Source: an uncultured bacterium (GTDB lineage Bacteria > Bacillota_I > Bacilli_A > RFN20 > CAG-826). From it: a DNA stretch of 53,303 nucleotides. The notes below the pieces were generated by a model that saw only the letters and a list, made by a program, of their open reading frames with translations, had not been told where the DNA came from and ran no database searches. The stretch spans positions 1-53,303 of the forward strand of contig CASGDR010000009.1 of assembly GCA_949300345.1 (NCBI GenBank). The letters run 5' to 3'. Of the stretch, positions 1 to 53,303 are shown piece after piece (the stretch's first letter is position 1; each line of letters starts with the position of its first letter). Both the position numbers and the translations under genes were made by a program.

Positions 1-1856
1 TTTGTATATAGTTCATAGTAATGTCCCTTTTGCTTCATGAGGCTAGCGTGGTTGCCGTCTTCGATGATGCTTCCGCCCTGCATGACCAAGATGCGGTCGC
101 TATGGACGATGGTGGATAGCCTATGGGCGATGACGATGGAGGTCCGGCCCTTGAGCAGCTTAAGAAGGGAGGCCTGCACCTCGGCTTCGGTTTCCGTATC
201 GATGCTCGAGGTGGCCTCATCGAGGATCAAGATGGCGGGATTACGGACCAGAGCCCTAGCGAAGCTGATGAGCTGCTTCTGCCCTTGGCTAAGGGTGCCG
301 CCCCCGTCTTCGAGGAAGGTATCGTATCCCTCTTTCTGGGACATGATGAAATCATGGATGCCGACGGTCTTGGCGGCCTTGATGACCTCTTCTATGGGGG
401 CATCGAGTCTACCGTAGCGGATGTTATCGAGATAGGTTCCGGTAAAGACGAAGGGGTTTTGCTGGACATATCCGATATGGCGGCGCAGCCAGCCAAGCGA
501 GCGGTCCTTGAGGTCGATGCCGTCTATTTTGATCGAACCCTTGTCGGGCTCATAGAAGCGGCAGAGGAGGTTGACCAAGGTGGTCTTGCCCGAACCGGTA
601 TGGCCGACCACGGCCAGGGAGGTGCCGCTAGGGACATCAAGATCCAGGGGATGCAGGACCTCGACCCCCTTGATGTAGGAGAAGCTGACTTTCTCGAAGC
701 TGATATGGCCTTCTATATCTTCTTTGAAGGCCGGGGCCTTCTCGTCGAAGAGGGTCCCGTATTTGGCGACGACTTCCTGACTATCCTGGATTTCGGGGAC
801 GGCATCGAGGATCTGCATGATCTTCTCGGCCCCGGCCTGGGCGGAGAGGAATTCCCCGAAGATCTCGGCTAAGGACTGGATGGGGGAGTAGATGTTGGTG
901 GCAAAGGAGATGAATAGCACCAAGGTGGCGGTGATGGCGGCCGCCTCCCTTTGGTCATAGACCAAGCCATAGACCAGGATGATGCAGGTGACGGCGGAGG
1001 ATAGGAAGCTTACGAAGGGCTGGAAGTAGGCGTCCAGCCTCATGGCGTAGAAGCGCTTGTTGCGGATTTCGGTGGTTATCTCGTCGGCTTCCTGGTCGAC
1101 TTCGTTTTCGATGCCCAGGCTTTTGATGGTCTTGGCCCCGTCGATGCTCTCGGCCAGCCACCTCACGTAGTCGGAATAGGCGTTTCGGGCGATCCTATGG
1201 CGTTTTAGCTGGGCCTTCTGGAAGAAGGGCAGGACGATTAGAAGCAGGGGAATGGAAGCGAATATGATGAGCGAATAGATCCAGTTTACGGTGAACATGG
1301 TGACGAGGGTGAATAGGAAATTGCCTAACGACCACATGATGCGGACCACGCCCCAGCCTAGGACATCGCCCAAGGAGGAGGTGTCATTGTTCATCCTTGC
1401 TACCAGCCAGCCCGAGGAGGTCTTGTCGAAATAGGAGAAGGATAGCTCTTGGATCTTCCTGAAGGTGTCCCGACGCAGGGCCACCATGATCCGCATTCCG
1501 ATGATGTTGGTCAAAAAGAAGGTCCAGAAGATGAAGAAGGAGCGGACCACCAGTAAGACCACCTGGGTTATGGCATAGCCCCAGAAGGAGAAGTCGACCC
1601 GGATGTTGAAGATGAAGGTGACGGGTATGACCACCTCGGAGAGGTCGCCATGGTAGGGCGAGCTTTCCACCGCGGCGATGGCCCCGGCATTGAGGACCGG
1701 CACCAAGGAAGAGTCATAGAAGGTGGTAAATAGAAGGGAGAGAAGCAAGACCAAAAGAAGGGGCCAGGACTGCCAGGCATACTTTAGGACCCTACCCCAG
1801 ATGGAAAGGTTGAAGCGTTCGGGCAGGGCTTCTTCTTCGAAACTGCGCTTGATCAT
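1..1856 (-). CDS. ABC exporter subunit, membrane-ATPase fusion (3' end beyond window)
   Basis: This is one half of a heterodimeric ABC exporter of the multidrug/lipid type. Translation from the ATG at 1856-1854 gives an N-terminal six-helix membrane domain and then a nucleotide-binding domain. That domain has Walker A GHTGSGKTT, the signature LSQGQKQL and Walker B ILILDEATSSID with a normal catalytic Glu. The frame is open to base 1, so only the last residues are missing. The start overlaps the stop of the upstream subunit (ATGA), which implies translational coupling and a fixed partner ratio. The Gln in the signature (LSQGQ instead of LSGGQ) is what is expected of the subunit that completes the non-hydrolytic site in asymmetric exporters such as TM287/288. 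The substrate cannot be read from the sequence. Confidence 0.93.
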   Translation of the reverse strand, partial: MIKRSFEEEALPERFNLSIWGRVLKYAWQSWPLLLVLLLSLLFTTFYDSSLVPVLNAGAIAAVESSPYHGDLSEVVIPVTFIFNIRVDFSFWGYAITQVVLLVVRSFFIFWTFFLTNIIGMRIMVALRRDTFRKIQELSFSYFDKTSSGWLVARMNNDTSSLGDVLGWGVVRIMWSLGNFLFTLVTMFTVNWIYSLIIFASIPLLLIVLPFFQKAQLKRHRIARNAYSDYVRWLAESIDGAKTIKSLGIENEVDQEADEITTEIRNKRFYAMRLDAYFQPFVSFLSSAVTCIILVYGLVYDQREAAAITATLVLFISFATNIYSPIQSLAEIFGEFLSAQAGAEKIMQILDAVPEIQDSQEVVAKYGTLFDEKAPAFKEDIEGHISFEKVSFSYIKGVEVLHPLDLDVPSGTSLAVVGHTGSGKTTLVNLLCRFYEPDKGSIKIDGIDLKDRSLGWLRRHIGYVQQNPFVFTGTYLDNIRYGRLDAPIEEVIKAAKTVGIHDFIMSQKEGYDTFLEDGGGTLSQGQKQLISFARALVRNPAILILDEATSSIDTETEAEVQASLLKLLKGRTSIVIAHRLSTIVHSDRILVMQGGSIIEDGNHASLMKQKGHYYELYT

Positions 1857-3673
1857 GCCTCAATCTGGCTCTGGATGCCGGCGATGCGGCTATAGAGCCC
1901 CTCCTTTTTGACTAGTTCTTCGTGGGTTCCCGCTTCGCTTATCCTTCCGTCTTCGATGATAAGGATCAGATCGGCGTCCTTGGCGGTAGCGATGCGGTGG
2001 GTGATGATGAAGGTGGTCAAATTCCCGCGCCTAGTGGCGAGGTTTTGCCTGATTTTCAGGTCGGTAGCCGTATCCACGGCGGAGAGGCTATCGTCGAAGA
2101 TGATGACCGGAGCTTGGCCCAGCAAGGTCCTGGCGATGGCCACCCTCTGGCGCTGGCCGCCGGATAGGGTGATGCCCTTTTCCCCGACCGGGGTGTCATA
2201 GCCGTCCTTGAAGGAGAGGATGGCTTCATCCAAGGCCGCGATGCGGGCGGCTTCCTGGACGTTTTCAAGGGTGGCTTCCGGATAGGCGATGCGGATATTG
2301 TCGACCAAGGAGCGGGAGAAGAGGAAGGGCTCCTGAAGCACCGGGACCACCTTGTGCCGGAGCCATTTCTTCTGGATGTCCTTCAGCTCGGTCCCATCGA
2401 TGTAGATGTGCCCGCCGGTATAGTCATATAGGCGGGTGAGCAGGGCCACGACGGTGGACTTGCCGGAGCCGGTTTTTCCAAGTATGGCCACGGTCTGGCC
2501 CTTCTTGACCTCGAAGCTCAAATCTTTGATGACCCCTTCTTTTTGCTCTTGGTCCTCGAAATGGAATTCGACGTGGTCGAAGATGATGTCGCCCTCGATA
2601 TTAGGGGTCAATCCGCTATCGGTATCTTCGATGGGGACATCGACGATGTTCTTGGTCCTTTCGGAGGCGGCGATGTATTGGCCCATGTTGGAGAGAACCA
2701 TCGCACAGTCGCGCAGGGGCCAGACGATGATCTGCACGAAGGTGAAGGCCAGATACAGCGTCCCGGCGCTGATCTGCCCGGTGATGGCGATATAGAAGCC
2801 ATATATGAGGGTGCAGCATTCGCTTCCGAAGACCAGGATGTCGGTCGAAGAGAAGAAGAAGGAGGAGAAAAGGCGCCAGGAGACGAACTTCTTCTTGTAG
2901 TCGCTTAATCTCTCTTCGAAGGAGGCGATCTCATAGGCTTCGTTATGATAGGCCTTGACCACCCTTACGGCGTTGAGGTTCTCGCTGATCTTGTCGGTCA
3001 TCATGGCCTCGGAGTCATCGGTGGCCCTGAAGCGCTTCCTGACCCCTTTGATGAGGAAGAAGGAATAGACGAACATGATGGGCAAGAAGGAGAGGGACAC
3101 CAGGGTCAGACTCCAGGAGATGGAAAGCAAGATGCCGCAGCAGATGATGATGGAGAATAGGGAGTAGGTGATGAGGCTCAGCTCGCCCATCAGTAGGCGC
3201 CTAAGGATATCGAGGTCGCGGGTGCAGGTCTGGATGAGGTCGCCGGATTTGGCCTTTTTGAAATAGGTGTAGGGCAGCCTCTCCAAATGGGAGAAGACCT
3301 TGTATTGGAGGTCTTTGTAGATCCTTGAGGAGGAGAAGGAGCGGTAATACATCCGGGCCCAGGAAAAGAAGGCGGTGAATACGGCGCTGATTATCAGGGC
3401 GATGGGTAATAGGTAGAGGTTCTCGCAGAGGTATTCCGGGCCCCGTCCTTCGCTTAGCAGATTGACGACCCAGACCTCGAGGAAGAAGTCCTGGGCAGCG
3501 AGGGTTTCCACGCCTTCTAGGGCATCGATGACCACCTTGCCGAGATAGATCGAAAAGATGGAGAAAAAGACCATGAAGAACTGCAGTATGAAGTTCACCG
3601 AGTACATGGCCCGGTGGCCTTTTATCAGTCGGTTTATGAGCCCGAATAGACCTAACATGTGATAAGTGTGCAC
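1853..3673 (-). CDS. ABC exporter subunit with degenerate Walker B
   Basis: A 606-residue membrane-ATPase fusion, first gene of a two-gene operon with the downstream subunit (4-base overlap). Residues about 15-330 form the transmembrane domain. The ATPase domain follows with Walker A GKTGSGKST, signature LSGGQRQRV and Walker B VIIFDDSLSAVD. The catalytic Glu after Walker B is Asp, so this subunit should carry the poorly hydrolysing site of a heterodimer, while the partner keeps Glu. The annotated ATG at 3673 gives MHTYHMLGLF. The second Met (ATG at 3658) is equally possible, because no clear Shine-Dalgarno decides between them. Family assignment is secure; the substrate is unknown. Confidence 0.92.
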   Translation of the reverse strand: MHTYHMLGLFGLINRLIKGHRAMYSVNFILQFFMVFFSIFSIYLGKVVIDALEGVETLAAQDFFLEVWVVNLLSEGRGPEYLCENLYLLPIALIISAVFTAFFSWARMYYRSFSSSRIYKDLQYKVFSHLERLPYTYFKKAKSGDLIQTCTRDLDILRRLLMGELSLITYSLFSIIICCGILLSISWSLTLVSLSFLPIMFVYSFFLIKGVRKRFRATDDSEAMMTDKISENLNAVRVVKAYHNEAYEIASFEERLSDYKKKFVSWRLFSSFFFSSTDILVFGSECCTLIYGFYIAITGQISAGTLYLAFTFVQIIVWPLRDCAMVLSNMGQYIAASERTKNIVDVPIEDTDSGLTPNIEGDIIFDHVEFHFEDQEQKEGVIKDLSFEVKKGQTVAILGKTGSGKSTVVALLTRLYDYTGGHIYIDGTELKDIQKKWLRHKVVPVLQEPFLFSRSLVDNIRIAYPEATLENVQEAARIAALDEAILSFKDGYDTPVGEKGITLSGGQRQRVAIARTLLGQAPVIIFDDSLSAVDTATDLKIRQNLATRRGNLTTFIITHRIATAKDADLILIIEDGRISEAGTHEELVKKEGLYSRIAGIQSQIEA

Positions 3674-3898
3674 GGATTTTTGGCAAAACCAAAGGGCTTT
3701 CGCGCGAATATCGTGCCCAAGTGTTCATGGGCAATATGGGTTATACATGCCTACCCGCATGATGGGCCTCATCCTTAGGCTCGCTTAAGTCCCATACCCA
3801 AAAAGTAAAAATTGATGAGGTTTTACTCTATTCCGGATGATGATTTCATTGCATAATTTCCCTGCAGAATAAAGACGGAGGCGAAAAAGGTCTTTGCT

Positions 3899-5602
3899 AT
3901 GGCTAACAACGACTGGTGGAAAAGCAGCATCGGCTACATCATCTATCCGGAATCCTTTTGCGATTCCAACGGAGACGGGGTCGGGGACCTTGGAGGCATT
4001 ATAGAGAAACTCGATTACCTGAGCGCGTTGGGCGCCAACCTGCTTTGGATCGGGCCCATTTTCGATTCCCCCATGGACGATAACGGCTATGACGTCCGCG
4101 ATTTCTATAAGATCAATCCCCTATATGGCACGGTCGATGATCTGAAGACCCTGCTACATAAGGCCCATGAGAAGGGCATCAAGGTCTTGCTCGATCTACC
4201 GATCAACCACACCTCCGACGAGCACGCCTGGTTCAAGAAGGCCCTCGAGGATCCCTCTTCCCCAGAGAGGGGCTATTACTATTTCCTCAAAGGCAAAAGG
4301 GAAGGGGATAGGCTACTACCTCCCAACAATTGGGCCGGCTTCTTTTCGACCTCGGCCTGGGAGAATATCCCCGGGACCGACGATTTCTACCTTCATCTAT
4401 TCACCAAGAAGATGCCCGACGTGAGGTGGGACAACCCCGAACTCAGGGAAAAGTTCTATGAAATAGCCCGTTACTACCTAGATCTAGGGGCCGACGGCTT
4501 CAGGATCGATGCGATGGCCCATATTGCCAAGGACACCAGCTGGTCGGATTCCGCGTTGGTCAACCCCAACGGGGGACCCGTCCTTGATCCCAGCAAGTTT
4601 TCCAACCGGGCGGAGATGTTTGGCTATCTCAACGAATTCAACGAGAAGGTCTTCTCCAAATACGCCTGTCTGACCATCGGGGAAGCCGGAGGTTCCATCC
4701 AGCCCAAGGAAAGCCTGAAGCTGGTTGCTCATGAGGGGGGACCACTCAATATGGTCTTCAACTTCGATACGGTCTGGAACAACGGCAATTTCGATTCGAT
4801 AGACAAGAAGGACGAGGATATCTGGACCGATCTTTTCCAGCTGCGCTTCAACTTCATGCACTGGTATGAGGCCCTCCACGATAAGGCCGACATGCCCCTA
4901 TATTGGTGCAACCACGACCATCCGCGCGTGCTTAGCCAATACGGCTCGACCGCCTATAGGAATGAATCGGCCAAGATGCTCTTCCAGACCCTGCTATTCA
5001 TGTACGGCACGCCCTTTATCTATAACGGCGACGAAATCGGGATGAGCAACGCCAACTACGCTTCTTTGGACGATTTCTCCTTTGACCGCTGCGCCGTAAA
5101 CGCCATCGAGGATTTCAAGAAGCGGGGATATGATGAGCAGACCATCATCCATTACATGAATAGGACCTCGCGCATCAACGCCCGCACCCCCATGCAGTGG
5201 GACCGCAGCGAAAATGCCGGTTTCACCAAGGGCAAGCCCCATATCAAGATCAACGACAACTACCTCCAGGGCGTCAATGTCATGGACGAGATGTGCGATC
5301 CCTATTCCATCCTCAATTTCTTCCAATATGCGATAGGGCTGAGGAAAAACCCGATTTATAACGACGCGGTCAATAACGGGCCCCTGCAGTGGGTCGACCC
5401 CAACCATCCCGATGTCTTGGCCTATCTCCACGATGGGGCCACCAAGCTGATGGTCATCTCCAATTTCCGGCCCTATACCGTCTATTTCACCTTCTATTAC
5501 GATATCAAGGACGTCCTACTACATAACTACGAAGGGGTCATACTCAATGACCATGTGATTACCCTGCGTCCCTACGAATCCTTCCTTCTACTTGTCAGAT
5601 GA
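3899..5602 (+). CDS. GH13 alpha-glucosidase (oligo-1,6-glucosidase-like)
   Basis: A cytoplasmic glycoside hydrolase family 13 enzyme of 567 residues with no signal peptide. It should release glucose from imported alpha-glucosides such as isomaltose-type or maltose-type oligomers. The TIM barrel shows the family regions in order: DLPINHTSD near 99-107, the nucleophile Asp204 in DGFRIDAMAH, the acid/base Glu262 in TIGEAGG, and the transition-state Asp340 in WCNHDHPR. A short beta domain ends the protein. Exact linkage specificity (alpha-1,4, alpha-1,6, trehalose-6-P) cannot be settled by eye. AAAAAGG at 3884-3890 is a suitable ribosome site 8 bases before the ATG. The stop overlaps the next gene (ATGA), tying it to a regulator-like protein, and a sugar-import ATPase follows. 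Confidence 0.9.
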   Translation: MANNDWWKSSIGYIIYPESFCDSNGDGVGDLGGIIEKLDYLSALGANLLWIGPIFDSPMDDNGYDVRDFYKINPLYGTVDDLKTLLHKAHEKGIKVLLDLPINHTSDEHAWFKKALEDPSSPERGYYYFLKGKREGDRLLPPNNWAGFFSTSAWENIPGTDDFYLHLFTKKMPDVRWDNPELREKFYEIARYYLDLGADGFRIDAMAHIAKDTSWSDSALVNPNGGPVLDPSKFSNRAEMFGYLNEFNEKVFSKYACLTIGEAGGSIQPKESLKLVAHEGGPLNMVFNFDTVWNNGNFDSIDKKDEDIWTDLFQLRFNFMHWYEALHDKADMPLYWCNHDHPRVLSQYGSTAYRNESAKMLFQTLLFMYGTPFIYNGDEIGMSNANYASLDDFSFDRCAVNAIEDFKKRGYDEQTIIHYMNRTSRINARTPMQWDRSENAGFTKGKPHIKINDNYLQGVNVMDEMCDPYSILNFFQYAIGLRKNPIYNDAVNNGPLQWVDPNHPDVLAYLHDGATKLMVISNFRPYTVYFTFYYDIKDVLLHNYEGVILNDHVITLRPYESFLLLVR

Positions 5603-6162
5603 ACAAATACTTCCTCTTCGTCTCTTCCTCCAAGATCGATAGGGGATATTTCGCCAAGGCCCTAGAGGCCTCGGGCATGGACTATCAGATCGAATTCGAA
5701 TCCGACCACAAGGGCTATTTTCTGGCTGATGGGGCCTTCTATGACGTCTTGGACGGCGTCCTTAGCACCATCCATGATGATCTGGGCATTTCCATGACCG
5801 TCTTGGTCAGCCACGCCAGGAAGGGACTTGAGGAAAGGGCCCTTAGGATCGCCTTCAACCATTTCCCCAACCAGGCCCTCTTTCTTAGCGATGTAATCCT
5901 CAAGGAATTCTCATTCGGGGATTTTTCCTCCTTGCCCCTACTTCGTAGCGAGTTCAAGAACATCGACTTCGAGGTCATGCAGACCGCGCGAGTCTATCTC
6001 AGATGCGGGATGAATGCCCTAAGGGCTTCAGAAAAGCTCTTCATCCACCGCAATACCTTCAACTACCGGATGAACCGCTTCATCGAGGAAACCGGGTTAG
6101 ACATCAGGGACTACCACAACGCCCTTTTGCTCGAACTCTACTTCCAATTTGCCACCCGCTAG
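5599..6162 (+). CDS. PucR/CdaR-type C-terminal HTH protein
   Basis: A 187-residue protein whose last 50 or so residues resemble the PucR/CdaR C-terminal helix-turn-helix: NALRASEKLFIHRNTFNYRM, then RFIEETGLDIRDYHNALLLE. The first 120 residues match no domain I recognise and lack the usual GGDEF-like or sensory part of CdaR. It may be a compact regulator sensing a sugar signal. The ATG overlaps the stop of the alpha-glucosidase, so the two are translated together, which makes that locus or the following sugar ATPase a plausible target. The HTH assignment is by pattern; target and ligand are inference. Confidence 0.72.
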   Translation: MNKYFLFVSSSKIDRGYFAKALEASGMDYQIEFESDHKGYFLADGAFYDVLDGVLSTIHDDLGISMTVLVSHARKGLEERALRIAFNHFPNQALFLSDVILKEFSFGDFSSLPLLRSEFKNIDFEVMQTARVYLRCGMNALRASEKLFIHRNTFNYRMNRFIEETGLDIRDYHNALLLELYFQFATR

Positions 6163-6205
6163 GGGGATATGGGATTGTTTGATATCGATTTGTGCATTCT
6201 GCACT

Positions 6206-6219
6206 AGAAAGCGCTTACA
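6206..6219 (+). promoter_or_regulatory. cre-like operator (catabolite control)
   Basis: The 14-mer AGAAAGCGCTTACA matches the Bacillus cre consensus TGWAARCGYTWNCW at every position except the first T. It lies 11 bases before a TAATAT box (6230-6235) and 49 bases before the ATG of the sugar ATPase gene. CcpA binding here would occlude the promoter under good carbon supply. Another LacI-family regulator could use the same half-palindrome. Confidence 0.6.
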
Positions 6220-6229
6220 TGCTTTGCTT

Positions 6230-6235
6230 TAATAT
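6230..6235 (+). promoter_or_regulatory. Probable -10 box of the sugar ATPase gene
   Basis: TAATAT lies 33 bases upstream of the start codon, in front of a GAAAGGAAC ribosome site. The -35 region falls inside the cre-like palindrome and has no clear TTGACA. Confidence 0.45.
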
Positions 6236-6268
6236 TGCCAGCACCCAAGAAAGGAACCATTTCCACAC

Positions 6269-7633
6269 ATGAAGAAAGAACAAGTGAAGAAGGTCGAGGA
6301 GAAGGCCGAAAAGGCCGCCCCGTCTTCTTTGGCCGATGCCCCGACCGGGGATAACGTCACCATCGCCTCCAAGAAGGACATCAGGGCCCGCAAGAAGGCC
6401 CTCAAGGAGGAACCCAAGGAGAAACCCGACGATCTGGCCTATGTAAGCCTCCGCCATGTCGACAAGGTCTACGATAACGGCGTCCAGGCCGTCTTCGACT
6501 TCAACCTTGACATCCAGAAGAAGGAATTCATCGTCTTCGTCGGCCCCTCCGGCTGCGGCAAATCGACCACCCTGCGCATGATCGCCGGCTTGGAAGACAT
6601 CACCAACGGCTCCCTTTATATCGATGGGGAATATTCCAACGACCGCACTCCCAAGGACCGCGACATCGCCATGGTCTTCCAAAGCTATGCCCTTTATCCG
6701 CACATGACGGTCTATAACAACATGGCCTTCGGCCTTAAGATCCGCCATCTGCCCAAGGCCGAAATTGACCGCCGCGTCCATGAAGCCGCCAAGATCCTGC
6801 AGATCGAAGAATACCTCGACCGCAAGCCCAAGGCCCTCTCCGGCGGCCAGAGGCAGCGCGTGGCCCTCGGCCGCGCCATCGTGCGCAACGCCAAGGTCTT
6901 CTTGATGGACGAACCCCTAAGTAACCTTGACGCCAAGCTCCGTGTCCAGATGCGTTCCGAGATCATCAAGCTCACCCAGGCCCTGGGAGCGACCACCATC
7001 TACGTCACCCACGACCAGACCGAAGCCATGACCATGGCCACCCGCATCGTCGTCATGAAGCTGGGCTACATCCAGCAAATCGGCTCGCCGATCGAAATCT
7101 ACAACCACCCGGCCAACCTCTTCGTCGCCGGCTTCATCGGTAGCCCGGCCATGAACTTCCTCAAGGGCACCTACGATAAGGGCACGGTTACCCTCAATAA
7201 CGGCATCAAGATCAAACTGCCCGCGGAATTCGTGAAGGGGCATGACGAATACTATGCTGCCAAGGTCCCGGCCCTCGAAGCCAAGATCAAGGCCACCGGC
7301 GGGGATGCCGCTACGGAAGAAGCCCTCGCCCTCGCCAAGAAGATCGCGGCCGGGGAAGCCCATCCCGTCGTCTATGGCATCCGTCCGGAAGACATCCATG
7401 AAGGCGATGTGGAGCACGTCAAGAAGTACGGCGGGGAAGCCTATGACATCCACGTCGCCGTCGCCGAACTCCTCGGACATGAATATTATGTCCATAGCGA
7501 CTTCGGCGGCATCGACCTCGTGGCCAAGATCCCGCTGACCCACCCCATCAACATCGGGGATGACATCAAGATCGTCTTCAATAACGTGAAGGCCCACATC
7601 TTCGATCCCGAAAACGAGAAGCGCATCTACTAA
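6269..7633 (+). CDS. Multi-sugar ABC importer ATPase (MsmX/UgpC type)
   Basis: ATPase subunit of carbohydrate ABC importers, working at the inner membrane face with separate permeases that are not in this window. That fits the shared, orphan role of MsmX in Firmicutes. It has Walker [10 protein letters not shown], signature [12 protein letters not shown], Walker [13 protein letters not shown] and the switch His in YVTHDQTEA, then a TOBE/MalK-like C-terminal part. Its 454 residues exceed the usual 360-380. The first 55 or so residues are a charged Lys/Glu/Ala extension, and the C-terminal part carries an added helical stretch near 330-365. It lies downstream of the GH13 gene with its own promoter and a cre-like site. 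Confidence 0.93.
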
Positions 7634-7644
7634 ACTTCTTCTAG

Positions 7645-8232
7645 CTAATCAAAAAAGCCTCGGCAGTGCCGGGGCTTTTCTTCAACCCTTTGGTAGGTAT
7701 CAAAGCGGGATTTCCACGCCTTTTTTTGAGTTCTTGACCGCTGACTCCTTTCCGGGTAGATGCCCTTGGTCAATATCCTATCCAGGAGCTTGTTGTCCAA
7801 AACCATGTCATCTCTAATCAGCTGCCAGTTGGCCTTCTTGCGGCATAAGACCTTGAAGAAGAGCCAGTTGAGGAAAGGACCGATGATTTTCTTCCTAAGC
7901 CCGAACTCCTCGGTGTGGCTGAAGTGGCAGCCCTCTATGGTGGGCCACCCTTCGAAAACGATCATCGCCGCCTTCTAATCGGAGAGGAAGACGAAGCGGA
8001 AGCCATCCTTATCCATCTTGGATTCGGCGATGGTGCCGCTGACATCATAGTCCAGCCCCATCACGATCTCATAGAAGCGGACCCGGCTGCCTTTTGCAAT
8101 CGACTTATCCTTGAGCTGGCATTCGATGTGGTAGGGGGACCATTTGACGAATTTCTCCTCAAAGCCGTTGACCCAGTCTAGTAGCCTTTCAAAGGGGACC
8201 TTGATGCCGATTTCTTCCTTGAGGGAAACCAT
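7645..8232 (-). pseudogene. SRPBCC-like protein gene interrupted by one in-frame UAG
   Basis: Two minus-strand frames, 8232-7978 and 7974-7648, are in the same phase and separated only by a TAG at 7977-7975. Read through, they give one protein of about 195 residues. The first half (ERLLDWVNGFEEKFVKWSPY, GSRVRFYE) and second half (FEGWPTIEGCHFSHTEEFG, FLNWLF) together resemble an SRPBCC/START-type lipid- or ligand-binding fold. A single C-to-T change from CAG (Gln) would create the stop. UAG ends intact neighbours, so recoding is unlikely. The C-terminal end runs into the terminator at 7651-7681. The start is fixed by AGGAGG at 8273-8268 on the minus strand, though that places it rather far upstream. 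It is either a recent pseudogene or a base error. Confidence 0.65.
7651..7681. terminator. Bidirectional intrinsic terminator
   Basis: An A-run, then a 10-bp stem (AGCCTCGGCA with TGCCGGGGCT, one G-U pair), then TTTT. It ends the sugar ATPase transcript and can also end transcripts arriving from the minus-strand gene. Confidence 0.8.
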
Positions 8233-8235
8233 TTT

Positions 8236-8280
8236 AAAAAAACCTCCTGTTAGAGATTTCTAATTCTAGGAGGCCTTTTT
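8236..8280. terminator. Bidirectional terminator-like hairpin with embedded Shine-Dalgarno
   Basis: CCTCCT (8243-8248) pairs with AGGAGG (8268-8273), and inside it TTAGA (8250-8254) pairs with TCTAA (8259-8263). A seven-A run flanks one side and a five-T run the other, so it can terminate on both strands. On the minus strand it follows the nuclease gene. The nearest purine-rich ribosome site for the SRPBCC-like gene is the arm of this hairpin read on that strand (AACAGGAGG at 8251-8243), so folding would hide it. Confidence 0.65.
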
Positions 8281-8294
8281 CTTTTGCTAAGCGT

Positions 8295-9275
8295 TTAGAT
8301 AAGCTCGGCGATGTTATCGGGGATCCAATCCTTATAGATGCGGCAGGCGATCTCCGGGGCATCGATGAAGGGGTTCCTTATTCCGATTTCCTCATCGATC
8401 ACCTCGTTGCGGCGGTCCTCTTCCTCCATGACATCGTAGACGATGTTCCATTTCATGAGGTCGCTGATCTTGCCCATGGTTGCGGGGTGGTCGCTTTGGG
8501 CGCGGGGAGTATCGTCGATCTCCAATCCCTTTTCCTGCCAGCGGCAGGCCTCATAGAAGATGATCCTCGCGGCATTGCCACGGTAGGCGGGCACGCCTTC
8601 CTCGGCCGGGTCATAGGTCCACTGTCCGGATTCCCCATAGTAGTAGTTGCCCCTGGAAGAATTGATTTTGGTGTCGCAGGCCCTAAGCATGTGGGGGTCG
8701 GCCCCTTCGTTGCTTTTCTCCGATACGAGCCTGGAAGCGGGCCAGACATGTTCCCTATTCCAGCCAGAGACGGATTTCCCGGAGTAGAAGGAGATGATGT
8801 TATTCGGATTGTCGGGATCGGCATCCGACTTGGCCAAGAGGCTCTTGGCTTGGCTATAGCTAGGGATGTATTCGGCCTTCCCATCTAGTACATCATCGAT
8901 GGAAAGAAGGAGGTCATTTCCGCCCAAAGACCAGTCCACGCCTGAATAATAGGAAGATAGATATGAGTCGTTGGCGATGCTTTCGGGCGCCCCTCTTAGA
9001 TCGGGGTCCCACTTGCCAAGATCGTTACTTGAACTCGAGGAAGAACTCGATGAACTATCCGAAGACGAGGAGCTAGAAGAGCTGCTTGAGCTTGAAGAGG
9101 AAGTATCGGAACCCGATTGGCTATTCGAGGACGAGGAATCGGAGGAACTAGAAGAGCTGCTTGAGGAAGCACTTGAGCCATCCGAAGAGCTTAGGACACT
9201 GCCCGAAGCATTCATGGAGCAGGCATATAGTCCGGGGAGTAGGGCTAGTAGCAATAAGAGGCGTCTTTCTTTCAT
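8295..9275 (-). CDS. Secreted endonuclease I family lipoprotein
   Basis: A 326-residue lipoprotein nuclease. A hydrophobic signal peptide ends in the lipobox LYAC with Cys19, followed by a Ser-rich linker (about 29-83) that holds the enzyme off the membrane. The catalytic part matches the endonuclease I (EndA/NucM) family: REHVWPASR with His176, DPHMLRA near 193-199, and INSSRGNYYY near 204-213. This family uses a beta-beta-alpha metal site to cut DNA or RNA non-specifically. On a Gram-positive or wall-less cell it would act outside, probably for nucleotide scavenging. A TATGAT box lies 8 bases before the ATG. The Ser tract is low complexity and probably variable. Confidence 0.88.
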   Translation of the reverse strand: MKERRLLLLLALLPGLYACSMNASGSVLSSSDGSSASSSSSSSSSDSSSSNSQSGSDTSSSSSSSSSSSSSSDSSSSSSSSSSNDLGKWDPDLRGAPESIANDSYLSSYYSGVDWSLGGNDLLLSIDDVLDGKAEYIPSYSQAKSLLAKSDADPDNPNNIISFYSGKSVSGWNREHVWPASRLVSEKSNEGADPHMLRACDTKINSSRGNYYYGESGQWTYDPAEEGVPAYRGNAARIIFYEACRWQEKGLEIDDTPRAQSDHPATMGKISDLMKWNIVYDVMEEEDRRNEVIDEEIGIRNPFIDAPEIACRIYKDWIPDNIAELI

Positions 9276-9283
9276 GGCTCCTA

Positions 9284-9289
9284 ATCATA
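9284..9289 (-). promoter_or_regulatory. -10 box close to start codon (endonuclease lipoprotein)
   Basis: TATGAT on the minus strand, 8 bases before the ATG at 9275. The AGGAG between them is only 2 bases from the ATG, too close for normal use, so a very short leader is likely. Confidence 0.45.
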
Positions 9290-9604
9290 GTCCAAAGGAC
9301 GCCCGTTTGATAGAAGGCTTCCCATAAGAAGGAAATAGGGGCTAGGCCCATGAGCTAACCGTAGTGGCCTCAATTGGGCCCATCCATGACTTTCGACAAG
9401 CCCGAAAAGGGGATAAACGGCAACCGCGATCGCTAGGCCATTTCCCTGAGTGTGGCCCTATCTTCCTTTTCTAGGGTATGGGTTCATGACATCATGGATT
9501 TGCTTAGAAGGCGGGTGGGTTTTTCTCATTTTGGGGCCAAGAGGCCAAGAAGCAAGAAAATTTCTTCATAAAACCTTATCAAACCAGTTGACAAAGGATT
9601 CATA

Positions 9605-9618
9605 TTAGTCAAAACTAA
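9605..9618. repeat. Inverted repeat, possible operator
   Basis: TTAGT and ACTAA arms around CAAA, 12 bases after a TTGACA hexamer. The position fits an operator on a promoter, but no consensus for a named regulator is met. Confidence 0.3.
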
Positions 9619-9664
9619 CCACGCACTGGGGAAGACGCACACTTCCCGAGTCTCCTTGAACCGG

Positions 9665-9686
9665 AAGCGGCCTCTGGGCCGTTTTT
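9665..9686 (+). terminator. Short intrinsic terminator
   Basis: CGGCC-TCTG-GGCCG followed by TTTTT. No gene ends just upstream, so it would close a short RNA starting near 9600, or attenuate transcription into the flavoprotein gene. Confidence 0.5.
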
Positions 9687-9853
9687 GGTATTAGGGGATG
9701 TCCTTATCGGCTTATTCTCATATAGCCACCGGTGTTCCTTTTGGATGGAAAAATAAGGGAACTCCGCGAAGGATATAGCCCCCATGAGCGAAAAACCTCT
9801 TCTTTCCTAGTTTTTAAGGCTCTTCTAGAATAGAAGCATCAAGGAGATTGCAT

Positions 9854-11893
9854 ATGTCAGACTACGACGTTCTCTATACCCCCTGGAAGATCAAGAATCT
9901 GGAAATCAAGAACCGGATCGTCATGACCTCAATGGGCGGTACCTCCATCTTCGGCTGGATGGAACCCCACCATTTCGACAAGGAAGCCGCGAACTTCTTG
10001 CTCGAGCGGGCCAAAGGCGGGGCCGGGCTAATCCTTCCGGGCATCGCCCCCATCCGCAACCTCATCGGCGGGGGATGGCTTTATAAGGCCAACGGGGCCT
10101 TCAAGAAGCTGAAGCCCTTCATGGAGGAATTCCATAAGACCGGGGCCAAGATGTTCGTGCAGCTTACCGCCGGCTTCGGCCGCTCGATGGCAGTCACCCC
10201 ATTGATGGAAAAATGCGTCACCAATAAGGCTTTGGGCTTCTTGGCCAAGCCCTTCATCGATGTCGATAGGCTTACTGCCTCCTGCTCCGAATTGCCCAAT
10301 AGGTGGTCCGACCGCACCCCCTCAAGGCCTTTGACCATCAAGGAAATCCAAGACATGGTCGATGGCTTTGCCAAGACGGCCCTAAAGTGCAAGGAAGCCG
10401 GGGTCGACGGGGTGGAAATCCACGCGGTCCATGAAGGATACCTACTGGACCAATTCACATTGAAATATTGCAATCATAGGACCGACGAGTACGGGGGCAG
10501 TTTGGAAAACCGCTACAGGTTTGCCACCGATATCGTAAAGGCCATCAAGAAACTCTGTGGGGAGGACTATCCGGTTTCGCTTCGCTACTCGGTAGTCTCC
10601 TATACCAAGGGTTTCCGCTCAGGGGCGCTACCGGGCGAGAAATACACCGAAGTGGGCCGTGACCGCGAAGAATCGATCCTCGCGGCCCAACTTTTGGAAA
10701 AAGCCGGATACGACATGCTTAACTGCGATAACGGCACCTACGATGCCTGGTATTGGGCCCATCCGCCCGTCTATATGCCTAGGTCTTGCAACCTAGAGGA
10801 CTGCGAGTTCATCAGAAAACATGTCAATATCCCCGTGGTGGCCGCCGGAAAGATGGAGTGGTCCAAGGGCTCGAAGGCCATCATGGAGGGCAAGATCGAC
10901 GGCTTTGGGGCCGCCCGTCCCTTCTTGGCCGATGCCGAGTGGCCCAACAAGCTCAAAGAGGGAAAGATCAAGGACATCCGTCCCTGCATCTATTGCCATA
11001 ACGGCTGCTTCACCTGCGCCAAATGGGAGGGCAGCGCCAACGAACAGCCCCTCAGCGATACCGCCGGGATGTCCAGGTGCGCCGTCAACGCCGAGACCAT
11101 GCAGACCAAAAAGCACCATATCAAAAAGGCCCCTTACTCGAAGAGCGTCGCCATCATCGGCGGGGGCATCGGCGGCATGGAATGCGCCAGGGTCTTGGCC
11201 CTTAGGGGCCATAAGCCCGTCATCTATGAAAAGTCGGATGTCCTCGGCGGGGTCTATATCCAAGCCAGCAACTTCTCCTTCAAGCAGGAGGACAAAGAGC
11301 TGCTGGAGTGGTACCGCCGCCAGATGGAAGAACTCCATGTCGAGGTGCGCTATAAGCACGAAATAACCGATATCACCGCCTTGCCCGAGGAAGAGGTAAT
11401 CGTGGCTACCGGGGCCAAACCCCGCAAGATCAACATCAAGGGACTCGATAACGGGATCGAGGCCATCGACTTCCTCAAGGGCCATGAAGTCGGCCACCGC
11501 GTCATCATCGTCGGCGGGGGCCTAACCGGCTGCGAAATCGCTTTGCAGCTGCAGCTAGAGGGCAAAGAACCCGTCATCGTCGAAGCCAAAAACGACCTGG
11601 TGGCCGTCCCTGGCATCTGCTTGGCCAATACCTCCTATCTCAGGGAATACTTCGCCCTGCATAAGGTCGAGGTCCATCTCAACTCCTCGGTCAAGGAAAT
11701 CGAGAAGGGGAAGGTCATCATCAGCCATGAGGGCAAGGATGAAGTCCTTGAAGGGGACGATGTCATCGTTTCCCTTGGCTATGTGCCGGCCCCGATTTCC
11801 GCCCCCGGGGCCCAGCTGGTGGGCGATTGCCTGAAGGTAGGCAACCTCCGCCACGTCATCTGGCGGGCCTATGAGGCGGCCATGGCCATATAG
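9854..11893 (+). CDS. Old-yellow-enzyme family Fe-S flavoprotein oxidoreductase
   Basis: A 679-residue NAD(P)H:flavin oxidoreductase of the 2,4-dienoyl-CoA reductase/BaiCD type. The N-terminal FMN barrel contains VEIHAVHEGYLLDQF and YGGSLENRYRF. A 4Fe-4S site follows with Cys378, Cys381, Cys385 (CIYCHNGC) and probably Cys409 (MSRCAVN), the last after a longer gap than in FadH. The C-terminal half has an FAD dinucleotide motif (VAIIGGGIGGMECA) and an NAD motif (VIIVGGGLTGCE). Electrons pass NAD(P)H-FAD-FeS-FMN to an enone or enoyl substrate, which is unidentified. AAGGAG at 9841-9846 selects the ATG at 9854 over the in-frame TTG at 9848. A TAGAAT -10 box lies at 9826-9831. It is monocistronic or leads the two small membrane-protein genes. 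Confidence 0.9.
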   Translation: MSDYDVLYTPWKIKNLEIKNRIVMTSMGGTSIFGWMEPHHFDKEAANFLLERAKGGAGLILPGIAPIRNLIGGGWLYKANGAFKKLKPFMEEFHKTGAKMFVQLTAGFGRSMAVTPLMEKCVTNKALGFLAKPFIDVDRLTASCSELPNRWSDRTPSRPLTIKEIQDMVDGFAKTALKCKEAGVDGVEIHAVHEGYLLDQFTLKYCNHRTDEYGGSLENRYRFATDIVKAIKKLCGEDYPVSLRYSVVSYTKGFRSGALPGEKYTEVGRDREESILAAQLLEKAGYDMLNCDNGTYDAWYWAHPPVYMPRSCNLEDCEFIRKHVNIPVVAAGKMEWSKGSKAIMEGKIDGFGAARPFLADAEWPNKLKEGKIKDIRPCIYCHNGCFTCAKWEGSANEQPLSDTAGMSRCAVNAETMQTKKHHIKKAPYSKSVAIIGGGIGGMECARVLALRGHKPVIYEKSDVLGGVYIQASNFSFKQEDKELLEWYRRQMEELHVEVRYKHEITDITALPEEEVIVATGAKPRKINIKGLDNGIEAIDFLKGHEVGHRVIIVGGGLTGCEIALQLQLEGKEPVIVEAKNDLVAVPGICLANTSYLREYFALHKVEVHLNSSVKEIEKGKVIISHEGKDEVLEGDDVIVSLGYVPAPISAPGAQLVGDCLKVGNLRHVIWRAYEAAMAI

Positions 11894-11913
11894 CCAAGAG
11901 GGGCATCGGGTGG

Positions 11914-11919
11914 TAAATT
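11914..11919 (+). promoter_or_regulatory. -10-like box 6 bases before start codon
   Basis: TAAATT, six bases, then ATG at 11926. There is no ribosome site. It belongs to the leaderless-type group described in the findings. Confidence 0.35.
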
Positions 11920-11925
11920 AGACCC

Positions 11926-12168
11926 ATGGAAAAAAGCAATTACAGGCGTTTCTCCCTTCTATGCCAGATCGCCTTCTGGGCCTTTGTGGCCATTCTCATC
12001 GTCTCCGTCGTCTTGCTATGCGGCTCCCTATACGGGGCTCCCGACCTTGTCCTTTACGGGGCCATATTGATCCCGTTCTGGGCCATTGCCCTAGTGGTCA
12101 TGGTCTATAGCGCTTTGGTCTGGGACGGCAAGAAGCATGACGAAGGGCCGACCCACCTTCCCCACTGA
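11926..12168 (+). CDS. Small membrane protein, two TM segments
   Basis: An 80-residue protein with two hydrophobic helices (about residues 13-35 and 43-65) and a short charged C-terminus ending near HDEGPTHLPH. No family is recognised. The gene starts 32 bases after the flavoprotein gene with no Shine-Dalgarno. Its stop shares a base with the next start (TGATG), so the two small genes are translationally coupled and may form a complex. The coding claim rests on the coherent membrane pattern and this coupling. Confidence 0.6.
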   Translation: MEKSNYRRFSLLCQIAFWAFVAILIVSVVLLCGSLYGAPDLVLYGAILIPFWAIALVVMVYSALVWDGKKHDEGPTHLPH

Positions 12169-12398
12169 TGGCAAGGTTAGGCGGCAAGAAGAAAAAGACC
12201 GAAAAGGAAGAGGCAGTCCGCGACGATAGCCCGGTCGTCTCCGCCTATAGCGAAGAGGGCCAGCGCCGCATCAAGGAAGCCGAAAGGAAAAACAATTTCC
12301 CCAGGTGGCAGAAGATATTGATCTTCGCCGGCTATGCGGCCCTATTGGTGGCGGCGATACTGACCATCTACTTCCTAGAGGCAAACGGCGTCTTCTAA
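12168..12398 (+). CDS. Small single-pass membrane protein
   Basis: A 76-residue protein: a Lys/Glu-rich N-terminal half (GGKKKKTEKEEA) and one C-terminal membrane helix (about 48-70, ILIFAGYAALLVAAILTIYF), with a tail of only a few residues. No family is recognised. The tail-anchored layout leaves most of it in the cytoplasm. It is coupled to the upstream small membrane protein by a one-base overlap and is followed by a strong terminator. Confidence 0.6.
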   Translation: MARLGGKKKKTEKEEAVRDDSPVVSAYSEEGQRRIKEAERKNNFPRWQKILIFAGYAALLVAAILTIYFLEANGVF

Positions 12399-12400
12399 AT

Positions 12401-12420
12401 AAAGGCCTTCGGGCCTTTTT
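12401..12420. terminator. Intrinsic terminator between convergent genes
   Basis: AAAGGCC-TTCG-GGCCTTT followed by further T bases, directly after the TAA of the small membrane protein and next to the stop of the minus-strand ECF gene. Confidence 0.85.
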
Positions 12421-12421
12421 C

Positions 12422-12961
12422 TTATGCCCTTAACAGGGCTCTTTTGATGGGGAAATATAGGACGGTGGCGATGATGGCGCCCCCATAGCCTTGGGCCAAA
12501 TCGAAGAGGGAGTTGAATAGATACCCCCAGCCATAGAAGGCATAGTAGGCCACCATATAAGTAACCACCATGCAGGCTGGAGCGATAATAATCCCTAAGT
12601 ACCTAAGGTATTTGTGTTTTTTTAGGACATTGTATAAAAGTCCGGGCAATAGGCCTAGCAAGCCCTTGGCCAGGAAGGTGAAGGGGATATAGGCCACGTA
12701 TCCGGCGTATAGGTCGGACATGGTGCCGGAGAAGACGCCGACGAAGGCCCCTTCGATGGGACCAAGAAGCAAGGACGCCAATATGGTCAGGGCATCGGCG
12801 AAGTTGAAATACCCTGAGCCCCCGGGATAGGGGATGGCTAAGAAGGAAGAAAAGACAAAGGCCAAGGCCGAAAAAACGGCCATCGCGGCGATCCTATATA
12901 TTTTCTTCCTATTCTCCCTTAGTAGGCTCTGATGCTTTGGAGTAGGGTTTTGACTTGCCAT
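12422..12961 (-). CDS. ECF transporter substrate-binding (S) component
   Basis: Integral membrane vitamin-uptake component, about 180 residues with five to six helices. The N-terminal RKKIYRIAAMAVFSALAFVF and the following FNFADALTILASLLLGPIEG and GVFSGTMSDLYAG are typical of ECF S proteins (riboflavin/folate/pantothenate-type folds). It would plug into the shared EcfT-EcfA module, which is not in this window. The ligand is not readable. The start is uncertain: ATG at 12961 gives MASQNPTPKHQ and lies inside the upstream DUF523 gene. Later starts would trim the first helix, and an ATG at 13012 would add 17 residues. It overlaps and probably shares an operon with the DUF523 gene. Confidence 0.82.
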   Translation of the reverse strand: MASQNPTPKHQSLLRENRKKIYRIAAMAVFSALAFVFSSFLAIPYPGGSGYFNFADALTILASLLLGPIEGAFVGVFSGTMSDLYAGYVAYIPFTFLAKGLLGLLPGLLYNVLKKHKYLRYLGIIIAPACMVVTYMVAYYAFYGWGYLFNSLFDLAQGYGGAIIATVLYFPIKRALLRA

Positions 12962-13532
12962 TGGCCTTGAGGAAATAACCGCGCTTTTGCCTAAAGCCGG
13001 TCCTATTGCCACTATTTGGATGCTTCTTCTTGGAGTAGGTCTTTTTATAAGAACCGGCGCGGGTTTTCCTATCTTCCTTCTTTTTCGATGGCTTTCTTAG
13101 AAGGAAGTCGAGGGCATCGGTTTCGGCATAGACCTTGATGCCGTTTTGGATCAGTAGCCTGGCGGTTATTCCCTGCCCGTCGATCTTGTTGCCCTTGAAT
13201 TGGCCATCGTGGATCTTGCGGGGTCCGCAGGCCGGGGAGGCATCCTTAAGTATGGCGATCGAAATGCCGAGGAAGCGGCAGATGTTGAGGGCCTTTTGGG
13301 CGCCTAGTTCATAGTGTTTGGTGACATCCTCTCCCAGTTCGTTCTTCACCCTTCCGGAGGGCTGGATCTCGCTTCTGGGCCTAGGGGTGGATAAACCGCC
13401 TTCAACCTCGGGGCAGAAGGGGACGAGGTCATAGTCCCTTTGAAGCTTCATGATGGCTTCGTTGGGCTTGCTCTTGCCGTCATAGCGGCAGTTGGTCCCA
13501 AGCAGGCATGCGGATACGAGGATCTTTTCCAT
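12909..13532 (-). CDS. DUF523 / TudS-like Fe-S protein
   Basis: A 207-residue protein whose first 150 residues are DUF523: SACLLGTNCRYDG at the N-terminus, FCPEVEGGLSTPRPRSE, and KDASPACGPRKIHDG near 96-110. The three conserved Cys positions match those that hold a 4Fe-4S cluster in TudS thiouracil desulfidases, so removal of sulfur from thiolated pyrimidines is a reasonable inference. The last 55 or so residues are a Lys/Arg/Ser-rich tail, probably disordered or nucleic-acid binding, which the family usually lacks. It is upstream of, and overlaps, the ECF S gene. A weak TAAACT box sits 9 bases before the ATG. Confidence 0.82.
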   Translation of the reverse strand: MEKILVSACLLGTNCRYDGKSKPNEAIMKLQRDYDLVPFCPEVEGGLSTPRPRSEIQPSGRVKNELGEDVTKHYELGAQKALNICRFLGISIAILKDASPACGPRKIHDGQFKGNKIDGQGITARLLIQNGIKVYAETDALDFLLRKPSKKKEDRKTRAGSYKKTYSKKKHPNSGNRTGFRQKRGYFLKANGKSKPYSKASEPTKGE

Positions 13533-13574
13533 TTCCGACGTAGTTTAGCCCTTCTTAGTTGGCTTTGCCAACAT

Positions 13575-13580
13575 TAGAAT
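13575..13580 (+). promoter_or_regulatory. -10 box 6 bases before start codon (YgjP-like gene)
   Basis: TAGAAT, then six bases, then the ATG at 13587. No ribosome site is present. The same box-to-ATG distance occurs at six other genes here. Confidence 0.55.
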
Positions 13581-13586
13581 ATGGCC

Positions 13587-14204
13587 ATGCCCCAAACCAA
13601 GGAGTTGTTCCGGCTCTATCTAGCCATCGAAAAGCAGAAGGGAAGGAAGTCGCTTTCCTTTGCCTATATCGAGGACGGCGACTATTTTTTGGCCAAGGCC
13701 CCGGCCTCTTTGACCGACGAATATATCGAAGAAGCCGCCAAAAGGTCGATCAAAAGCCTAGTGCGCCTGCGCGATAGGAAACTAGCGGGCCGCGCCTTCT
13801 ATGTACTAGGCCAACCCCATCCGGAAATCCCCGAGGAAGAACAAGAAGCCTATCTATCCGGTAGCCTCAGGGAATATCTGAGCAAAAGGGTGCCCGTAAT
13901 CGCTAGGGAACTAGGCATTTCCTTTCCCTTCAAGGTCGAGGTAAAGCCCCTAAAAAGCGTCTATGGCATCAATTACGTGAAGAAGAAGCTGGTGCGTTTC
14001 TCCAGCACCTTGGGGCGCTTTTCCTACCCGGTCATCGATTCGGTGGTTTACCATGAGCTATGCCATTTCTATTACCAGGACCATCAGAAGAAGTTCTACA
14101 ACCTTCTACTAGAGCACTGTCCTAGGTACTGGGAATACCGCAAGGCACTTAACAAAAACGACTATGGATATAGAGCAGAAGTTCGTTTCCAGCTTGGACA
14201 ATAG
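13587..14204 (+). CDS. YgjP-like (SprT/WLM-type) metallopeptidase
   Basis: A 205-residue cytoplasmic protein of the YgjP/DUF45 metallopeptidase group. The zinc motif HELCHFYYQDHQKKFY carries the two His and the Glu of HExxH. The trailing LLEHCPRYWEYRKAL is the family's C-terminal signature with a further His. The central part (INYVKKKLVRFSSTLGRF) also fits. The physiological substrate is unknown. ATG at 13587 is preferred over the in-frame ATG at 13581 because it is exactly six bases from a TAGAAT box. The 3' end overlaps the methyltransferase gene by 41 bases in another frame, so the two are probably co-transcribed. Confidence 0.85.
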   Translation: MPQTKELFRLYLAIEKQKGRKSLSFAYIEDGDYFLAKAPASLTDEYIEEAAKRSIKSLVRLRDRKLAGRAFYVLGQPHPEIPEEEQEAYLSGSLREYLSKRVPVIARELGISFPFKVEVKPLKSVYGINYVKKKLVRFSSTLGRFSYPVIDSVVYHELCHFYYQDHQKKFYNLLLEHCPRYWEYRKALNKNDYGYRAEVRFQLGQ

Positions 14205-14883
14205 GCGCATCAAGGAAGCCGTGGCCCTAAAAGACGGCAAGTCCTCGCGCTTTCTATGCGAGGGTTTCCACCTCGTGGAAATGGCCCTAAGGCACGCGGA
14301 TGTCCAATGCGTCTTCTCCCTAAAGCCCTATCCCTGCAAGTGCGAGAACATCCTCGTAACCAGCAAGGTCATGGCCAAACTCTCCGACATGATGACCCCG
14401 GAAGGGGTGGTCGCCATCGTCCACAAGAAGAAAAGCGGGCCCTGCACTTCGGACAAGGTATTGCTGCTAGATGAAGTAAGGGATCCCGGCAATGTGGGGA
14501 CCCTGCTTAGGACCGCCTTGGCCTTCGGCTATAAGGATGTGGTCTTGCCTAGGGGCAATGCCTCGGCCTATTCGGCCAGGGTCATATCCGCCAGCCAAGG
14601 GGCCATCTTCGCACTCAACCTCATCGAGGGGGCTTCTTCCTTCCAGCGCTCCGCCGAGCTCAAGGAGCAAGGCTATACGCTACTATCAACCGACTTAAGA
14701 GGGGAGCCTTTGGCTCCAACCTACCAAAAACCTACTAGGTTCGTCCTAATACTAGGAAACGAGGCCCGCGGGGTAAGCCCCAAGGTCCTCGGTTTGTCCG
14801 ATGAGAGGATCTATATCCCCATTTCCACGATCGAGTCCCTCAACGTGGCCGTGGCCGGGGGCATATTGATGCATTGCCTATGA
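14164..14883 (+). CDS. TrmH/SpoU-family RNA 2'-O-methyltransferase
   Basis: SPOUT-fold enzyme (239 residues) that methylates ribose 2'-OH in rRNA or tRNA using S-adenosylmethionine. All three motifs are present: DEVRDPGNVGTLLRTALAFG near 100-119, FVLILGNEARGVS, and IYIPISTIESLNVAVAGGIL at the C-terminus that forms the trefoil knot. The N-terminal 85 residues form the substrate-binding domain (RFLCEGFHLVEMAL). It resembles YsgA/RlmB-type proteins; the exact target site is not readable. It overlaps the preceding gene by 41 bases and the next by 4 (ATGA). Confidence 0.92.
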   Translation: MDIEQKFVSSLDNRRIKEAVALKDGKSSRFLCEGFHLVEMALRHADVQCVFSLKPYPCKCENILVTSKVMAKLSDMMTPEGVVAIVHKKKSGPCTSDKVLLLDEVRDPGNVGTLLRTALAFGYKDVVLPRGNASAYSARVISASQGAIFALNLIEGASSFQRSAELKEQGYTLLSTDLRGEPLAPTYQKPTRFVLILGNEARGVSPKVLGLSDERIYIPISTIESLNVAVAGGILMHCL

Positions 14884-15443
14884 GCGAAGAAATCGATACC
14901 AGACTCTGTCTTGCCAAGAAGAAATTCACCTTGGCCAGCTATATTGCCTGCTACATCGAAGCCGGCTTCTCTTTGATCGTGGGGATCCTATGCGTCTACT
15001 TTGCTTTGAAAATCGATGCGGATGCTAGCGGCAATGCCTTGCTCATCATCGCCTATACGGCCCTAGGCTTGGTGTCACTGATCCTATTTTGGTCCATCTT
15101 GGTCTTGGGGCTTTTATATGGCGACCGTTATAGAAACGGCAACGAGGATAGGGTCTACGCCGCCCTCATCAGGGAAGAGGGGGAGTATAGGATCGTCCTC
15201 TTTGAGTTCGAAAATAGAAGCGCCGCCGCCTCTTCTTCGAAGTCCTATCCGATAGGTGAGCTGGAGGATATCAGGGTTTCCAAGCTTCGCTATAGGGTGA
15301 TCAACGCCCTGACCGGCTGGACCCTTCCCTGCGCCGATCTTACCCTAATCTTCAAGGACGGAAACCATGCCCTCTTACCCTACATCTATGATGGGGCCAA
15401 TATTTCCAAGGAACTATTAGCCTTCAAAGCCAAGGTAGACTGA
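14880..15443 (+). CDS. Membrane protein with C-terminal PH-like domain (uncharacterised)
   Basis: A 187-residue protein with two membrane helices (about 18-40 and 52-80), then a soluble region of about 100 residues with alternating hydrophobic strands (EYRIVLFEFEN, LPCADLTLIFKDGNHALL). That layout resembles small proteins with a bacterial PH-like domain. No family is firmly recognised. The ATG at 14880 overlaps the methyltransferase stop. The TTG at 14874 would add only two residues. Confidence 0.65.
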   Translation: MSEEIDTRLCLAKKKFTLASYIACYIEAGFSLIVGILCVYFALKIDADASGNALLIIAYTALGLVSLILFWSILVLGLLYGDRYRNGNEDRVYAALIREEGEYRIVLFEFENRSAAASSSKSYPIGELEDIRVSKLRYRVINALTGWTLPCADLTLIFKDGNHALLPYIYDGANISKELLAFKAKVD

Positions 15444-15544
15444 CCTAGGCCGATTCGGTTTTGCCAATAAGCGATGCAATAGCCATCGCAATCGCTAGAA
15501 GACCATAAGCGCAAGTCCTCCTTCCCCTTTGGGGAGAGGAAGAA

Positions 15545-15760
15545 TACAATTTCATCGTTCGAGGAACAGGAAAAGTAACGGGTAGCCTCCGCCTAGGGAG
15601 GGGCAGACAGTGGAACCGCCCCCGAAGGCCCCGCGAAGCGTTCGCCTGGGAGAACTCCCCCAATCGGGACGCCGGCCGCGTTAAAGCCAAGTGAGCCTGC
15701 TTACAAAGCAGGGAATCGGGATGGCACCGCGGGTAATCCGCTCCCGGGGCCGCCTTTTTA
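15545..15760 (+). ncRNA. T-box riboswitch leader of pheST
   Basis: The T-box TGGCACCGCGG at 15722-15732 sits in front of a GC-rich terminator ending in CGCCTTTTT (15751-15759) and directly before pheS. Upstream, AAAAGTAACG near 15573 and GGCAGACAGTGG near 15602 fit the AG-bulge and distal-loop parts of Stem I. A TTC triplet at 15641-15643 is the best candidate specifier for tRNA-Phe. Uncharged tRNA-Phe would pair with the T-box and prevent termination, so pheST is induced by phenylalanine shortage. The exact 5' end is uncertain. Confidence 0.85.
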
Positions 15761-15774
15761 ATAGGAGGAAGCCT

Positions 15775-16794
15775 ATGGACATCAAAGAACTCAAGTCCAT
15801 GGCCATGGAAGCCATATTCGGCGCCAAAGCCAAAGCCACGCTAGAGGAAATCAGGGTCAAGTACCTTTCAAAGAAAGGCGCGGTGGCCCAGCTTTTCAGC
15901 GGCATCAAGGACGTCCCGCCCGAGCATCGGGGCGAATACGGGGCTTCCGTCAACGCTTTGAAAAACGAAATCGAAGAAGCCTATAAGGCCAAGGAAGCCG
16001 AACTGCATAAAGAAGAGCTCGATGCTAGACTGAAGAAAGAAGCCATCGACCTGACCTTGCCGGGCCTTAGCCTATCCAAGGGCCACCGCAATCCCTACCG
16101 CATCATCGTCGATGAGGCCATTTCCATCTTCTCCGACCTCGGCTTTGAGGTGCGCGAAGGCCGCGACATCGAAACCGAAGAATTCAATTTCACCTTGCTC
16201 AATGTCCCATTTGACCATCCGGCCAGGGACATGCAGGACACCTTCTATGTCGACGGGGGGCTATTGCTTCGCACCCAGACCAGCGCCGGACAAGCCCACG
16301 CGATGGTGGAAAATGAGGCAAAATCGCCCATCCGCATGGTCTGCCCCGGCAAGACCTACCGCCGCGATGACGATGACATGACCCATAGCCACCAGTTCGG
16401 CCAGATCGAAGGGCTGCTTGTGGATAAAGGCATCTCTTTAAGCGACCTGAAGGGGATGCTTGAACTCTTCGTTTCCCGCATGTTCGGGGGCAAGAGGGAA
16501 ATCCGCTTCCGCTCCTCCTATTTCCCGTTCACCGAACCCTCGGTGGAAGTCGACGTCAGCTGCGCCAAATGCTCCGGCAAGGGCTGCTCCATGTGCAAGG
16601 GCACCGGCTGGATCGAGATCCTCGGGGCCGGGGAAGTCCATCCCAACGTCCTAAGAAGCTGTGGCTATGACCCCGACGTCTATAGCGGTTTCGCCTTCGG
16701 CGTCGGCATCGAAAGGGTCGCGATGCTTCGCTATGACATCGACGACATCCGCCGCATCTATCAAAACGACATCCGTTTCCTAAGGGGGTTCTAA
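15775..16794 (+). CDS. pheS: Phenylalanyl-tRNA synthetase alpha subunit
   Basis: Catalytic subunit of the (alpha-beta)2 class II synthetase, 339 residues. The N-terminal coiled-coil arm (about 1-85) binds tRNA-Phe. The catalytic core shows motif 2 around TFYVDGGLLLRTQTSAGQAH, the Cys-rich stretch CAKCSGKGCSMCKGTGW and motif 3 FAFGVGIERVAMLRY. AGGAGG at 15763-15768 fixes the ATG at 15775; the longer open frame upstream lies inside the T-box leader. pheT starts one base after its stop codon. Confidence 0.97.
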   Translation: MDIKELKSMAMEAIFGAKAKATLEEIRVKYLSKKGAVAQLFSGIKDVPPEHRGEYGASVNALKNEIEEAYKAKEAELHKEELDARLKKEAIDLTLPGLSLSKGHRNPYRIIVDEAISIFSDLGFEVREGRDIETEEFNFTLLNVPFDHPARDMQDTFYVDGGLLLRTQTSAGQAHAMVENEAKSPIRMVCPGKTYRRDDDDMTHSHQFGQIEGLLVDKGISLSDLKGMLELFVSRMFGGKREIRFRSSYFPFTEPSVEVDVSCAKCSGKGCSMCKGTGWIEILGAGEVHPNVLRSCGYDPDVYSGFAFGVGIERVAMLRYDIDDIRRIYQNDIRFLRGF

Positions 16795-16795
16795 G

Positions 16796-19183
16796 ATGAA
16801 AGCTAGCTACAATTGGCTCAAAGAGCTTGTCGATCTTGAGGGGATTTCTCCCGAAGAGGTCGCTAGGGGACTGACCTCCTCGGGCATCGAAGTGGAAGGC
16901 TATGCCCCTCTTTCTACCGCTAGGGGCCTCATCATCGGGGAAATCAAGGAATGCGAAATGCACCCCGATTCCGACCATCTGCACGTGCTCAAGGTATATC
17001 TAGGCGAGAAATACGGGACCAGCCAGATCGTCTGCGGGGCTCCCAATGCCCGCGCGGGCATCAAGGTCATCGTCTGTTTGCCCGGGGCCGAACTACCGGG
17101 CGGGAAGATCCAAAAAGGCGTGATCCGCGGGGTGGCTTCCGATGGGATGTGCGCTTCCTTGCTTGAGCTTGGCATCGAAAAGAAATACCTAAGCGAGGAA
17201 GAAGCCGCCGGGATCGAAGAGCTAAGCGAGGATGCCCCGGTCGGGGAAGAAGACGTCCTTGGCTATCTGGGCTTGGACGATGTTTCCTTCGATATCTCCG
17301 TCCTTCCCAACCGGCCCGATGCCTTGCATATGCTCGGCCTGGCCCATGAACTGGCGGCCATCTTCCACCGTAATTTGAAGCCGGTGACTTCCTTGGCCGA
17401 AGGAAGCTTCATAACCAAATACAAGCCCGCTAGCAAGACCCCCAAGTGCCGCCAGTTCTACCTAGGGGAGGCTAGGGGCATCAAGAACCGTCCTTCCCCC
17501 AACTGGATGCGGGGCCGTCTCATGGCCTCGGGCATCCGCTCGCTAAATGCGGTGGTCGACGTGGGCAACTACGCCATGCTTTTGACCGGCCGTCCCTTCA
17601 ACATGTACGATGCCTCGAAGATGAAGGGGGATACCCTAAGCGCCAAAACCGGTTTGGATATGTCCTGGAAGGGGATGGATGGCAAGGAATACGCCATCAG
17701 GGGCGAAGACATCGCCATCGTCGATGGCAAGGACATCGCCTGCTTGGCTGGCATCCTCACTTCGGAAGGCTACATGTGCTCCTTTGATACCGCCGACGTC
17801 TTGCTCGAGGTGGCCCATTTCGATTCCGTGAGCATCCGCAAGACCTCCGCGAGGCTGGGCTTGGCCTCGGATTCATCGACCCGCTTCGTGCGCGGCATCG
17901 ATCCGACTTCGGCCGAGTTCGCCTTGAAGTATGCCTACCGCCTGCTTCTTGATCTAGCCGGGGCCGAGGAGGTTTCCAAGATCGCCGTCTATGACCAAAT
18001 CAAGGAAGAACCGGTCAAGATCATTACCGACGTGGATTACATCAACGCTAGGCTGGGGACTGCTCTAAGCGAAGACGAGGTGGTTTCGATACTCGAAGCC
18101 GACCACATGAAATTGACCCGTAGGCAAGGGAAGCTGCATGTCGTGGTGCCTAGCTACCGCCTCGACATCAAAGAGCCCTGCGACATCTCCGAAGAGGTGA
18201 TTAGGCTATACGGCTATGACAAGATCAAGGGCAAATTCCCCATCGCCATGATGGGCCTAGGGGGATTGGATAAGTCCAAAAGCCGGGTCAAGGCCGTCCG
18301 CGACCTCTTGCTTGACCGGGGCTTTTATGAGGCCATTACCTATACCCTTACCGACCCCAAGAAGATCGGCTTGTTCGACTATCTATCCGAGCATGAGCCC
18401 TTCAGGCTACTCAATCCCTTGTCCCCGGAGCGGTCGGTGGTCCGCCGCTCGGTCCTATATAGCCTCATCGAGTCGGCCGTCTATAACGCCAACCGCCAGA
18501 ATAGCGACTTCGTCCTCTTTGAAAATAGCGACGTGGACGCCAAAGGCCTAAGCGGGGAGCGGCTCGCCCTGGTGGCTTACGGCAAGCTCCATCTGCAGGG
18601 CGAACTGGGTAGCCGCCCCTATGACTTCTATTTTGCCAAGGGGGTCTTCGAGGCCGTTCTCGAGGTCCTCGGTATCGGGGCCAACCGGATCCGCTATGAG
18701 GCCATCAAGGATAACCGCGAGGAATTCCATCCCTACCGTAGCCAGGCCGCCTATTTAGGCAAGCAAAGGGTCTCCGTGTTTGGCGAAATGCATCCTTCCG
18801 CGAGGGAAAGCCTCGGGCTAAAGGAAGCCACCGCCATCATGGAAATCGACCTCAAGGCCCTCGTTGATTGCCCGGTTGGCATCAAGAAGGCCGTCCTTCC
18901 CAGCCGCTTCCCGGTCCTAGAAAGGGATATTGCCATATTGCTGAAGGACGAAGTGCCCTACGCCAAGATCAAGGAGGCAATCCGCAAGGCCTCGGGACTC
19001 ATCAAGTCCGTCGAGGTCTTTGACCTCTATAAGGGCGCCGGTGTTCCCGCGGGCTATAAGTCCATGGCCCTACGCCTTCGCATCTATGACGAGAACAAGA
19101 CCCTGACCGATGCCGAAGGGGCGGAGGTGCTAGCCAATGTCACCAAGGCCATCGTGTTGGCCGGGGCGGAGGTGCGCTCATGA
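16796..19183 (+). CDS. pheT: Phenylalanyl-tRNA synthetase beta subunit
   Basis: A 795-residue beta subunit with the full bacterial domain order: N-terminal anchor (KASYNWLKELVDLEG), OB-fold tRNA-binding domain (about 40-150, DSDHLHVLKVYLG), B3/B4 editing domain, B5 domain (about 400-480), the inactive catalytic-like domain, and the C-terminal FDX-ACB domain (about 700-795, FPVLERDIAILLKDEVPY). It pairs with PheS, edits Tyr-tRNA-Phe and contacts the anticodon. It is controlled by the same T-box leader. Its TGA overlaps the next ATG. Confidence 0.97.
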   Translation: MKASYNWLKELVDLEGISPEEVARGLTSSGIEVEGYAPLSTARGLIIGEIKECEMHPDSDHLHVLKVYLGEKYGTSQIVCGAPNARAGIKVIVCLPGAELPGGKIQKGVIRGVASDGMCASLLELGIEKKYLSEEEAAGIEELSEDAPVGEEDVLGYLGLDDVSFDISVLPNRPDALHMLGLAHELAAIFHRNLKPVTSLAEGSFITKYKPASKTPKCRQFYLGEARGIKNRPSPNWMRGRLMASGIRSLNAVVDVGNYAMLLTGRPFNMYDASKMKGDTLSAKTGLDMSWKGMDGKEYAIRGEDIAIVDGKDIACLAGILTSEGYMCSFDTADVLLEVAHFDSVSIRKTSARLGLASDSSTRFVRGIDPTSAEFALKYAYRLLLDLAGAEEVSKIAVYDQIKEEPVKIITDVDYINARLGTALSEDEVVSILEADHMKLTRRQGKLHVVVPSYRLDIKEPCDISEEVIRLYGYDKIKGKFPIAMMGLGGLDKSKSRVKAVRDLLLDRGFYEAITYTLTDPKKIGLFDYLSEHEPFRLLNPLSPERSVVRRSVLYSLIESAVYNANRQNSDFVLFENSDVDAKGLSGERLALVAYGKLHLQGELGSRPYDFYFAKGVFEAVLEVLGIGANRIRYEAIKDNREEFHPYRSQAAYLGKQRVSVFGEMHPSARESLGLKEATAIMEIDLKALVDCPVGIKKAVLPSRFPVLERDIAILLKDEVPYAKIKEAIRKASGLIKSVEVFDLYKGAGVPAGYKSMALRLRIYDENKTLTDAEGAEVLANVTKAIVLAGAEVRS

Positions 19184-19608
19184 ACCGCCTGAGCAAAGCC
19201 AGCCTGATGTCGGGAAAAGACACCTCCTTTTCCCGCCAAAAGGGGAGCCTATCGGGCTATACGATGCCTTACCCCTTGCTCGGGGTAAAGGAGCTCTCCT
19301 ATGAAGGGGAAGCCTATGCCCTAGGCAAATACCCACATGTGGATATCTCGCTCAAGGCAATAGTCAGCCTCTCGGATTCCTATGACGCTCAGGCCTTCGA
19401 CCAAGAGATCGAATTGGAGGACTCCGTCGACATCCTCGAAAGCGAGGACCGGGAAGGGGATGGCTACATCATGCCGGGCAAGGACTTCGACATCGATGAG
19501 CTCTGCGTGCTTTTGATCCATGGCCATCTCCCCATCAAGGTCATGAAGCCGGGCAGCAAGGCCCCCGAGGAAGACGGGGCCGTGGTCTTTACCATCACGG
19601 GAGAGTGA
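19180..19608 (+). CDS. YceD-like (DUF177) protein
   Basis: A 142-residue protein resembling YceD/DUF177, linked in other bacteria to 23S rRNA accumulation and usually encoded next to rpmF. The acidic middle (EIELEDSVDILESEDREGDG) and the helical DFDIDELCVLLIHGHLPIKV fit the family; the usual CxxC pair is absent. It overlaps pheT by 4 bases (ATGA), so it is expressed from the T-box operon. rpmF is not downstream; a terminator follows instead. Confidence 0.65.
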   Translation: MNRLSKASLMSGKDTSFSRQKGSLSGYTMPYPLLGVKELSYEGEAYALGKYPHVDISLKAIVSLSDSYDAQAFDQEIELEDSVDILESEDREGDGYIMPGKDFDIDELCVLLIHGHLPIKVMKPGSKAPEEDGAVVFTITGE

Positions 19609-19628
19609 ATCCTAAATTCTTCCCACTT

Positions 19629-19648
19629 GGCCCTTCGGGGCCTTTTTT
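19629..19648 (+). terminator. Intrinsic terminator after the pheST operon
   Basis: GGCCC-TTCG-GGGCC followed by six T bases. Confidence 0.88.
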
Positions 19649-19744
19649 GTCGCAAAAAGGGACCCAACTTAGGGAAAAATTTACAATTTCTTCCAAAAAA
19701 GCATTAACGGACATAAGGCTTTGTGATACCTTTAAAGCACGAGG

Positions 19745-19759
19745 TGGGCAAAAGTGGGA
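19745..19759 (+). promoter_or_regulatory. Two MraZ-box repeats over the mraZ start codon
   Basis: TGGGC (19745-19749), five bases, TGGGA (19755-19759): the TGGGN-N5-TGGGN array bound by MraZ in E. coli. The second box includes the last two bases of the GTG start codon and the first box overlaps the ribosome site, so MraZ bound here could block its own transcription and translation. A third box is not visible at 19735-19739. Confidence 0.65.
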
Positions 19760-20179
19760 AAATTCATCGGAACCTACAACCGCACCCTTGATGACAAAAG
19801 CAGGCTCCAGCTGCCGCCGAAGCTTATCGGGAATGCCGAAGCCCTCTATTACCTCATCAAAGGCTTCGAAGGCTGCCTCTCCGTCTATACCCAGGAATCC
19901 TTTGATAGGTTCATGGAAAAGTTGGAGGGACTCGACTACTTCGAGCCCAGGGCCAGGAAATTCCTGCGCCTTGCCGCTTCCAGTGTCGAGACCTTCGCCC
20001 TTGATGCCCACGGACGGATCCTCATCAGAAAAGAACTTGCCGAGGAATACGCCCTCGCTAAGGACATCGTCATCATCGGGGCCCTGGACCACTTTGAAAT
20101 CTGGGACAAGGCCCGCTATGAAAACTACCTCGGAGAAGGGGAAGGCTACGAAGAACTCGCCGCCTCCCTCAACGGCTAA
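19754..20179 (+). CDS. mraZ: Transcriptional regulator MraZ
   Basis: A 141-residue protein made of two SpoVT/AbrB-like swapped-hairpin repeats. Each carries the DxxxR-type signature, TLDDKSRLQLPP near 12-23 and LDAHGRILIRKEL near 82-94. It forms a ring-shaped oligomer that binds TGGGN repeats in front of the division cluster. The start is GTG at 19754, seven bases after AGGTGG and inside the MraZ boxes. Its TAA overlaps the ATG of rsmH by one base. Confidence 0.95.
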   Translation: MGKFIGTYNRTLDDKSRLQLPPKLIGNAEALYYLIKGFEGCLSVYTQESFDRFMEKLEGLDYFEPRARKFLRLAASSVETFALDAHGRILIRKELAEEYALAKDIVIIGALDHFEIWDKARYENYLGEGEGYEELAASLNG

Positions 20180-21090
20180 TGGACTTCCATAAGTCCGTCC
20201 TACTAGGACCTAGCATCGATCTGCTTCGCCCCAAAGACGGGGGAACCTACCTCGATCTGACCCTAGGCCGGGCCGGACATAGCTTAGAAATCGCTAGGCG
20301 CGCCAAAGACATCGCCATCATCGGCTTCGACCTCGACGAAGAAGCCATCGCCTACTCGGAAAAGATCCTGAGCGAGAAAGGCATCTCCCACCGCCTCATC
20401 CATGGAAACTTCGCCCGTGCCGGGGAGGTATTGGGGGATAGAAAAGTCGATGGCATCATCGCCGACCTCGGGGTCTCTTCCCCCCAATTCGATGATCCAA
20501 GCCGGGGCTTCTCCTACCGCGAAGACGCCCCGCTGGACATGCGGATGGATAGCGCTAGTAGGCTCAGTGCCTACGATGTGGTAAACGGCTACCCGTACGA
20601 AGAGCTGGTTCATATCCTCTTCGCCTATGGCGAGGAAAAAGACGCCAAAGCCATCGCTAAGGCGATAGTGAGCAAGAGGCAGAGCCAACCGATAAGGACC
20701 ACTCTTGAGCTTTCCGAGCTCATCAAAGGGGCCAAACCCTACAAGTCCCTGCTAAGGAAGGGGCATCCCGCCAAACAGAGCTTCCAGGCCATCCGCATCG
20801 AGGTCAACGGCGAGCTCGACTCCATCAAGAAGATGCTGCTTGAGGCACCCTACCTCCTAAAAAGCGGGGGCAGGATGGCCGTCATCAGCTTCCATTCCCT
20901 CGAAGATAGGCTCGTCAAGGACCGCTTCAGGGAAATGACCAGGAACCAAGGTAGTAGGACGGATATCCTACGTCCCCAAGAGCCTTCCTTCCTCGACCTC
21001 ACCAATAAGCCCATCCTCCCCACCATGGATGAGACGCAAAGCAATCCCCGGGCCAAATCGGCCAAGCTTAGGGGGATAGAAAGGAAATGA
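20179..21090 (+). CDS. rsmH: 16S rRNA m4C1402 methyltransferase RsmH
   Basis: S-adenosylmethionine-dependent N4-methyltransferase for C1402 in the ribosomal decoding centre, 303 residues. HKSVLLGPSIDLLRP at the N-terminus, the SAM motif TYLDLTLGRAGHS, the catalytic-region IIADLGVSSPQFDDPSRGFS and the C-terminal ISFHSLEDRLVKDRF are all family hallmarks. It overlaps mraZ by one base, and a small membrane-protein gene follows after three bases. Confidence 0.96.
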   Translation: MDFHKSVLLGPSIDLLRPKDGGTYLDLTLGRAGHSLEIARRAKDIAIIGFDLDEEAIAYSEKILSEKGISHRLIHGNFARAGEVLGDRKVDGIIADLGVSSPQFDDPSRGFSYREDAPLDMRMDSASRLSAYDVVNGYPYEELVHILFAYGEEKDAKAIAKAIVSKRQSQPIRTTLELSELIKGAKPYKSLLRKGHPAKQSFQAIRIEVNGELDSIKKMLLEAPYLLKSGGRMAVISFHSLEDRLVKDRFREMTRNQGSRTDILRPQEPSFLDLTNKPILPTMDETQSNPRAKSAKLRGIERK

Positions 21091-21093
21091 GCC

Positions 21094-21324
21094 ATGAAAG
21101 ACAAACTTGAAAAAACCGGACACCGCAAGGCCTACCACGCCGTTAGGCGCATGATGCTTGCCTTTTTCCTAGTCCTTGGCGTCTTCGCCGCCGGGGCCAT
21201 CCCCGTGGGCATTTCCTATCAGGCCGGGGTGGCGGCCCAGGCCGAGAGGGAAAACTCTTCCAGCTATAGCTCCGATGAGCAAGAGCAGGAAGAGAGTTCC
21301 TCCTATGTCATTGAGGAAAACTAG
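21094..21324 (+). CDS. Small single-pass membrane protein in the ftsL position
   Basis: A 76-residue protein with a basic N-terminus (about 1-20), one membrane helix (about 21-43) and a short Ser/Glu/Gln-rich outer tail of about 30 residues. It sits exactly where ftsL lies in dcw clusters and where mycoplasmas have a small unknown protein. However, the tail is too short for the FtsL leucine zipper and shows no heptads. It could be a reduced FtsL or an unrelated division-associated membrane protein. The ATG at 21094 follows the rsmH stop by three bases, and a terminator follows. Confidence 0.6.
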   Translation: MKDKLEKTGHRKAYHAVRRMMLAFFLVLGVFAAGAIPVGISYQAGVAAQAERENSSSYSSDEQEQEESSSYVIEEN

Positions 21325-21343
21325 AACGATCCTCCTCTATGAA

Positions 21344-21377
21344 AAGCCCGTCCCTTTAGCCTCGGGGGCGGGTTTTT
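21344..21377 (+). terminator. Intrinsic terminator within the division cluster
   Basis: GCCCGTCCC (21346-21354) pairs with GGGGGCGGG (21364-21372, one G-U), then TTTTT. It separates mraZ-rsmH-TM from the ftsA-like-ftsZ unit. Confidence 0.8.
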
Positions 21378-21461
21378 CCTTTCCCGTATCCCATATGGGC
21401 AAACTTACCGATTCCTTACCGAAAAAATGCCATTCTCCTTTTCTATAAGAAAAGTCTCTAT

Positions 21462-21467
21462 TACAAT
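21462..21467 (+). promoter_or_regulatory. -10 box 8 bases before start codon (ftsA-like gene)
   Basis: TACAAT, eight bases, ATG at 21476, with no ribosome site between them. It would give the ftsA-like-ftsZ unit its own, nearly leaderless transcript. Confidence 0.45.
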
Positions 21468-21475
21468 CTTGAAGT

Positions 21476-22696
21476 ATGGAAAACAAACATCCGACCGCGG
21501 TGGTCAAGCTCGGTGACAAAAAGGCCAAATTCCTCATCGGCGAGGCCATCGGCGATAGCGTCGCGGTGCTTTACTATAACGAAGTCGACGTCGAAGGCGC
21601 CCTCAAGGACGGGCAGATCGTCGATGAAGAGAAGATCTCCAAGGCCCTATCGACCTTCGCCAACCTCAATGACGAGGAGCTGAGGCTTAAGGTCTCGACC
21701 CAGACCGTGGCCATGGTCTATCCGCCCATCGGGCTAGAAATCTACCAATCGGTGAAATCCAGCCATTCGGTCGGGGAGGACATCGCCCCCATCGACATTT
21801 CCAACGTGATGTCCTTGGTGAACAAGGAAAGGGTGCCAAACGCCAACCAGATCGTCGATATCGTCCCGGACTTCTTCACCCTCGATAACGGAAAGCATTA
21901 CTATGATCCCCCTCTAGGGGAACGCTCCAGCAGCTTGGTCATCCAGACCAAGGTGTATACCCTTCCTAGCCAAATCGCCGCCACCTACAAGCGGGTGGTC
22001 TCCAAGGCCGGCTTCGTGGGATTGCGCGGCGGGGTAGGACCCTATCTATGCGCCCAGCTATTACAAAGCGATCCCGAAGTGCCCAAGGACTGCTTCTATT
22101 GCGATATCGGGGCCAGCCTTACCACGGTTTCCCTCCTTTCTAGGGGTAGCCCCATCCGCTCGTTGACCTTCCGCAATGCCGGGGACGACATCGATAAGGC
22201 CATCGCCAAGAGGTTCTCAGGCATGGCATTAAGCTACGCCAGGGCCCTCAAGGAAGCCTATGGCTACTCCCCGATACTATCCGAGTATCAGGGGGATATC
22301 GGGGAATACAAAGACCCCGACGGAGCGGTGCAAAAGATCGGACCTAGGGCCCTAAACGAAGTGCTTAAGGCCCATTTCCAGGATTTCGGAACCTTCTTAA
22401 TTAACGCGGTCGCCTCCCTCATCGAGGCCACCCCGGTCAACTCCCCGGAATCCAAGGCCTTCCTGAACGGACTACCCATCATCCTCGGCGGGGGCACGAG
22501 CCAGATGGAGGGCATGCTCGAACTATTAGAACCCTATGGGGGAACCCACCCGATGTCTCTTTATGTGCCCAAGGTCCCCGGGGCCTATGACCCATCGTTG
22601 ACCGAGATGCTAGGCATGGTCCTAGTCGCCAGCAGGTATCGCGGCTCCCTCGGGGACGACTACCACAGGGTGAACACCCTAAGCCGCGGAAAGTGA
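21476..22696 (+). CDS. Divergent FtsA-like actin-fold ATPase
   Basis: A 406-residue protein immediately before ftsZ. The position and several segments suggest a divergent FtsA, the membrane tether of FtsZ: KAKFLIGEAIGDSVAVLYYN near 17-36, DCFYCDIGASLTTVSLLSRG near 204-223 (phosphate-2-like), and GLPIILGGGTSQMEGMLELL near 331-350 (adenosine motif). An SHS2-like insert would be near 70-160. The C-terminus ends YHRVNTLSRGK and lacks an obvious long amphipathic membrane helix. Loss of the strict FtsA signatures lowers certainty. The ftsZ gene follows after 10 bases, so they should be co-transcribed. Confidence 0.68.
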   Translation: MENKHPTAVVKLGDKKAKFLIGEAIGDSVAVLYYNEVDVEGALKDGQIVDEEKISKALSTFANLNDEELRLKVSTQTVAMVYPPIGLEIYQSVKSSHSVGEDIAPIDISNVMSLVNKERVPNANQIVDIVPDFFTLDNGKHYYDPPLGERSSSLVIQTKVYTLPSQIAATYKRVVSKAGFVGLRGGVGPYLCAQLLQSDPEVPKDCFYCDIGASLTTVSLLSRGSPIRSLTFRNAGDDIDKAIAKRFSGMALSYARALKEAYGYSPILSEYQGDIGEYKDPDGAVQKIGPRALNEVLKAHFQDFGTFLINAVASLIEATPVNSPESKAFLNGLPIILGGGTSQMEGMLELLEPYGGTHPMSLYVPKVPGAYDPSLTEMLGMVLVASRYRGSLGDDYHRVNTLSRGK

Positions 22697-22706
22697 GGAA
22701 ATAGCA

Positions 22707-23825
22707 ATGAACGAAGTGGATCTCGACAATTTCGAACCAGTAGCCAAGATCGTCGTCATCGGCGTCGGCGGGGGCGGCAACAACGCCGTCAACCGCATGA
22801 TCGACGAAGACATCCGCAACGTGGAATTCTGGGTCGCCAATACCGATAAGCAGGTCTTGGCCACCTCCAAGGCGCCCAACCGCCTGGTTTTGGGCGAATC
22901 CATTACCCATGGCCTTGGCGCCGGGGGCGATCCCGCCGTCGGGCGCGAGGCTGCCGAAGCCAGCAAGGAAGACATCCGCGAGATCGTCGGGGATGCCAAC
23001 ATGGTCTTCATTGCCGCCGGCATGGGCGGGGGTACCGGAACCGGGGCCGCGCCGGTCATCGCTTCCATCGCCCGCGAATGCGGGGCCCTCACCGTGGCCA
23101 TCGTCACCCGTCCCTTCGGCTTTGAAGGAACCCGCCGCATCGCCAACTCCGTCGATGGGCTCAATAACCTCAAGGATGCCGCCGACTCCATCATCGTGGT
23201 ATCCAACGACAATCTGCTTATTTCCTCGGGCAACCGCCCCATGGTTTCCGCCTTCAGCGAATCCGACGCCGTCTTGGCCCAGTCGGTCAAAACCGTCACC
23301 GACCTCATTCTGGTCCCGGCTTTGATCAATCTGGATTTCGCCGATGTGAGGAATACCCTCAAAGGCTCGGGCATCTCCCTTATCGGCTTCGGGCAAGGAA
23401 GCGGAGAGAAGAAGGCTGAAAAGGCCGCGAAGGCCGCTATCAGCAATCCGCTATTAGAAGCTTCGATCGCCGGGGCCAGAAAGGCCATCTGCTCGGTCAC
23501 CTGCGGGTCAGAGGTCACTATGTATGAGGCCCGCGACTGCGTCAACCGCATCAAGGTCGAATCCGGCGGCGAGCTGGACATGATCTTCGGCGTGGCCATC
23601 ATTCCCCAGCTCGGGGACACCATCATGGTCTCGGTCATCGCCAGCGATTTCGTAAACGGCGGGGTCGACTTCATCCGCGACATCGATCCCAACCCCAGCC
23701 ATGACTTCGGGGTGCCGGAAGTGCCGGTGGCCAAGGAAAATACCGAAGAGGAAAATCCCCTCGATAGCGCCTCGGACAACGAAGACCTCATCGATTCGAT
23801 CTTGCCCGACTTCCTAAGGAAATAA
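22707..23825 (+). CDS. ftsZ: Cell division GTPase FtsZ
   Basis: Tubulin-like GTPase that forms the division ring, 372 residues. GVGGGGNNAVNRMID near 18-32, the tubulin signature GGGTGTGAAPVIA near 105-117, and the T7-loop NLDFADVRNTL near 209-219 are intact. After a short acidic linker the C-terminal peptide LIDSILPDFLRK is conserved, so tethering by an FtsA- or SepF-like partner is expected. GAGGAAA provides the ribosome site before the ATG. ileS begins three bases after its stop. sepF, ylm genes and divIVA, usual between ftsZ and ileS in Firmicutes, are missing. Confidence 0.98.
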   Translation: MNEVDLDNFEPVAKIVVIGVGGGGNNAVNRMIDEDIRNVEFWVANTDKQVLATSKAPNRLVLGESITHGLGAGGDPAVGREAAEASKEDIREIVGDANMVFIAAGMGGGTGTGAAPVIASIARECGALTVAIVTRPFGFEGTRRIANSVDGLNNLKDAADSIIVVSNDNLLISSGNRPMVSAFSESDAVLAQSVKTVTDLILVPALINLDFADVRNTLKGSGISLIGFGQGSGEKKAEKAAKAAISNPLLEASIAGARKAICSVTCGSEVTMYEARDCVNRIKVESGGELDMIFGVAIIPQLGDTIMVSVIASDFVNGGVDFIRDIDPNPSHDFGVPEVPVAKENTEEENPLDSASDNEDLIDSILPDFLRK

Positions 23826-23828
23826 GTT

Positions 23829-26516
23829 ATGGATAGCGACAAACTGCTTTTGCCCCAAACCCCTTTCGAGATGCGGGGCAACCTCAAAGAGAAGGAACCA
23901 AAGCTCATTTCCAAATGGGAGGAGATGAAGCTATACGAGAAGATGCTCCTAAACCGCAAGGACGCCCCGGAGTACATGCTCCATGACGGGCCCCCTTACG
24001 CCAACGGGGACATCCACTGCGGGCACATGCTCAATCGCCTGCTCAAGGATTTCGTGGTCCGCTTCAAGGCCATGCAGGGATACTCTACGCCCTTTGTCTT
24101 TGGCTTTGATACCCATGGGCTTCCCATCGAAGTGAAGCTCTCCAAATCCGGGATCGACCGCCACAAGATGTCGGTGGTCGACTTCAGGAAGAAGTGCGAG
24201 GAATACGCCCTTACCCAAGTTGAACGCCAGATGGAAGAAATCAAGCGCCTGGGGGTATTAGGGGATTATGGGCATCCCTATCTCACCTTGCAGAAGGAAT
24301 TCGAGGCCGAAGAGACCAAGGTCTTTGCTGACCTGGCCCTAAGGGGCCTCATCTATAAGGGCGTAAAGCCGGTCTATTGGTCGCCTTCTAGCGAATCCGC
24401 TTTGGCGGAAGCCGAAATCGAATACCATGATGTGCCGGCCAAGACCCTTTATGTGGCCTTCCCCATCATTGATGGGGGAACCCTCCTTGATAAGGACGTG
24501 AAGGCCCTGATCTGGACCACCACGCCCTGGACCATTCCCGCCAATCTGGCCATCACCATAAACCCGCGCTTCGACTACGGGGTCTATGATACGGGAAGCG
24601 GCAAGGTCCTTTGCCTAGTAAGCCTATCGAATACGCTTAAGCAACTGCTGGGCTTTGAGAAGATGGAACTATTGAAGTCCTTCAAGGGAAAAGAGCTCGA
24701 AGGGCTTAAGGCCGCCCATCCCTTATACGGGAGGGAATCGCCCTTTTTATGCGCCGACTTCGTCACCGAGGAGTCCGGCACCGGGCTGGTCCATACCGCG
24801 CCCGACCACGGCGGGGACGACTTCAACGTCTGCTTCAAATACGGGATCAAACCCTTCTGCCCGGTCGACGAAAAGGGCATTGTCCATTCTTCGATCGATC
24901 CTAAGATCGACGGGCAGGACTATGAAAAGACCAACGATATCGTAATCGAAGAGCTCATCGAAAAAGGCGCCCTATTAAAGGAAATCGATATCATCCATAG
25001 CTATCCCCATGACTGGAGGACCGGTAAGCCCCTCATATTCAGGGCCACGCCCCAGTGGTTTGCCTCCATCAAGCCGATCAGGGAAGAACTACTAGAAGCC
25101 ATCGATAAAATCGAATGGGATCCCATCTGGGGCAAGACCAAGATGCAGAACATGGTCAAGGACCGTTCCGACTGGTGCATTTCCCGCCAGAGGGCCTGGG
25201 GCGTGCCCATCCCCATCATCTATAACGAAGACGGCTCGCCCATCCTTAAGCGCGAAGTCTTCGACCATATTGCAAGCATCATCAGGGAAAAGGGCTCGGG
25301 TGCCTGGTATGAGCTAAGCGAGAAGGAACTGCTTCCCGAAGGCTATAGCGATCCGGCCTCTCCTAACGGCGGCTTCTATAAGGAAACCGACATCATGGAC
25401 GTCTGGTTCGATTCGGGTTCCTCCTGGAGGGGGGTTCTCCTTGAGAGGGGGATGAAATATCCCGCCGACTTGTACCTTGAGGGCAATGACCAATACCGGG
25501 GCTGGTTCAATGCCTCGCTTACCCTCTCGGTGGCCTGCAAGGGGCTAGCCCCCTTCAAGAAGTGCCTCACCCATGGCTGGGTCATGGACGAGAACTGGCA
25601 GAAGATGAGCAAGTCCAAGGGCAATGGGATCGATCCTAGCAAGGTCGCTAACGAACTCGGGGCCGATCTTCTTCGCCTTTTCGTCTCCTCGGTGGACTAC
25701 CGCTCCGAGGTCAAGATGTCCGAGAGCATCATCAAGGGCATCTCCGATTCCTACCGCAAGATCCGCAACACCTTCAGGTTCATGCTCGGCAATCTCCAAG
25801 ACGGGGAAGGCCGCACATATGTCCACGAGGACAAAGAGTATAGCTATTTACCTGAAGATAGGTTCATCTTGGCCAAGCTCGAGAAGGTGAAAAACGAGGT
25901 GCTATCGCGCTATGAGAAGTTCGACTTCGCCGTTGCCCGCGACCAGGTCGTCTCCTTCTTGGTCAATGATCTCTCGAGCTTCTACCTTGATATTTCCAAA
26001 GACCCCCTATATTGCGATGCCCCGGATTCGACTAGGCGCAAGGCCATCCAGGATGTCCTATATAAGTGCACCGATAACCTAAGCAAGCTACTTTGTCCCA
26101 TCATTCCCTTCACCATGGAAGAGGTCTATAGCCATTTCCCCAAGAAGGATAAGAAAGAGGCCCTGCAGCTTGAGGATTTCCCCACTGAGTCCCATGAATA
26201 CACCAAAGAAGACCTCAACCTCTATGAGCGGTTCATGGACGTCAGGGAAGAAGCCCTCAAAATCCTCGAAGAAGGCCGGGCCAAGGGACTATACGGCTCC
26301 AACTTGGATGCCGTCTTGAGCCTTGAGGTCATCGATGAGGCCGTCAAGGACATGCTCGACTCCCTTGATGAAGAAGAAAGGGCACGGATATTTGGAGTAG
26401 CCCAGCTCGTCTATGGCAAAAACGGGGCTATGGCCAGCCAAGAGGCCATTTGCTTTAGGTGCCGTAGGCATACCAAGCTCGAAAATGGCCTATGCAAGAG
26501 GTGCGCCGGTGAGTGA
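23829..26516 (+). CDS. ileS: Isoleucyl-tRNA synthetase
   Basis: An 895-residue class Ia synthetase. The HIGH element is HCGH (63-66) in YANGDIHCGHMLNRLLKD. The CP1 editing domain spans roughly 180-400 with WTTTPWTIPANLAI. The KMSKS loop is intact at 592-596. The C-terminus carries a two-CxxC zinc site (CFRC then CKRC), as in bacterial IleS. It is co-transcribed with ftsZ (3-base gap) and overlaps lspA by 8 bases. Confidence 0.97.
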   Translation: MDSDKLLLPQTPFEMRGNLKEKEPKLISKWEEMKLYEKMLLNRKDAPEYMLHDGPPYANGDIHCGHMLNRLLKDFVVRFKAMQGYSTPFVFGFDTHGLPIEVKLSKSGIDRHKMSVVDFRKKCEEYALTQVERQMEEIKRLGVLGDYGHPYLTLQKEFEAEETKVFADLALRGLIYKGVKPVYWSPSSESALAEAEIEYHDVPAKTLYVAFPIIDGGTLLDKDVKALIWTTTPWTIPANLAITINPRFDYGVYDTGSGKVLCLVSLSNTLKQLLGFEKMELLKSFKGKELEGLKAAHPLYGRESPFLCADFVTEESGTGLVHTAPDHGGDDFNVCFKYGIKPFCPVDEKGIVHSSIDPKIDGQDYEKTNDIVIEELIEKGALLKEIDIIHSYPHDWRTGKPLIFRATPQWFASIKPIREELLEAIDKIEWDPIWGKTKMQNMVKDRSDWCISRQRAWGVPIPIIYNEDGSPILKREVFDHIASIIREKGSGAWYELSEKELLPEGYSDPASPNGGFYKETDIMDVWFDSGSSWRGVLLERGMKYPADLYLEGNDQYRGWFNASLTLSVACKGLAPFKKCLTHGWVMDENWQKMSKSKGNGIDPSKVANELGADLLRLFVSSVDYRSEVKMSESIIKGISDSYRKIRNTFRFMLGNLQDGEGRTYVHEDKEYSYLPEDRFILAKLEKVKNEVLSRYEKFDFAVARDQVVSFLVNDLSSFYLDISKDPLYCDAPDSTRRKAIQDVLYKCTDNLSKLLCPIIPFTMEEVYSHFPKKDKKEALQLEDFPTESHEYTKEDLNLYERFMDVREEALKILEEGRAKGLYGSNLDAVLSLEVIDEAVKDMLDSLDEEERARIFGVAQLVYGKNGAMASQEAICFRCRRHTKLENGLCKRCAGE

Positions 26517-27153
26517 AGAAAAAAAGGACCTGGTTCCTGAAACGAAAACCGAAGAGGGGCATAAGTGCCCCTTTTGCCGCATCAAGGAAGTGGATTGGAA
26601 GGGGATATTCATCTCCTGCCTTTGGGCTTTTCCCATCCTTTTGGGCCTGGATTTACTCAGCAAGTGGCTGGTCCAGCTGAACCTCGATCCGGGCCAAGAG
26701 ATACCCATCATTTCCAATTTCCTTTACATCACCTTGGTCTATAACACCGGTTCGGCCGGCGGGGCCGGGGCCGGAAACTTCGGGATGCGGATCTTCTACA
26801 TCATCGTCTCCTGGGCCATGTCCATCGTCTTTATCTATTGCCTTTTCCGCTTCAGGAAGAAAAAAGACCTCTTTTTGAACATCATCCTGATCCTTTGCCT
26901 TTCCGGGGCGGTGGGCAATCTCATCGATCGGACCTTCTATTGGCCCGAGACCGTCGGCTTCAGCGGGGTCATCGACTTCATCGAAGTCTATCTCCAGGGC
27001 GGGCCAAATGGCCCCAGCATCGCCTGGATGAGCCCTTTTCCCATCTTCAATCTGGCCGATAGCTATCTGGTGATCGGAGTGATTCTATTCATCATCTACA
27101 TGATTTTGGCGGCCATCAAGGAAAGGAAAAAGGAAAGCCAAGACGATGAGTGA
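26509..27153 (+). CDS. lspA: Lipoprotein signal peptidase LspA with N-terminal extension
   Basis: Inner-membrane aspartyl protease that cuts prolipoproteins before the lipid-modified Cys; several lipoproteins here need it. Catalytic residues are Asp140 (GNLIDR) and Asp184 (FNLADSY), with YITLVYNTGSAGG before them. AAGAGGTG at 26497-26504 selects the GTG at 26509, five bases after the site and overlapping the ileS stop. The 214 residues exceed the usual 150-170. The extra part is a soluble N-terminus of about 30 residues with a CPFC motif (20-23), plus a loop with PNGPS near 166-170. rluD overlaps by 8 bases. Confidence 0.94.
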   Translation: MSEEKKDLVPETKTEEGHKCPFCRIKEVDWKGIFISCLWAFPILLGLDLLSKWLVQLNLDPGQEIPIISNFLYITLVYNTGSAGGAGAGNFGMRIFYIIVSWAMSIVFIYCLFRFRKKKDLFLNIILILCLSGAVGNLIDRTFYWPETVGFSGVIDFIEVYLQGGPNGPSIAWMSPFPIFNLADSYLVIGVILFIIYMILAAIKERKKESQDDE

Positions 27154-28060
27154 GACCTTTAGGGTAAGTGAAGAATATGGCAACCGCCGCCTCGACGAGG
27201 CCCTTTCCTCATATCTTGGCCTATCGAGGGCCGAGGGCAAGAGGATGGTCAAGGAAGGTAGGGTCATCCTAAATGGCAAGAAGATCGAAAAAGCCTCGAC
27301 CACCATTAGGGAAAACGACCTCATCGAATTCGAAAGATCAGAGGAAAAGCCTAGCGATTTGATCCCTGAGAAGATGGACCTAGACATCGTCTATGAAGAC
27401 GAGGATATCCTCATCATCAATAAGCCCCAGGGGCTGGTCGTCCATCCCGGAAACGGCCATAACGAGGGGACCTTGGTAAACGGTCTACTATATAAGGGCA
27501 TGGATCTGGCCGATTCGGGAGAAGGCTTCCGTCCGGGCTTGGTCCACCGCATCGATAAGGATACTTCGGGCTTATTGGCCGTGGCCAAAAGCGATCTGGC
27601 CATGGAAAGCCTGCGGGAACAATTAAGCGACCACTCGATGGCGAGGGAATATCAGGCCATCGTCCTAGGAAGGATCGATGAGGCCCAGGCCAAGATCGAC
27701 GCGCCGTTAGGACGCGATATAAAAAGGGCCACCCGCTTCGCGGTAGTCCCCAAAGGAGGCAAGGAAGCTCTCACCTATTTCGAGGTCTTGGAGCGATTTA
27801 GCACCCACACCTACATCAAGTGCCGCCTTTTTACCGGAAGGACCCATCAGATCAGGGTCCATATGGAATACATCGGCCATCCGGTGGAAGGCGATCCCTT
27901 ATACGGAAGCGGCAACCGCAAGCTCTACGATAAGGGGCAACTGCTTCATGCCGGGAAATTGGTGCTCTTGCATCCAAGAAGCCACGAAAGGATGGAGTTC
28001 AGCGCCCCGCTTCCTAGCTATTTCGAGGAAGTGCTTGGCAAACTCAGGCAAGAAAAATAA
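27146..28060 (+). CDS. rluD: RluD-family 23S rRNA pseudouridine synthase
   Basis: A 304-residue enzyme that isomerises uridines in large-subunit rRNA. An N-terminal S4 RNA-binding domain (about 14-60, RRLDEALSSYLGLSRAEGKR) precedes the RluA/RluD catalytic domain with HRIDKDTSGLLAVAK and catalytic Asp137. FTGRTHQIRVHMEYIGHPV is the second family motif. It ends the ftsZ-ileS-lspA-rluD unit, overlaps lspA by 8 bases and is followed by a terminator. Confidence 0.93.
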   Translation: MSETFRVSEEYGNRRLDEALSSYLGLSRAEGKRMVKEGRVILNGKKIEKASTTIRENDLIEFERSEEKPSDLIPEKMDLDIVYEDEDILIINKPQGLVVHPGNGHNEGTLVNGLLYKGMDLADSGEGFRPGLVHRIDKDTSGLLAVAKSDLAMESLREQLSDHSMAREYQAIVLGRIDEAQAKIDAPLGRDIKRATRFAVVPKGGKEALTYFEVLERFSTHTYIKCRLFTGRTHQIRVHMEYIGHPVEGDPLYGSGNRKLYDKGQLLHAGKLVLLHPRSHERMEFSAPLPSYFEEVLGKLRQEK

Positions 28061-28084
28061 GGCGGATGTTTCCGTCTTTTTTCT
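28059..28084. terminator. Intrinsic terminator between convergent rluD and rnhC
   Basis: AAGGCGGA-TGTT-TCCGTCTT (one G-U pair) followed by T bases, just after the rluD stop. The A-rich 5' flank allows use from the rnhC side too. Confidence 0.75.
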
Positions 28085-28095
28085 TCAGTAGGGGT

Positions 28096-29016
28096 TTATT
28101 CTTCCTCGAGGATCTTTTTGAAGGTGGCGAAATCGCTTTTGGCGACCTTGCTGAGGAGGTCTTTATGCTCCTTTAGGAAATAGGTGGCAAACTCCTTGGT
28201 CCTACTTGATGAACCTAAAGGGAAGTCGATCCCATATTCCTTGGACATCTCTTCCATCTTCCTAAGGAAGGAGTAGCGGGCGATCATCGAGGCGGCGGCC
28301 ACCGCCGGGTAGAGGCTTTCCCCTTTTGGGGAAAAGGCGATGCCTTTGACGATATGGGGTTCGCCTTTTAGATAGGAATAGTACTTGCTAGGGGCGACGA
28401 ACTGATCGAGGAAGGGATGGGCCCTAGGGTATTTTTCCAAGAGGTTATACAACACCCGGTTATGCATCTTGGCCTTGATCTGGTTCATGTTGTTATCAGG
28501 ATGGACCTCGTTGTATTTTTCGGGCGTTAGATAGAGCTGGGAATAGGGGATCTTCCTGATGAGCTGCGGCACCCTTTTTAGGATGTCCTCATCGCTTAGC
28601 TTCTTGCTATCGCCTACCCCGAGCTCTTCCAAGAAGGGGAGGTCGGACTCTTTTATATAGGCGGCGGCCACCGAAATGCCCCCGAAGGCATCTCCGGTCC
28701 CCACCTCGTCGCTACCTACCATCGGGTAGAGGGGAAGCGGGGCTTTTACGGGGAGTTTTTCATCCCTTCTCCCTTGGGTTTTTATCTGGGGATGGCCGTA
28801 TTTGAAGGCGGCCTCATAAGCCCCTTCGCCCTGGAAGAGGACCTTGTATTTGTCCTTCTCTTTGCTCTTATAGACGGAGATGGCAACATCCTTGGTCTTA
28901 TAGAAGGCGACCATGTATTCGGCCTTGGGGCTTTCATAGTATTCCGCGTAGTCCTTATTTAGGGTCAGCAAAGCCTTCTTATCAAGCAAGAGGGTAAAGG
29001 GTCCTTGGGGTTTCAT
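28096..29016 (-). CDS. rnhC: Ribonuclease HIII
   Basis: A 306-residue RNase HIII that removes RNA from RNA-DNA hybrids. The N-terminal TBP-like substrate-binding domain (about 1-90) precedes the type 2 RNase H core. PMVGSDEVGTGDAFGG holds Asp103 and Glu104, the DEDE pair that separates HIII from HII. GVGDSKKLSDEDI and AAASMIARYSFLRKM follow. Minus strand, diverging from mutS2, the common arrangement in Firmicutes. A TAGAAT box sits six bases before the ATG. Confidence 0.95.
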   Translation of the reverse strand: MKPQGPFTLLLDKKALLTLNKDYAEYYESPKAEYMVAFYKTKDVAISVYKSKEKDKYKVLFQGEGAYEAAFKYGHPQIKTQGRRDEKLPVKAPLPLYPMVGSDEVGTGDAFGGISVAAAYIKESDLPFLEELGVGDSKKLSDEDILKRVPQLIRKIPYSQLYLTPEKYNEVHPDNNMNQIKAKMHNRVLYNLLEKYPRAHPFLDQFVAPSKYYSYLKGEPHIVKGIAFSPKGESLYPAVAAASMIARYSFLRKMEEMSKEYGIDFPLGSSSRTKEFATYFLKEHKDLLSKVAKSDFATFKKILEEE

Positions 29017-29022
29017 CCTCTT

Positions 29023-29028
29023 ATTCTA
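29023..29028 (-). promoter_or_regulatory. -10 box 6 bases before start codon (rnhC)
   Basis: TAGAAT on the minus strand, AAGAGG, then ATG at 29016. The AAGAGG touches the start codon, so it cannot act as a normal ribosome site. Leaderless-type start. Confidence 0.5.
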
Positions 29029-29049
29029 AAGCCCGTTTGGGCTTTGTTG

Positions 29050-29055
29050 TATAAT
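29050..29055 (+). promoter_or_regulatory. -10 box 10 bases before start codon (mutS2)
   Basis: A perfect TATAAT, ten bases, ATG at 29066. This leaves a leader of only a few bases. Confidence 0.55.
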
Positions 29056-29065
29056 CCTCTTGATA

Positions 29066-31351
29066 ATGGAAGACTTCCTACATTTCAGCAAAGTACTAGA
29101 AAGCCTAAAGGCTTATCCCAAAAGCGAAAGGGGCTACTTTTTATTCTCTAGCATCACGGCCTTTACTAGTCCCAAGGAACTAGAAGAAGAACTCAAGATG
29201 CTTACTGCGGCCTATGCCTTTTTGGATTCGGGCGAAGGGGCCATCTTCCCCGAATGCCTCGACATCACCAAGAGGTTTGAAAATGCCCATAAGACCGGGC
29301 TTTTTGCCCCAGAAGAATTCCTCTCTTTTGCTTTGGAGTACGAGCATTACGCCTATCTGAAGGGGAAGTTCGAACTATGCGGTGGGCCTTTGAAGGACTA
29401 TGTAGCCTTTGGGCCGGACCTTGACTTTTTAGTCAAAGAGATAAGGCGCATCTTCGTTGAATCCGGGGAGATAAAGGACAAGGCTTCTAGCGAGCTATAT
29501 TCCATCAGGCTGAAGATCGCCTCCATCTCTTCTTCGATGGAAGGGGAAGCTAGGAAACTAGCTCTTGCTAACCAAAGCTATCTCAATTCCCCGGAGCCCT
29601 TATACCGGGATGGCCGTTATGTCCTATCCTTCAAGAGCTCTTATAAAAACAAGCTTAGCGGCATGATCCTTGGCTATTCGGGCTCAGGGGAAACCGCCTA
29701 TGTCCTTCCCGCGCGGCTTTTGGATCTGGAAAACAAGCTCGAGGAACTCCGCTCCAACGAGAAAGCCGAAATCAGGAAGATCCTCATTAGATTGACCAAG
29801 AAGACCCTCGAATACGAAAGCGAGATCGCCTATATAGAGGAAAAGCATGGCTATCTTGACTATCTATTCGCTAGGGCCAGGTGGGGCAAGGACCAGCTGA
29901 TGGACGTTCCTACCCTTAGCCAAGATAGAAGCATTGCCCTTAAAGGGCTATTCCATCCGGGGCTCAGACACGATAAGTCCATCCTCAATGACCTCTATCT
30001 GGATGAATCCAAGCGCTTCTTGCTATTATCCGGCCCCAATGCCGGGGGCAAGACGGTCTTGATGCTGAGCCTTGGGATCGCGGCCATGAGCTTCATGCAC
30101 GGCCTTCCCGTGGCCGTTAAAGAGGGGAGTAGCCTTCCCTTCTTCAGCGGCATCTATGGCGATATCGGGGACAACCAATCCCTCGAAGATAGCCTTTCGA
30201 CCTTCGCGGCCCATATGGAAAATGTCGGTAGGGCCCTAGCCAAAGCCGATGAGGATAGCCTGGTCCTATTCGATGAATTAGGAAGCGGCACTTCGCCCCT
30301 TGAGGGCGAGGCCATCGCCCTAGCGGTATCCGAGGAAGTGCTGGAAAAGAAATGCTTCGGGGTGGTAAGCAGCCACTTTGATGCCCTAAAGGCCTTCGCC
30401 ATCGACCATCGGGGGGCCATCAACGGCAGCTTTTCCTATGATGAGCAGGGGATCAAACCGACCTATCGCCTGCAGATGGGGGTGCCTGGCGAATCCTTGG
30501 CCCTAACGGCCGCGGCGGCCTATGGGCTAGACGAGAAGATCCTCGAGAGAGCCAAGAAGCACCTTGAAGGACAAAGCGATTTCTCGGTTAGCGAGGCTCT
30601 TCGTAAGCTCAAGGAACAATACGGGGAATACGAAGCCTTAAGCAATGACCTTAGCAAAGAAAAAGCCCAATACGATGAGCGACTAGCTAGGCTAGAAAAG
30701 CAACAGGAAGAACTGGATAGAAGAAGGGCGAGCCTAAAAGAAGAAGCCGCAAGGGAAAAAGACGAACTGCTACAGAAGGCCGAAGAGAAGATAAAAGAGG
30801 CCATGGCCCTACTTGAAAAGGGCAGCAAGACCCATGAGCTAATCAAGGCCCGCAAGGAGCTGGAAGAACTAAGGGAAAGCAAGGTAGAAAGAACCTTCGA
30901 CGAGGCCCTATCCGTCGGCGACTACGTGGAAATACCCAGCTATGAAGCCGAGGGGCGGATCATGAAGATCCAGGGCAAGAGGGCCGAGGTCAACGGCCGG
31001 GACGGCTTTACTTATAAAATCGAAACCAAGTACCTAAGGAAAACCAAGGAACCGGCCTTGCAAAAGGAGATGAAGGCCAGGGTTAGGAATGAGTCCTTTT
31101 CTAGCCTGCCCCTAGAGCTAAACATGCTAGGGATGCGCTACGAGGAGGCCCAGGAGGCCTTAGCCCGCTACCTTGACGCCTGCCGGGTCAAGGGAATAAA
31201 AAGGGTAAGGATCATCCATGGCTTTGGTACCGGGGCCTTAAGAAGGATGACCGAGGAATACCTTAATGGCCATAGCGAGTTCGTCTTATCCTACGAAAGG
31301 GCCGGGGCTAGTGAAGGCGGGCTAGGGGCCACCATAGTAAAGCTTAGATAA
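29066..31351 (+). CDS. mutS2: MutS2 endonuclease/ATPase
   Basis: A 761-residue MutS homologue with Walker A GPNAGGKTVLML near 324-335, Walker B FDELGSGTSPLEGEA near 402-416, a long Glu/Lys coiled coil (about 515-620) and a C-terminal Smr nuclease domain (about 685-761, with LNMLGMRYEEAQEALARYL and RIIHGFGTGALR). MutS2 suppresses recombination and, in Bacillus, splits collided ribosomes. The ATG at 29066 is preferred to the TTG at 29060. Divergent from rnhC, with only 49 bases between the two starts. Confidence 0.95.
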   Translation: MEDFLHFSKVLESLKAYPKSERGYFLFSSITAFTSPKELEEELKMLTAAYAFLDSGEGAIFPECLDITKRFENAHKTGLFAPEEFLSFALEYEHYAYLKGKFELCGGPLKDYVAFGPDLDFLVKEIRRIFVESGEIKDKASSELYSIRLKIASISSSMEGEARKLALANQSYLNSPEPLYRDGRYVLSFKSSYKNKLSGMILGYSGSGETAYVLPARLLDLENKLEELRSNEKAEIRKILIRLTKKTLEYESEIAYIEEKHGYLDYLFARARWGKDQLMDVPTLSQDRSIALKGLFHPGLRHDKSILNDLYLDESKRFLLLSGPNAGGKTVLMLSLGIAAMSFMHGLPVAVKEGSSLPFFSGIYGDIGDNQSLEDSLSTFAAHMENVGRALAKADEDSLVLFDELGSGTSPLEGEAIALAVSEEVLEKKCFGVVSSHFDALKAFAIDHRGAINGSFSYDEQGIKPTYRLQMGVPGESLALTAAAAYGLDEKILERAKKHLEGQSDFSVSEALRKLKEQYGEYEALSNDLSKEKAQYDERLARLEKQQEELDRRRASLKEEAAREKDELLQKAEEKIKEAMALLEKGSKTHELIKARKELEELRESKVERTFDEALSVGDYVEIPSYEAEGRIMKIQGKRAEVNGRDGFTYKIETKYLRKTKEPALQKEMKARVRNESFSSLPLELNMLGMRYEEAQEALARYLDACRVKGIKRVRIIHGFGTGALRRMTEEYLNGHSEFVLSYERAGASEGGLGATIVKLR

Positions 31352-31407
31352 TCATTTCCATCGGCTAGATGACTAGGCAAATGGGGCAAGGAACTTACCT
31401 AGGATGA

Positions 31408-31413
31408 TAGAAT
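31408..31413 (+). promoter_or_regulatory. -10 box 7 bases before start codon (uvrC)
   Basis: TAGAAT, seven bases, ATG at 31421; a second in-frame ATG at 31418 is 4 bases away. No ribosome site. Confidence 0.5.
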
Positions 31414-31420
31414 CTTGATG

Positions 31421-33181
31421 ATGACCGAACGCCTTAGAGAACTCATCGCCTTGCTCCCGGATAAGCCGGGGGTCTATCTGATGAAGGACGATGGGGGAAA
31501 CATCATCTATATCGGTAAGGCCAAGAACCTCAGAAAGAGGGTCAGCCAGTATTTTTTGCGCCCCCAGTCGGGCAAGGTCGCCGCGATGGTGGGGCATGTA
31601 TATGAATTCGATACCATCGTCCTAAGTAGCGAAAAGGAAGCCTTCATCTTGGAGATGAACCTCATCCAGACCCATTATCCTAGATACAACATCATGCTGA
31701 TGGACGATAGCCATTATCCCTATATCGCCCTTAGGCGGAGCGACGCCTATCTGAAGATCGCTAGGAAGACGGGGGATAGACGCTATCTATATTTCGGGCC
31801 CTATCCCGAATCGCGCTCGGCCTATCTGACCATCGATATCGCCAACAAGATCTTTCCGACCAGGAAATGCCGGACATTACCGAAGAAACCCTGTCTTTAT
31901 TACCATATGGGGCAGTGTCTGGCCCCCTGTCTACATGAGATAAAGGACGAAGAGTTCAAGCGCCTTTATGAAGAGGTGAAGCGCTTTCTAGCAGGGGATA
32001 ACCTAGAGGCCAAGGCCTCCTTGAAGAAGCTGATGGATAAGGCGGTGGAAGAGCTGAGGTTCGAAGAGGCCGCCGGCTATAAGAAGATGATCGATTCGCT
32101 TAAATCGACCTCCGAGTCCCAATCGGTGGAATCAAGAAGGACCAATAACTATGACGTGGTGGGCTATAGCTCTAGGGAAGGATATTTTGCCCTATCGGTG
32201 ATGCTATACCGCAAAGGAAGGCTATTAGGTAAGGAAAACCTAGTCTATCCCTCCTATAACGAAGCCGATCCCGAAGAGGTGGCCGAGAGGCTGGCCGAAT
32301 ACTATCTAAGGCGGGAGCCGCCCAAGGAACTGGTGACCTCTTTCCCGGGTTTGAAAGAAGCGATCGAAGCCCTTTTGGACAATGTCAAAATAACTGAGCC
32401 AAAAGAGGGATTGTTGCTAGACGAAGTGAAATTGGCAACCTTGAACGCCAAAGAGGGTCTTGACGCCCATTTTAGCCATGGAAGATTGGAAGAAGATGGG
32501 CTAGCGTTACTAGAAGAGCTAGGGGAGATCTTGGGCATAGATACCCCATATCACATCGAGCTATTCGATAACTCCCATATCCAAGGGGCCCAGGCCGTTT
32601 CGGCGGAGGTGGCCTACATCAACTCCAAGCCGGCCAAGAAGCTCTACCGGAAGTTTCTGCTTTCCGAGGAGCACGCCGGGGACGACTTTGCCTCCATGAG
32701 GGAAGCGGTATACCGCCGCTATAGCCGCATGAAGGAAGCGGGGGAGAAATTGCCAGACCTCTTGCTTCTTGACGGGGGCTTGCCCCAGATCCATGCCGCC
32801 GAAGAGGCCTTAGATAAAGCCGGTGTCAGGATAAACCACGCCGGGCTATACAAGAACGAGCGCCACCAGACCGAAGGGTTGATTGACTCTAGCGGCAAGA
32901 AATACCCGATAGACAAGAAATCGCCGCTATTCTATCTATTGATGCGGATGCAGGACGAAGTCCACCGCTATGCCATCAGCTTCCATAAGAAGAAGCGTTC
33001 CAAGGCCATGGTGGAAGATGTCTATGAGGGCATCAAGGGCCTAGGGCCGAAAAGAAGATTGCTCCTCGATAGCCAATATCCGAGCCTAGAAAGGCTATTT
33101 ATGGCCTCCAAGGAAGAGCTGAGCCAGATCTTGCCAAAAGAGTCGGCCGAAGCCCTTTATGAAAAATTGCACGGGAAGTAA
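31421..33181 (+). CDS. uvrC: UvrABC excinuclease subunit C
   Basis: A 586-residue nucleotide-excision-repair nuclease. The GIY-YIG domain that cuts 3' of the lesion is at the N-terminus (GVYLMKDDGGNIIYIGKAKN near 17-36). The UVR motif (LMDKAVEELRFEEAAGYKKM) binds UvrB. The RNase H-like domain with IELFDNSHIQGAQAVS and LLLLDGGLPQI makes the 5' cut. The helix-hairpin-helix end (YEGIKGLGPKRRLLLDSQYP) binds DNA. The start was chosen by its distance from the TAGAAT box; the upstream in-frame TTG and ATG would add one or two residues. Confidence 0.95.
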   Translation: MTERLRELIALLPDKPGVYLMKDDGGNIIYIGKAKNLRKRVSQYFLRPQSGKVAAMVGHVYEFDTIVLSSEKEAFILEMNLIQTHYPRYNIMLMDDSHYPYIALRRSDAYLKIARKTGDRRYLYFGPYPESRSAYLTIDIANKIFPTRKCRTLPKKPCLYYHMGQCLAPCLHEIKDEEFKRLYEEVKRFLAGDNLEAKASLKKLMDKAVEELRFEEAAGYKKMIDSLKSTSESQSVESRRTNNYDVVGYSSREGYFALSVMLYRKGRLLGKENLVYPSYNEADPEEVAERLAEYYLRREPPKELVTSFPGLKEAIEALLDNVKITEPKEGLLLDEVKLATLNAKEGLDAHFSHGRLEEDGLALLEELGEILGIDTPYHIELFDNSHIQGAQAVSAEVAYINSKPAKKLYRKFLLSEEHAGDDFASMREAVYRRYSRMKEAGEKLPDLLLLDGGLPQIHAAEEALDKAGVRINHAGLYKNERHQTEGLIDSSGKKYPIDKKSPLFYLLMRMQDEVHRYAISFHKKKRSKAMVEDVYEGIKGLGPKRRLLLDSQYPSLERLFMASKEELSQILPKESAEALYEKLHGK

Positions 33182-33195
33182 AGGGAACTTTGCTT

Positions 33196-33201
33196 TATAA
33201 T
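33196..33201 (+). promoter_or_regulatory. -10 box 7 bases before GTG start (lipoprotein)
   Basis: TATAAT, TCCTTCC, then GTG at 33209. No ribosome site and no room for a leader. Confidence 0.55.
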
Positions 33202-33208
33202 TCCTTCC

Positions 33209-34825
33209 GTGAAAAAGACACCGCTGCTCCTACTCGCCTTCCTGCTCGCCCTAAGCGGCTGCTCTTTTCGGGTGCTAAATAGCTCCAGCTCCGGGCTTTC
33301 ATCCTCATCTTCGTCCTCTTCTTCCTCCTACCAAGATAGCGGACTATCCATCGATTCTTATTCCTCTAGGGCCGATGTGAGCCTCGGGCAGACCCTGGTG
33401 GCCCGTCCCAACAAGGAGGGCTGCATCCTCAATATCGAAGGGGATGTCTTAAGGGAATATGGCGAATATACCTTCTTGGCCATCAAGGAAGGGACGGGCA
33501 AGATCACCTATACCCTTGGCCATTCTTCCGTAAGCCTCGAGGTCAATGTTTCCAGCCTGGAGAGTTCCAAAGTCAGCCTCTATGTCCCTAACGGACTGCA
33601 GGTGGATTCCAATATCAGCGCGACCGTTACCGGCGGTAATGGCGATGCCGAGATACGGGTCCTTCAGGGCGTAGGCTATGTCAGCGCCGCCGGGACCGTC
33701 CTTACCGGAGTGGGGGTGGGCACCGCCACCGTGGTGGCCGCCTATGGCAACACGGTATCCCTACCGGTGGAAGTAAGCGTATCCGAAGCCTCTAATACCC
33801 CCTCAAGCGTGGAGTTGGAACTACCCCGCAGCACCCTATACGTCGGGGAAACCTTCCAGATGAATGCCTATACCTTGCCTTTGGCTTCCAGATTCGAGAT
33901 CGACTATGCCGCGGAAGGGGATAGTAGCCTATATACCATCTCAGGTGGCTATATCACCGGGCTAAAGGAAGGTACCATCCGGGTCTATGCCTATTCCGGG
34001 GATTGCCTTAGCATCACCCAGGAAGTGGACATCGTCCTGGACGAGGACCCCTATGAGGGGATCTCCAAGAGCGAATTCTATGCCTCTTATGTCCCAGCCT
34101 GTTCCAGTTGGGATGCCAAGAGGCGGAGCGAGCACGGCCTATTATCGGGCTTTGATAATAGCAGCCAGTCGCGTACCCCGGTCTATTCCTCCTATCGCCC
34201 GATGGAGGGGGACCGCTATATCCTAAATAGCACCAGCGGTTTCACCTCTGGCCAGGACGGCTATAAGGTCTATGATGCCTATGGCAACTATGATTTCACG
34301 GTCTATGAGGAAGGGGGCTATACCTCGCTTATCGAGATCGCGGCCTATCTATATGCCTATGGCGATGTGCCAGAGAACTACATCGACATCAAGCGCCGCA
34401 GCGACGATCCCACCCTCTTCGATGAGGCCTATGCTTTATGGGGGAGCGATCTGGGGACCAACAACAACTATTACTCCGCCGATACCTCCAGATACCCCTA
34501 TGAGCCCCATATGCCCGAGGCCACCGTCGATGGGGGACAGGTCAGCTACTACGAAGTGGATTTCTACCCCAATGGCTACAGCAATTCCCGGGGCACCTGC
34601 CGCTTCGTCTATAGTAGATACCGCAACGGCTCATCCATATCCAAGCCCGAAGACCGCTATGTCTTTTATACCTATAACCACTATAACGACTTCGAGGAGT
34701 TCCTGAATTACTCCCATGGCTGGGGGGAGCGATTCGGAAACGAGACGGCCGGAAACCAAGCCGATGTGTATGATCCCAATAACCCGCCGACCTCATACCC
34801 CCCCGTTAGAAGAAGGGCCCTTTGA
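33209..34825 (+). CDS. Lipoprotein with Big2-like domains and a barnase-like C-terminus
   Basis: A 538-residue surface lipoprotein. The lipobox ALSGC gives Cys18; a Ser tract (24-40) follows, then two or three Ig-like Big2 repeats (about 45-275; GVGVGTATVVAAYG and GLKEGTIRVYAYSG are typical ends). Residues about 350-505 resemble the microbial N1/barnase ribonucleases. SLIEIAAYLYAYGDVPENYI parallels the barnase helix and DNYI turn. Glu449 (SYYEVDFYP), Arg465 (TCRFVYSR) and His491 (YTYNHYNDF) fall in the order of barnase Glu73, Arg87 and His102, though with a longer Arg-His gap. A secreted RNase is therefore likely. No inhibitor gene adjoins it. The start is GTG at 33209, fixed by the signal peptide and the TATAAT box. 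Confidence 0.72.
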   Translation: MKKTPLLLLAFLLALSGCSFRVLNSSSSGLSSSSSSSSSSYQDSGLSIDSYSSRADVSLGQTLVARPNKEGCILNIEGDVLREYGEYTFLAIKEGTGKITYTLGHSSVSLEVNVSSLESSKVSLYVPNGLQVDSNISATVTGGNGDAEIRVLQGVGYVSAAGTVLTGVGVGTATVVAAYGNTVSLPVEVSVSEASNTPSSVELELPRSTLYVGETFQMNAYTLPLASRFEIDYAAEGDSSLYTISGGYITGLKEGTIRVYAYSGDCLSITQEVDIVLDEDPYEGISKSEFYASYVPACSSWDAKRRSEHGLLSGFDNSSQSRTPVYSSYRPMEGDRYILNSTSGFTSGQDGYKVYDAYGNYDFTVYEEGGYTSLIEIAAYLYAYGDVPENYIDIKRRSDDPTLFDEAYALWGSDLGTNNNYYSADTSRYPYEPHMPEATVDGGQVSYYEVDFYPNGYSNSRGTCRFVYSRYRNGSSISKPEDRYVFYTYNHYNDFEEFLNYSHGWGERFGNETAGNQADVYDPNNPPTSYPPVRRRAL

Positions 34826-34835
34826 TGGATATGAC

Positions 34836-34857
34836 GCCCCTTGCGAAAGGGGCTTTT
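34836..34857 (+). terminator. Intrinsic terminator
   Basis: GCCCCTT-GCGA-AAGGGGC followed by TTTT, after the Big2/barnase-like lipoprotein gene. Confidence 0.85.
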
Positions 34858-34934
34858 ACTTACTGAATAAATTTTAGAGGCCTATATAGGAAAATTTCGT
34901 ATCCGTGGGACTTACCTATCGACCAAACGGAAGG

Positions 34935-34940
34935 TAAAAT
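34935..34940 (+). promoter_or_regulatory. -10 box 6 bases before start codon (TetR gene)
   Basis: TAAAAT, AAGGCC, ATG at 34947; TTACCT at 34912-34917 is a possible -35 with 17-base spacing. Confidence 0.5.
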
Positions 34941-34946
34941 AAGGCC

Positions 34947-35519
34947 ATGGACACCAGGGTGAAGATACTTAGGGCGGCCCTTAAGGCCTCCAGCAAAAAG
35001 GGACTGGATTCCCTCTCGATGGACGAGGTGGCCCTCGAGGCCGGGATCAAGAAGGCTTCGCTTTACTATTATTACCCTAGCAAGGACATATTGAAGAAGA
35101 AGATGCTCGAGCGTTATGTCCCGGGCAAGGAGTTTACCGCCTCCATCGATTTCAGAAGCAAGACCGAGGACATCCTTACCGCCGTGGTCTTGGCTTACGG
35201 CAAGGAATGCGTGAAAGGGGAAAACTCCCATATCTTCCGCATCATGGAATCGGCGCGGTTCTATGATAAGGACGTCAAGGCTGCCTATATCAAGCAGGAA
35301 GAAAGAAGGGATAGAGCCGTGAAGTCGATTTTGAAAACCATCGAGAAGCGCAAGGTGGTCCGCTTCGAGGACTTTGGGACGGCCAGCCGCTTCTATAGCG
35401 ACCTCATCCACCTGCATATCATCAGGCTGCTTGATGCCAAGAAGGATGCCGAGGGAGAGCTAAGCCCCCTCATCGAGGGCTTCTCCCGCGCTTTTCTTAG
35501 AAAAGGCGTGGCCGATTAG
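34947..35519 (+). CDS. TetR-family transcriptional regulator
   Basis: A 190-residue regulator. The N-terminal helix-turn-helix is clear: ILRAALKASSKKGLDSLSMD, then EVALEAGIKKASLYYYYPSK, then KDILKKKMLERYV. The C-terminal ligand and dimer domain (about 60-190) matches nothing specific. It is transcribed alone, between a terminator and a tRNA gene, so its targets are unknown; autoregulation is common in the family. Confidence 0.88.
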   Translation: MDTRVKILRAALKASSKKGLDSLSMDEVALEAGIKKASLYYYYPSKDILKKKMLERYVPGKEFTASIDFRSKTEDILTAVVLAYGKECVKGENSHIFRIMESARFYDKDVKAAYIKQEERRDRAVKSILKTIEKRKVVRFEDFGTASRFYSDLIHLHIIRLLDAKKDAEGELSPLIEGFSRAFLRKGVAD

Positions 35520-35551
35520 GCCTTCTTGGTATATCCTTGATAGGCCTTGAT

Positions 35552-35628
35552 GCGCCCGTAGCTCAGTTGGATAGAGCAACAGCCTTCTAAGCTGTGGGTC
35601 AGGCGTTCGAGTCGCCTCGGGCGCGCCA
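35552..35628 (+). tRNA. tRNA-Arg (anticodon TCT)
   Basis: A 77-base cloverleaf with encoded CCA. Acceptor stem GCGCCCG/CGGGCGC, D arm GCTC/GAGC, anticodon stem ACAGC/GCTGT around loop CTTCTAA (anticodon TCT), T arm AGGCG/CGCCT with TTCGAGT. It reads AGA and, by wobble, AGG, the Arg codon most used in this window. Confidence 0.95.
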
Positions 35629-35635
35629 ATATGGC

Positions 35636-35659
35636 AAAACCGGCCCTAGGGCCGTTTTT
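35636..35659 (+). terminator. Terminator of the tRNA-Arg transcript
   Basis: CGGCCC-TA-GGGCCG followed by TTTTT, seven bases after the A-rich flank starts. Confidence 0.8.
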
Positions 35660-35702
35660 CATTGCTAGAGGCGATTGCTATATTAAGAAGGGCCATATCC
35701 CT

Positions 35703-35708
35703 TATAAT
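35703..35708 (+). promoter_or_regulatory. -10 box 6 bases before start codon (GH31 gene)
   Basis: A perfect TATAAT, GTCCCT, ATG at 35715. It supports this start over the open frame that begins inside the tRNA terminator. Confidence 0.6.
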
Positions 35709-35714
35709 GTCCCT

Positions 35715-38252
35715 ATGGAATATAAACTCATGGGATTCGGTGACCCCATAATGACCAATAGTATCAAAATCACCACGATAGGGCCGGATATCATCCATTT
35801 AGAGACGGCTCGATCAAATAAGGACGGCACCCCTTATTTTCCCCTAGGGGAGGCTTCTTTCTTCTTTGATTTTTCCTCTTTGTATCGGATTTCTTCTGGT
35901 CTTAAGGCCAATAAAGGGGAGCTTATCAGGGATAAGGACGGGGATATCATAAAGTTTGATAAGTGCAGGCTTTTCCTACCCAAAAACGATCCTCTAGGCC
36001 ATCTGGTAGTCCAGGGCCAGGACAGCGAATTGGCCTTTGATGGCATCGGCAAAAACTCCGGGGAATTGCCGCCTTTTGACAAAACCCCGGAGATATTTCC
36101 CTTATGGGACCAGCCGCGGGTGCTTTTCGATCTCTCTAGAAGCGATGGGGGATTCCTCGGGGTCGAGGAAAACTCCCCGGGCCTATACCTTTTGCTATGC
36201 GATAAAGACCCCATCAAGCTAAGGAAGTTATACCTGAGCCTTACCGGACGTCCGGGACTGGTGAGGTTCAAAAACCTCGGGGTCTGGAATTCCAAGTACT
36301 ATCCCTATTCGGATAAGCAGGCCCTTGCCCTCATCGATGAATACCGCACTAGGGGAATATATCTTGACAATCTGGTCATCGATACCGACTGGAGGAAGGC
36401 CTCCGATAGGGGGATCGGCTATGAGGTGAACGAAGAACTATTCCCTTCCTTATCGGATTTCTTTATTAAGGCCCATGAAGCCGGGGTCGAGGTGATGTTC
36501 AATGACCATCCCGAACCTCTGGAAAAAGCAAGCTCCTGCCTAGACACCAAGGAGATGGAATACCGCGAGGAAAAGCTAGGGAATATCTTGGATCAGGGAT
36601 TAGACACCTGGTGGTATGACCGCAACTGGATCACCTCGCTCAAATCGCCCCATAAGGACATTAGGCCCGAGACCCTCGGGGCCTTCATCTTCACCGAGAT
36701 AACCAGAAAAAGAGGGCATCATGGACGGCCCGTGGTCATGAGCAATGTCAACGAAGTGAGCAATGGTAGGTATATGGGGATCATGGATAGCGCCTATCAT
36801 CGCTATCCCTTCTCCTGGACCGGGGACATCGGCTCGGGAATGGAGGATTTGGCCCAGGAAGTCGAAAACCTCATAAGATGCGAGAATAGCCTCATCCTAT
36901 TTGCCAACTGTGACCTCGGGGGCCATACGGGCAATCCCAATAAGGAAGAATACCTAAGGTGGATCCAGTTCGGGGCCCTTAGCCCCATCTTCAGGCCCCA
37001 TTGCACCATCTCGGTAGCAAGAACTCGGGAACCCTGGCTCTATGACGAAGAGACGGTAGCCTTGTTCAAGGAGTGGACCCGACTTCGCTACCGCCTACTA
37101 CCTTACCTATATTCGAATTTCCATGTCGCCTCCCTAGAAGGGCTACCGCCATATCTAGCTAGCAATGCCCTTAACGGGGAAGAGGACTATGATCCCAGCG
37201 GCTTCTATATCGGTCCCTCCCTTTATTTCTCCCCGGTAGCCATGACCGGGAAGATGGAAAGATTGGCTGAATCGAATTATAGGGATAAGGTCCGTTTCTC
37301 CTATTTCAAAGAAGGGGTATATGAGGGTAGTCCCATCGATACGGCCATCCAAGATAAAATCGATTTCTTCTATGACAAGCAAGGCCCTAGCAAGAAAGTG
37401 GGCTTGGAGCATTACTCGGCCAAGATAGAAACCAAGGTATATTTTGATAAAGACGTCATATTCTTCCTAAGGTCGGACGATGGCTGCGCGCTCTATCTAG
37501 ACGGCAAGGAAATATATCGCGACGATAGCTATCACGCGGCCAATCTCTTAAGGATTGGGAAGATAGAGGGCGGAAAGACCCATGATCTAGCCATCCATTA
37601 CTTCAATGGGGAGGGGAATGCCGTCCTTGAGGCCTACTATAAGGAAACCAATAGTGAGCTAGATAAAAACTATCTCGTCCCTAGGGGTCATCTTTGGTAT
37701 GACCTCTTTAGGGGTAACACCTATGAAGGCGGCTGGAGAAAAGAGGTCTGGAGCTATAAGGAAGCCCCGTTATTTGCCAAAGGCATCGTGGTGACCTCCA
37801 AGCTCAAATCGCCTCTGAATAAGCCCAAGTATGGCTCCATCACCCTGCATGTCTTCCCGGGGGAGGATGCTAAATTCAGGCTCTATGAAGACGACGGGGA
37901 AAGCCTCGATTACCTTAATCCTGCCCTTGTCAGGGTCCAGGAGTTCAGTTCCACTTCTAGGCAAGACATGTCCAAGATGGAGGTAAGGATATCTCCGGCC
38001 ACATACGGCTCAAAACCAAGCCGCGGCACGCGTAACATCCTGTTCAAGCTCTATCTTCCTAAGGGCCTAGAGCCCACGGGTCTTAAGCTAGACGGGGAGG
38101 ATATTCCTTTTAGAGTCATTGAACCGAGTTTGATGAGATCCATCCTTTCCGATTCCATTGGCGACCACGCCTTTAGGACCCTTAACGCCTCCTTGAAGGC
38201 GGATATGGGGCAGGGGCATCTGCTCGAAGTCTCTTTAAAGAGAGACCAATAA
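35715..38252 (+). CDS. GH31 glycosidase with PA14-like insert
   Basis: An 845-residue retaining alpha-glycosidase of family 31, with no signal peptide, so probably cytoplasmic. After an N-terminal beta domain, the barrel shows LDNLVIDTDWRKASDRG, the probable nucleophile Asp302 in TWWYDRNWITS, and the acid/base Asp371 in FSWTGDIGSG. GALSPIFRPHCTIS follows. Residues about 570-648 look like a PA14 sugar-binding domain (VIFFLRSDDGCALYLDGKEI, LAIHYFNGEGNAVLEAYY) inserted before the DUF5110-type beta domain (HVFPGEDAKFRLYEDDGESL). The start is fixed by TATAAT six bases before the ATG. Substrate is probably an alpha-glucoside or alpha-xyloside. Confidence 0.9.
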   Translation: MEYKLMGFGDPIMTNSIKITTIGPDIIHLETARSNKDGTPYFPLGEASFFFDFSSLYRISSGLKANKGELIRDKDGDIIKFDKCRLFLPKNDPLGHLVVQGQDSELAFDGIGKNSGELPPFDKTPEIFPLWDQPRVLFDLSRSDGGFLGVEENSPGLYLLLCDKDPIKLRKLYLSLTGRPGLVRFKNLGVWNSKYYPYSDKQALALIDEYRTRGIYLDNLVIDTDWRKASDRGIGYEVNEELFPSLSDFFIKAHEAGVEVMFNDHPEPLEKASSCLDTKEMEYREEKLGNILDQGLDTWWYDRNWITSLKSPHKDIRPETLGAFIFTEITRKRGHHGRPVVMSNVNEVSNGRYMGIMDSAYHRYPFSWTGDIGSGMEDLAQEVENLIRCENSLILFANCDLGGHTGNPNKEEYLRWIQFGALSPIFRPHCTISVARTREPWLYDEETVALFKEWTRLRYRLLPYLYSNFHVASLEGLPPYLASNALNGEEDYDPSGFYIGPSLYFSPVAMTGKMERLAESNYRDKVRFSYFKEGVYEGSPIDTAIQDKIDFFYDKQGPSKKVGLEHYSAKIETKVYFDKDVIFFLRSDDGCALYLDGKEIYRDDSYHAANLLRIGKIEGGKTHDLAIHYFNGEGNAVLEAYYKETNSELDKNYLVPRGHLWYDLFRGNTYEGGWRKEVWSYKEAPLFAKGIVVTSKLKSPLNKPKYGSITLHVFPGEDAKFRLYEDDGESLDYLNPALVRVQEFSSTSRQDMSKMEVRISPATYGSKPSRGTRNILFKLYLPKGLEPTGLKLDGEDIPFRVIEPSLMRSILSDSIGDHAFRTLNASLKADMGQGHLLEVSLKRDQ

Positions 38253-38320
38253 ATTATTCCCCATATGGCTTGACACGGAATGCAAATAGGACATCCTATT
38301 TATCATTTCGGGAGCAAGAG

Positions 38321-38960
38321 ATGATAGGCAAAACCCTCCTCTTGGTAGGGATTTCGGCCGGTTTGGCCTTCGGGGTGTTGGCTCGGTCCTCATCCTTGAA
38401 AGCGATCTAGGCTATATCGATGCCGAGCAATCGGTATATACCCTTAGACTAGACGAGTAGGGCAATAGACCCACTTCAGAAGAAGTGGAGGCGGGGACAT
38501 ACACCATACCCACGAGGGCAATAACTCGATCGCCATCTCCATTTCCGGGGGCAGTTATTCCTCTAGCGGGCTCATCGCTCTATCTTCAGGCGGTAGCTTC
38601 TATAATCCCTTCGATTCTTCTTTCAAGAAGGGTTATAACCGCATCGGTGGGCTAAAGGATATCACCGTATTCTTTAATGGGTCCCTCGACCTATATTGGG
38701 GCGCGGATGGCTATAAGGCCAACCTCACTAGCCTAGGCGCTAGGTTTGCCTATGGCTGCACATCGCTAGAGTATGTGATCATACCCTCTAGCGTGACCGA
38801 TATCGGCCAAGAAGCCTTCAAGGGATGTAGCGATCTCAAGGTCTATTTTAAGACCTCAGAGCTACCGAGTTTAGGAAACGATTGGCTCGATGCTAGCGCA
38901 AAGTTCCATGAGGTGGGTGAGTGGGAGCTGATCGACGGCGTACCCACGCCGACCATATAG
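38321..38960 (+). pseudogene. Decayed exported BspA-like leucine-rich-repeat protein
   Basis: GGGAG at 38310-38314 and ATG at 38321 open a signal-like peptide (MIGKTLLLVGISAGLAFGVL) that stops after 29 codons. A second frame continues with LGYIDAEQSVYTL and stops at TAG 38458-38460. A third frame is then open without an early ATG to the stop at 38958-38960. That frame reads SIAISISGGSYSSSGLIALS, then AYGCTSLEYVIIPSSVTDIG and QEAFKGCSDLKVYF, the BspA-type LRR_5 pattern. Two or more frameshifts therefore separate an intact signal peptide from an LRR tail. TTGACA at 38270-38275 may be the old promoter. A good terminator follows, so decay looks recent. Confidence 0.65.
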
Positions 38961-38977
38961 ATGCTTCTTGCTATAAG

Positions 38978-39000
38978 GGACACCTTCGGGTGTCCTTTTT
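38978..39000 (+). terminator. Intrinsic terminator
   Basis: GGACACC-TTCG-GGTGTCC followed by TTTTT. Confidence 0.88.
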
Positions 39001-39043
39001 CCTAGTTATGTCCGATTATTGGCGATAAGTCCCTTCGATGGAT

Positions 39044-39049
39044 TAGAAT
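39044..39049 (+). promoter_or_regulatory. -10 box 6 bases before start codon (serine dehydratase)
   Basis: TAGAAT, ACGGCC, ATG at 39056; no ribosome site. Confidence 0.55.
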
Positions 39050-39055
39050 ACGGCC

Positions 39056-40261
39056 ATGGAATCCCTTAGGGAACTTTTGCTATTTGGTCCAGGGCCCTCT
39101 AGCAGCCACACCATCGCGCCGTATCGGATCGCCTTGGACTTTCTTAGTAAGACCAAGGACATGGATGTCATCGAATACAAGGCCACCCTATATGGGTCCT
39201 TGGCCTTTACGGGCAAGGGACACCTTAGCGACAAGATCATCAAGGAAGCCTTCAAGGGATACCCGTGCGAGGTAATCTTCGATTTTGATACCTCGACCCC
39301 GCATCCCAATACCATAAAGCTTGAAGCTTTGAGGAAGGACGGAAGCCTATATTGCCTCAAATACGTATCCCTAGGCGGGGGCTCATGGGCAAAGGAAGGG
39401 GAGAAGAAAAAAGCCAAGGACGTCTATCCCTTCAATAGCTTCGAAGCGATGAAGCAACATCTAAAAACCCTAGGCGGGAACGACATCTATTTCCTGGTAA
39501 AGAAATACGAAGACAAGGGGATCTTGGACTATTCGAAAAAGCTTCTTGGGCATGCCTTCGCTACTTTGGAAAAGTCCCTGGAATATGAAGGCTATCTCCC
39601 GGGAAGACTGCATCTAGCCGCCGCGGCCAAAGGGATATATCAAAGGGCCAAGACCATAACTGATCCCTCCGAGCGGATGGAAATGCTAATCATCGCCTAT
39701 GCCTATGCCTTAAGCGAGGCCAACGCCAGGGGAGAGGAAGTGGTGACCGCCCCCACCTGCGGCTCCAGCGGCATCGTCCCTAGCCTGCTCTACTATGAAT
39801 ACAAGCACAATGGGGCGGCCATGGAGGACCTAGCCAAGGCTTTCTTGGTCGGGGCCATGGTCTGTTCGTTCATCAAGGAAAACGCTTCGGTTTCTGGCGC
39901 GGTCCATGGCTGCCAGGCCGAATGCGGAAGCGCCGCCTCCTTTGCCGCCGCCAGCCTTTGCTATCTGCACGGCTTATCGATCTATCAGACCGAATACGCC
40001 GCCGAGGCGGCCCTAGAGCATTTCCTGGGCCTAACCTGCGATCCGGTGATGGGCTATGTCCAGATTCCCTGCATCGAAAGAAACGGGATTGCCGCTTTGC
40101 ACGCTAGGGCCTCATACCTACTTGCCAAGAACGTTTCCCTATCCCGCAAAAACCGGGTCTCTTTCGATAAGGTGGTAATCGCCATGAATGAGACGGGGAA
40201 TGAGCTTCCCACCGACTTAAAGGAAACCTCCCTCGGGGGCTTGGCCAAACTGGATATTTAG
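39056..40261 (+). CDS. sdaA: Iron-sulfur L-serine dehydratase, single chain
   Basis: A 401-residue enzyme that converts L-serine to pyruvate and ammonia using a labile 4Fe-4S cluster. The beta-type domain comes first (ELLLFGPGPSSSHTIAPYRI near 6-25; this Ser-Ser-His is typical), then the alpha domain with TAPTCGSSGIVPSLL, VSGAVHGCQAECGSAASF and TCDPVMGYVQIPCIERN. Cluster Cys residues lie in these three segments. Alpha and beta parts are fused, unlike the two-gene sdaAA/sdaAB of Bacillus. It is monocistronic. Serine catabolism would feed pyruvate to fermentation. Confidence 0.92.
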   Translation: MESLRELLLFGPGPSSSHTIAPYRIALDFLSKTKDMDVIEYKATLYGSLAFTGKGHLSDKIIKEAFKGYPCEVIFDFDTSTPHPNTIKLEALRKDGSLYCLKYVSLGGGSWAKEGEKKKAKDVYPFNSFEAMKQHLKTLGGNDIYFLVKKYEDKGILDYSKKLLGHAFATLEKSLEYEGYLPGRLHLAAAAKGIYQRAKTITDPSERMEMLIIAYAYALSEANARGEEVVTAPTCGSSGIVPSLLYYEYKHNGAAMEDLAKAFLVGAMVCSFIKENASVSGAVHGCQAECGSAASFAAASLCYLHGLSIYQTEYAAEAALEHFLGLTCDPVMGYVQIPCIERNGIAALHARASYLLAKNVSLSRKNRVSFDKVVIAMNETGNELPTDLKETSLGGLAKLDI

Positions 40262-40275
40262 ATAAAAAAAGATGG

Positions 40276-40295
40276 GGGCTTATATGGATAAGCCC
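40276..40295 (+). other. Hairpin after sdaA
   Basis: GGGCTTAT-ATGG-ATAAGCCC, a perfect 8-bp stem without a T-run. It may protect the mRNA 3' end ahead of the terminator at 40315. Confidence 0.45.
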
Positions 40296-40314
40296 ATAAA
40301 GCCAAGCCATTAGG

Positions 40315-40338
40315 AAAGGTCCTTATGGGCCTTTTTTG
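40315..40338 (+). terminator. Intrinsic terminator
   Basis: AAGGTCC-TTAT-GGGCCTT (one U-G pair) followed by T bases. Confidence 0.8.
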
Positions 40339-40365
40339 GTAGAATAGGGGAAAGCAAGGGGTGTC

Positions 40366-40616
40366 ATGGCTCAATATAGACTCCTGGGCCTATCCATCAT
40401 AGGGCTCTACTGCTTTATGGATGCAACTATCCCGTGGGCCGCTATAGCGTGCTGGACTCCTGCTACATCAATACCCAAGGAGAAGGGATATCCCTAGTCC
40501 ATATCGAATACACGTCATATGGAGGTGCTATTTATGTAGAGCCCCAGGAACTAGAATATTCCTTCAGCGGACATGGCGCTTCCGTGGCTAGGACATACGG
40601 GGGATGGAATAAATAA
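40366..40616 (+). pseudogene. Small exported-protein gene, probably frameshifted
   Basis: A TAGAAT box (40339-40345 region) and AAGGGG (40356-40361) lead to ATG 40366, which reads MAQYRLLGLSIIGLYCFMDA and stops early. Another frame is open across the same place and gives LLLYGCNYPVGRYSVL, a lipobox-like LYGC, and then DSCYINTQGEGISLVHIEYT to a TAA at 40614-40616. A single-base loss between 40390 and 40420 would explain the split of signal peptide and mature part. No family is recognised. Alternatively a short gene starts at GTG 40434. Confidence 0.4.
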
Positions 40617-40880
40617 TTTTCATCTATCAAAAACCCTTGCCCAATGCGGGATGGATTAGGTATTTGGTTCGGGAATAAGTTCGGTATTATCGGGCTTTTT
40701 GGCCCCCTAATCCCTTTACGGGAAGAGGATAGGGGCCTAGAATATCGCTGCAGGCGAAAGCGCTGTATACCCGCGATCGGCGAACCCTTGTTTAAGCGCC
40801 GTGATCCGGTGCCGCCCGCGGGGGCCACGCAAGTGGCTTATATTTCCCGATCAACCCTGATATCCATAAAAGGAGGCAAG
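40617..40880 (+). other. Structured leader or unknown RNA before the DUF3800 gene
   Basis: 264 bases without a credible protein gene; an open frame runs through but its product is Arg/Pro-rich and unlike a domain. Two strong folds are visible: GGCCCCCTAATCC (40701-40713) with GGATAGGGGCC (40727-40737), and GCCAC-GCAA-GTGGC (40824-40837) with a GNRA tetraloop. No riboswitch class I can name fits. It may be a cis-acting leader or a separate small RNA. Confidence 0.4.
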
Positions 40881-41585
40881 ATGAACCTCTTTCTTTATTC
40901 CGATGAATCGGGGGTCTTCGACTATATCCATAACGACTACTTCCTCTTCGGGGGACTGCTTTTTTTATCTTCGATCGAGAAGCAAGACTGCTCGAGGCTT
41001 TATAGCCACGCCGAGAAACTGGCGGTCCAAAGAAGCCCCGGATTGAATGGCCGCGAATGCAAGGCCGCTTTCCTAAAGCCCAAGGTGAAGGGGTCTTTGT
41101 ACCGTAGCCTCAACCGCTTCCTTAAGTTTGCCATCCTCATCAACCTGAAGCGGATACCCCTGGAGGTATATGGGAGCAAAAGGCATAAGCAGAGGTATAT
41201 GGACTATGCCTATAAGATCGGGATCAAGCGCTTCTTCGAATATCTGATTAGGCAAGGGCGGCTGAATCCCGATGAGATCGAAAACATCTATGTCTATAAC
41301 GATGAGCACCATACGGCTACCGACGGGCTATACGAACTAAAAGAATCCCTCTTGGCCGAATTCAAATACGGGACCTTCAACGAGGACTATGGGGTCTACC
41401 ATAAGCCCCTATTTCCCAAGATGGGCTCGCTTGACCTCAAATTCCTAAATTCTGCCAAGCGGGGTTTGATTAGGGCCGCCGATATCATCGCCAACCATTT
41501 CTTCTATCTCTACCGCCATGGTAGGCAGAAGGAACTGATCAGGGCCAAAGGGGAAGAAAATGTCTTTCTATATGTCCTTCCTTAG
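40881..41585 (+). CDS. DUF3800 domain protein
   Basis: A 234-residue protein. The opening MNLFLYSDESGVFDYIHNDY with Asp8-Glu9-Ser, then YFLFGGLLFLS, and the closing RGLIRAADIIANHFFYLYRH with an acidic residue, match DUF3800, a family with an RNase H-like fold. It is often seen near mobile or defence genes, though its role is not established. AAAGGAGG at 40871-40878 fixes the ATG at 40881, rather than the 237-base longer open frame. The stop at 41583-41585 is followed by an exported-protein gene. Confidence 0.78.
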   Translation: MNLFLYSDESGVFDYIHNDYFLFGGLLFLSSIEKQDCSRLYSHAEKLAVQRSPGLNGRECKAAFLKPKVKGSLYRSLNRFLKFAILINLKRIPLEVYGSKRHKQRYMDYAYKIGIKRFFEYLIRQGRLNPDEIENIYVYNDEHHTATDGLYELKESLLAEFKYGTFNEDYGVYHKPLFPKMGSLDLKFLNSAKRGLIRAADIIANHFFYLYRHGRQKELIRAKGEENVFLYVLP

Positions 41586-41655
41586 GCATCTTTTGCTAGT
41601 CATGTGCATGTATGTCATTTAACCTAGATTTAAGCAAGAAAGGGGATATACCCAA

Positions 41656-42588
41656 ATGAAAAGACATATGGCCGGGCTTTTGGCCCTAGTAGGGGCATCT
41701 AGCCTCATACTCCTGGGAGGATACGCTATACCGCAGGAAGAAACCGTTACTGAAAAGACGGAAATACTAAGGGCAGTGGACGAGACGGCGCCCGACTACG
41801 TCTTTGCGCCCGATGCTACCCCGCAGTCATGGCCCATCGTATCGGGCAACAACAGCTGGTACTACTATGGCGATGGCGAATCGGTTATCGGGGATCAATC
41901 TGGCCTAAGCTTCAAGGGCTTTTCCAGCCTAAGCGTCTATAGCGACCATTATCTTACGGATACATCCGATAGTGACAATAACGCCATAAAGAAGGTCAGG
42001 ATCAAGGCCAATAGCAGCGATATCAGCACCATGTCCTTATGGATCAACGGTAGCTTCCTCGGCGATGTCGACCTTAGCGAGGAAACCGGGACCTTTACCT
42101 TTGCCCTAGATAACGCGGTCGTCGGCCAAATCGAAATCAGATTCGAGGACCAAGAGCCTAGGGACTTCGTGCTATCCTCGGTGGAAGTCTGGACCGAGTA
42201 TCTTAAGCGCTCTCAGGATTATAGCGAGCTAGCCCGGGAGCTGATGGATATCAGGACCTGTTCCTTAGAAGAGGGTAACCTAGAAAAGTTCAGGAACCTG
42301 AAAGTCAAGCATCAGAACTTCATCAATCTATATGGTTCCAACCTGAAAAACGTGATGATCTATGACCTGGTCCTGAATGAGGATGGCTCCTATAGCAGCC
42401 ATCCCGGGGCCTATGTGGACTTCATGAGCAAATATAATGCCTGCCTCAACCGCCTCCATTCGAAGTCCGGATCGCTTGGCTTATTGGGACAAGATGCCTA
42501 TATGGGAACGATAGTAGGGGTCCTACTAAGTTCCTTGGCCTTGCTCGGCATATCGGCCTTCATCATTAGGAAAAGGAAACATATCTAA
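41656..42588 (+). CDS. Exported, C-terminally anchored surface protein
   Basis: A 310-residue protein with an N-terminal signal (about 1-25, GLLALVGASSLILLGGYAIP), a middle that looks like beta-sandwich (SLWINGSFLGDVDLSEETG, SSVEVWTEYLKRS), a helical part (about 195-265) and a C-terminal membrane helix (about 283-305) ending in RKRKHI. The outside-facing anchor resembles LPXTG-type proteins, but I see no LPXTG. AAAGGGG precedes the ATG. Function unknown; it is probably a lineage-specific adhesion or carbohydrate-binding protein. A terminator follows. Confidence 0.7.
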   Translation: MKRHMAGLLALVGASSLILLGGYAIPQEETVTEKTEILRAVDETAPDYVFAPDATPQSWPIVSGNNSWYYYGDGESVIGDQSGLSFKGFSSLSVYSDHYLTDTSDSDNNAIKKVRIKANSSDISTMSLWINGSFLGDVDLSEETGTFTFALDNAVVGQIEIRFEDQEPRDFVLSSVEVWTEYLKRSQDYSELARELMDIRTCSLEEGNLEKFRNLKVKHQNFINLYGSNLKNVMIYDLVLNEDGSYSSHPGAYVDFMSKYNACLNRLHSKSGSLGLLGQDAYMGTIVGVLLSSLALLGISAFIIRKRKHI

Positions 42589-42599
42589 GCGCTGAATAA

Positions 42600-42631
42600 G
42601 GGGTCCCTGGAGCCATCCGGGGACCCTTTTG
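42600..42631 (+). terminator. Intrinsic terminator
   Basis: GGGTCCC (42601-42607) pairs with GGGACCC (42620-42626), inner GGA/TCC, then TTTT. Confidence 0.82.
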
Positions 42632-42633
42632 GA

Positions 42634-42965
42634 AAAGTTTCCCTTTGGGGTTTTGCCAATTAGGGGATACAATGCCCTTGGCAATAGGGAAATCGAAGCT
42701 TTGTGGCATCATCCATAAGGCCAACGGATATCTAGGCATATTCAAAAAGCTCTACGACGATTTCTCCCGATAAAACCTGGATATAGTTGCTAGGGTTCCA
42801 ATATCATCGGTTGGAAGCCACGACGTCGAAGACGGTGGGCCTTGTTTGCCCCTTTATGGGGTGCGATCAAGGGCATGAATCCGATACCCCATCCATAAAT
42901 TCGCTCTATGTAAAGCGGGCTTTTGGTGTTAGTTTTACTTAAACCGACAATAAAGGGGAACATTT
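42634..42965 (+). other. Intergenic region with a possible gene remnant
   Basis: TACAAT (42668-42673) is followed by TTG 42678, opening 31 codons (KSKLCGIIHKANGYLGIFKK in the middle) that end at TAA 42771-42773. The same phase then stays open for 34 more codons (VPISSVGSHDVEDGG). This may be a decayed gene, but I recognise no family. AAAGGGG near 42952 is the ribosome site of the next gene. Confidence 0.3.
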
Positions 42966-43649
42966 ATGAAAAGAATTGCCGCCTTGGCATTGTTGTGCCT
43001 GGCCCTCACCGGATGCGGCCCCAATAGGGAAGAGGCCGTCGAAGCCTATCTTGACCGCCTGAAAAGAGAGTCCTTTTCGGCCGTGGGGACCTTCAAAGAC
43101 ACCACCCAGCACGGCAGACAGGTATCCTTCGAATCCGTCTTCGAGCGCGATACTAGGGGCAATATCACCAAGTGCTCTACCTTGACCCAAAGGCTAGGCA
43201 GGACCATTAGGCAATACATGGAGTATAGCGATGGCCATTGGACCAAGTACGTATCTACCGACGGGGTGGTCGAGGACCTATCCTTCGACGGGGGACTAGA
43301 GGCCACCGCGACCTCGCTTACATTCTTCCTGCTTGATGGCTATGGCTATGAAAAAGACGAGGAAGGAGAGGCCTACAACTTAAACGATGTGGTCAGGGAT
43401 ACCTTCATAGAAGAGATTACCATCGCCTATCTTCCTACCTATAATGCGACCGACATCAAGGTCAAGGAGGTTTCCTCTTTCTTTGACTTCGATGGCAAAG
43501 AGATTACCGAGGTGCGTTATAGCCTAAGCGCCGATTGCAAATTCGAGCTTTCCTATAATGTCTTCGAGGATGCTTCTCCCGAGATCGATGTCACTTTCCA
43601 TTACCAGGACATCGGTACTGCCAAAGCGGTGAGGGTAGAACCTAGTTGA
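42966..43649 (+). CDS. Lineage-specific lipoprotein
   Basis: A 227-residue lipoprotein. The signal peptide ends at LTGC (Cys17), followed by a mature domain with alternating polar and hydrophobic strands (FSAVGTFKDTTQHGRQVSFE, YMEYSDGHWTKYVS, TEVRYSLSADCKFELSYN). The layout recalls LolA/LppX-like lipid-carrier folds, but this is a guess. AAAGGGG gives a good ribosome site. Downstream there is a hairpin (GGGCCA/TGGCCC near 43658-43673) without a T-run. Confidence 0.7.
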   Translation: MKRIAALALLCLALTGCGPNREEAVEAYLDRLKRESFSAVGTFKDTTQHGRQVSFESVFERDTRGNITKCSTLTQRLGRTIRQYMEYSDGHWTKYVSTDGVVEDLSFDGGLEATATSLTFFLLDGYGYEKDEEGEAYNLNDVVRDTFIEEITIAYLPTYNATDIKVKEVSSFFDFDGKEITEVRYSLSADCKFELSYNVFEDASPEIDVTFHYQDIGTAKAVRVEPS

Positions 43650-43764
43650 GTCGATCGGGCCATCGCTGGCCCGTAGGGGATTGTTATGGCCTAATTCCGA
43701 ATTGGAAGCGAAGCCGAAGATAAAGACGATTTTCCTCTTCCTAGGAATGATGTCTTTTAGGGGC

Positions 43765-43770
43765 GATAAT
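43765..43770 (+). promoter_or_regulatory. -10-like box 7 bases before start codon (HTH protein)
   Basis: GATAAT, seven bases, ATG at 43778, without a ribosome site. Confidence 0.35.
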
Positions 43771-43777
43771 CTTTCAG

Positions 43778-46494
43778 ATGGAGAAAGAAAAGAAAAAAGG
43801 CGAAGAGGAATGGCATTCATCGTCAAACAAGCGGTCGATGATGTTCCAAACCACGGACGAAGAAGCCGACTTTTTGACTTGGGCTACTGCTTTTCCCTTG
43901 GGCGAAGCGCCTCTCAAAGATGTTTTCGACAATTCATATTTCAAGAATAACGAGCATCCGGAACTCCGCATTCTCGCAGATTCCTTTTTCATTGATTTGC
44001 CCCTAATCGATGGTTTGTCCGAGGAGGGGAAATTTATTGGCGATCCTTATAAATTGGTTTTGGAAAGATTTCCTTGGCTTGAAGGAAAAATATCTTGGCA
44101 TTCCCTTGCCCCGTATGTCTTTCATAGGTTTGCTTATAGTGTCCGCAATAAGGCATTTTCTCTCGATTATCAGGACAAGATTGTTTTGGAAAGAGCCAGA
44201 AAGGCCTATGGAATCTGCAGGCGGGTCATCGAAAAGGCGGGTTCCTCCAAGAAATCAATCGAGAGGATAGACCTTGAATATGAAAGGGAACTCAAGCGAA
44301 GCGTTCCTTCATTCGTTTATGTTTTGGGAACCTATTACGGCCTAAAATGCGTTGAAAACCCAGAACTAAGTGAATACGCGGAGGCCTTGGTCTATGCTTG
44401 GTCGGAGAGATTCAACGAAGTCGAAGACCTTGCCTATAGCCTTATTCACGGCTTGGTAGACCGTCCTAGGGAAGGGCCTTATAGCGATATAGAACAGGCA
44501 GTTGCCGCAAATCTATCGCTAAGTAGCCCTATAAGCCTTATGGGATGCCATCTTGAAAAAGTGTGCATTGGAATCTTTTTAGCTGGCATTTTCCCTGCAA
44601 AAACCAATGGAAATGATGCCAATCCCATGAAGAAGATTATTCTCAATCTCAAGGAAATCGGGGAGTGCTTTGATCTGGGTTTCTTTCCCCAAGCCATGAA
44701 ACTCATATTGCCAAAGCGCATCGATGGGAAGATTTATACGCTTGAAAAGATCGGCGTCGAACTAGGCATTACACGGGAGAGAGTCCGACAGAAGGCTATG
44801 AAAATTAGAAATCTTTTGAGGACCAACCGTCTTGCGAAGGATACCTACGATTTGGTTATTGCCTCGTTTCTAAAACTTTTCGGTGCCGATGCTATCGTGG
44901 CATTGGAGACGGTGCGACAAAAATTCGCCGATTATCCCTTGCTTGCCGATATCCTGGTGTTGATCGTTTCTTCCTTTTCGCGTGATGATGACACGGAAGA
45001 TCTTTTGCCCGGGATTTTTTACGTAGGCCGCAGTGGATTCATTCAGATGGATCCCTATGATGGTTATTCTCAAGATCTATTGAAAAGACGGGCCGAAGAA
45101 ATGAAACCGGATTATTCCATGGACGAAATTCAAGTCCTTTGTGAAAACGAACGGATCTTTTTGACCCATTCCGGGAAATTACGTTCAATGGGGGAAGGGT
45201 ATTTGCGAAATGGAACCAATGAAGGAAATCTCATCTTGAATCTTATCGAACATGGTTTTCCCAACGGCTATCGCATATACAACAGCGATGACTATTCCAG
45301 GTTCGTTGCTCTTTGGAAGAACTGCTACGGCGAGAGAGAGTTGCCTAGCCAGAATACCGTGAGGGGTTTGGTGGGCAGGAAATGGGCGAACGTAGACAAA
45401 GGTACCTATTTGCCGAGAAATGATTCCCTTTCCATTCCGGATGATTTGTTAGGGGAAATGCAATCTTTCGCAAAACAGTACGAACCAGTCATTTACTACA
45501 TTAGCCTTTTTGAGGAGTTCAAAGAGGATCTCGAGGATTTGGACATCAAAAACGCCAACCAGATGAAATGGCTGTTCGATAGGCAGGACCATTGTTTCGA
45601 ACATTTGCGCGGATATATTAGGAAAAAAGGTGCCGGAATCACCGCTGTCGAGTATCTCGATCTCATCCTCTTTGATATAGAAGGTATCTTCACCATAGAA
45701 GACATCAGGAAATATCTGCCGCATCTTCCGGAATTCACTTTCCTGAATGCAATCTCCAAAACGGATTCCATCATGTCCTTGGGAGATGGAAAATATGTCA
45801 ATTGCCAAGATTGCTTCAATGGAGGAGAATTGTCGCCGCTGTTTCGGGAAACACTCAAGAACGAGATAAAGATAGCCTTGGCAAAGTCTTTGAATTCCCA
45901 GATGTCAGTCCCGGCCCTATATGGGCTTTCATAACCATCTATTCGCATTTGCAAAAGGAATTGAAGAAACTGGATTCCCCACGGGGCTTCGCAGTGGCTA
46001 TAAAAAGCATATGCAAGAGGAAATATTCGATATCATGGCCCTTTCTTACCCCACATGGCGTTGAAAGCGTCAATTCCATCGGCTTCATAGTCGATTATGT
46101 ACGGTCCAAGAAAAGCGTGACTGCCGATGAAATAAACAGCTATGCGCTTATAAATGGGGTAAGGCAGATTGGGTTCATCGATATATTTGAAATGGTTTCA
46201 GAAGGCTATGTGATGCTAGAAAAAGGAAAGGTATTTTCAAAAGACATCGTTGCCATAGACCAAGCGAAAATAGCAAAGGCCCGGACGGAACTGCAGTTTT
46301 ACCTATGTAGTTTCGGCGATATCGATAGCGAACAATTCCGCGGATTCTCTTCCCTGCCTATGATTGGGTTCAAATGGGATGTCGTATCCCTTTTGGGGTT
46401 TGTGATGAGCTATTGCAAGGATACGATTGAGTATCAAATCTACAAAAAGGACTATCGTTTGCCGATTTATAAGCTTCGGATAAAACGACGCTAG
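43778..46494 (+). pseudogene. Large sigma-70-region-4-like HTH protein, split by a frameshift
   Basis: The frame from ATG 43778 runs 718 codons to TAA 45932-45934. The -1 frame takes over at the same place (FITIYSHLQKELKKLDS) and runs to TAG 46492-46494. Joined after LYGL, the product is about 905 residues. Near 321-345 it has TLEKIGVELGITRERVRQKA, close to sigma-70 region 4 (the -35-binding HTH), but regions 2 and 3 are absent. Later parts have winged-helix-like segments (GIFTIEDIRKYLPHLPEF, VTADEINSYALINGVRQIGF). Restoring one T in the CTTTC run at about 45924-45928 would rejoin the frames. The gene is AT-richer than its neighbours upstream and lies next to the CRISPR locus. Function unknown; it may be a phase-variable, decayed or misassembled gene. 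Confidence 0.6.
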
Positions 46495-46880
46495 ATACAC
46501 TTTTCAACGATATAAACTTCCGTCATAAAACAACGAAAGACATTTAAGAAAAAATCATAAGAAGATTCGCGCCCATTTCCTGCAGGGAGGTTTTTCAAAT
46601 CCTTCAAGCTTGGTGTAATGAGGTTCGTGCAGTTTTCGAAGTGTCTCGACAGATTGGATTAGGGATAATAAAGGAGATGACCTCCTACCGTAATGGCCTA
46701 TTCGTGATAAAGAAAGAGGAGGGCACCACAGGGAAATAGCAAGTGCAAGCATAGCCGCTTTCAAAGGGAGGTTTCAATTTTCTGGGTTCTCAGGAATCGT
46801 TTCCCAATCCCTGGCCTTATGGGATTATCGAAATTCCTTTCCGCGCAGGACCTTGGGGGTCTACCAAAGCTTAGGCAGGG
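46495..46880 (+). other. Intergenic region, no gene recognised
   Basis: About 390 bases between the HTH protein and the cas locus. Only very short frames occur, for example ATG 46677 with 20 codons (SYRNGLFVIKKEEGTTGK). These could be remnants. I see no repeats or clear RNA structure. Confidence 0.4.
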
Positions 46881-46884
46881 TCGC

Positions 46885-46890
46885 TATAAT
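46885..46890 (+). promoter_or_regulatory. Possible -10 box of the cas9 operon
   Basis: A perfect TATAAT 132 bases before the cas9 ATG, without a convincing -35. If used, transcription starts near 46897 and the cas9 leader spans the whole tracrRNA region in antisense. Confidence 0.4.
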
Positions 46891-46909
46891 TCACATACAC
46901 ACCGAGTGT

Positions 46910-46995
46910 AAAAAAACTCCCTTCCGGGAGGTGCGCGGCGATCGCGCTACGAGGGTTTGGCTAGTGCTTATTTGAACCAAGTCTTGCTAAAACCA
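46910..46995 (-). ncRNA. tracrRNA, antisense to the cas9 5' leader
   Basis: Read on the minus strand, this opens with an anti-repeat (GGTTTTAGCAAGACTTGGTT), then CAAATAAGCACTAGCC, which parallels the nexus entry of the S. pyogenes tracrRNA, a GCGCG/CGCGC hairpin, and the terminator CTCCC-GGAA-GGGAG with seven T bases (46930-46910). Against the CRISPR repeat at 53268-53303, the lower stem is TTTGA/TCAAA, a bulge follows, and the upper stem includes 12 perfectly matching bases (46980-46991 versus 53275-53286). The predicted transcript is about 82-86 bases. It guides RNase III processing and Cas9 loading. Confidence 0.88.
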
Positions 46996-47000
46996 CATTC

Positions 47001-47029
47001 ATGTTAGAAGGAGGCACAGAGAATGTCAA
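47001..47029 (-). promoter_or_regulatory. tracrRNA promoter overlapping the cas9 start
   Basis: On the minus strand: TTGACA (47029-47024), 17 bases, TAACAT (47006-47001), with a predicted start near 46994, exactly at the anti-repeat. The -35 covers the last two bases of the cas9 ATG and the spacer covers its ribosome site. Confidence 0.8.
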
Positions 47030-50000
47030 TCGGGCAAAAGTCGAAGAAATATTATTTGGGATTGGATATCGGAACCGAATCAGTGGGTTTTGCCGTTACC
47101 GACCAAAATTACCATCTTATCCGGAAGGCCGATAAACACCTTTGGGGTGTACGTCTCTTCCCGGAAGCCAATACCGCCAAGGAGAGGAGAACCAACCGCG
47201 CTTCAAGAAGAAGATTGGAAAGAAGGCGCTACCGCATCGAACTTCTTAGGACGATTTTCCAAGATGACATCGCAAAACTGGATTCGACCTTTTTCCAGAG
47301 GCTGGATTCAAGTTTTGTTACCGACGGAACCAAAAACCCGCCGTTGATCTTTCCTGAAGACAAGAACGCGGAAAAGAACTATTATCGGAATTTTCCTACC
47401 ATTTACCATCTAAGGAAACATTTTATGCAAAGCGACGAACCTGCCGATCCGCGCCTCGTTTATCTGGCTATTGCCCACATTATCAAATACCGTGGGAACT
47501 TTCTCCAAGAAGGGGAATTAGGCGGTAAAGGCGGCCAGCTCGATTCGCTTATTTCCCTATTCGAGCGTTTGGATTCGGCCTTGGTTCCGTTGGCGGAAGA
47601 AGACCAGGATCCGTTACAGTTCAAAGTCACGAAGAAGCAAGCCTCCTCCTTGCTAGCAGTGTTCCAGGGTTCGAAAGGCAAAAAGGAGCGTCTGGAAGAA
47701 ATCAAAATCATTCTTGGCATTGATAAGAAAGACAAAGCCAAGGAAACGATCTGCTCTTGCTTCAACGGCAATGAAGTAAAGGCTTCAAAGTTATTCCCGC
47801 GCTTGCTAGAAGATGCCGACTTTGCGAAAACCAGCCTTCCTTTTGCCAAAGAGGAATTCGAGGACGAACTTGACAAACTACCGCTTGGCGAGGACGAAAG
47901 GGATCTCGTTTTGGTTCTCAAGGAAATCTATGACACCAGGGTTCTCAATCATCTTCTTAAGGGAAAGGAATCGCTTTCCGAAGCCATGGTCGATATTTAC
48001 GATGAGCATCGCAAGGACCTTGTTGATCTGAAGTCGTTGTTGATCCGCATTTATGGAAAGAAGAGCCAGAAGGTCCAGCAATTGATGAATGGTTTGGGGG
48101 ACGATGCCCTCAGCTATGCCAGATATGTCGGTACCGCGCTGGAGGGGAAGGACCGCCATCCGATTTCGTTGCCCAAGATGTCCGAAGCCGAATATGGCAA
48201 GTTCTTCAACGCCATCAAGGATGCATTGCATTGTGAAACATATCTTTCCGGCGAGCTTCCCTCTGGTCTTCCGGTTTTGGATGCCAGCCAAAGCAAGGCT
48301 CTCAAGCGCATCGCCGAAAGAATCGAATCAGGTGACTTCCTTAGGAAGCAGAACAACAAGTCGAATGGGGTTCTCCCATACCAGCTCAACCAAAGCGAGC
48401 TTGTCGCGATCATCGAGAAACAATCCAAATACCTCCCGATATTGGCAAAAAAAGCCAAAGGCTATCCCAATCCAGAAAAGGAAGAATACGAACTTGTATC
48501 CCTGCTGAGGTTCCGGATTCCCTATTATGTCGGCCCCCTCGGAGGGGAAGGCAAAAACCATTGGGCCGTGTTCAAGGAAGAAAAAGCGAAGGTCACTCCT
48601 TGGAATTTCTTCGATATTGTCGACGATAGGGAATCCCAAAGGAAATTCATCGAAAACCTCAAGAACGGCTGCGCTTACCTTCTTGGCGAGACCACCTTGC
48701 CGAAGTTTTCTTTGGTCTATCAGGCTTACTTGATCCTAAATGAGCTCAACAACCTTTCCGTCGAAGGGCTCCCCATTGCTTTCGAGGATAAGGAATACCT
48801 GATCGAAAATGTTTATCTAAAGAGCCGCAACGTCGGAATCAAAGCCCTGAAGGATGCCTTGAAATCCAAGTATGGCCGTCCGATTAGGATAGGTACCAAA
48901 AAATCCGATGACGAGGAAAAGGTTTCCGATATCCTGAAGACATCCTTTGGCACCTATCATGATCTGATTCCGGTTTTCGGGGAAGGCTTCATCCATGATA
49001 TGGATAAGGCTAGTTTGGCCGAAAAGGTCATTGAAGCCTTGACCGTATTCGAGGATCAAAGAACCAAGGAAGCCCAATTGCGCTCGCTCGGATTTGCCGA
49101 TAAGAACCTAAGTGTCCTCCTGCGCCTTCGCTACAAGGGCTGGGGACGCCTATCAAGAAAAATTCTCCTATCGGTCCATCCGGCCAAACCTTGGGTTGAT
49201 GGCCAAACCGGGGAATTGCTGTCCGACTCCATAATTATGGCCATGTGGAAAACCAACATGAATTTCATGGAGATATATGCCGACCCCGAAAAAGGGTATC
49301 TGGAAGAGGTCAAATCCCTAAATGATGCCTATGTTGCCGAACACAACATGGATCTCGAGGAATACATCGACGAGGCCAGAACTTCTCCAGCCATGAAGAG
49401 GTCTTTGAGGCAGACCATCAAGGTCGTAAAGGAACTTCAGGACATCCTCGGTATCGATTCCTTTGACAAGGTGTTCGTGGAGACTACTCGCGAAAAAGGA
49501 GAAAAGAAAAGGACCTCTTCTAGGAAAAATATGATTTCCGAGGCTTTGGGCGCCGCCAAACAGGTTTGCCGCGAAGAAGCGGAAATGCTCGCCAAGGAGC
49601 TGGATGGAAAGACGGACACGCAGTTGAAGGACAAGCGCCTGTTCCTTTATTTCATGCAACTTGGACGCGATGTATATACCGGCAAACCAATCGATTTGGA
49701 AAGACTCGAAAAAGACTATGATATCGATCATATAATCCCCCAGGCCATGCTAAAGGACGATAGCTTTAGCAACATGGTCTTGGTCGCTTCTTCCAAAAAC
49801 CGCGCGAAAGGGGACGAATATCCCATTCCTAAAGGCATCCTGGAAGCCGAAGGCCACGAATGGATCGAAAAACTATCAAAGATTTCCATGGGCAATAAGG
49901 GATATATGATGCCTCCAGGAAAAAGGGATAGGTTGCTTAGGTCCTTCAATAACCCGCTCAGCGACGAGGAAATGACCGGTTTTGTAAATCGACAGTTAGT

Positions 50001-51333
50001 GATGACCAGCCAGTCGGCCAAGGCGGCCTGCGAAATTATCCAAGGCCTTTACCCAAACGCTGAAGTTGTGTATTCGAAAGCCCGCTTGGTAAGCGATTTC
50101 CGCAACGAGTTCGGACTATTGAAAGTACGCGAACTCAACAATTTCCACCATGCCAACGACGCCTACCTTAACATAGTGGTTGGCAACGTGTACAGCGAGC
50201 GGTTCTCCTCGCGGATGACTGCCAAATTCCTTGAATACCAGAGGCAGAAGGACCCGAACTATTCACTCAAGACCAATGCTTACAACGTGTTCAAAGCCGA
50301 TAGGCAGAACCGGGCTAGGGACGGTTATATTTGGTATGCCGGAACCAAGGACAAAGAAAGCGGCAAGTGGTCGGGAGGCAGCTATGAAACGGTAAGGAAG
50401 GTCCTTTCCTGGAACGACCCAATGGTTTCGAGAATGCTTTATACATCCCCCGGCTTGTTCAACAAGGTATCGATTGCTCCCAAGGGACAGAAAATCCTGC
50501 TTAAGCGCAAGCAAAGCGGGCCCTATGCCGTGGAAAATAGTGCCGATCTCTATGGCGGATACAAGGATTTGACCATTCCGTATTTCGTTTTGGTCGAGAT
50601 TAAGGGAAAAGGAGGGAAGCTATCTTATTCCTTGGAAGGAATCCCAATGATCTACATCAAAGCTGCCGCCTCTTTGGAAGATGCGGTCGCGGAATATCTA
50701 GGTACCCGTGATTTCAAGATCATAATCGAGAAAGTCCTAATCAGGACGATTATCGAAATGCCTACCGAAGATCCGAAGCATCCTGTTAGGCTAGCTATTT
50801 CCGGAAAGACCGGAACTTCCATCATCTGCATAAACCTGACGGAGCCTAGGCTTTCCTTGGAACAGTCTCTTTATCTAAGGGACATCTGCAAGCTTTTGGG
50901 TACAAACTTACCGCCTGCCGAAAAACCGAAGCTGGATGCATATCAGGATGTTCCTTGCGACGGGGAAATCCGGTTCAAGGGCATGGTTTTCAATGCCAAA
51001 ATGAATGATGAACTATACTCGGCCATAACAGCACTTTGTGCGCTTCCATGCTATGGCTGCATACCCGGAATCTCAAATTCATTGAGAAAAATCGATGAAA
51101 TCAAATATGTGTTCCAAAAACTTTCCCTACTGGAACAGATTCGTGTTATTCAAAGACTCTATACCTTGTTAAGTTGTAAATCCGTTCAACAGATCGACCT
51201 AAGACCACTTGGCTTATCGAAAAATGTCGGAGCTATTACGATAAGCAAGAACTTGAAACCAGGCATCAAAATCAAGGCAGTCTCCTCTACCGGTTTCTAT
51301 GAAAGGGTGGTCTTCACGATTCCAGGAGACTAA
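47023..51333 (+). CDS. cas9: Cas9 endonuclease (type II-A)
   Basis: RNA-guided DNA endonuclease, 1436 residues, slightly longer than SpCas9. RuvC-I is at the N-terminus with Asp15 (YYLGLDIGTESVGFAV), then the Arg-rich bridge helix (ERRTNRASRRRLERRRYRIE). RuvC-II has Glu820 (VFVETTREKGEKKR), HNH has Asp902-His903 (DYDIDHIIPQAM), and RuvC-III has His1043 and Asp1046 (NNFHHANDAYLNIVVGN). All catalytic residues are present, so it should cut both strands. The last 250 or so residues form the PAM-interacting region. AAGGAGG at 47008-47014 sets the ATG. cas1, cas2 and csn2 follow without gaps, defining subtype II-A. The gene is AT-richer than the housekeeping part, suggesting transfer. Confidence 0.98.
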   Translation: MSIGQKSKKYYLGLDIGTESVGFAVTDQNYHLIRKADKHLWGVRLFPEANTAKERRTNRASRRRLERRRYRIELLRTIFQDDIAKLDSTFFQRLDSSFVTDGTKNPPLIFPEDKNAEKNYYRNFPTIYHLRKHFMQSDEPADPRLVYLAIAHIIKYRGNFLQEGELGGKGGQLDSLISLFERLDSALVPLAEEDQDPLQFKVTKKQASSLLAVFQGSKGKKERLEEIKIILGIDKKDKAKETICSCFNGNEVKASKLFPRLLEDADFAKTSLPFAKEEFEDELDKLPLGEDERDLVLVLKEIYDTRVLNHLLKGKESLSEAMVDIYDEHRKDLVDLKSLLIRIYGKKSQKVQQLMNGLGDDALSYARYVGTALEGKDRHPISLPKMSEAEYGKFFNAIKDALHCETYLSGELPSGLPVLDASQSKALKRIAERIESGDFLRKQNNKSNGVLPYQLNQSELVAIIEKQSKYLPILAKKAKGYPNPEKEEYELVSLLRFRIPYYVGPLGGEGKNHWAVFKEEKAKVTPWNFFDIVDDRESQRKFIENLKNGCAYLLGETTLPKFSLVYQAYLILNELNNLSVEGLPIAFEDKEYLIENVYLKSRNVGIKALKDALKSKYGRPIRIGTKKSDDEEKVSDILKTSFGTYHDLIPVFGEGFIHDMDKASLAEKVIEALTVFEDQRTKEAQLRSLGFADKNLSVLLRLRYKGWGRLSRKILLSVHPAKPWVDGQTGELLSDSIIMAMWKTNMNFMEIYADPEKGYLEEVKSLNDAYVAEHNMDLEEYIDEARTSPAMKRSLRQTIKVVKELQDILGIDSFDKVFVETTREKGEKKRTSSRKNMISEALGAAKQVCREEAEMLAKELDGKTDTQLKDKRLFLYFMQLGRDVYTGKPIDLERLEKDYDIDHIIPQAMLKDDSFSNMVLVASSKNRAKGDEYPIPKGILEAEGHEWIEKLSKISMGNKGYMMPPGKRDRLLRSFNNPLSDEEMTGFVNRQLVMTSQSAKAACEIIQGLYPNAEVVYSKARLVSDFRNEFGLLKVRELNNFHHANDAYLNIVVGNVYSERFSSRMTAKFLEYQRQKDPNYSLKTNAYNVFKADRQNRARDGYIWYAGTKDKESGKWSGGSYETVRKVLSWNDPMVSRMLYTSPGLFNKVSIAPKGQKILLKRKQSGPYAVENSADLYGGYKDLTIPYFVLVEIKGKGGKLSYSLEGIPMIYIKAAASLEDAVAEYLGTRDFKIIIEKVLIRTIIEMPTEDPKHPVRLAISGKTGTSIICINLTEPRLSLEQSLYLRDICKLLGTNLPPAEKPKLDAYQDVPCDGEIRFKGMVFNAKMNDELYSAITALCALPCYGCIPGISNSLRKIDEIKYVFQKLSLLEQIRVIQRLYTLLSCKSVQQIDLRPLGLSKNVGAITISKNLKPGIKIKAVSSTGFYERVVFTIPGD

Positions 51334-51336
51334 ACA

Positions 51337-52218
51337 ATGGCGTTTAGGGTGGTCAAGGTCAATAGCCGTTGCAAGCTTGAGACAAGTCTTGGCTATCTTG
51401 TCTGCCGTACCGATAAGGAAATCCGCATATTGCTCGATGAAATTTCAGTTTTGATCATCGAGAATCAACAAGCCTGCCTTACAAGCGCATTGGTTTCGGA
51501 ACTTATGCTGCGAAAAATCCGCTTGGTTTTCTGCGATAAACAGCACAATCCCCAAGGCGAGGTCGAACCTTACCATGGCTGTTTCGATAAATTGGCAAAG
51601 ATAAAAATCCAAACCTCTTGGAAAAAACAGATCAAGGATTTGCTTTGGAAAAAGATCGTTGTCCATAAAATAGGGATGCAGGCCAATGTTTTGCGCTTGC
51701 GCCTCGAAAATAGGGTCTATAACACTCTGCTGAAATACATGGGAGAAGTCCTGGAAGGGGATACGACCAACCGGGAAGCCTTGGCAGCCAAGGCTTATTT
51801 CTCTGCTTTGTTTGGCAACCAGTTCGACCGCAACGACGATTTCAATCCAAAGAATGTATTCCTCAATTATGGATATTCCTTGATTTTAAGCGGTATAAAC
51901 CGGGAAATTGCCGGTTTCGGCTACCTTAATCAACTTGGAATCCATCATATAGGGGAACAGAATCCTTTCAATCTTGGCTGTGATTTGGTCGAGCCTTTTC
52001 GCCCCTTTGTGGATTTTAGGGTTGCCAAAGCCGATTTGGATTTCAATAACTATAAGACCAATCTTCTGGCACTGCTTTCCGAAGAGATTAAATTCGGAGG
52101 GAAGAACATGATATTGTCCAATGCTTTCAGACCATGGGTCCAAGCTTGCCTTTCATTTATAAACGAGAAGTCAACTTTGCCGTTGCCTTCAATAGAGATA
52201 AACGATGGGGCTATATAG
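51337..52218 (+). CDS. cas1: Cas1 spacer integrase
   Basis: A 293-residue integrase that, with Cas2, inserts new spacers at the leader end. The metal ligands are Glu147 (TTNREALAAKAYF), His204 (LGIHHIGEQNPFN) and Glu219 (CDLVEPFRPFVD), matching SpCas1 Glu149, His205 and Glu220. It starts three bases after cas9 and overlaps cas2 by 14 bases, so the operon is tightly coupled. Confidence 0.96.
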   Translation: MAFRVVKVNSRCKLETSLGYLVCRTDKEIRILLDEISVLIIENQQACLTSALVSELMLRKIRLVFCDKQHNPQGEVEPYHGCFDKLAKIKIQTSWKKQIKDLLWKKIVVHKIGMQANVLRLRLENRVYNTLLKYMGEVLEGDTTNREALAAKAYFSALFGNQFDRNDDFNPKNVFLNYGYSLILSGINREIAGFGYLNQLGIHHIGEQNPFNLGCDLVEPFRPFVDFRVAKADLDFNNYKTNLLALLSEEIKFGGKNMILSNAFRPWVQACLSFINEKSTLPLPSIEINDGAI

Positions 52219-52528
52219 ATATATGCGATCACTTCTTATGTTTGATTTGCCGACAGAGACGGCAAAACAAAGAAGAGCCTATTCCAAATTTGTCAAATAT
52301 CTCAAAGGGCAGGGATTTCTCATGTTCCAGGAAAGCATCTATATGAAGCTTTCCATCAATGAATCGGCCTCAAAAGGCGTTATGGCTGCCGTCAAGCAAA
52401 ACCTGCCGCCGGATGGTTTTGTGGCGGTATTGACGATTACTGAAAACCAATTTGCTGGGATCGAAATTCTGTTAGGGGATTTTCAAACCGATGTAGTCCA
52501 TGATGATTCGAGGGTAGTGGAACTATGA
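52205..52528 (+). CDS. cas2: Cas2
   Basis: A 107-residue ferredoxin-fold protein that bridges Cas1 dimers in the integration complex. The opening GLYRYMRSLLMFDLPTETAK aligns with the type II-A Cas2 start (SYRYMRMILMFDMPTDTA in S. pyogenes), which supports ATG 52205 rather than 52223. ESIYMKL and the strand AVLTITENQFAGIEILLG follow. It overlaps cas1 by 14 bases and csn2 by 4. Confidence 0.95.
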   Translation: MGLYRYMRSLLMFDLPTETAKQRRAYSKFVKYLKGQGFLMFQESIYMKLSINESASKGVMAAVKQNLPPDGFVAVLTITENQFAGIEILLGDFQTDVVHDDSRVVEL

Positions 52529-53196
52529 AAAGGATGAAGTTTCCCAGTATTAGGCAGGAGTTATTGTTTGACCGCAAGACGGTGCCACACTTGATTATCG
52601 AAAACCCGGCGCTATATCGTGACATTGCCAAGCAAATGGTCGAACAAAGTGAAGGAATCGACGAATATTTTGTTTATGAGTGCAATGGGAAGAAAGGTGA
52701 TTTTTCCAAGGATGCCTTCCTTGTACTCAGTCCGTTCCTGCAGCTTCTCGATGACAAAAAGGAAGCTGCGTTAATTCAGAAACAGCTGGCAGTCTCTGCC
52801 AAACAAGACCAGAAAGATCGTTATTACTCGATTCTTGGTGAGATTTCCAATTTTGTAAGAGACCTTTCTCTGGATTATCCCGTCCCGGTATCTGTTGACT
52901 TCGAACTTGGGCTTAGTGCTTTTCTTAAAGCAGTAGGAGTTCAACCGATTAGAACAAACGAAGCCTTTTTGAATGAATTTATCGATTCGATTAAACAGAT
53001 GTCGGTCACTCAAAGAAAGTCCCTTTTTGTGATTTTCGAAGCAAGGTCCTTTTTGGAATCATCGGAAATCGAAACGTTATTTATGGAATCCTTATCCCTT
53101 GATTGTGATTTGCTTTTGGTTTCCAGTCATTTATCGCCGAGCCAGCTGCGATACGAAACTAGAATTCTCGTTGATCACGATTTGTGTGAATATTGA
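52525..53196 (+). CDS. csn2: Csn2 adaptation protein
   Basis: A 223-residue protein of the Csn2 family, which forms a tetrameric ring on DNA ends and is needed for spacer acquisition in subtype II-A. Sequence similarity is low, but the pattern fits: DFELGLSAFLKAVGVQPIRT near 132-151, MSVTQRKSLFVIFEARSFLE near 166-185, and LLLVSSHLSPSQLRYETRIL near 198-217 correspond to the helical and Rossmann-like segments of S. pyogenes Csn2, with the same length. An in-frame ATG at 52534 is possible. Its presence defines the subtype. Confidence 0.9.
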   Translation: MKRMKFPSIRQELLFDRKTVPHLIIENPALYRDIAKQMVEQSEGIDEYFVYECNGKKGDFSKDAFLVLSPFLQLLDDKKEAALIQKQLAVSAKQDQKDRYYSILGEISNFVRDLSLDYPVPVSVDFELGLSAFLKAVGVQPIRTNEAFLNEFIDSIKQMSVTQRKSLFVIFEARSFLESSEIETLFMESLSLDCDLLLVSSHLSPSQLRYETRILVDHDLCEY

Positions 53197-53267
53197 AGTT
53201 GTCCTCACAAAAAGATATAAATATGGTGGTTTTAGACCGATTTTCTGCCTTTTTTAGAGTTAATAAG
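53197..53267 (+). promoter_or_regulatory. CRISPR leader with probable pre-crRNA promoter
   Basis: A 71-base AT-rich stretch between csn2 and the first repeat. TTGTCC (53199-53204), 17 bases, TATGGT (53222-53227) is a fair promoter whose start near 53234 would transcribe the array. The last bases before the repeat (GAGTTAATAAG) would hold the leader-anchoring sequence used by Cas1. Confidence 0.65.
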
Positions 53268-53303
53268 GTTTGAGAGTCTTGCTAAAGCCATAATCTCTCT
53301 GAC
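53268..53303 (+). CRISPR. First type II-A CRISPR repeat (array continues past the window)
   Basis: A 36-base unit starting GTTTGAGAGTCTTGCTAAAG and ending CTCTCTGAC, ending exactly at the window edge. It is recognised by its length, its position after csn2, the GTTTGAGAG start typical of type II repeats, and its pairing with the tracrRNA anti-repeat. The ends form an imperfect palindrome (GAGAG with CTCTC). With a single copy visible, spacers cannot be seen. Confidence 0.75.

Follow-up and report, generated by a model that had tools for sequence, protein, structure and literature searches.

A tracrRNA gene nested head-on in the predicted leader of a type II-A cas9 operon of an uncultured Bacillota bacterium, with its promoter over the cas9 start

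Among type II CRISPR-Cas loci, the orientation and the position of the tracrRNA gene vary, and both are conserved within clades (PMC7606464). A closely comparable arrangement has been described in Streptococcus agalactiae, in which the promoter P2cas starts at the 3' end of the tracrRNA and is sufficient for cas transcription without P1cas; in those CC-17 strains that are without P1cas, cas transcription depends on P2cas alone, which is enough for immunity, and a recent evolutionary origin has been suggested for it (PMC12216829). In Streptococcus pyogenes, Pcas is the target of a long tracrRNA (tracr-L) that works as a natural single guide (PMC11417352, PMC8616872). More generally, the control of overlapping transcripts by collision and by RNase III is an established mode of regulation (PMC7154746). 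What is at issue is how bacteria without tracr-L hold Cas9 low and matched to the tracrRNA.

The DNA analysed here (the window, 53,303 nucleotides from a gut bacterium with a genome of 1.05 Mb that also encodes RNase III) carries, according to profile matches, a type II-A CRISPR-Cas locus with cas9, cas1, cas2 and csn2 in one operon and a repeat (Table 1). The CRISPR array resumes where contig 1 of this genome begins and has 46 repeats there, the last of which is degenerate (GTTTGAGAGTCTTGCTAAAAAAGCTC, L048 1-3061), and the 36-nt array repeats are matched by the anti-repeat of the tracrRNA, as expected for type II-A. No alternative start fits cas9, since the RuvC motif LGLDIG lies at most 11 codons downstream of the ATG. 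Control of the locus by its own spacers was rejected, 0 of the 45 spacers of contig 1 matching 46701-47200 over at least 11 bases. Upstream of cas9, a 718-aa frame with a match to sigma-70 region 4 (43778-45934, plus strand) overlaps a 230-aa frame (45802-46494, plus strand) that has weak relatives in frames of 836-851 aa (G136, G145, G148); the two frames probably represent a single gene interrupted by a frameshift, or else a sequencing error. A DUF3800-I RNA (RF02969) was found above its gathering score at 40743-40848 on the plus strand.

Table 1. Coordinates of the features of the type II-A locus in the window.
Feature	Position	Strand	Basis or remark
Probable cas9 promoter, -10 box TATAAT, P2cas-like	46885..46890	+	Predicted start near 46897
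Predicted leader of the cas9 mRNA, complementary to the entire tracrRNA	46897..47022	+	Predicted from promoter position
tracrRNA gene	46910..46994 (ends approximate, about 85 nt)	-	Promoter, anti-repeat and terminator
Intrinsic terminator hairpin CTCCCGGAAGGGAG	46917..46930	-	Followed by T7 at 46916-46910
Anti-repeat	46970..46997 (transcribed portion probably to 46994)	-	Pairing with the CRISPR repeat
tracrRNA promoter, -10 box TAACAT	47001..47006	-	Promoter scan
cas9 Shine-Dalgarno AAGGAGG	47008..47014	+	In the -35/-10 spacer of the tracrRNA promoter
tracrRNA promoter, -35 box TTGACA	47024..47029	-	Inside cas9 codons 1-3
cas9	47023..51333	+	1436 aa; TIGR01865, 788 bits
cas1	51337..52218	+	TIGR03639
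cas2	52205..52528	+	TIGR01573
csn2	52525..53196	+	TIGR01866; defines subtype II-A
First CRISPR repeat	53268..53303	+	End of the window falls inside it

The tracrRNA gene adjoins cas9 on the opposite strand at a distance of less than 30 nt, with about 26 nt from the anti-repeat to cas9. The minus-strand elements that the earlier note had read from the letters, namely a TTGACA-N17-TAACAT promoter (47029-47001), an anti-repeat and a terminator ending at 46910, are all present in the sequence, and the head-on layout that it described, in which the tracrRNA promoter covers both the ribosome site and the start of cas9, is found as well. This promoter matches the consensus at 10 of 12 bases and is the sole strong sigma-70-type site reported near cas9 by the promoter scan; a TTGACA-N16-18-TANNNT motif turns up in 0.2% of dinucleotide shuffles of the same 100-base stretch. 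The computed repeat:anti-repeat duplex reaches -33.9 kcal/mol and shows the lower-stem bulge of type II-A. When the anti-repeats of 61 antisense loci were ranked by their pairing with each repeat, the best partner of the window repeat was its own anti-repeat, and across these loci the own anti-repeat had a median rank of 1 and was among the top 3 in 54 of them. Judged by this pairing and by the rank of 1 among 61, the tracrRNA of the window is real; a search of the window against Rfam gave no tracrRNA match.

As in the type II-A locus of S. pyogenes, the tracrRNA gene lies in front of cas9 in antisense orientation, and repression of cas9 by a long form of the tracrRNA, serving as natural single guide, could be envisaged on this ground. 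Hallmarks of this control are a second promoter further upstream that yields the long form, a fold-back element resembling the repeat, and an 11-nt 5' guide for a PAM-adjacent site of the cas promoter. However, no fold-back repeat-like element was found upstream of the anti-repeat (score of 26, for a shuffled maximum of 29), and the first 70 nt of cas9 contain no second minus-strand promoter scoring above 4.2. Such autorepression is therefore very improbable here, in agreement with the earlier note, which had set the locus apart from S. pyogenes. Control in the window, if any, would operate via opposing transcription, whereas in S. pyogenes it operates via Cas9 bound to the promoter.

Relatives of Cas9 were gathered from the same order and from named Bacillota genomes. 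Two classes were distinguished, class A, with the tracrRNA antisense upstream of cas9 (27 loci including the window), and class B, with a co-directional tracrRNA (11 loci); after addition of the named genomes the antisense set comprised 78 loci. Comparison of the layout in related genomes, an avenue suggested by the earlier note, revealed a minus-strand promoter between the anti-repeat and cas9 with a score of at least 8 in 69 of the 78 antisense loci and of at least 10 in 62, the weights of the score being rough values; 2.7% of the shuffles reach a score of 10. At the equivalent position, a score of 8 was reached at 1 of 88 other gene starts in the same loci and in 1 of the 11 class B loci. 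The -35 box of this promoter is located at -14 or nearer to the cas9 start in 32 of the 78 loci, most commonly at -7, between the Shine-Dalgarno and the ATG, and in 31 loci the Shine-Dalgarno is within the promoter spacer. In other loci the box lies 20 to 200 nt upstream, giving a whole range from +2 to about 200 nt upstream (the start codons in L106-L178 and the terminators were placed automatically, a few of them doubtfully, e.g., in L092 and L122). Since this distance varies, the exact overlap with the start codon is not conserved as such, and by these counts overlap of the tracrRNA promoter with the cas9 start is common and not required.

In the Cas9 tree, the window belongs to a clade of 22 rows (support of 100) in which the antisense orientation is found throughout. 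The nearest row, L049, is 50% identical and has the same -35 box over ATGTCAA; the gap from anti-repeat to ATG in the window is the second shortest among all loci. The same layout is present in further Bacilli sampled across the phylum, Listeria monocytogenes has a tracrRNA in antisense orientation some 100 nt ahead of cas9, and the antisense order is kept across a wide divergence of cas9 in both Clostridia and Bacilli. The sequence and the comparison together show the tracrRNA, the placement of its promoter on the ribosome site and initiation codon of cas9, and the conservation of this layout. The class B loci (L062, L063, L065, L067-L072, L075 and L077) come from the same family and form a single clade of the Cas9 tree, which suggests that the tracrRNA gene was turned round in that clade. 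In the collected material, cas9 is split in L005/L012 (G034:C30) into two matches that lie some 700 bases from each other, and L200 (NZ_LR134400.1, 593 kb), named Listeria plasmid 3, carries rplM, rpsI and truA and hence looks like a piece of chromosome. The pCAGO sequence (L199), which is without the native upstream region, was dropped as a yardstick for native S. pyogenes.

On the cas9 strand, the TATAAT noticed earlier as a potential -10 box does exist, and the plus strand of 46495-47022 holds no other perfect copy (0.9% of shuffles contain one per 51-base stretch), but the -35 of this box is poor (CTACCA, spacer of 18) and the box is absent from the report of the strict promoter scan. No plus-strand terminator was found in 46400-47100, so that read-through into cas9 from upstream is also possible; whether transcription comes from this TATAAT or from upstream, the cas9 mRNA would carry the complement of the tracrRNA. 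At the DNA level, only G052 among 224 family genomes matches across the tracrRNA and the cas9 start, which makes a close phylogenetic footprint of 46885-46890 impossible. On the cas9 strand, -10 boxes were counted in the 50 nt that follow the tracrRNA 3' end and, for comparison, in three bins lying more distally. A perfect TATAAT was found beyond the tracrRNA 3' end in 26 of 72 cases compared with 25 of 211 further up (p=1e-5), an extended -10 in 24 of 72 compared with 11 of 211 (p=9e-9) and, in the clade of the window, a perfect TATAAT in 8 of 21 compared with 1 of 63 (p=4e-5), the loci being mutually related and the p-values taking no account of this kinship. The minus strand of the same bins showed no comparable excess of perfect or extended -10 boxes. 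Strong -10 boxes at the tracrRNA 3' end are present in 36 of 67 loci with a short gap (the expected place is without one in the other 31) and in 0 of 5 with a gap above 140 nt (p=0.05, likewise regardless of kinship); in L167, one of the long-gap loci, a good candidate for the cas9 promoter is found within the gap instead. Taken together with the layout of the minus-strand promoter, this enrichment indicates that transcription of cas9 probably traverses the tracrRNA gene head-on, and it lends support to the claim made earlier of a leader antisense to the whole tracrRNA. The comparison also supports a cas9 promoter just past the tracrRNA 3' end in the window (TATAAT at 46885), like P2cas of S. 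agalactiae.

A cas9 start within the gap between the anti-repeat and the ATG would produce a leader without tracrRNA overlap. This may be the case in L089, L090 and L092, whose gaps contain TTGGAC-17-TATAAT or TGGACT-17-TATAAT; in these three loci the plus-strand TATAAT and the minus-strand -10 of the tracrRNA overlap, the opposing promoters sharing bases. In the window, by contrast, the plus strand of 46901-47022 holds no TTGnnn-N16-18-TAnnnT match and the gap is among the shortest, and we regard a start in the gap as improbable. Another explanation is compact packing, in which the overlap saves space in a small genome and the two units barely affect each other. It would agree with the widely varying distance from the tracrRNA -35 to the cas9 start in relatives, with the reversed tracrRNA of class B and with L167, its long gap and its possible own cas9 promoter. 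It accounts poorly for an antisense order retained over such a divergence of cas9, and two promoters that face each other at about 100 bp would be expected to interfere; packing without regulation is in our opinion rather unlikely, though far from negligible.

The reading that we prefer is that of a working type II-A locus with a tracrRNA gene that sits head-on within the cas9 operon leader, a distal cas9 promoter and an interference that would keep Cas9 low, to which as a whole we give a probability of about 0.6. In this mechanism, the near-consensus tracrRNA promoter would face a weaker cas9 promoter at about 100 bp, and RNA polymerase sitting at or leaving the former would block, or collide with, transcription of cas9. 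The interference would result in a low level of Cas9 and an excess of tracrRNA with no need for tracr-L, and a leader:tracrRNA duplex cleaved by RNase III could add to it. The regulatory effect on Cas9 is what we infer from the arrangement of the sequence.

The pairing of the two RNAs might, on the other hand, be the main effect, the RNase III-cut duplex making the leader a sponge for the tracrRNA, or the tracrRNA a trigger of leader processing. Folding of the leader with the tracrRNA, also suggested by the earlier note, gave -179.5 kcal/mol jointly, compared with -33 for the leader and -24 for the tracrRNA alone, with complete complementarity over about 85 nt, and the Shine-Dalgarno is predicted to be more open after a cut of the leader at 46995. 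An RNase III gene is present, and cis-encoded antagonists of small RNAs that are cut by RNase III are known (PMC8687705). Nevertheless, the tracrRNA does not extend as far as the ribosome site of cas9, it should outnumber the leader and be bound to Cas9, and the complementarity, a result of position, does not speak for selection; pairing as the main effect is thus unlikely. The repeat-like segment of the leader (46971-47000) that had been proposed as a decoy repeat is real, but it is the complement of the anti-repeat and brings no independent information; such a stretch arises automatically opposite any anti-repeat, and for this reason the decoy was rejected as evidence.

Since S. agalactiae has a proven cas promoter where the tracrRNA gene ends, the window represents a variant of a known arrangement. 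The likeness would consist of a cas promoter at this place and of cas transcription head-on through the tracrRNA, both predicted in the window, where the TATAAT is correctly placed in spite of its -35 and where boxes are enriched in relatives. S. agalactiae differs in having a separate promoter for a long tracrRNA, usually P1cas as well, and control by CovR, and its tracrRNA-to-cas9 region measures 280-389 bp, far more than the anti-repeat-to-cas9 distance of the window, which has neither a near cas promoter nor a long form and in which the tracrRNA promoter overlaps the start of cas9. The excludon (PMC7154746) is similar in having an mRNA leader antisense to an opposing gene, which in the window is predicted from promoter positions, with collision and RNase III cleavage possible; it differs in that the opposing gene of the window is a short non-coding RNA wholly within the leader and that both products serve the same machine.

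With respect to the open-licence literature, what looks new is how widely the layout occurs, that it does without a nearby cas promoter and without tracr-L, and that the promoter of the tracrRNA covers the start of cas9. That many Bacillota have -10 boxes at the corresponding site suggests that the P2cas-like position is widespread in the phylum, in contrast with the recent origin proposed for S. agalactiae. It is possible, although we lean against it, that head-on nesting with a P2cas-like promoter is the default type II-A layout in Bacillota, in which transcriptional interference sets the Cas9:tracrRNA ratio and to which streptococci later added the P1cas/tracr-L circuit. Native cas9 leaders put into other hosts may, as a caution, bring an antisense tracrRNA with them. 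Head-on transcription may limit the amount of Cas9, and a conserved head-on layout would then be a control circuit without any extra factor, testable by a few point mutations; the distal promoter of S. agalactiae would become one case of a widely shared layout and not an invention of that species.
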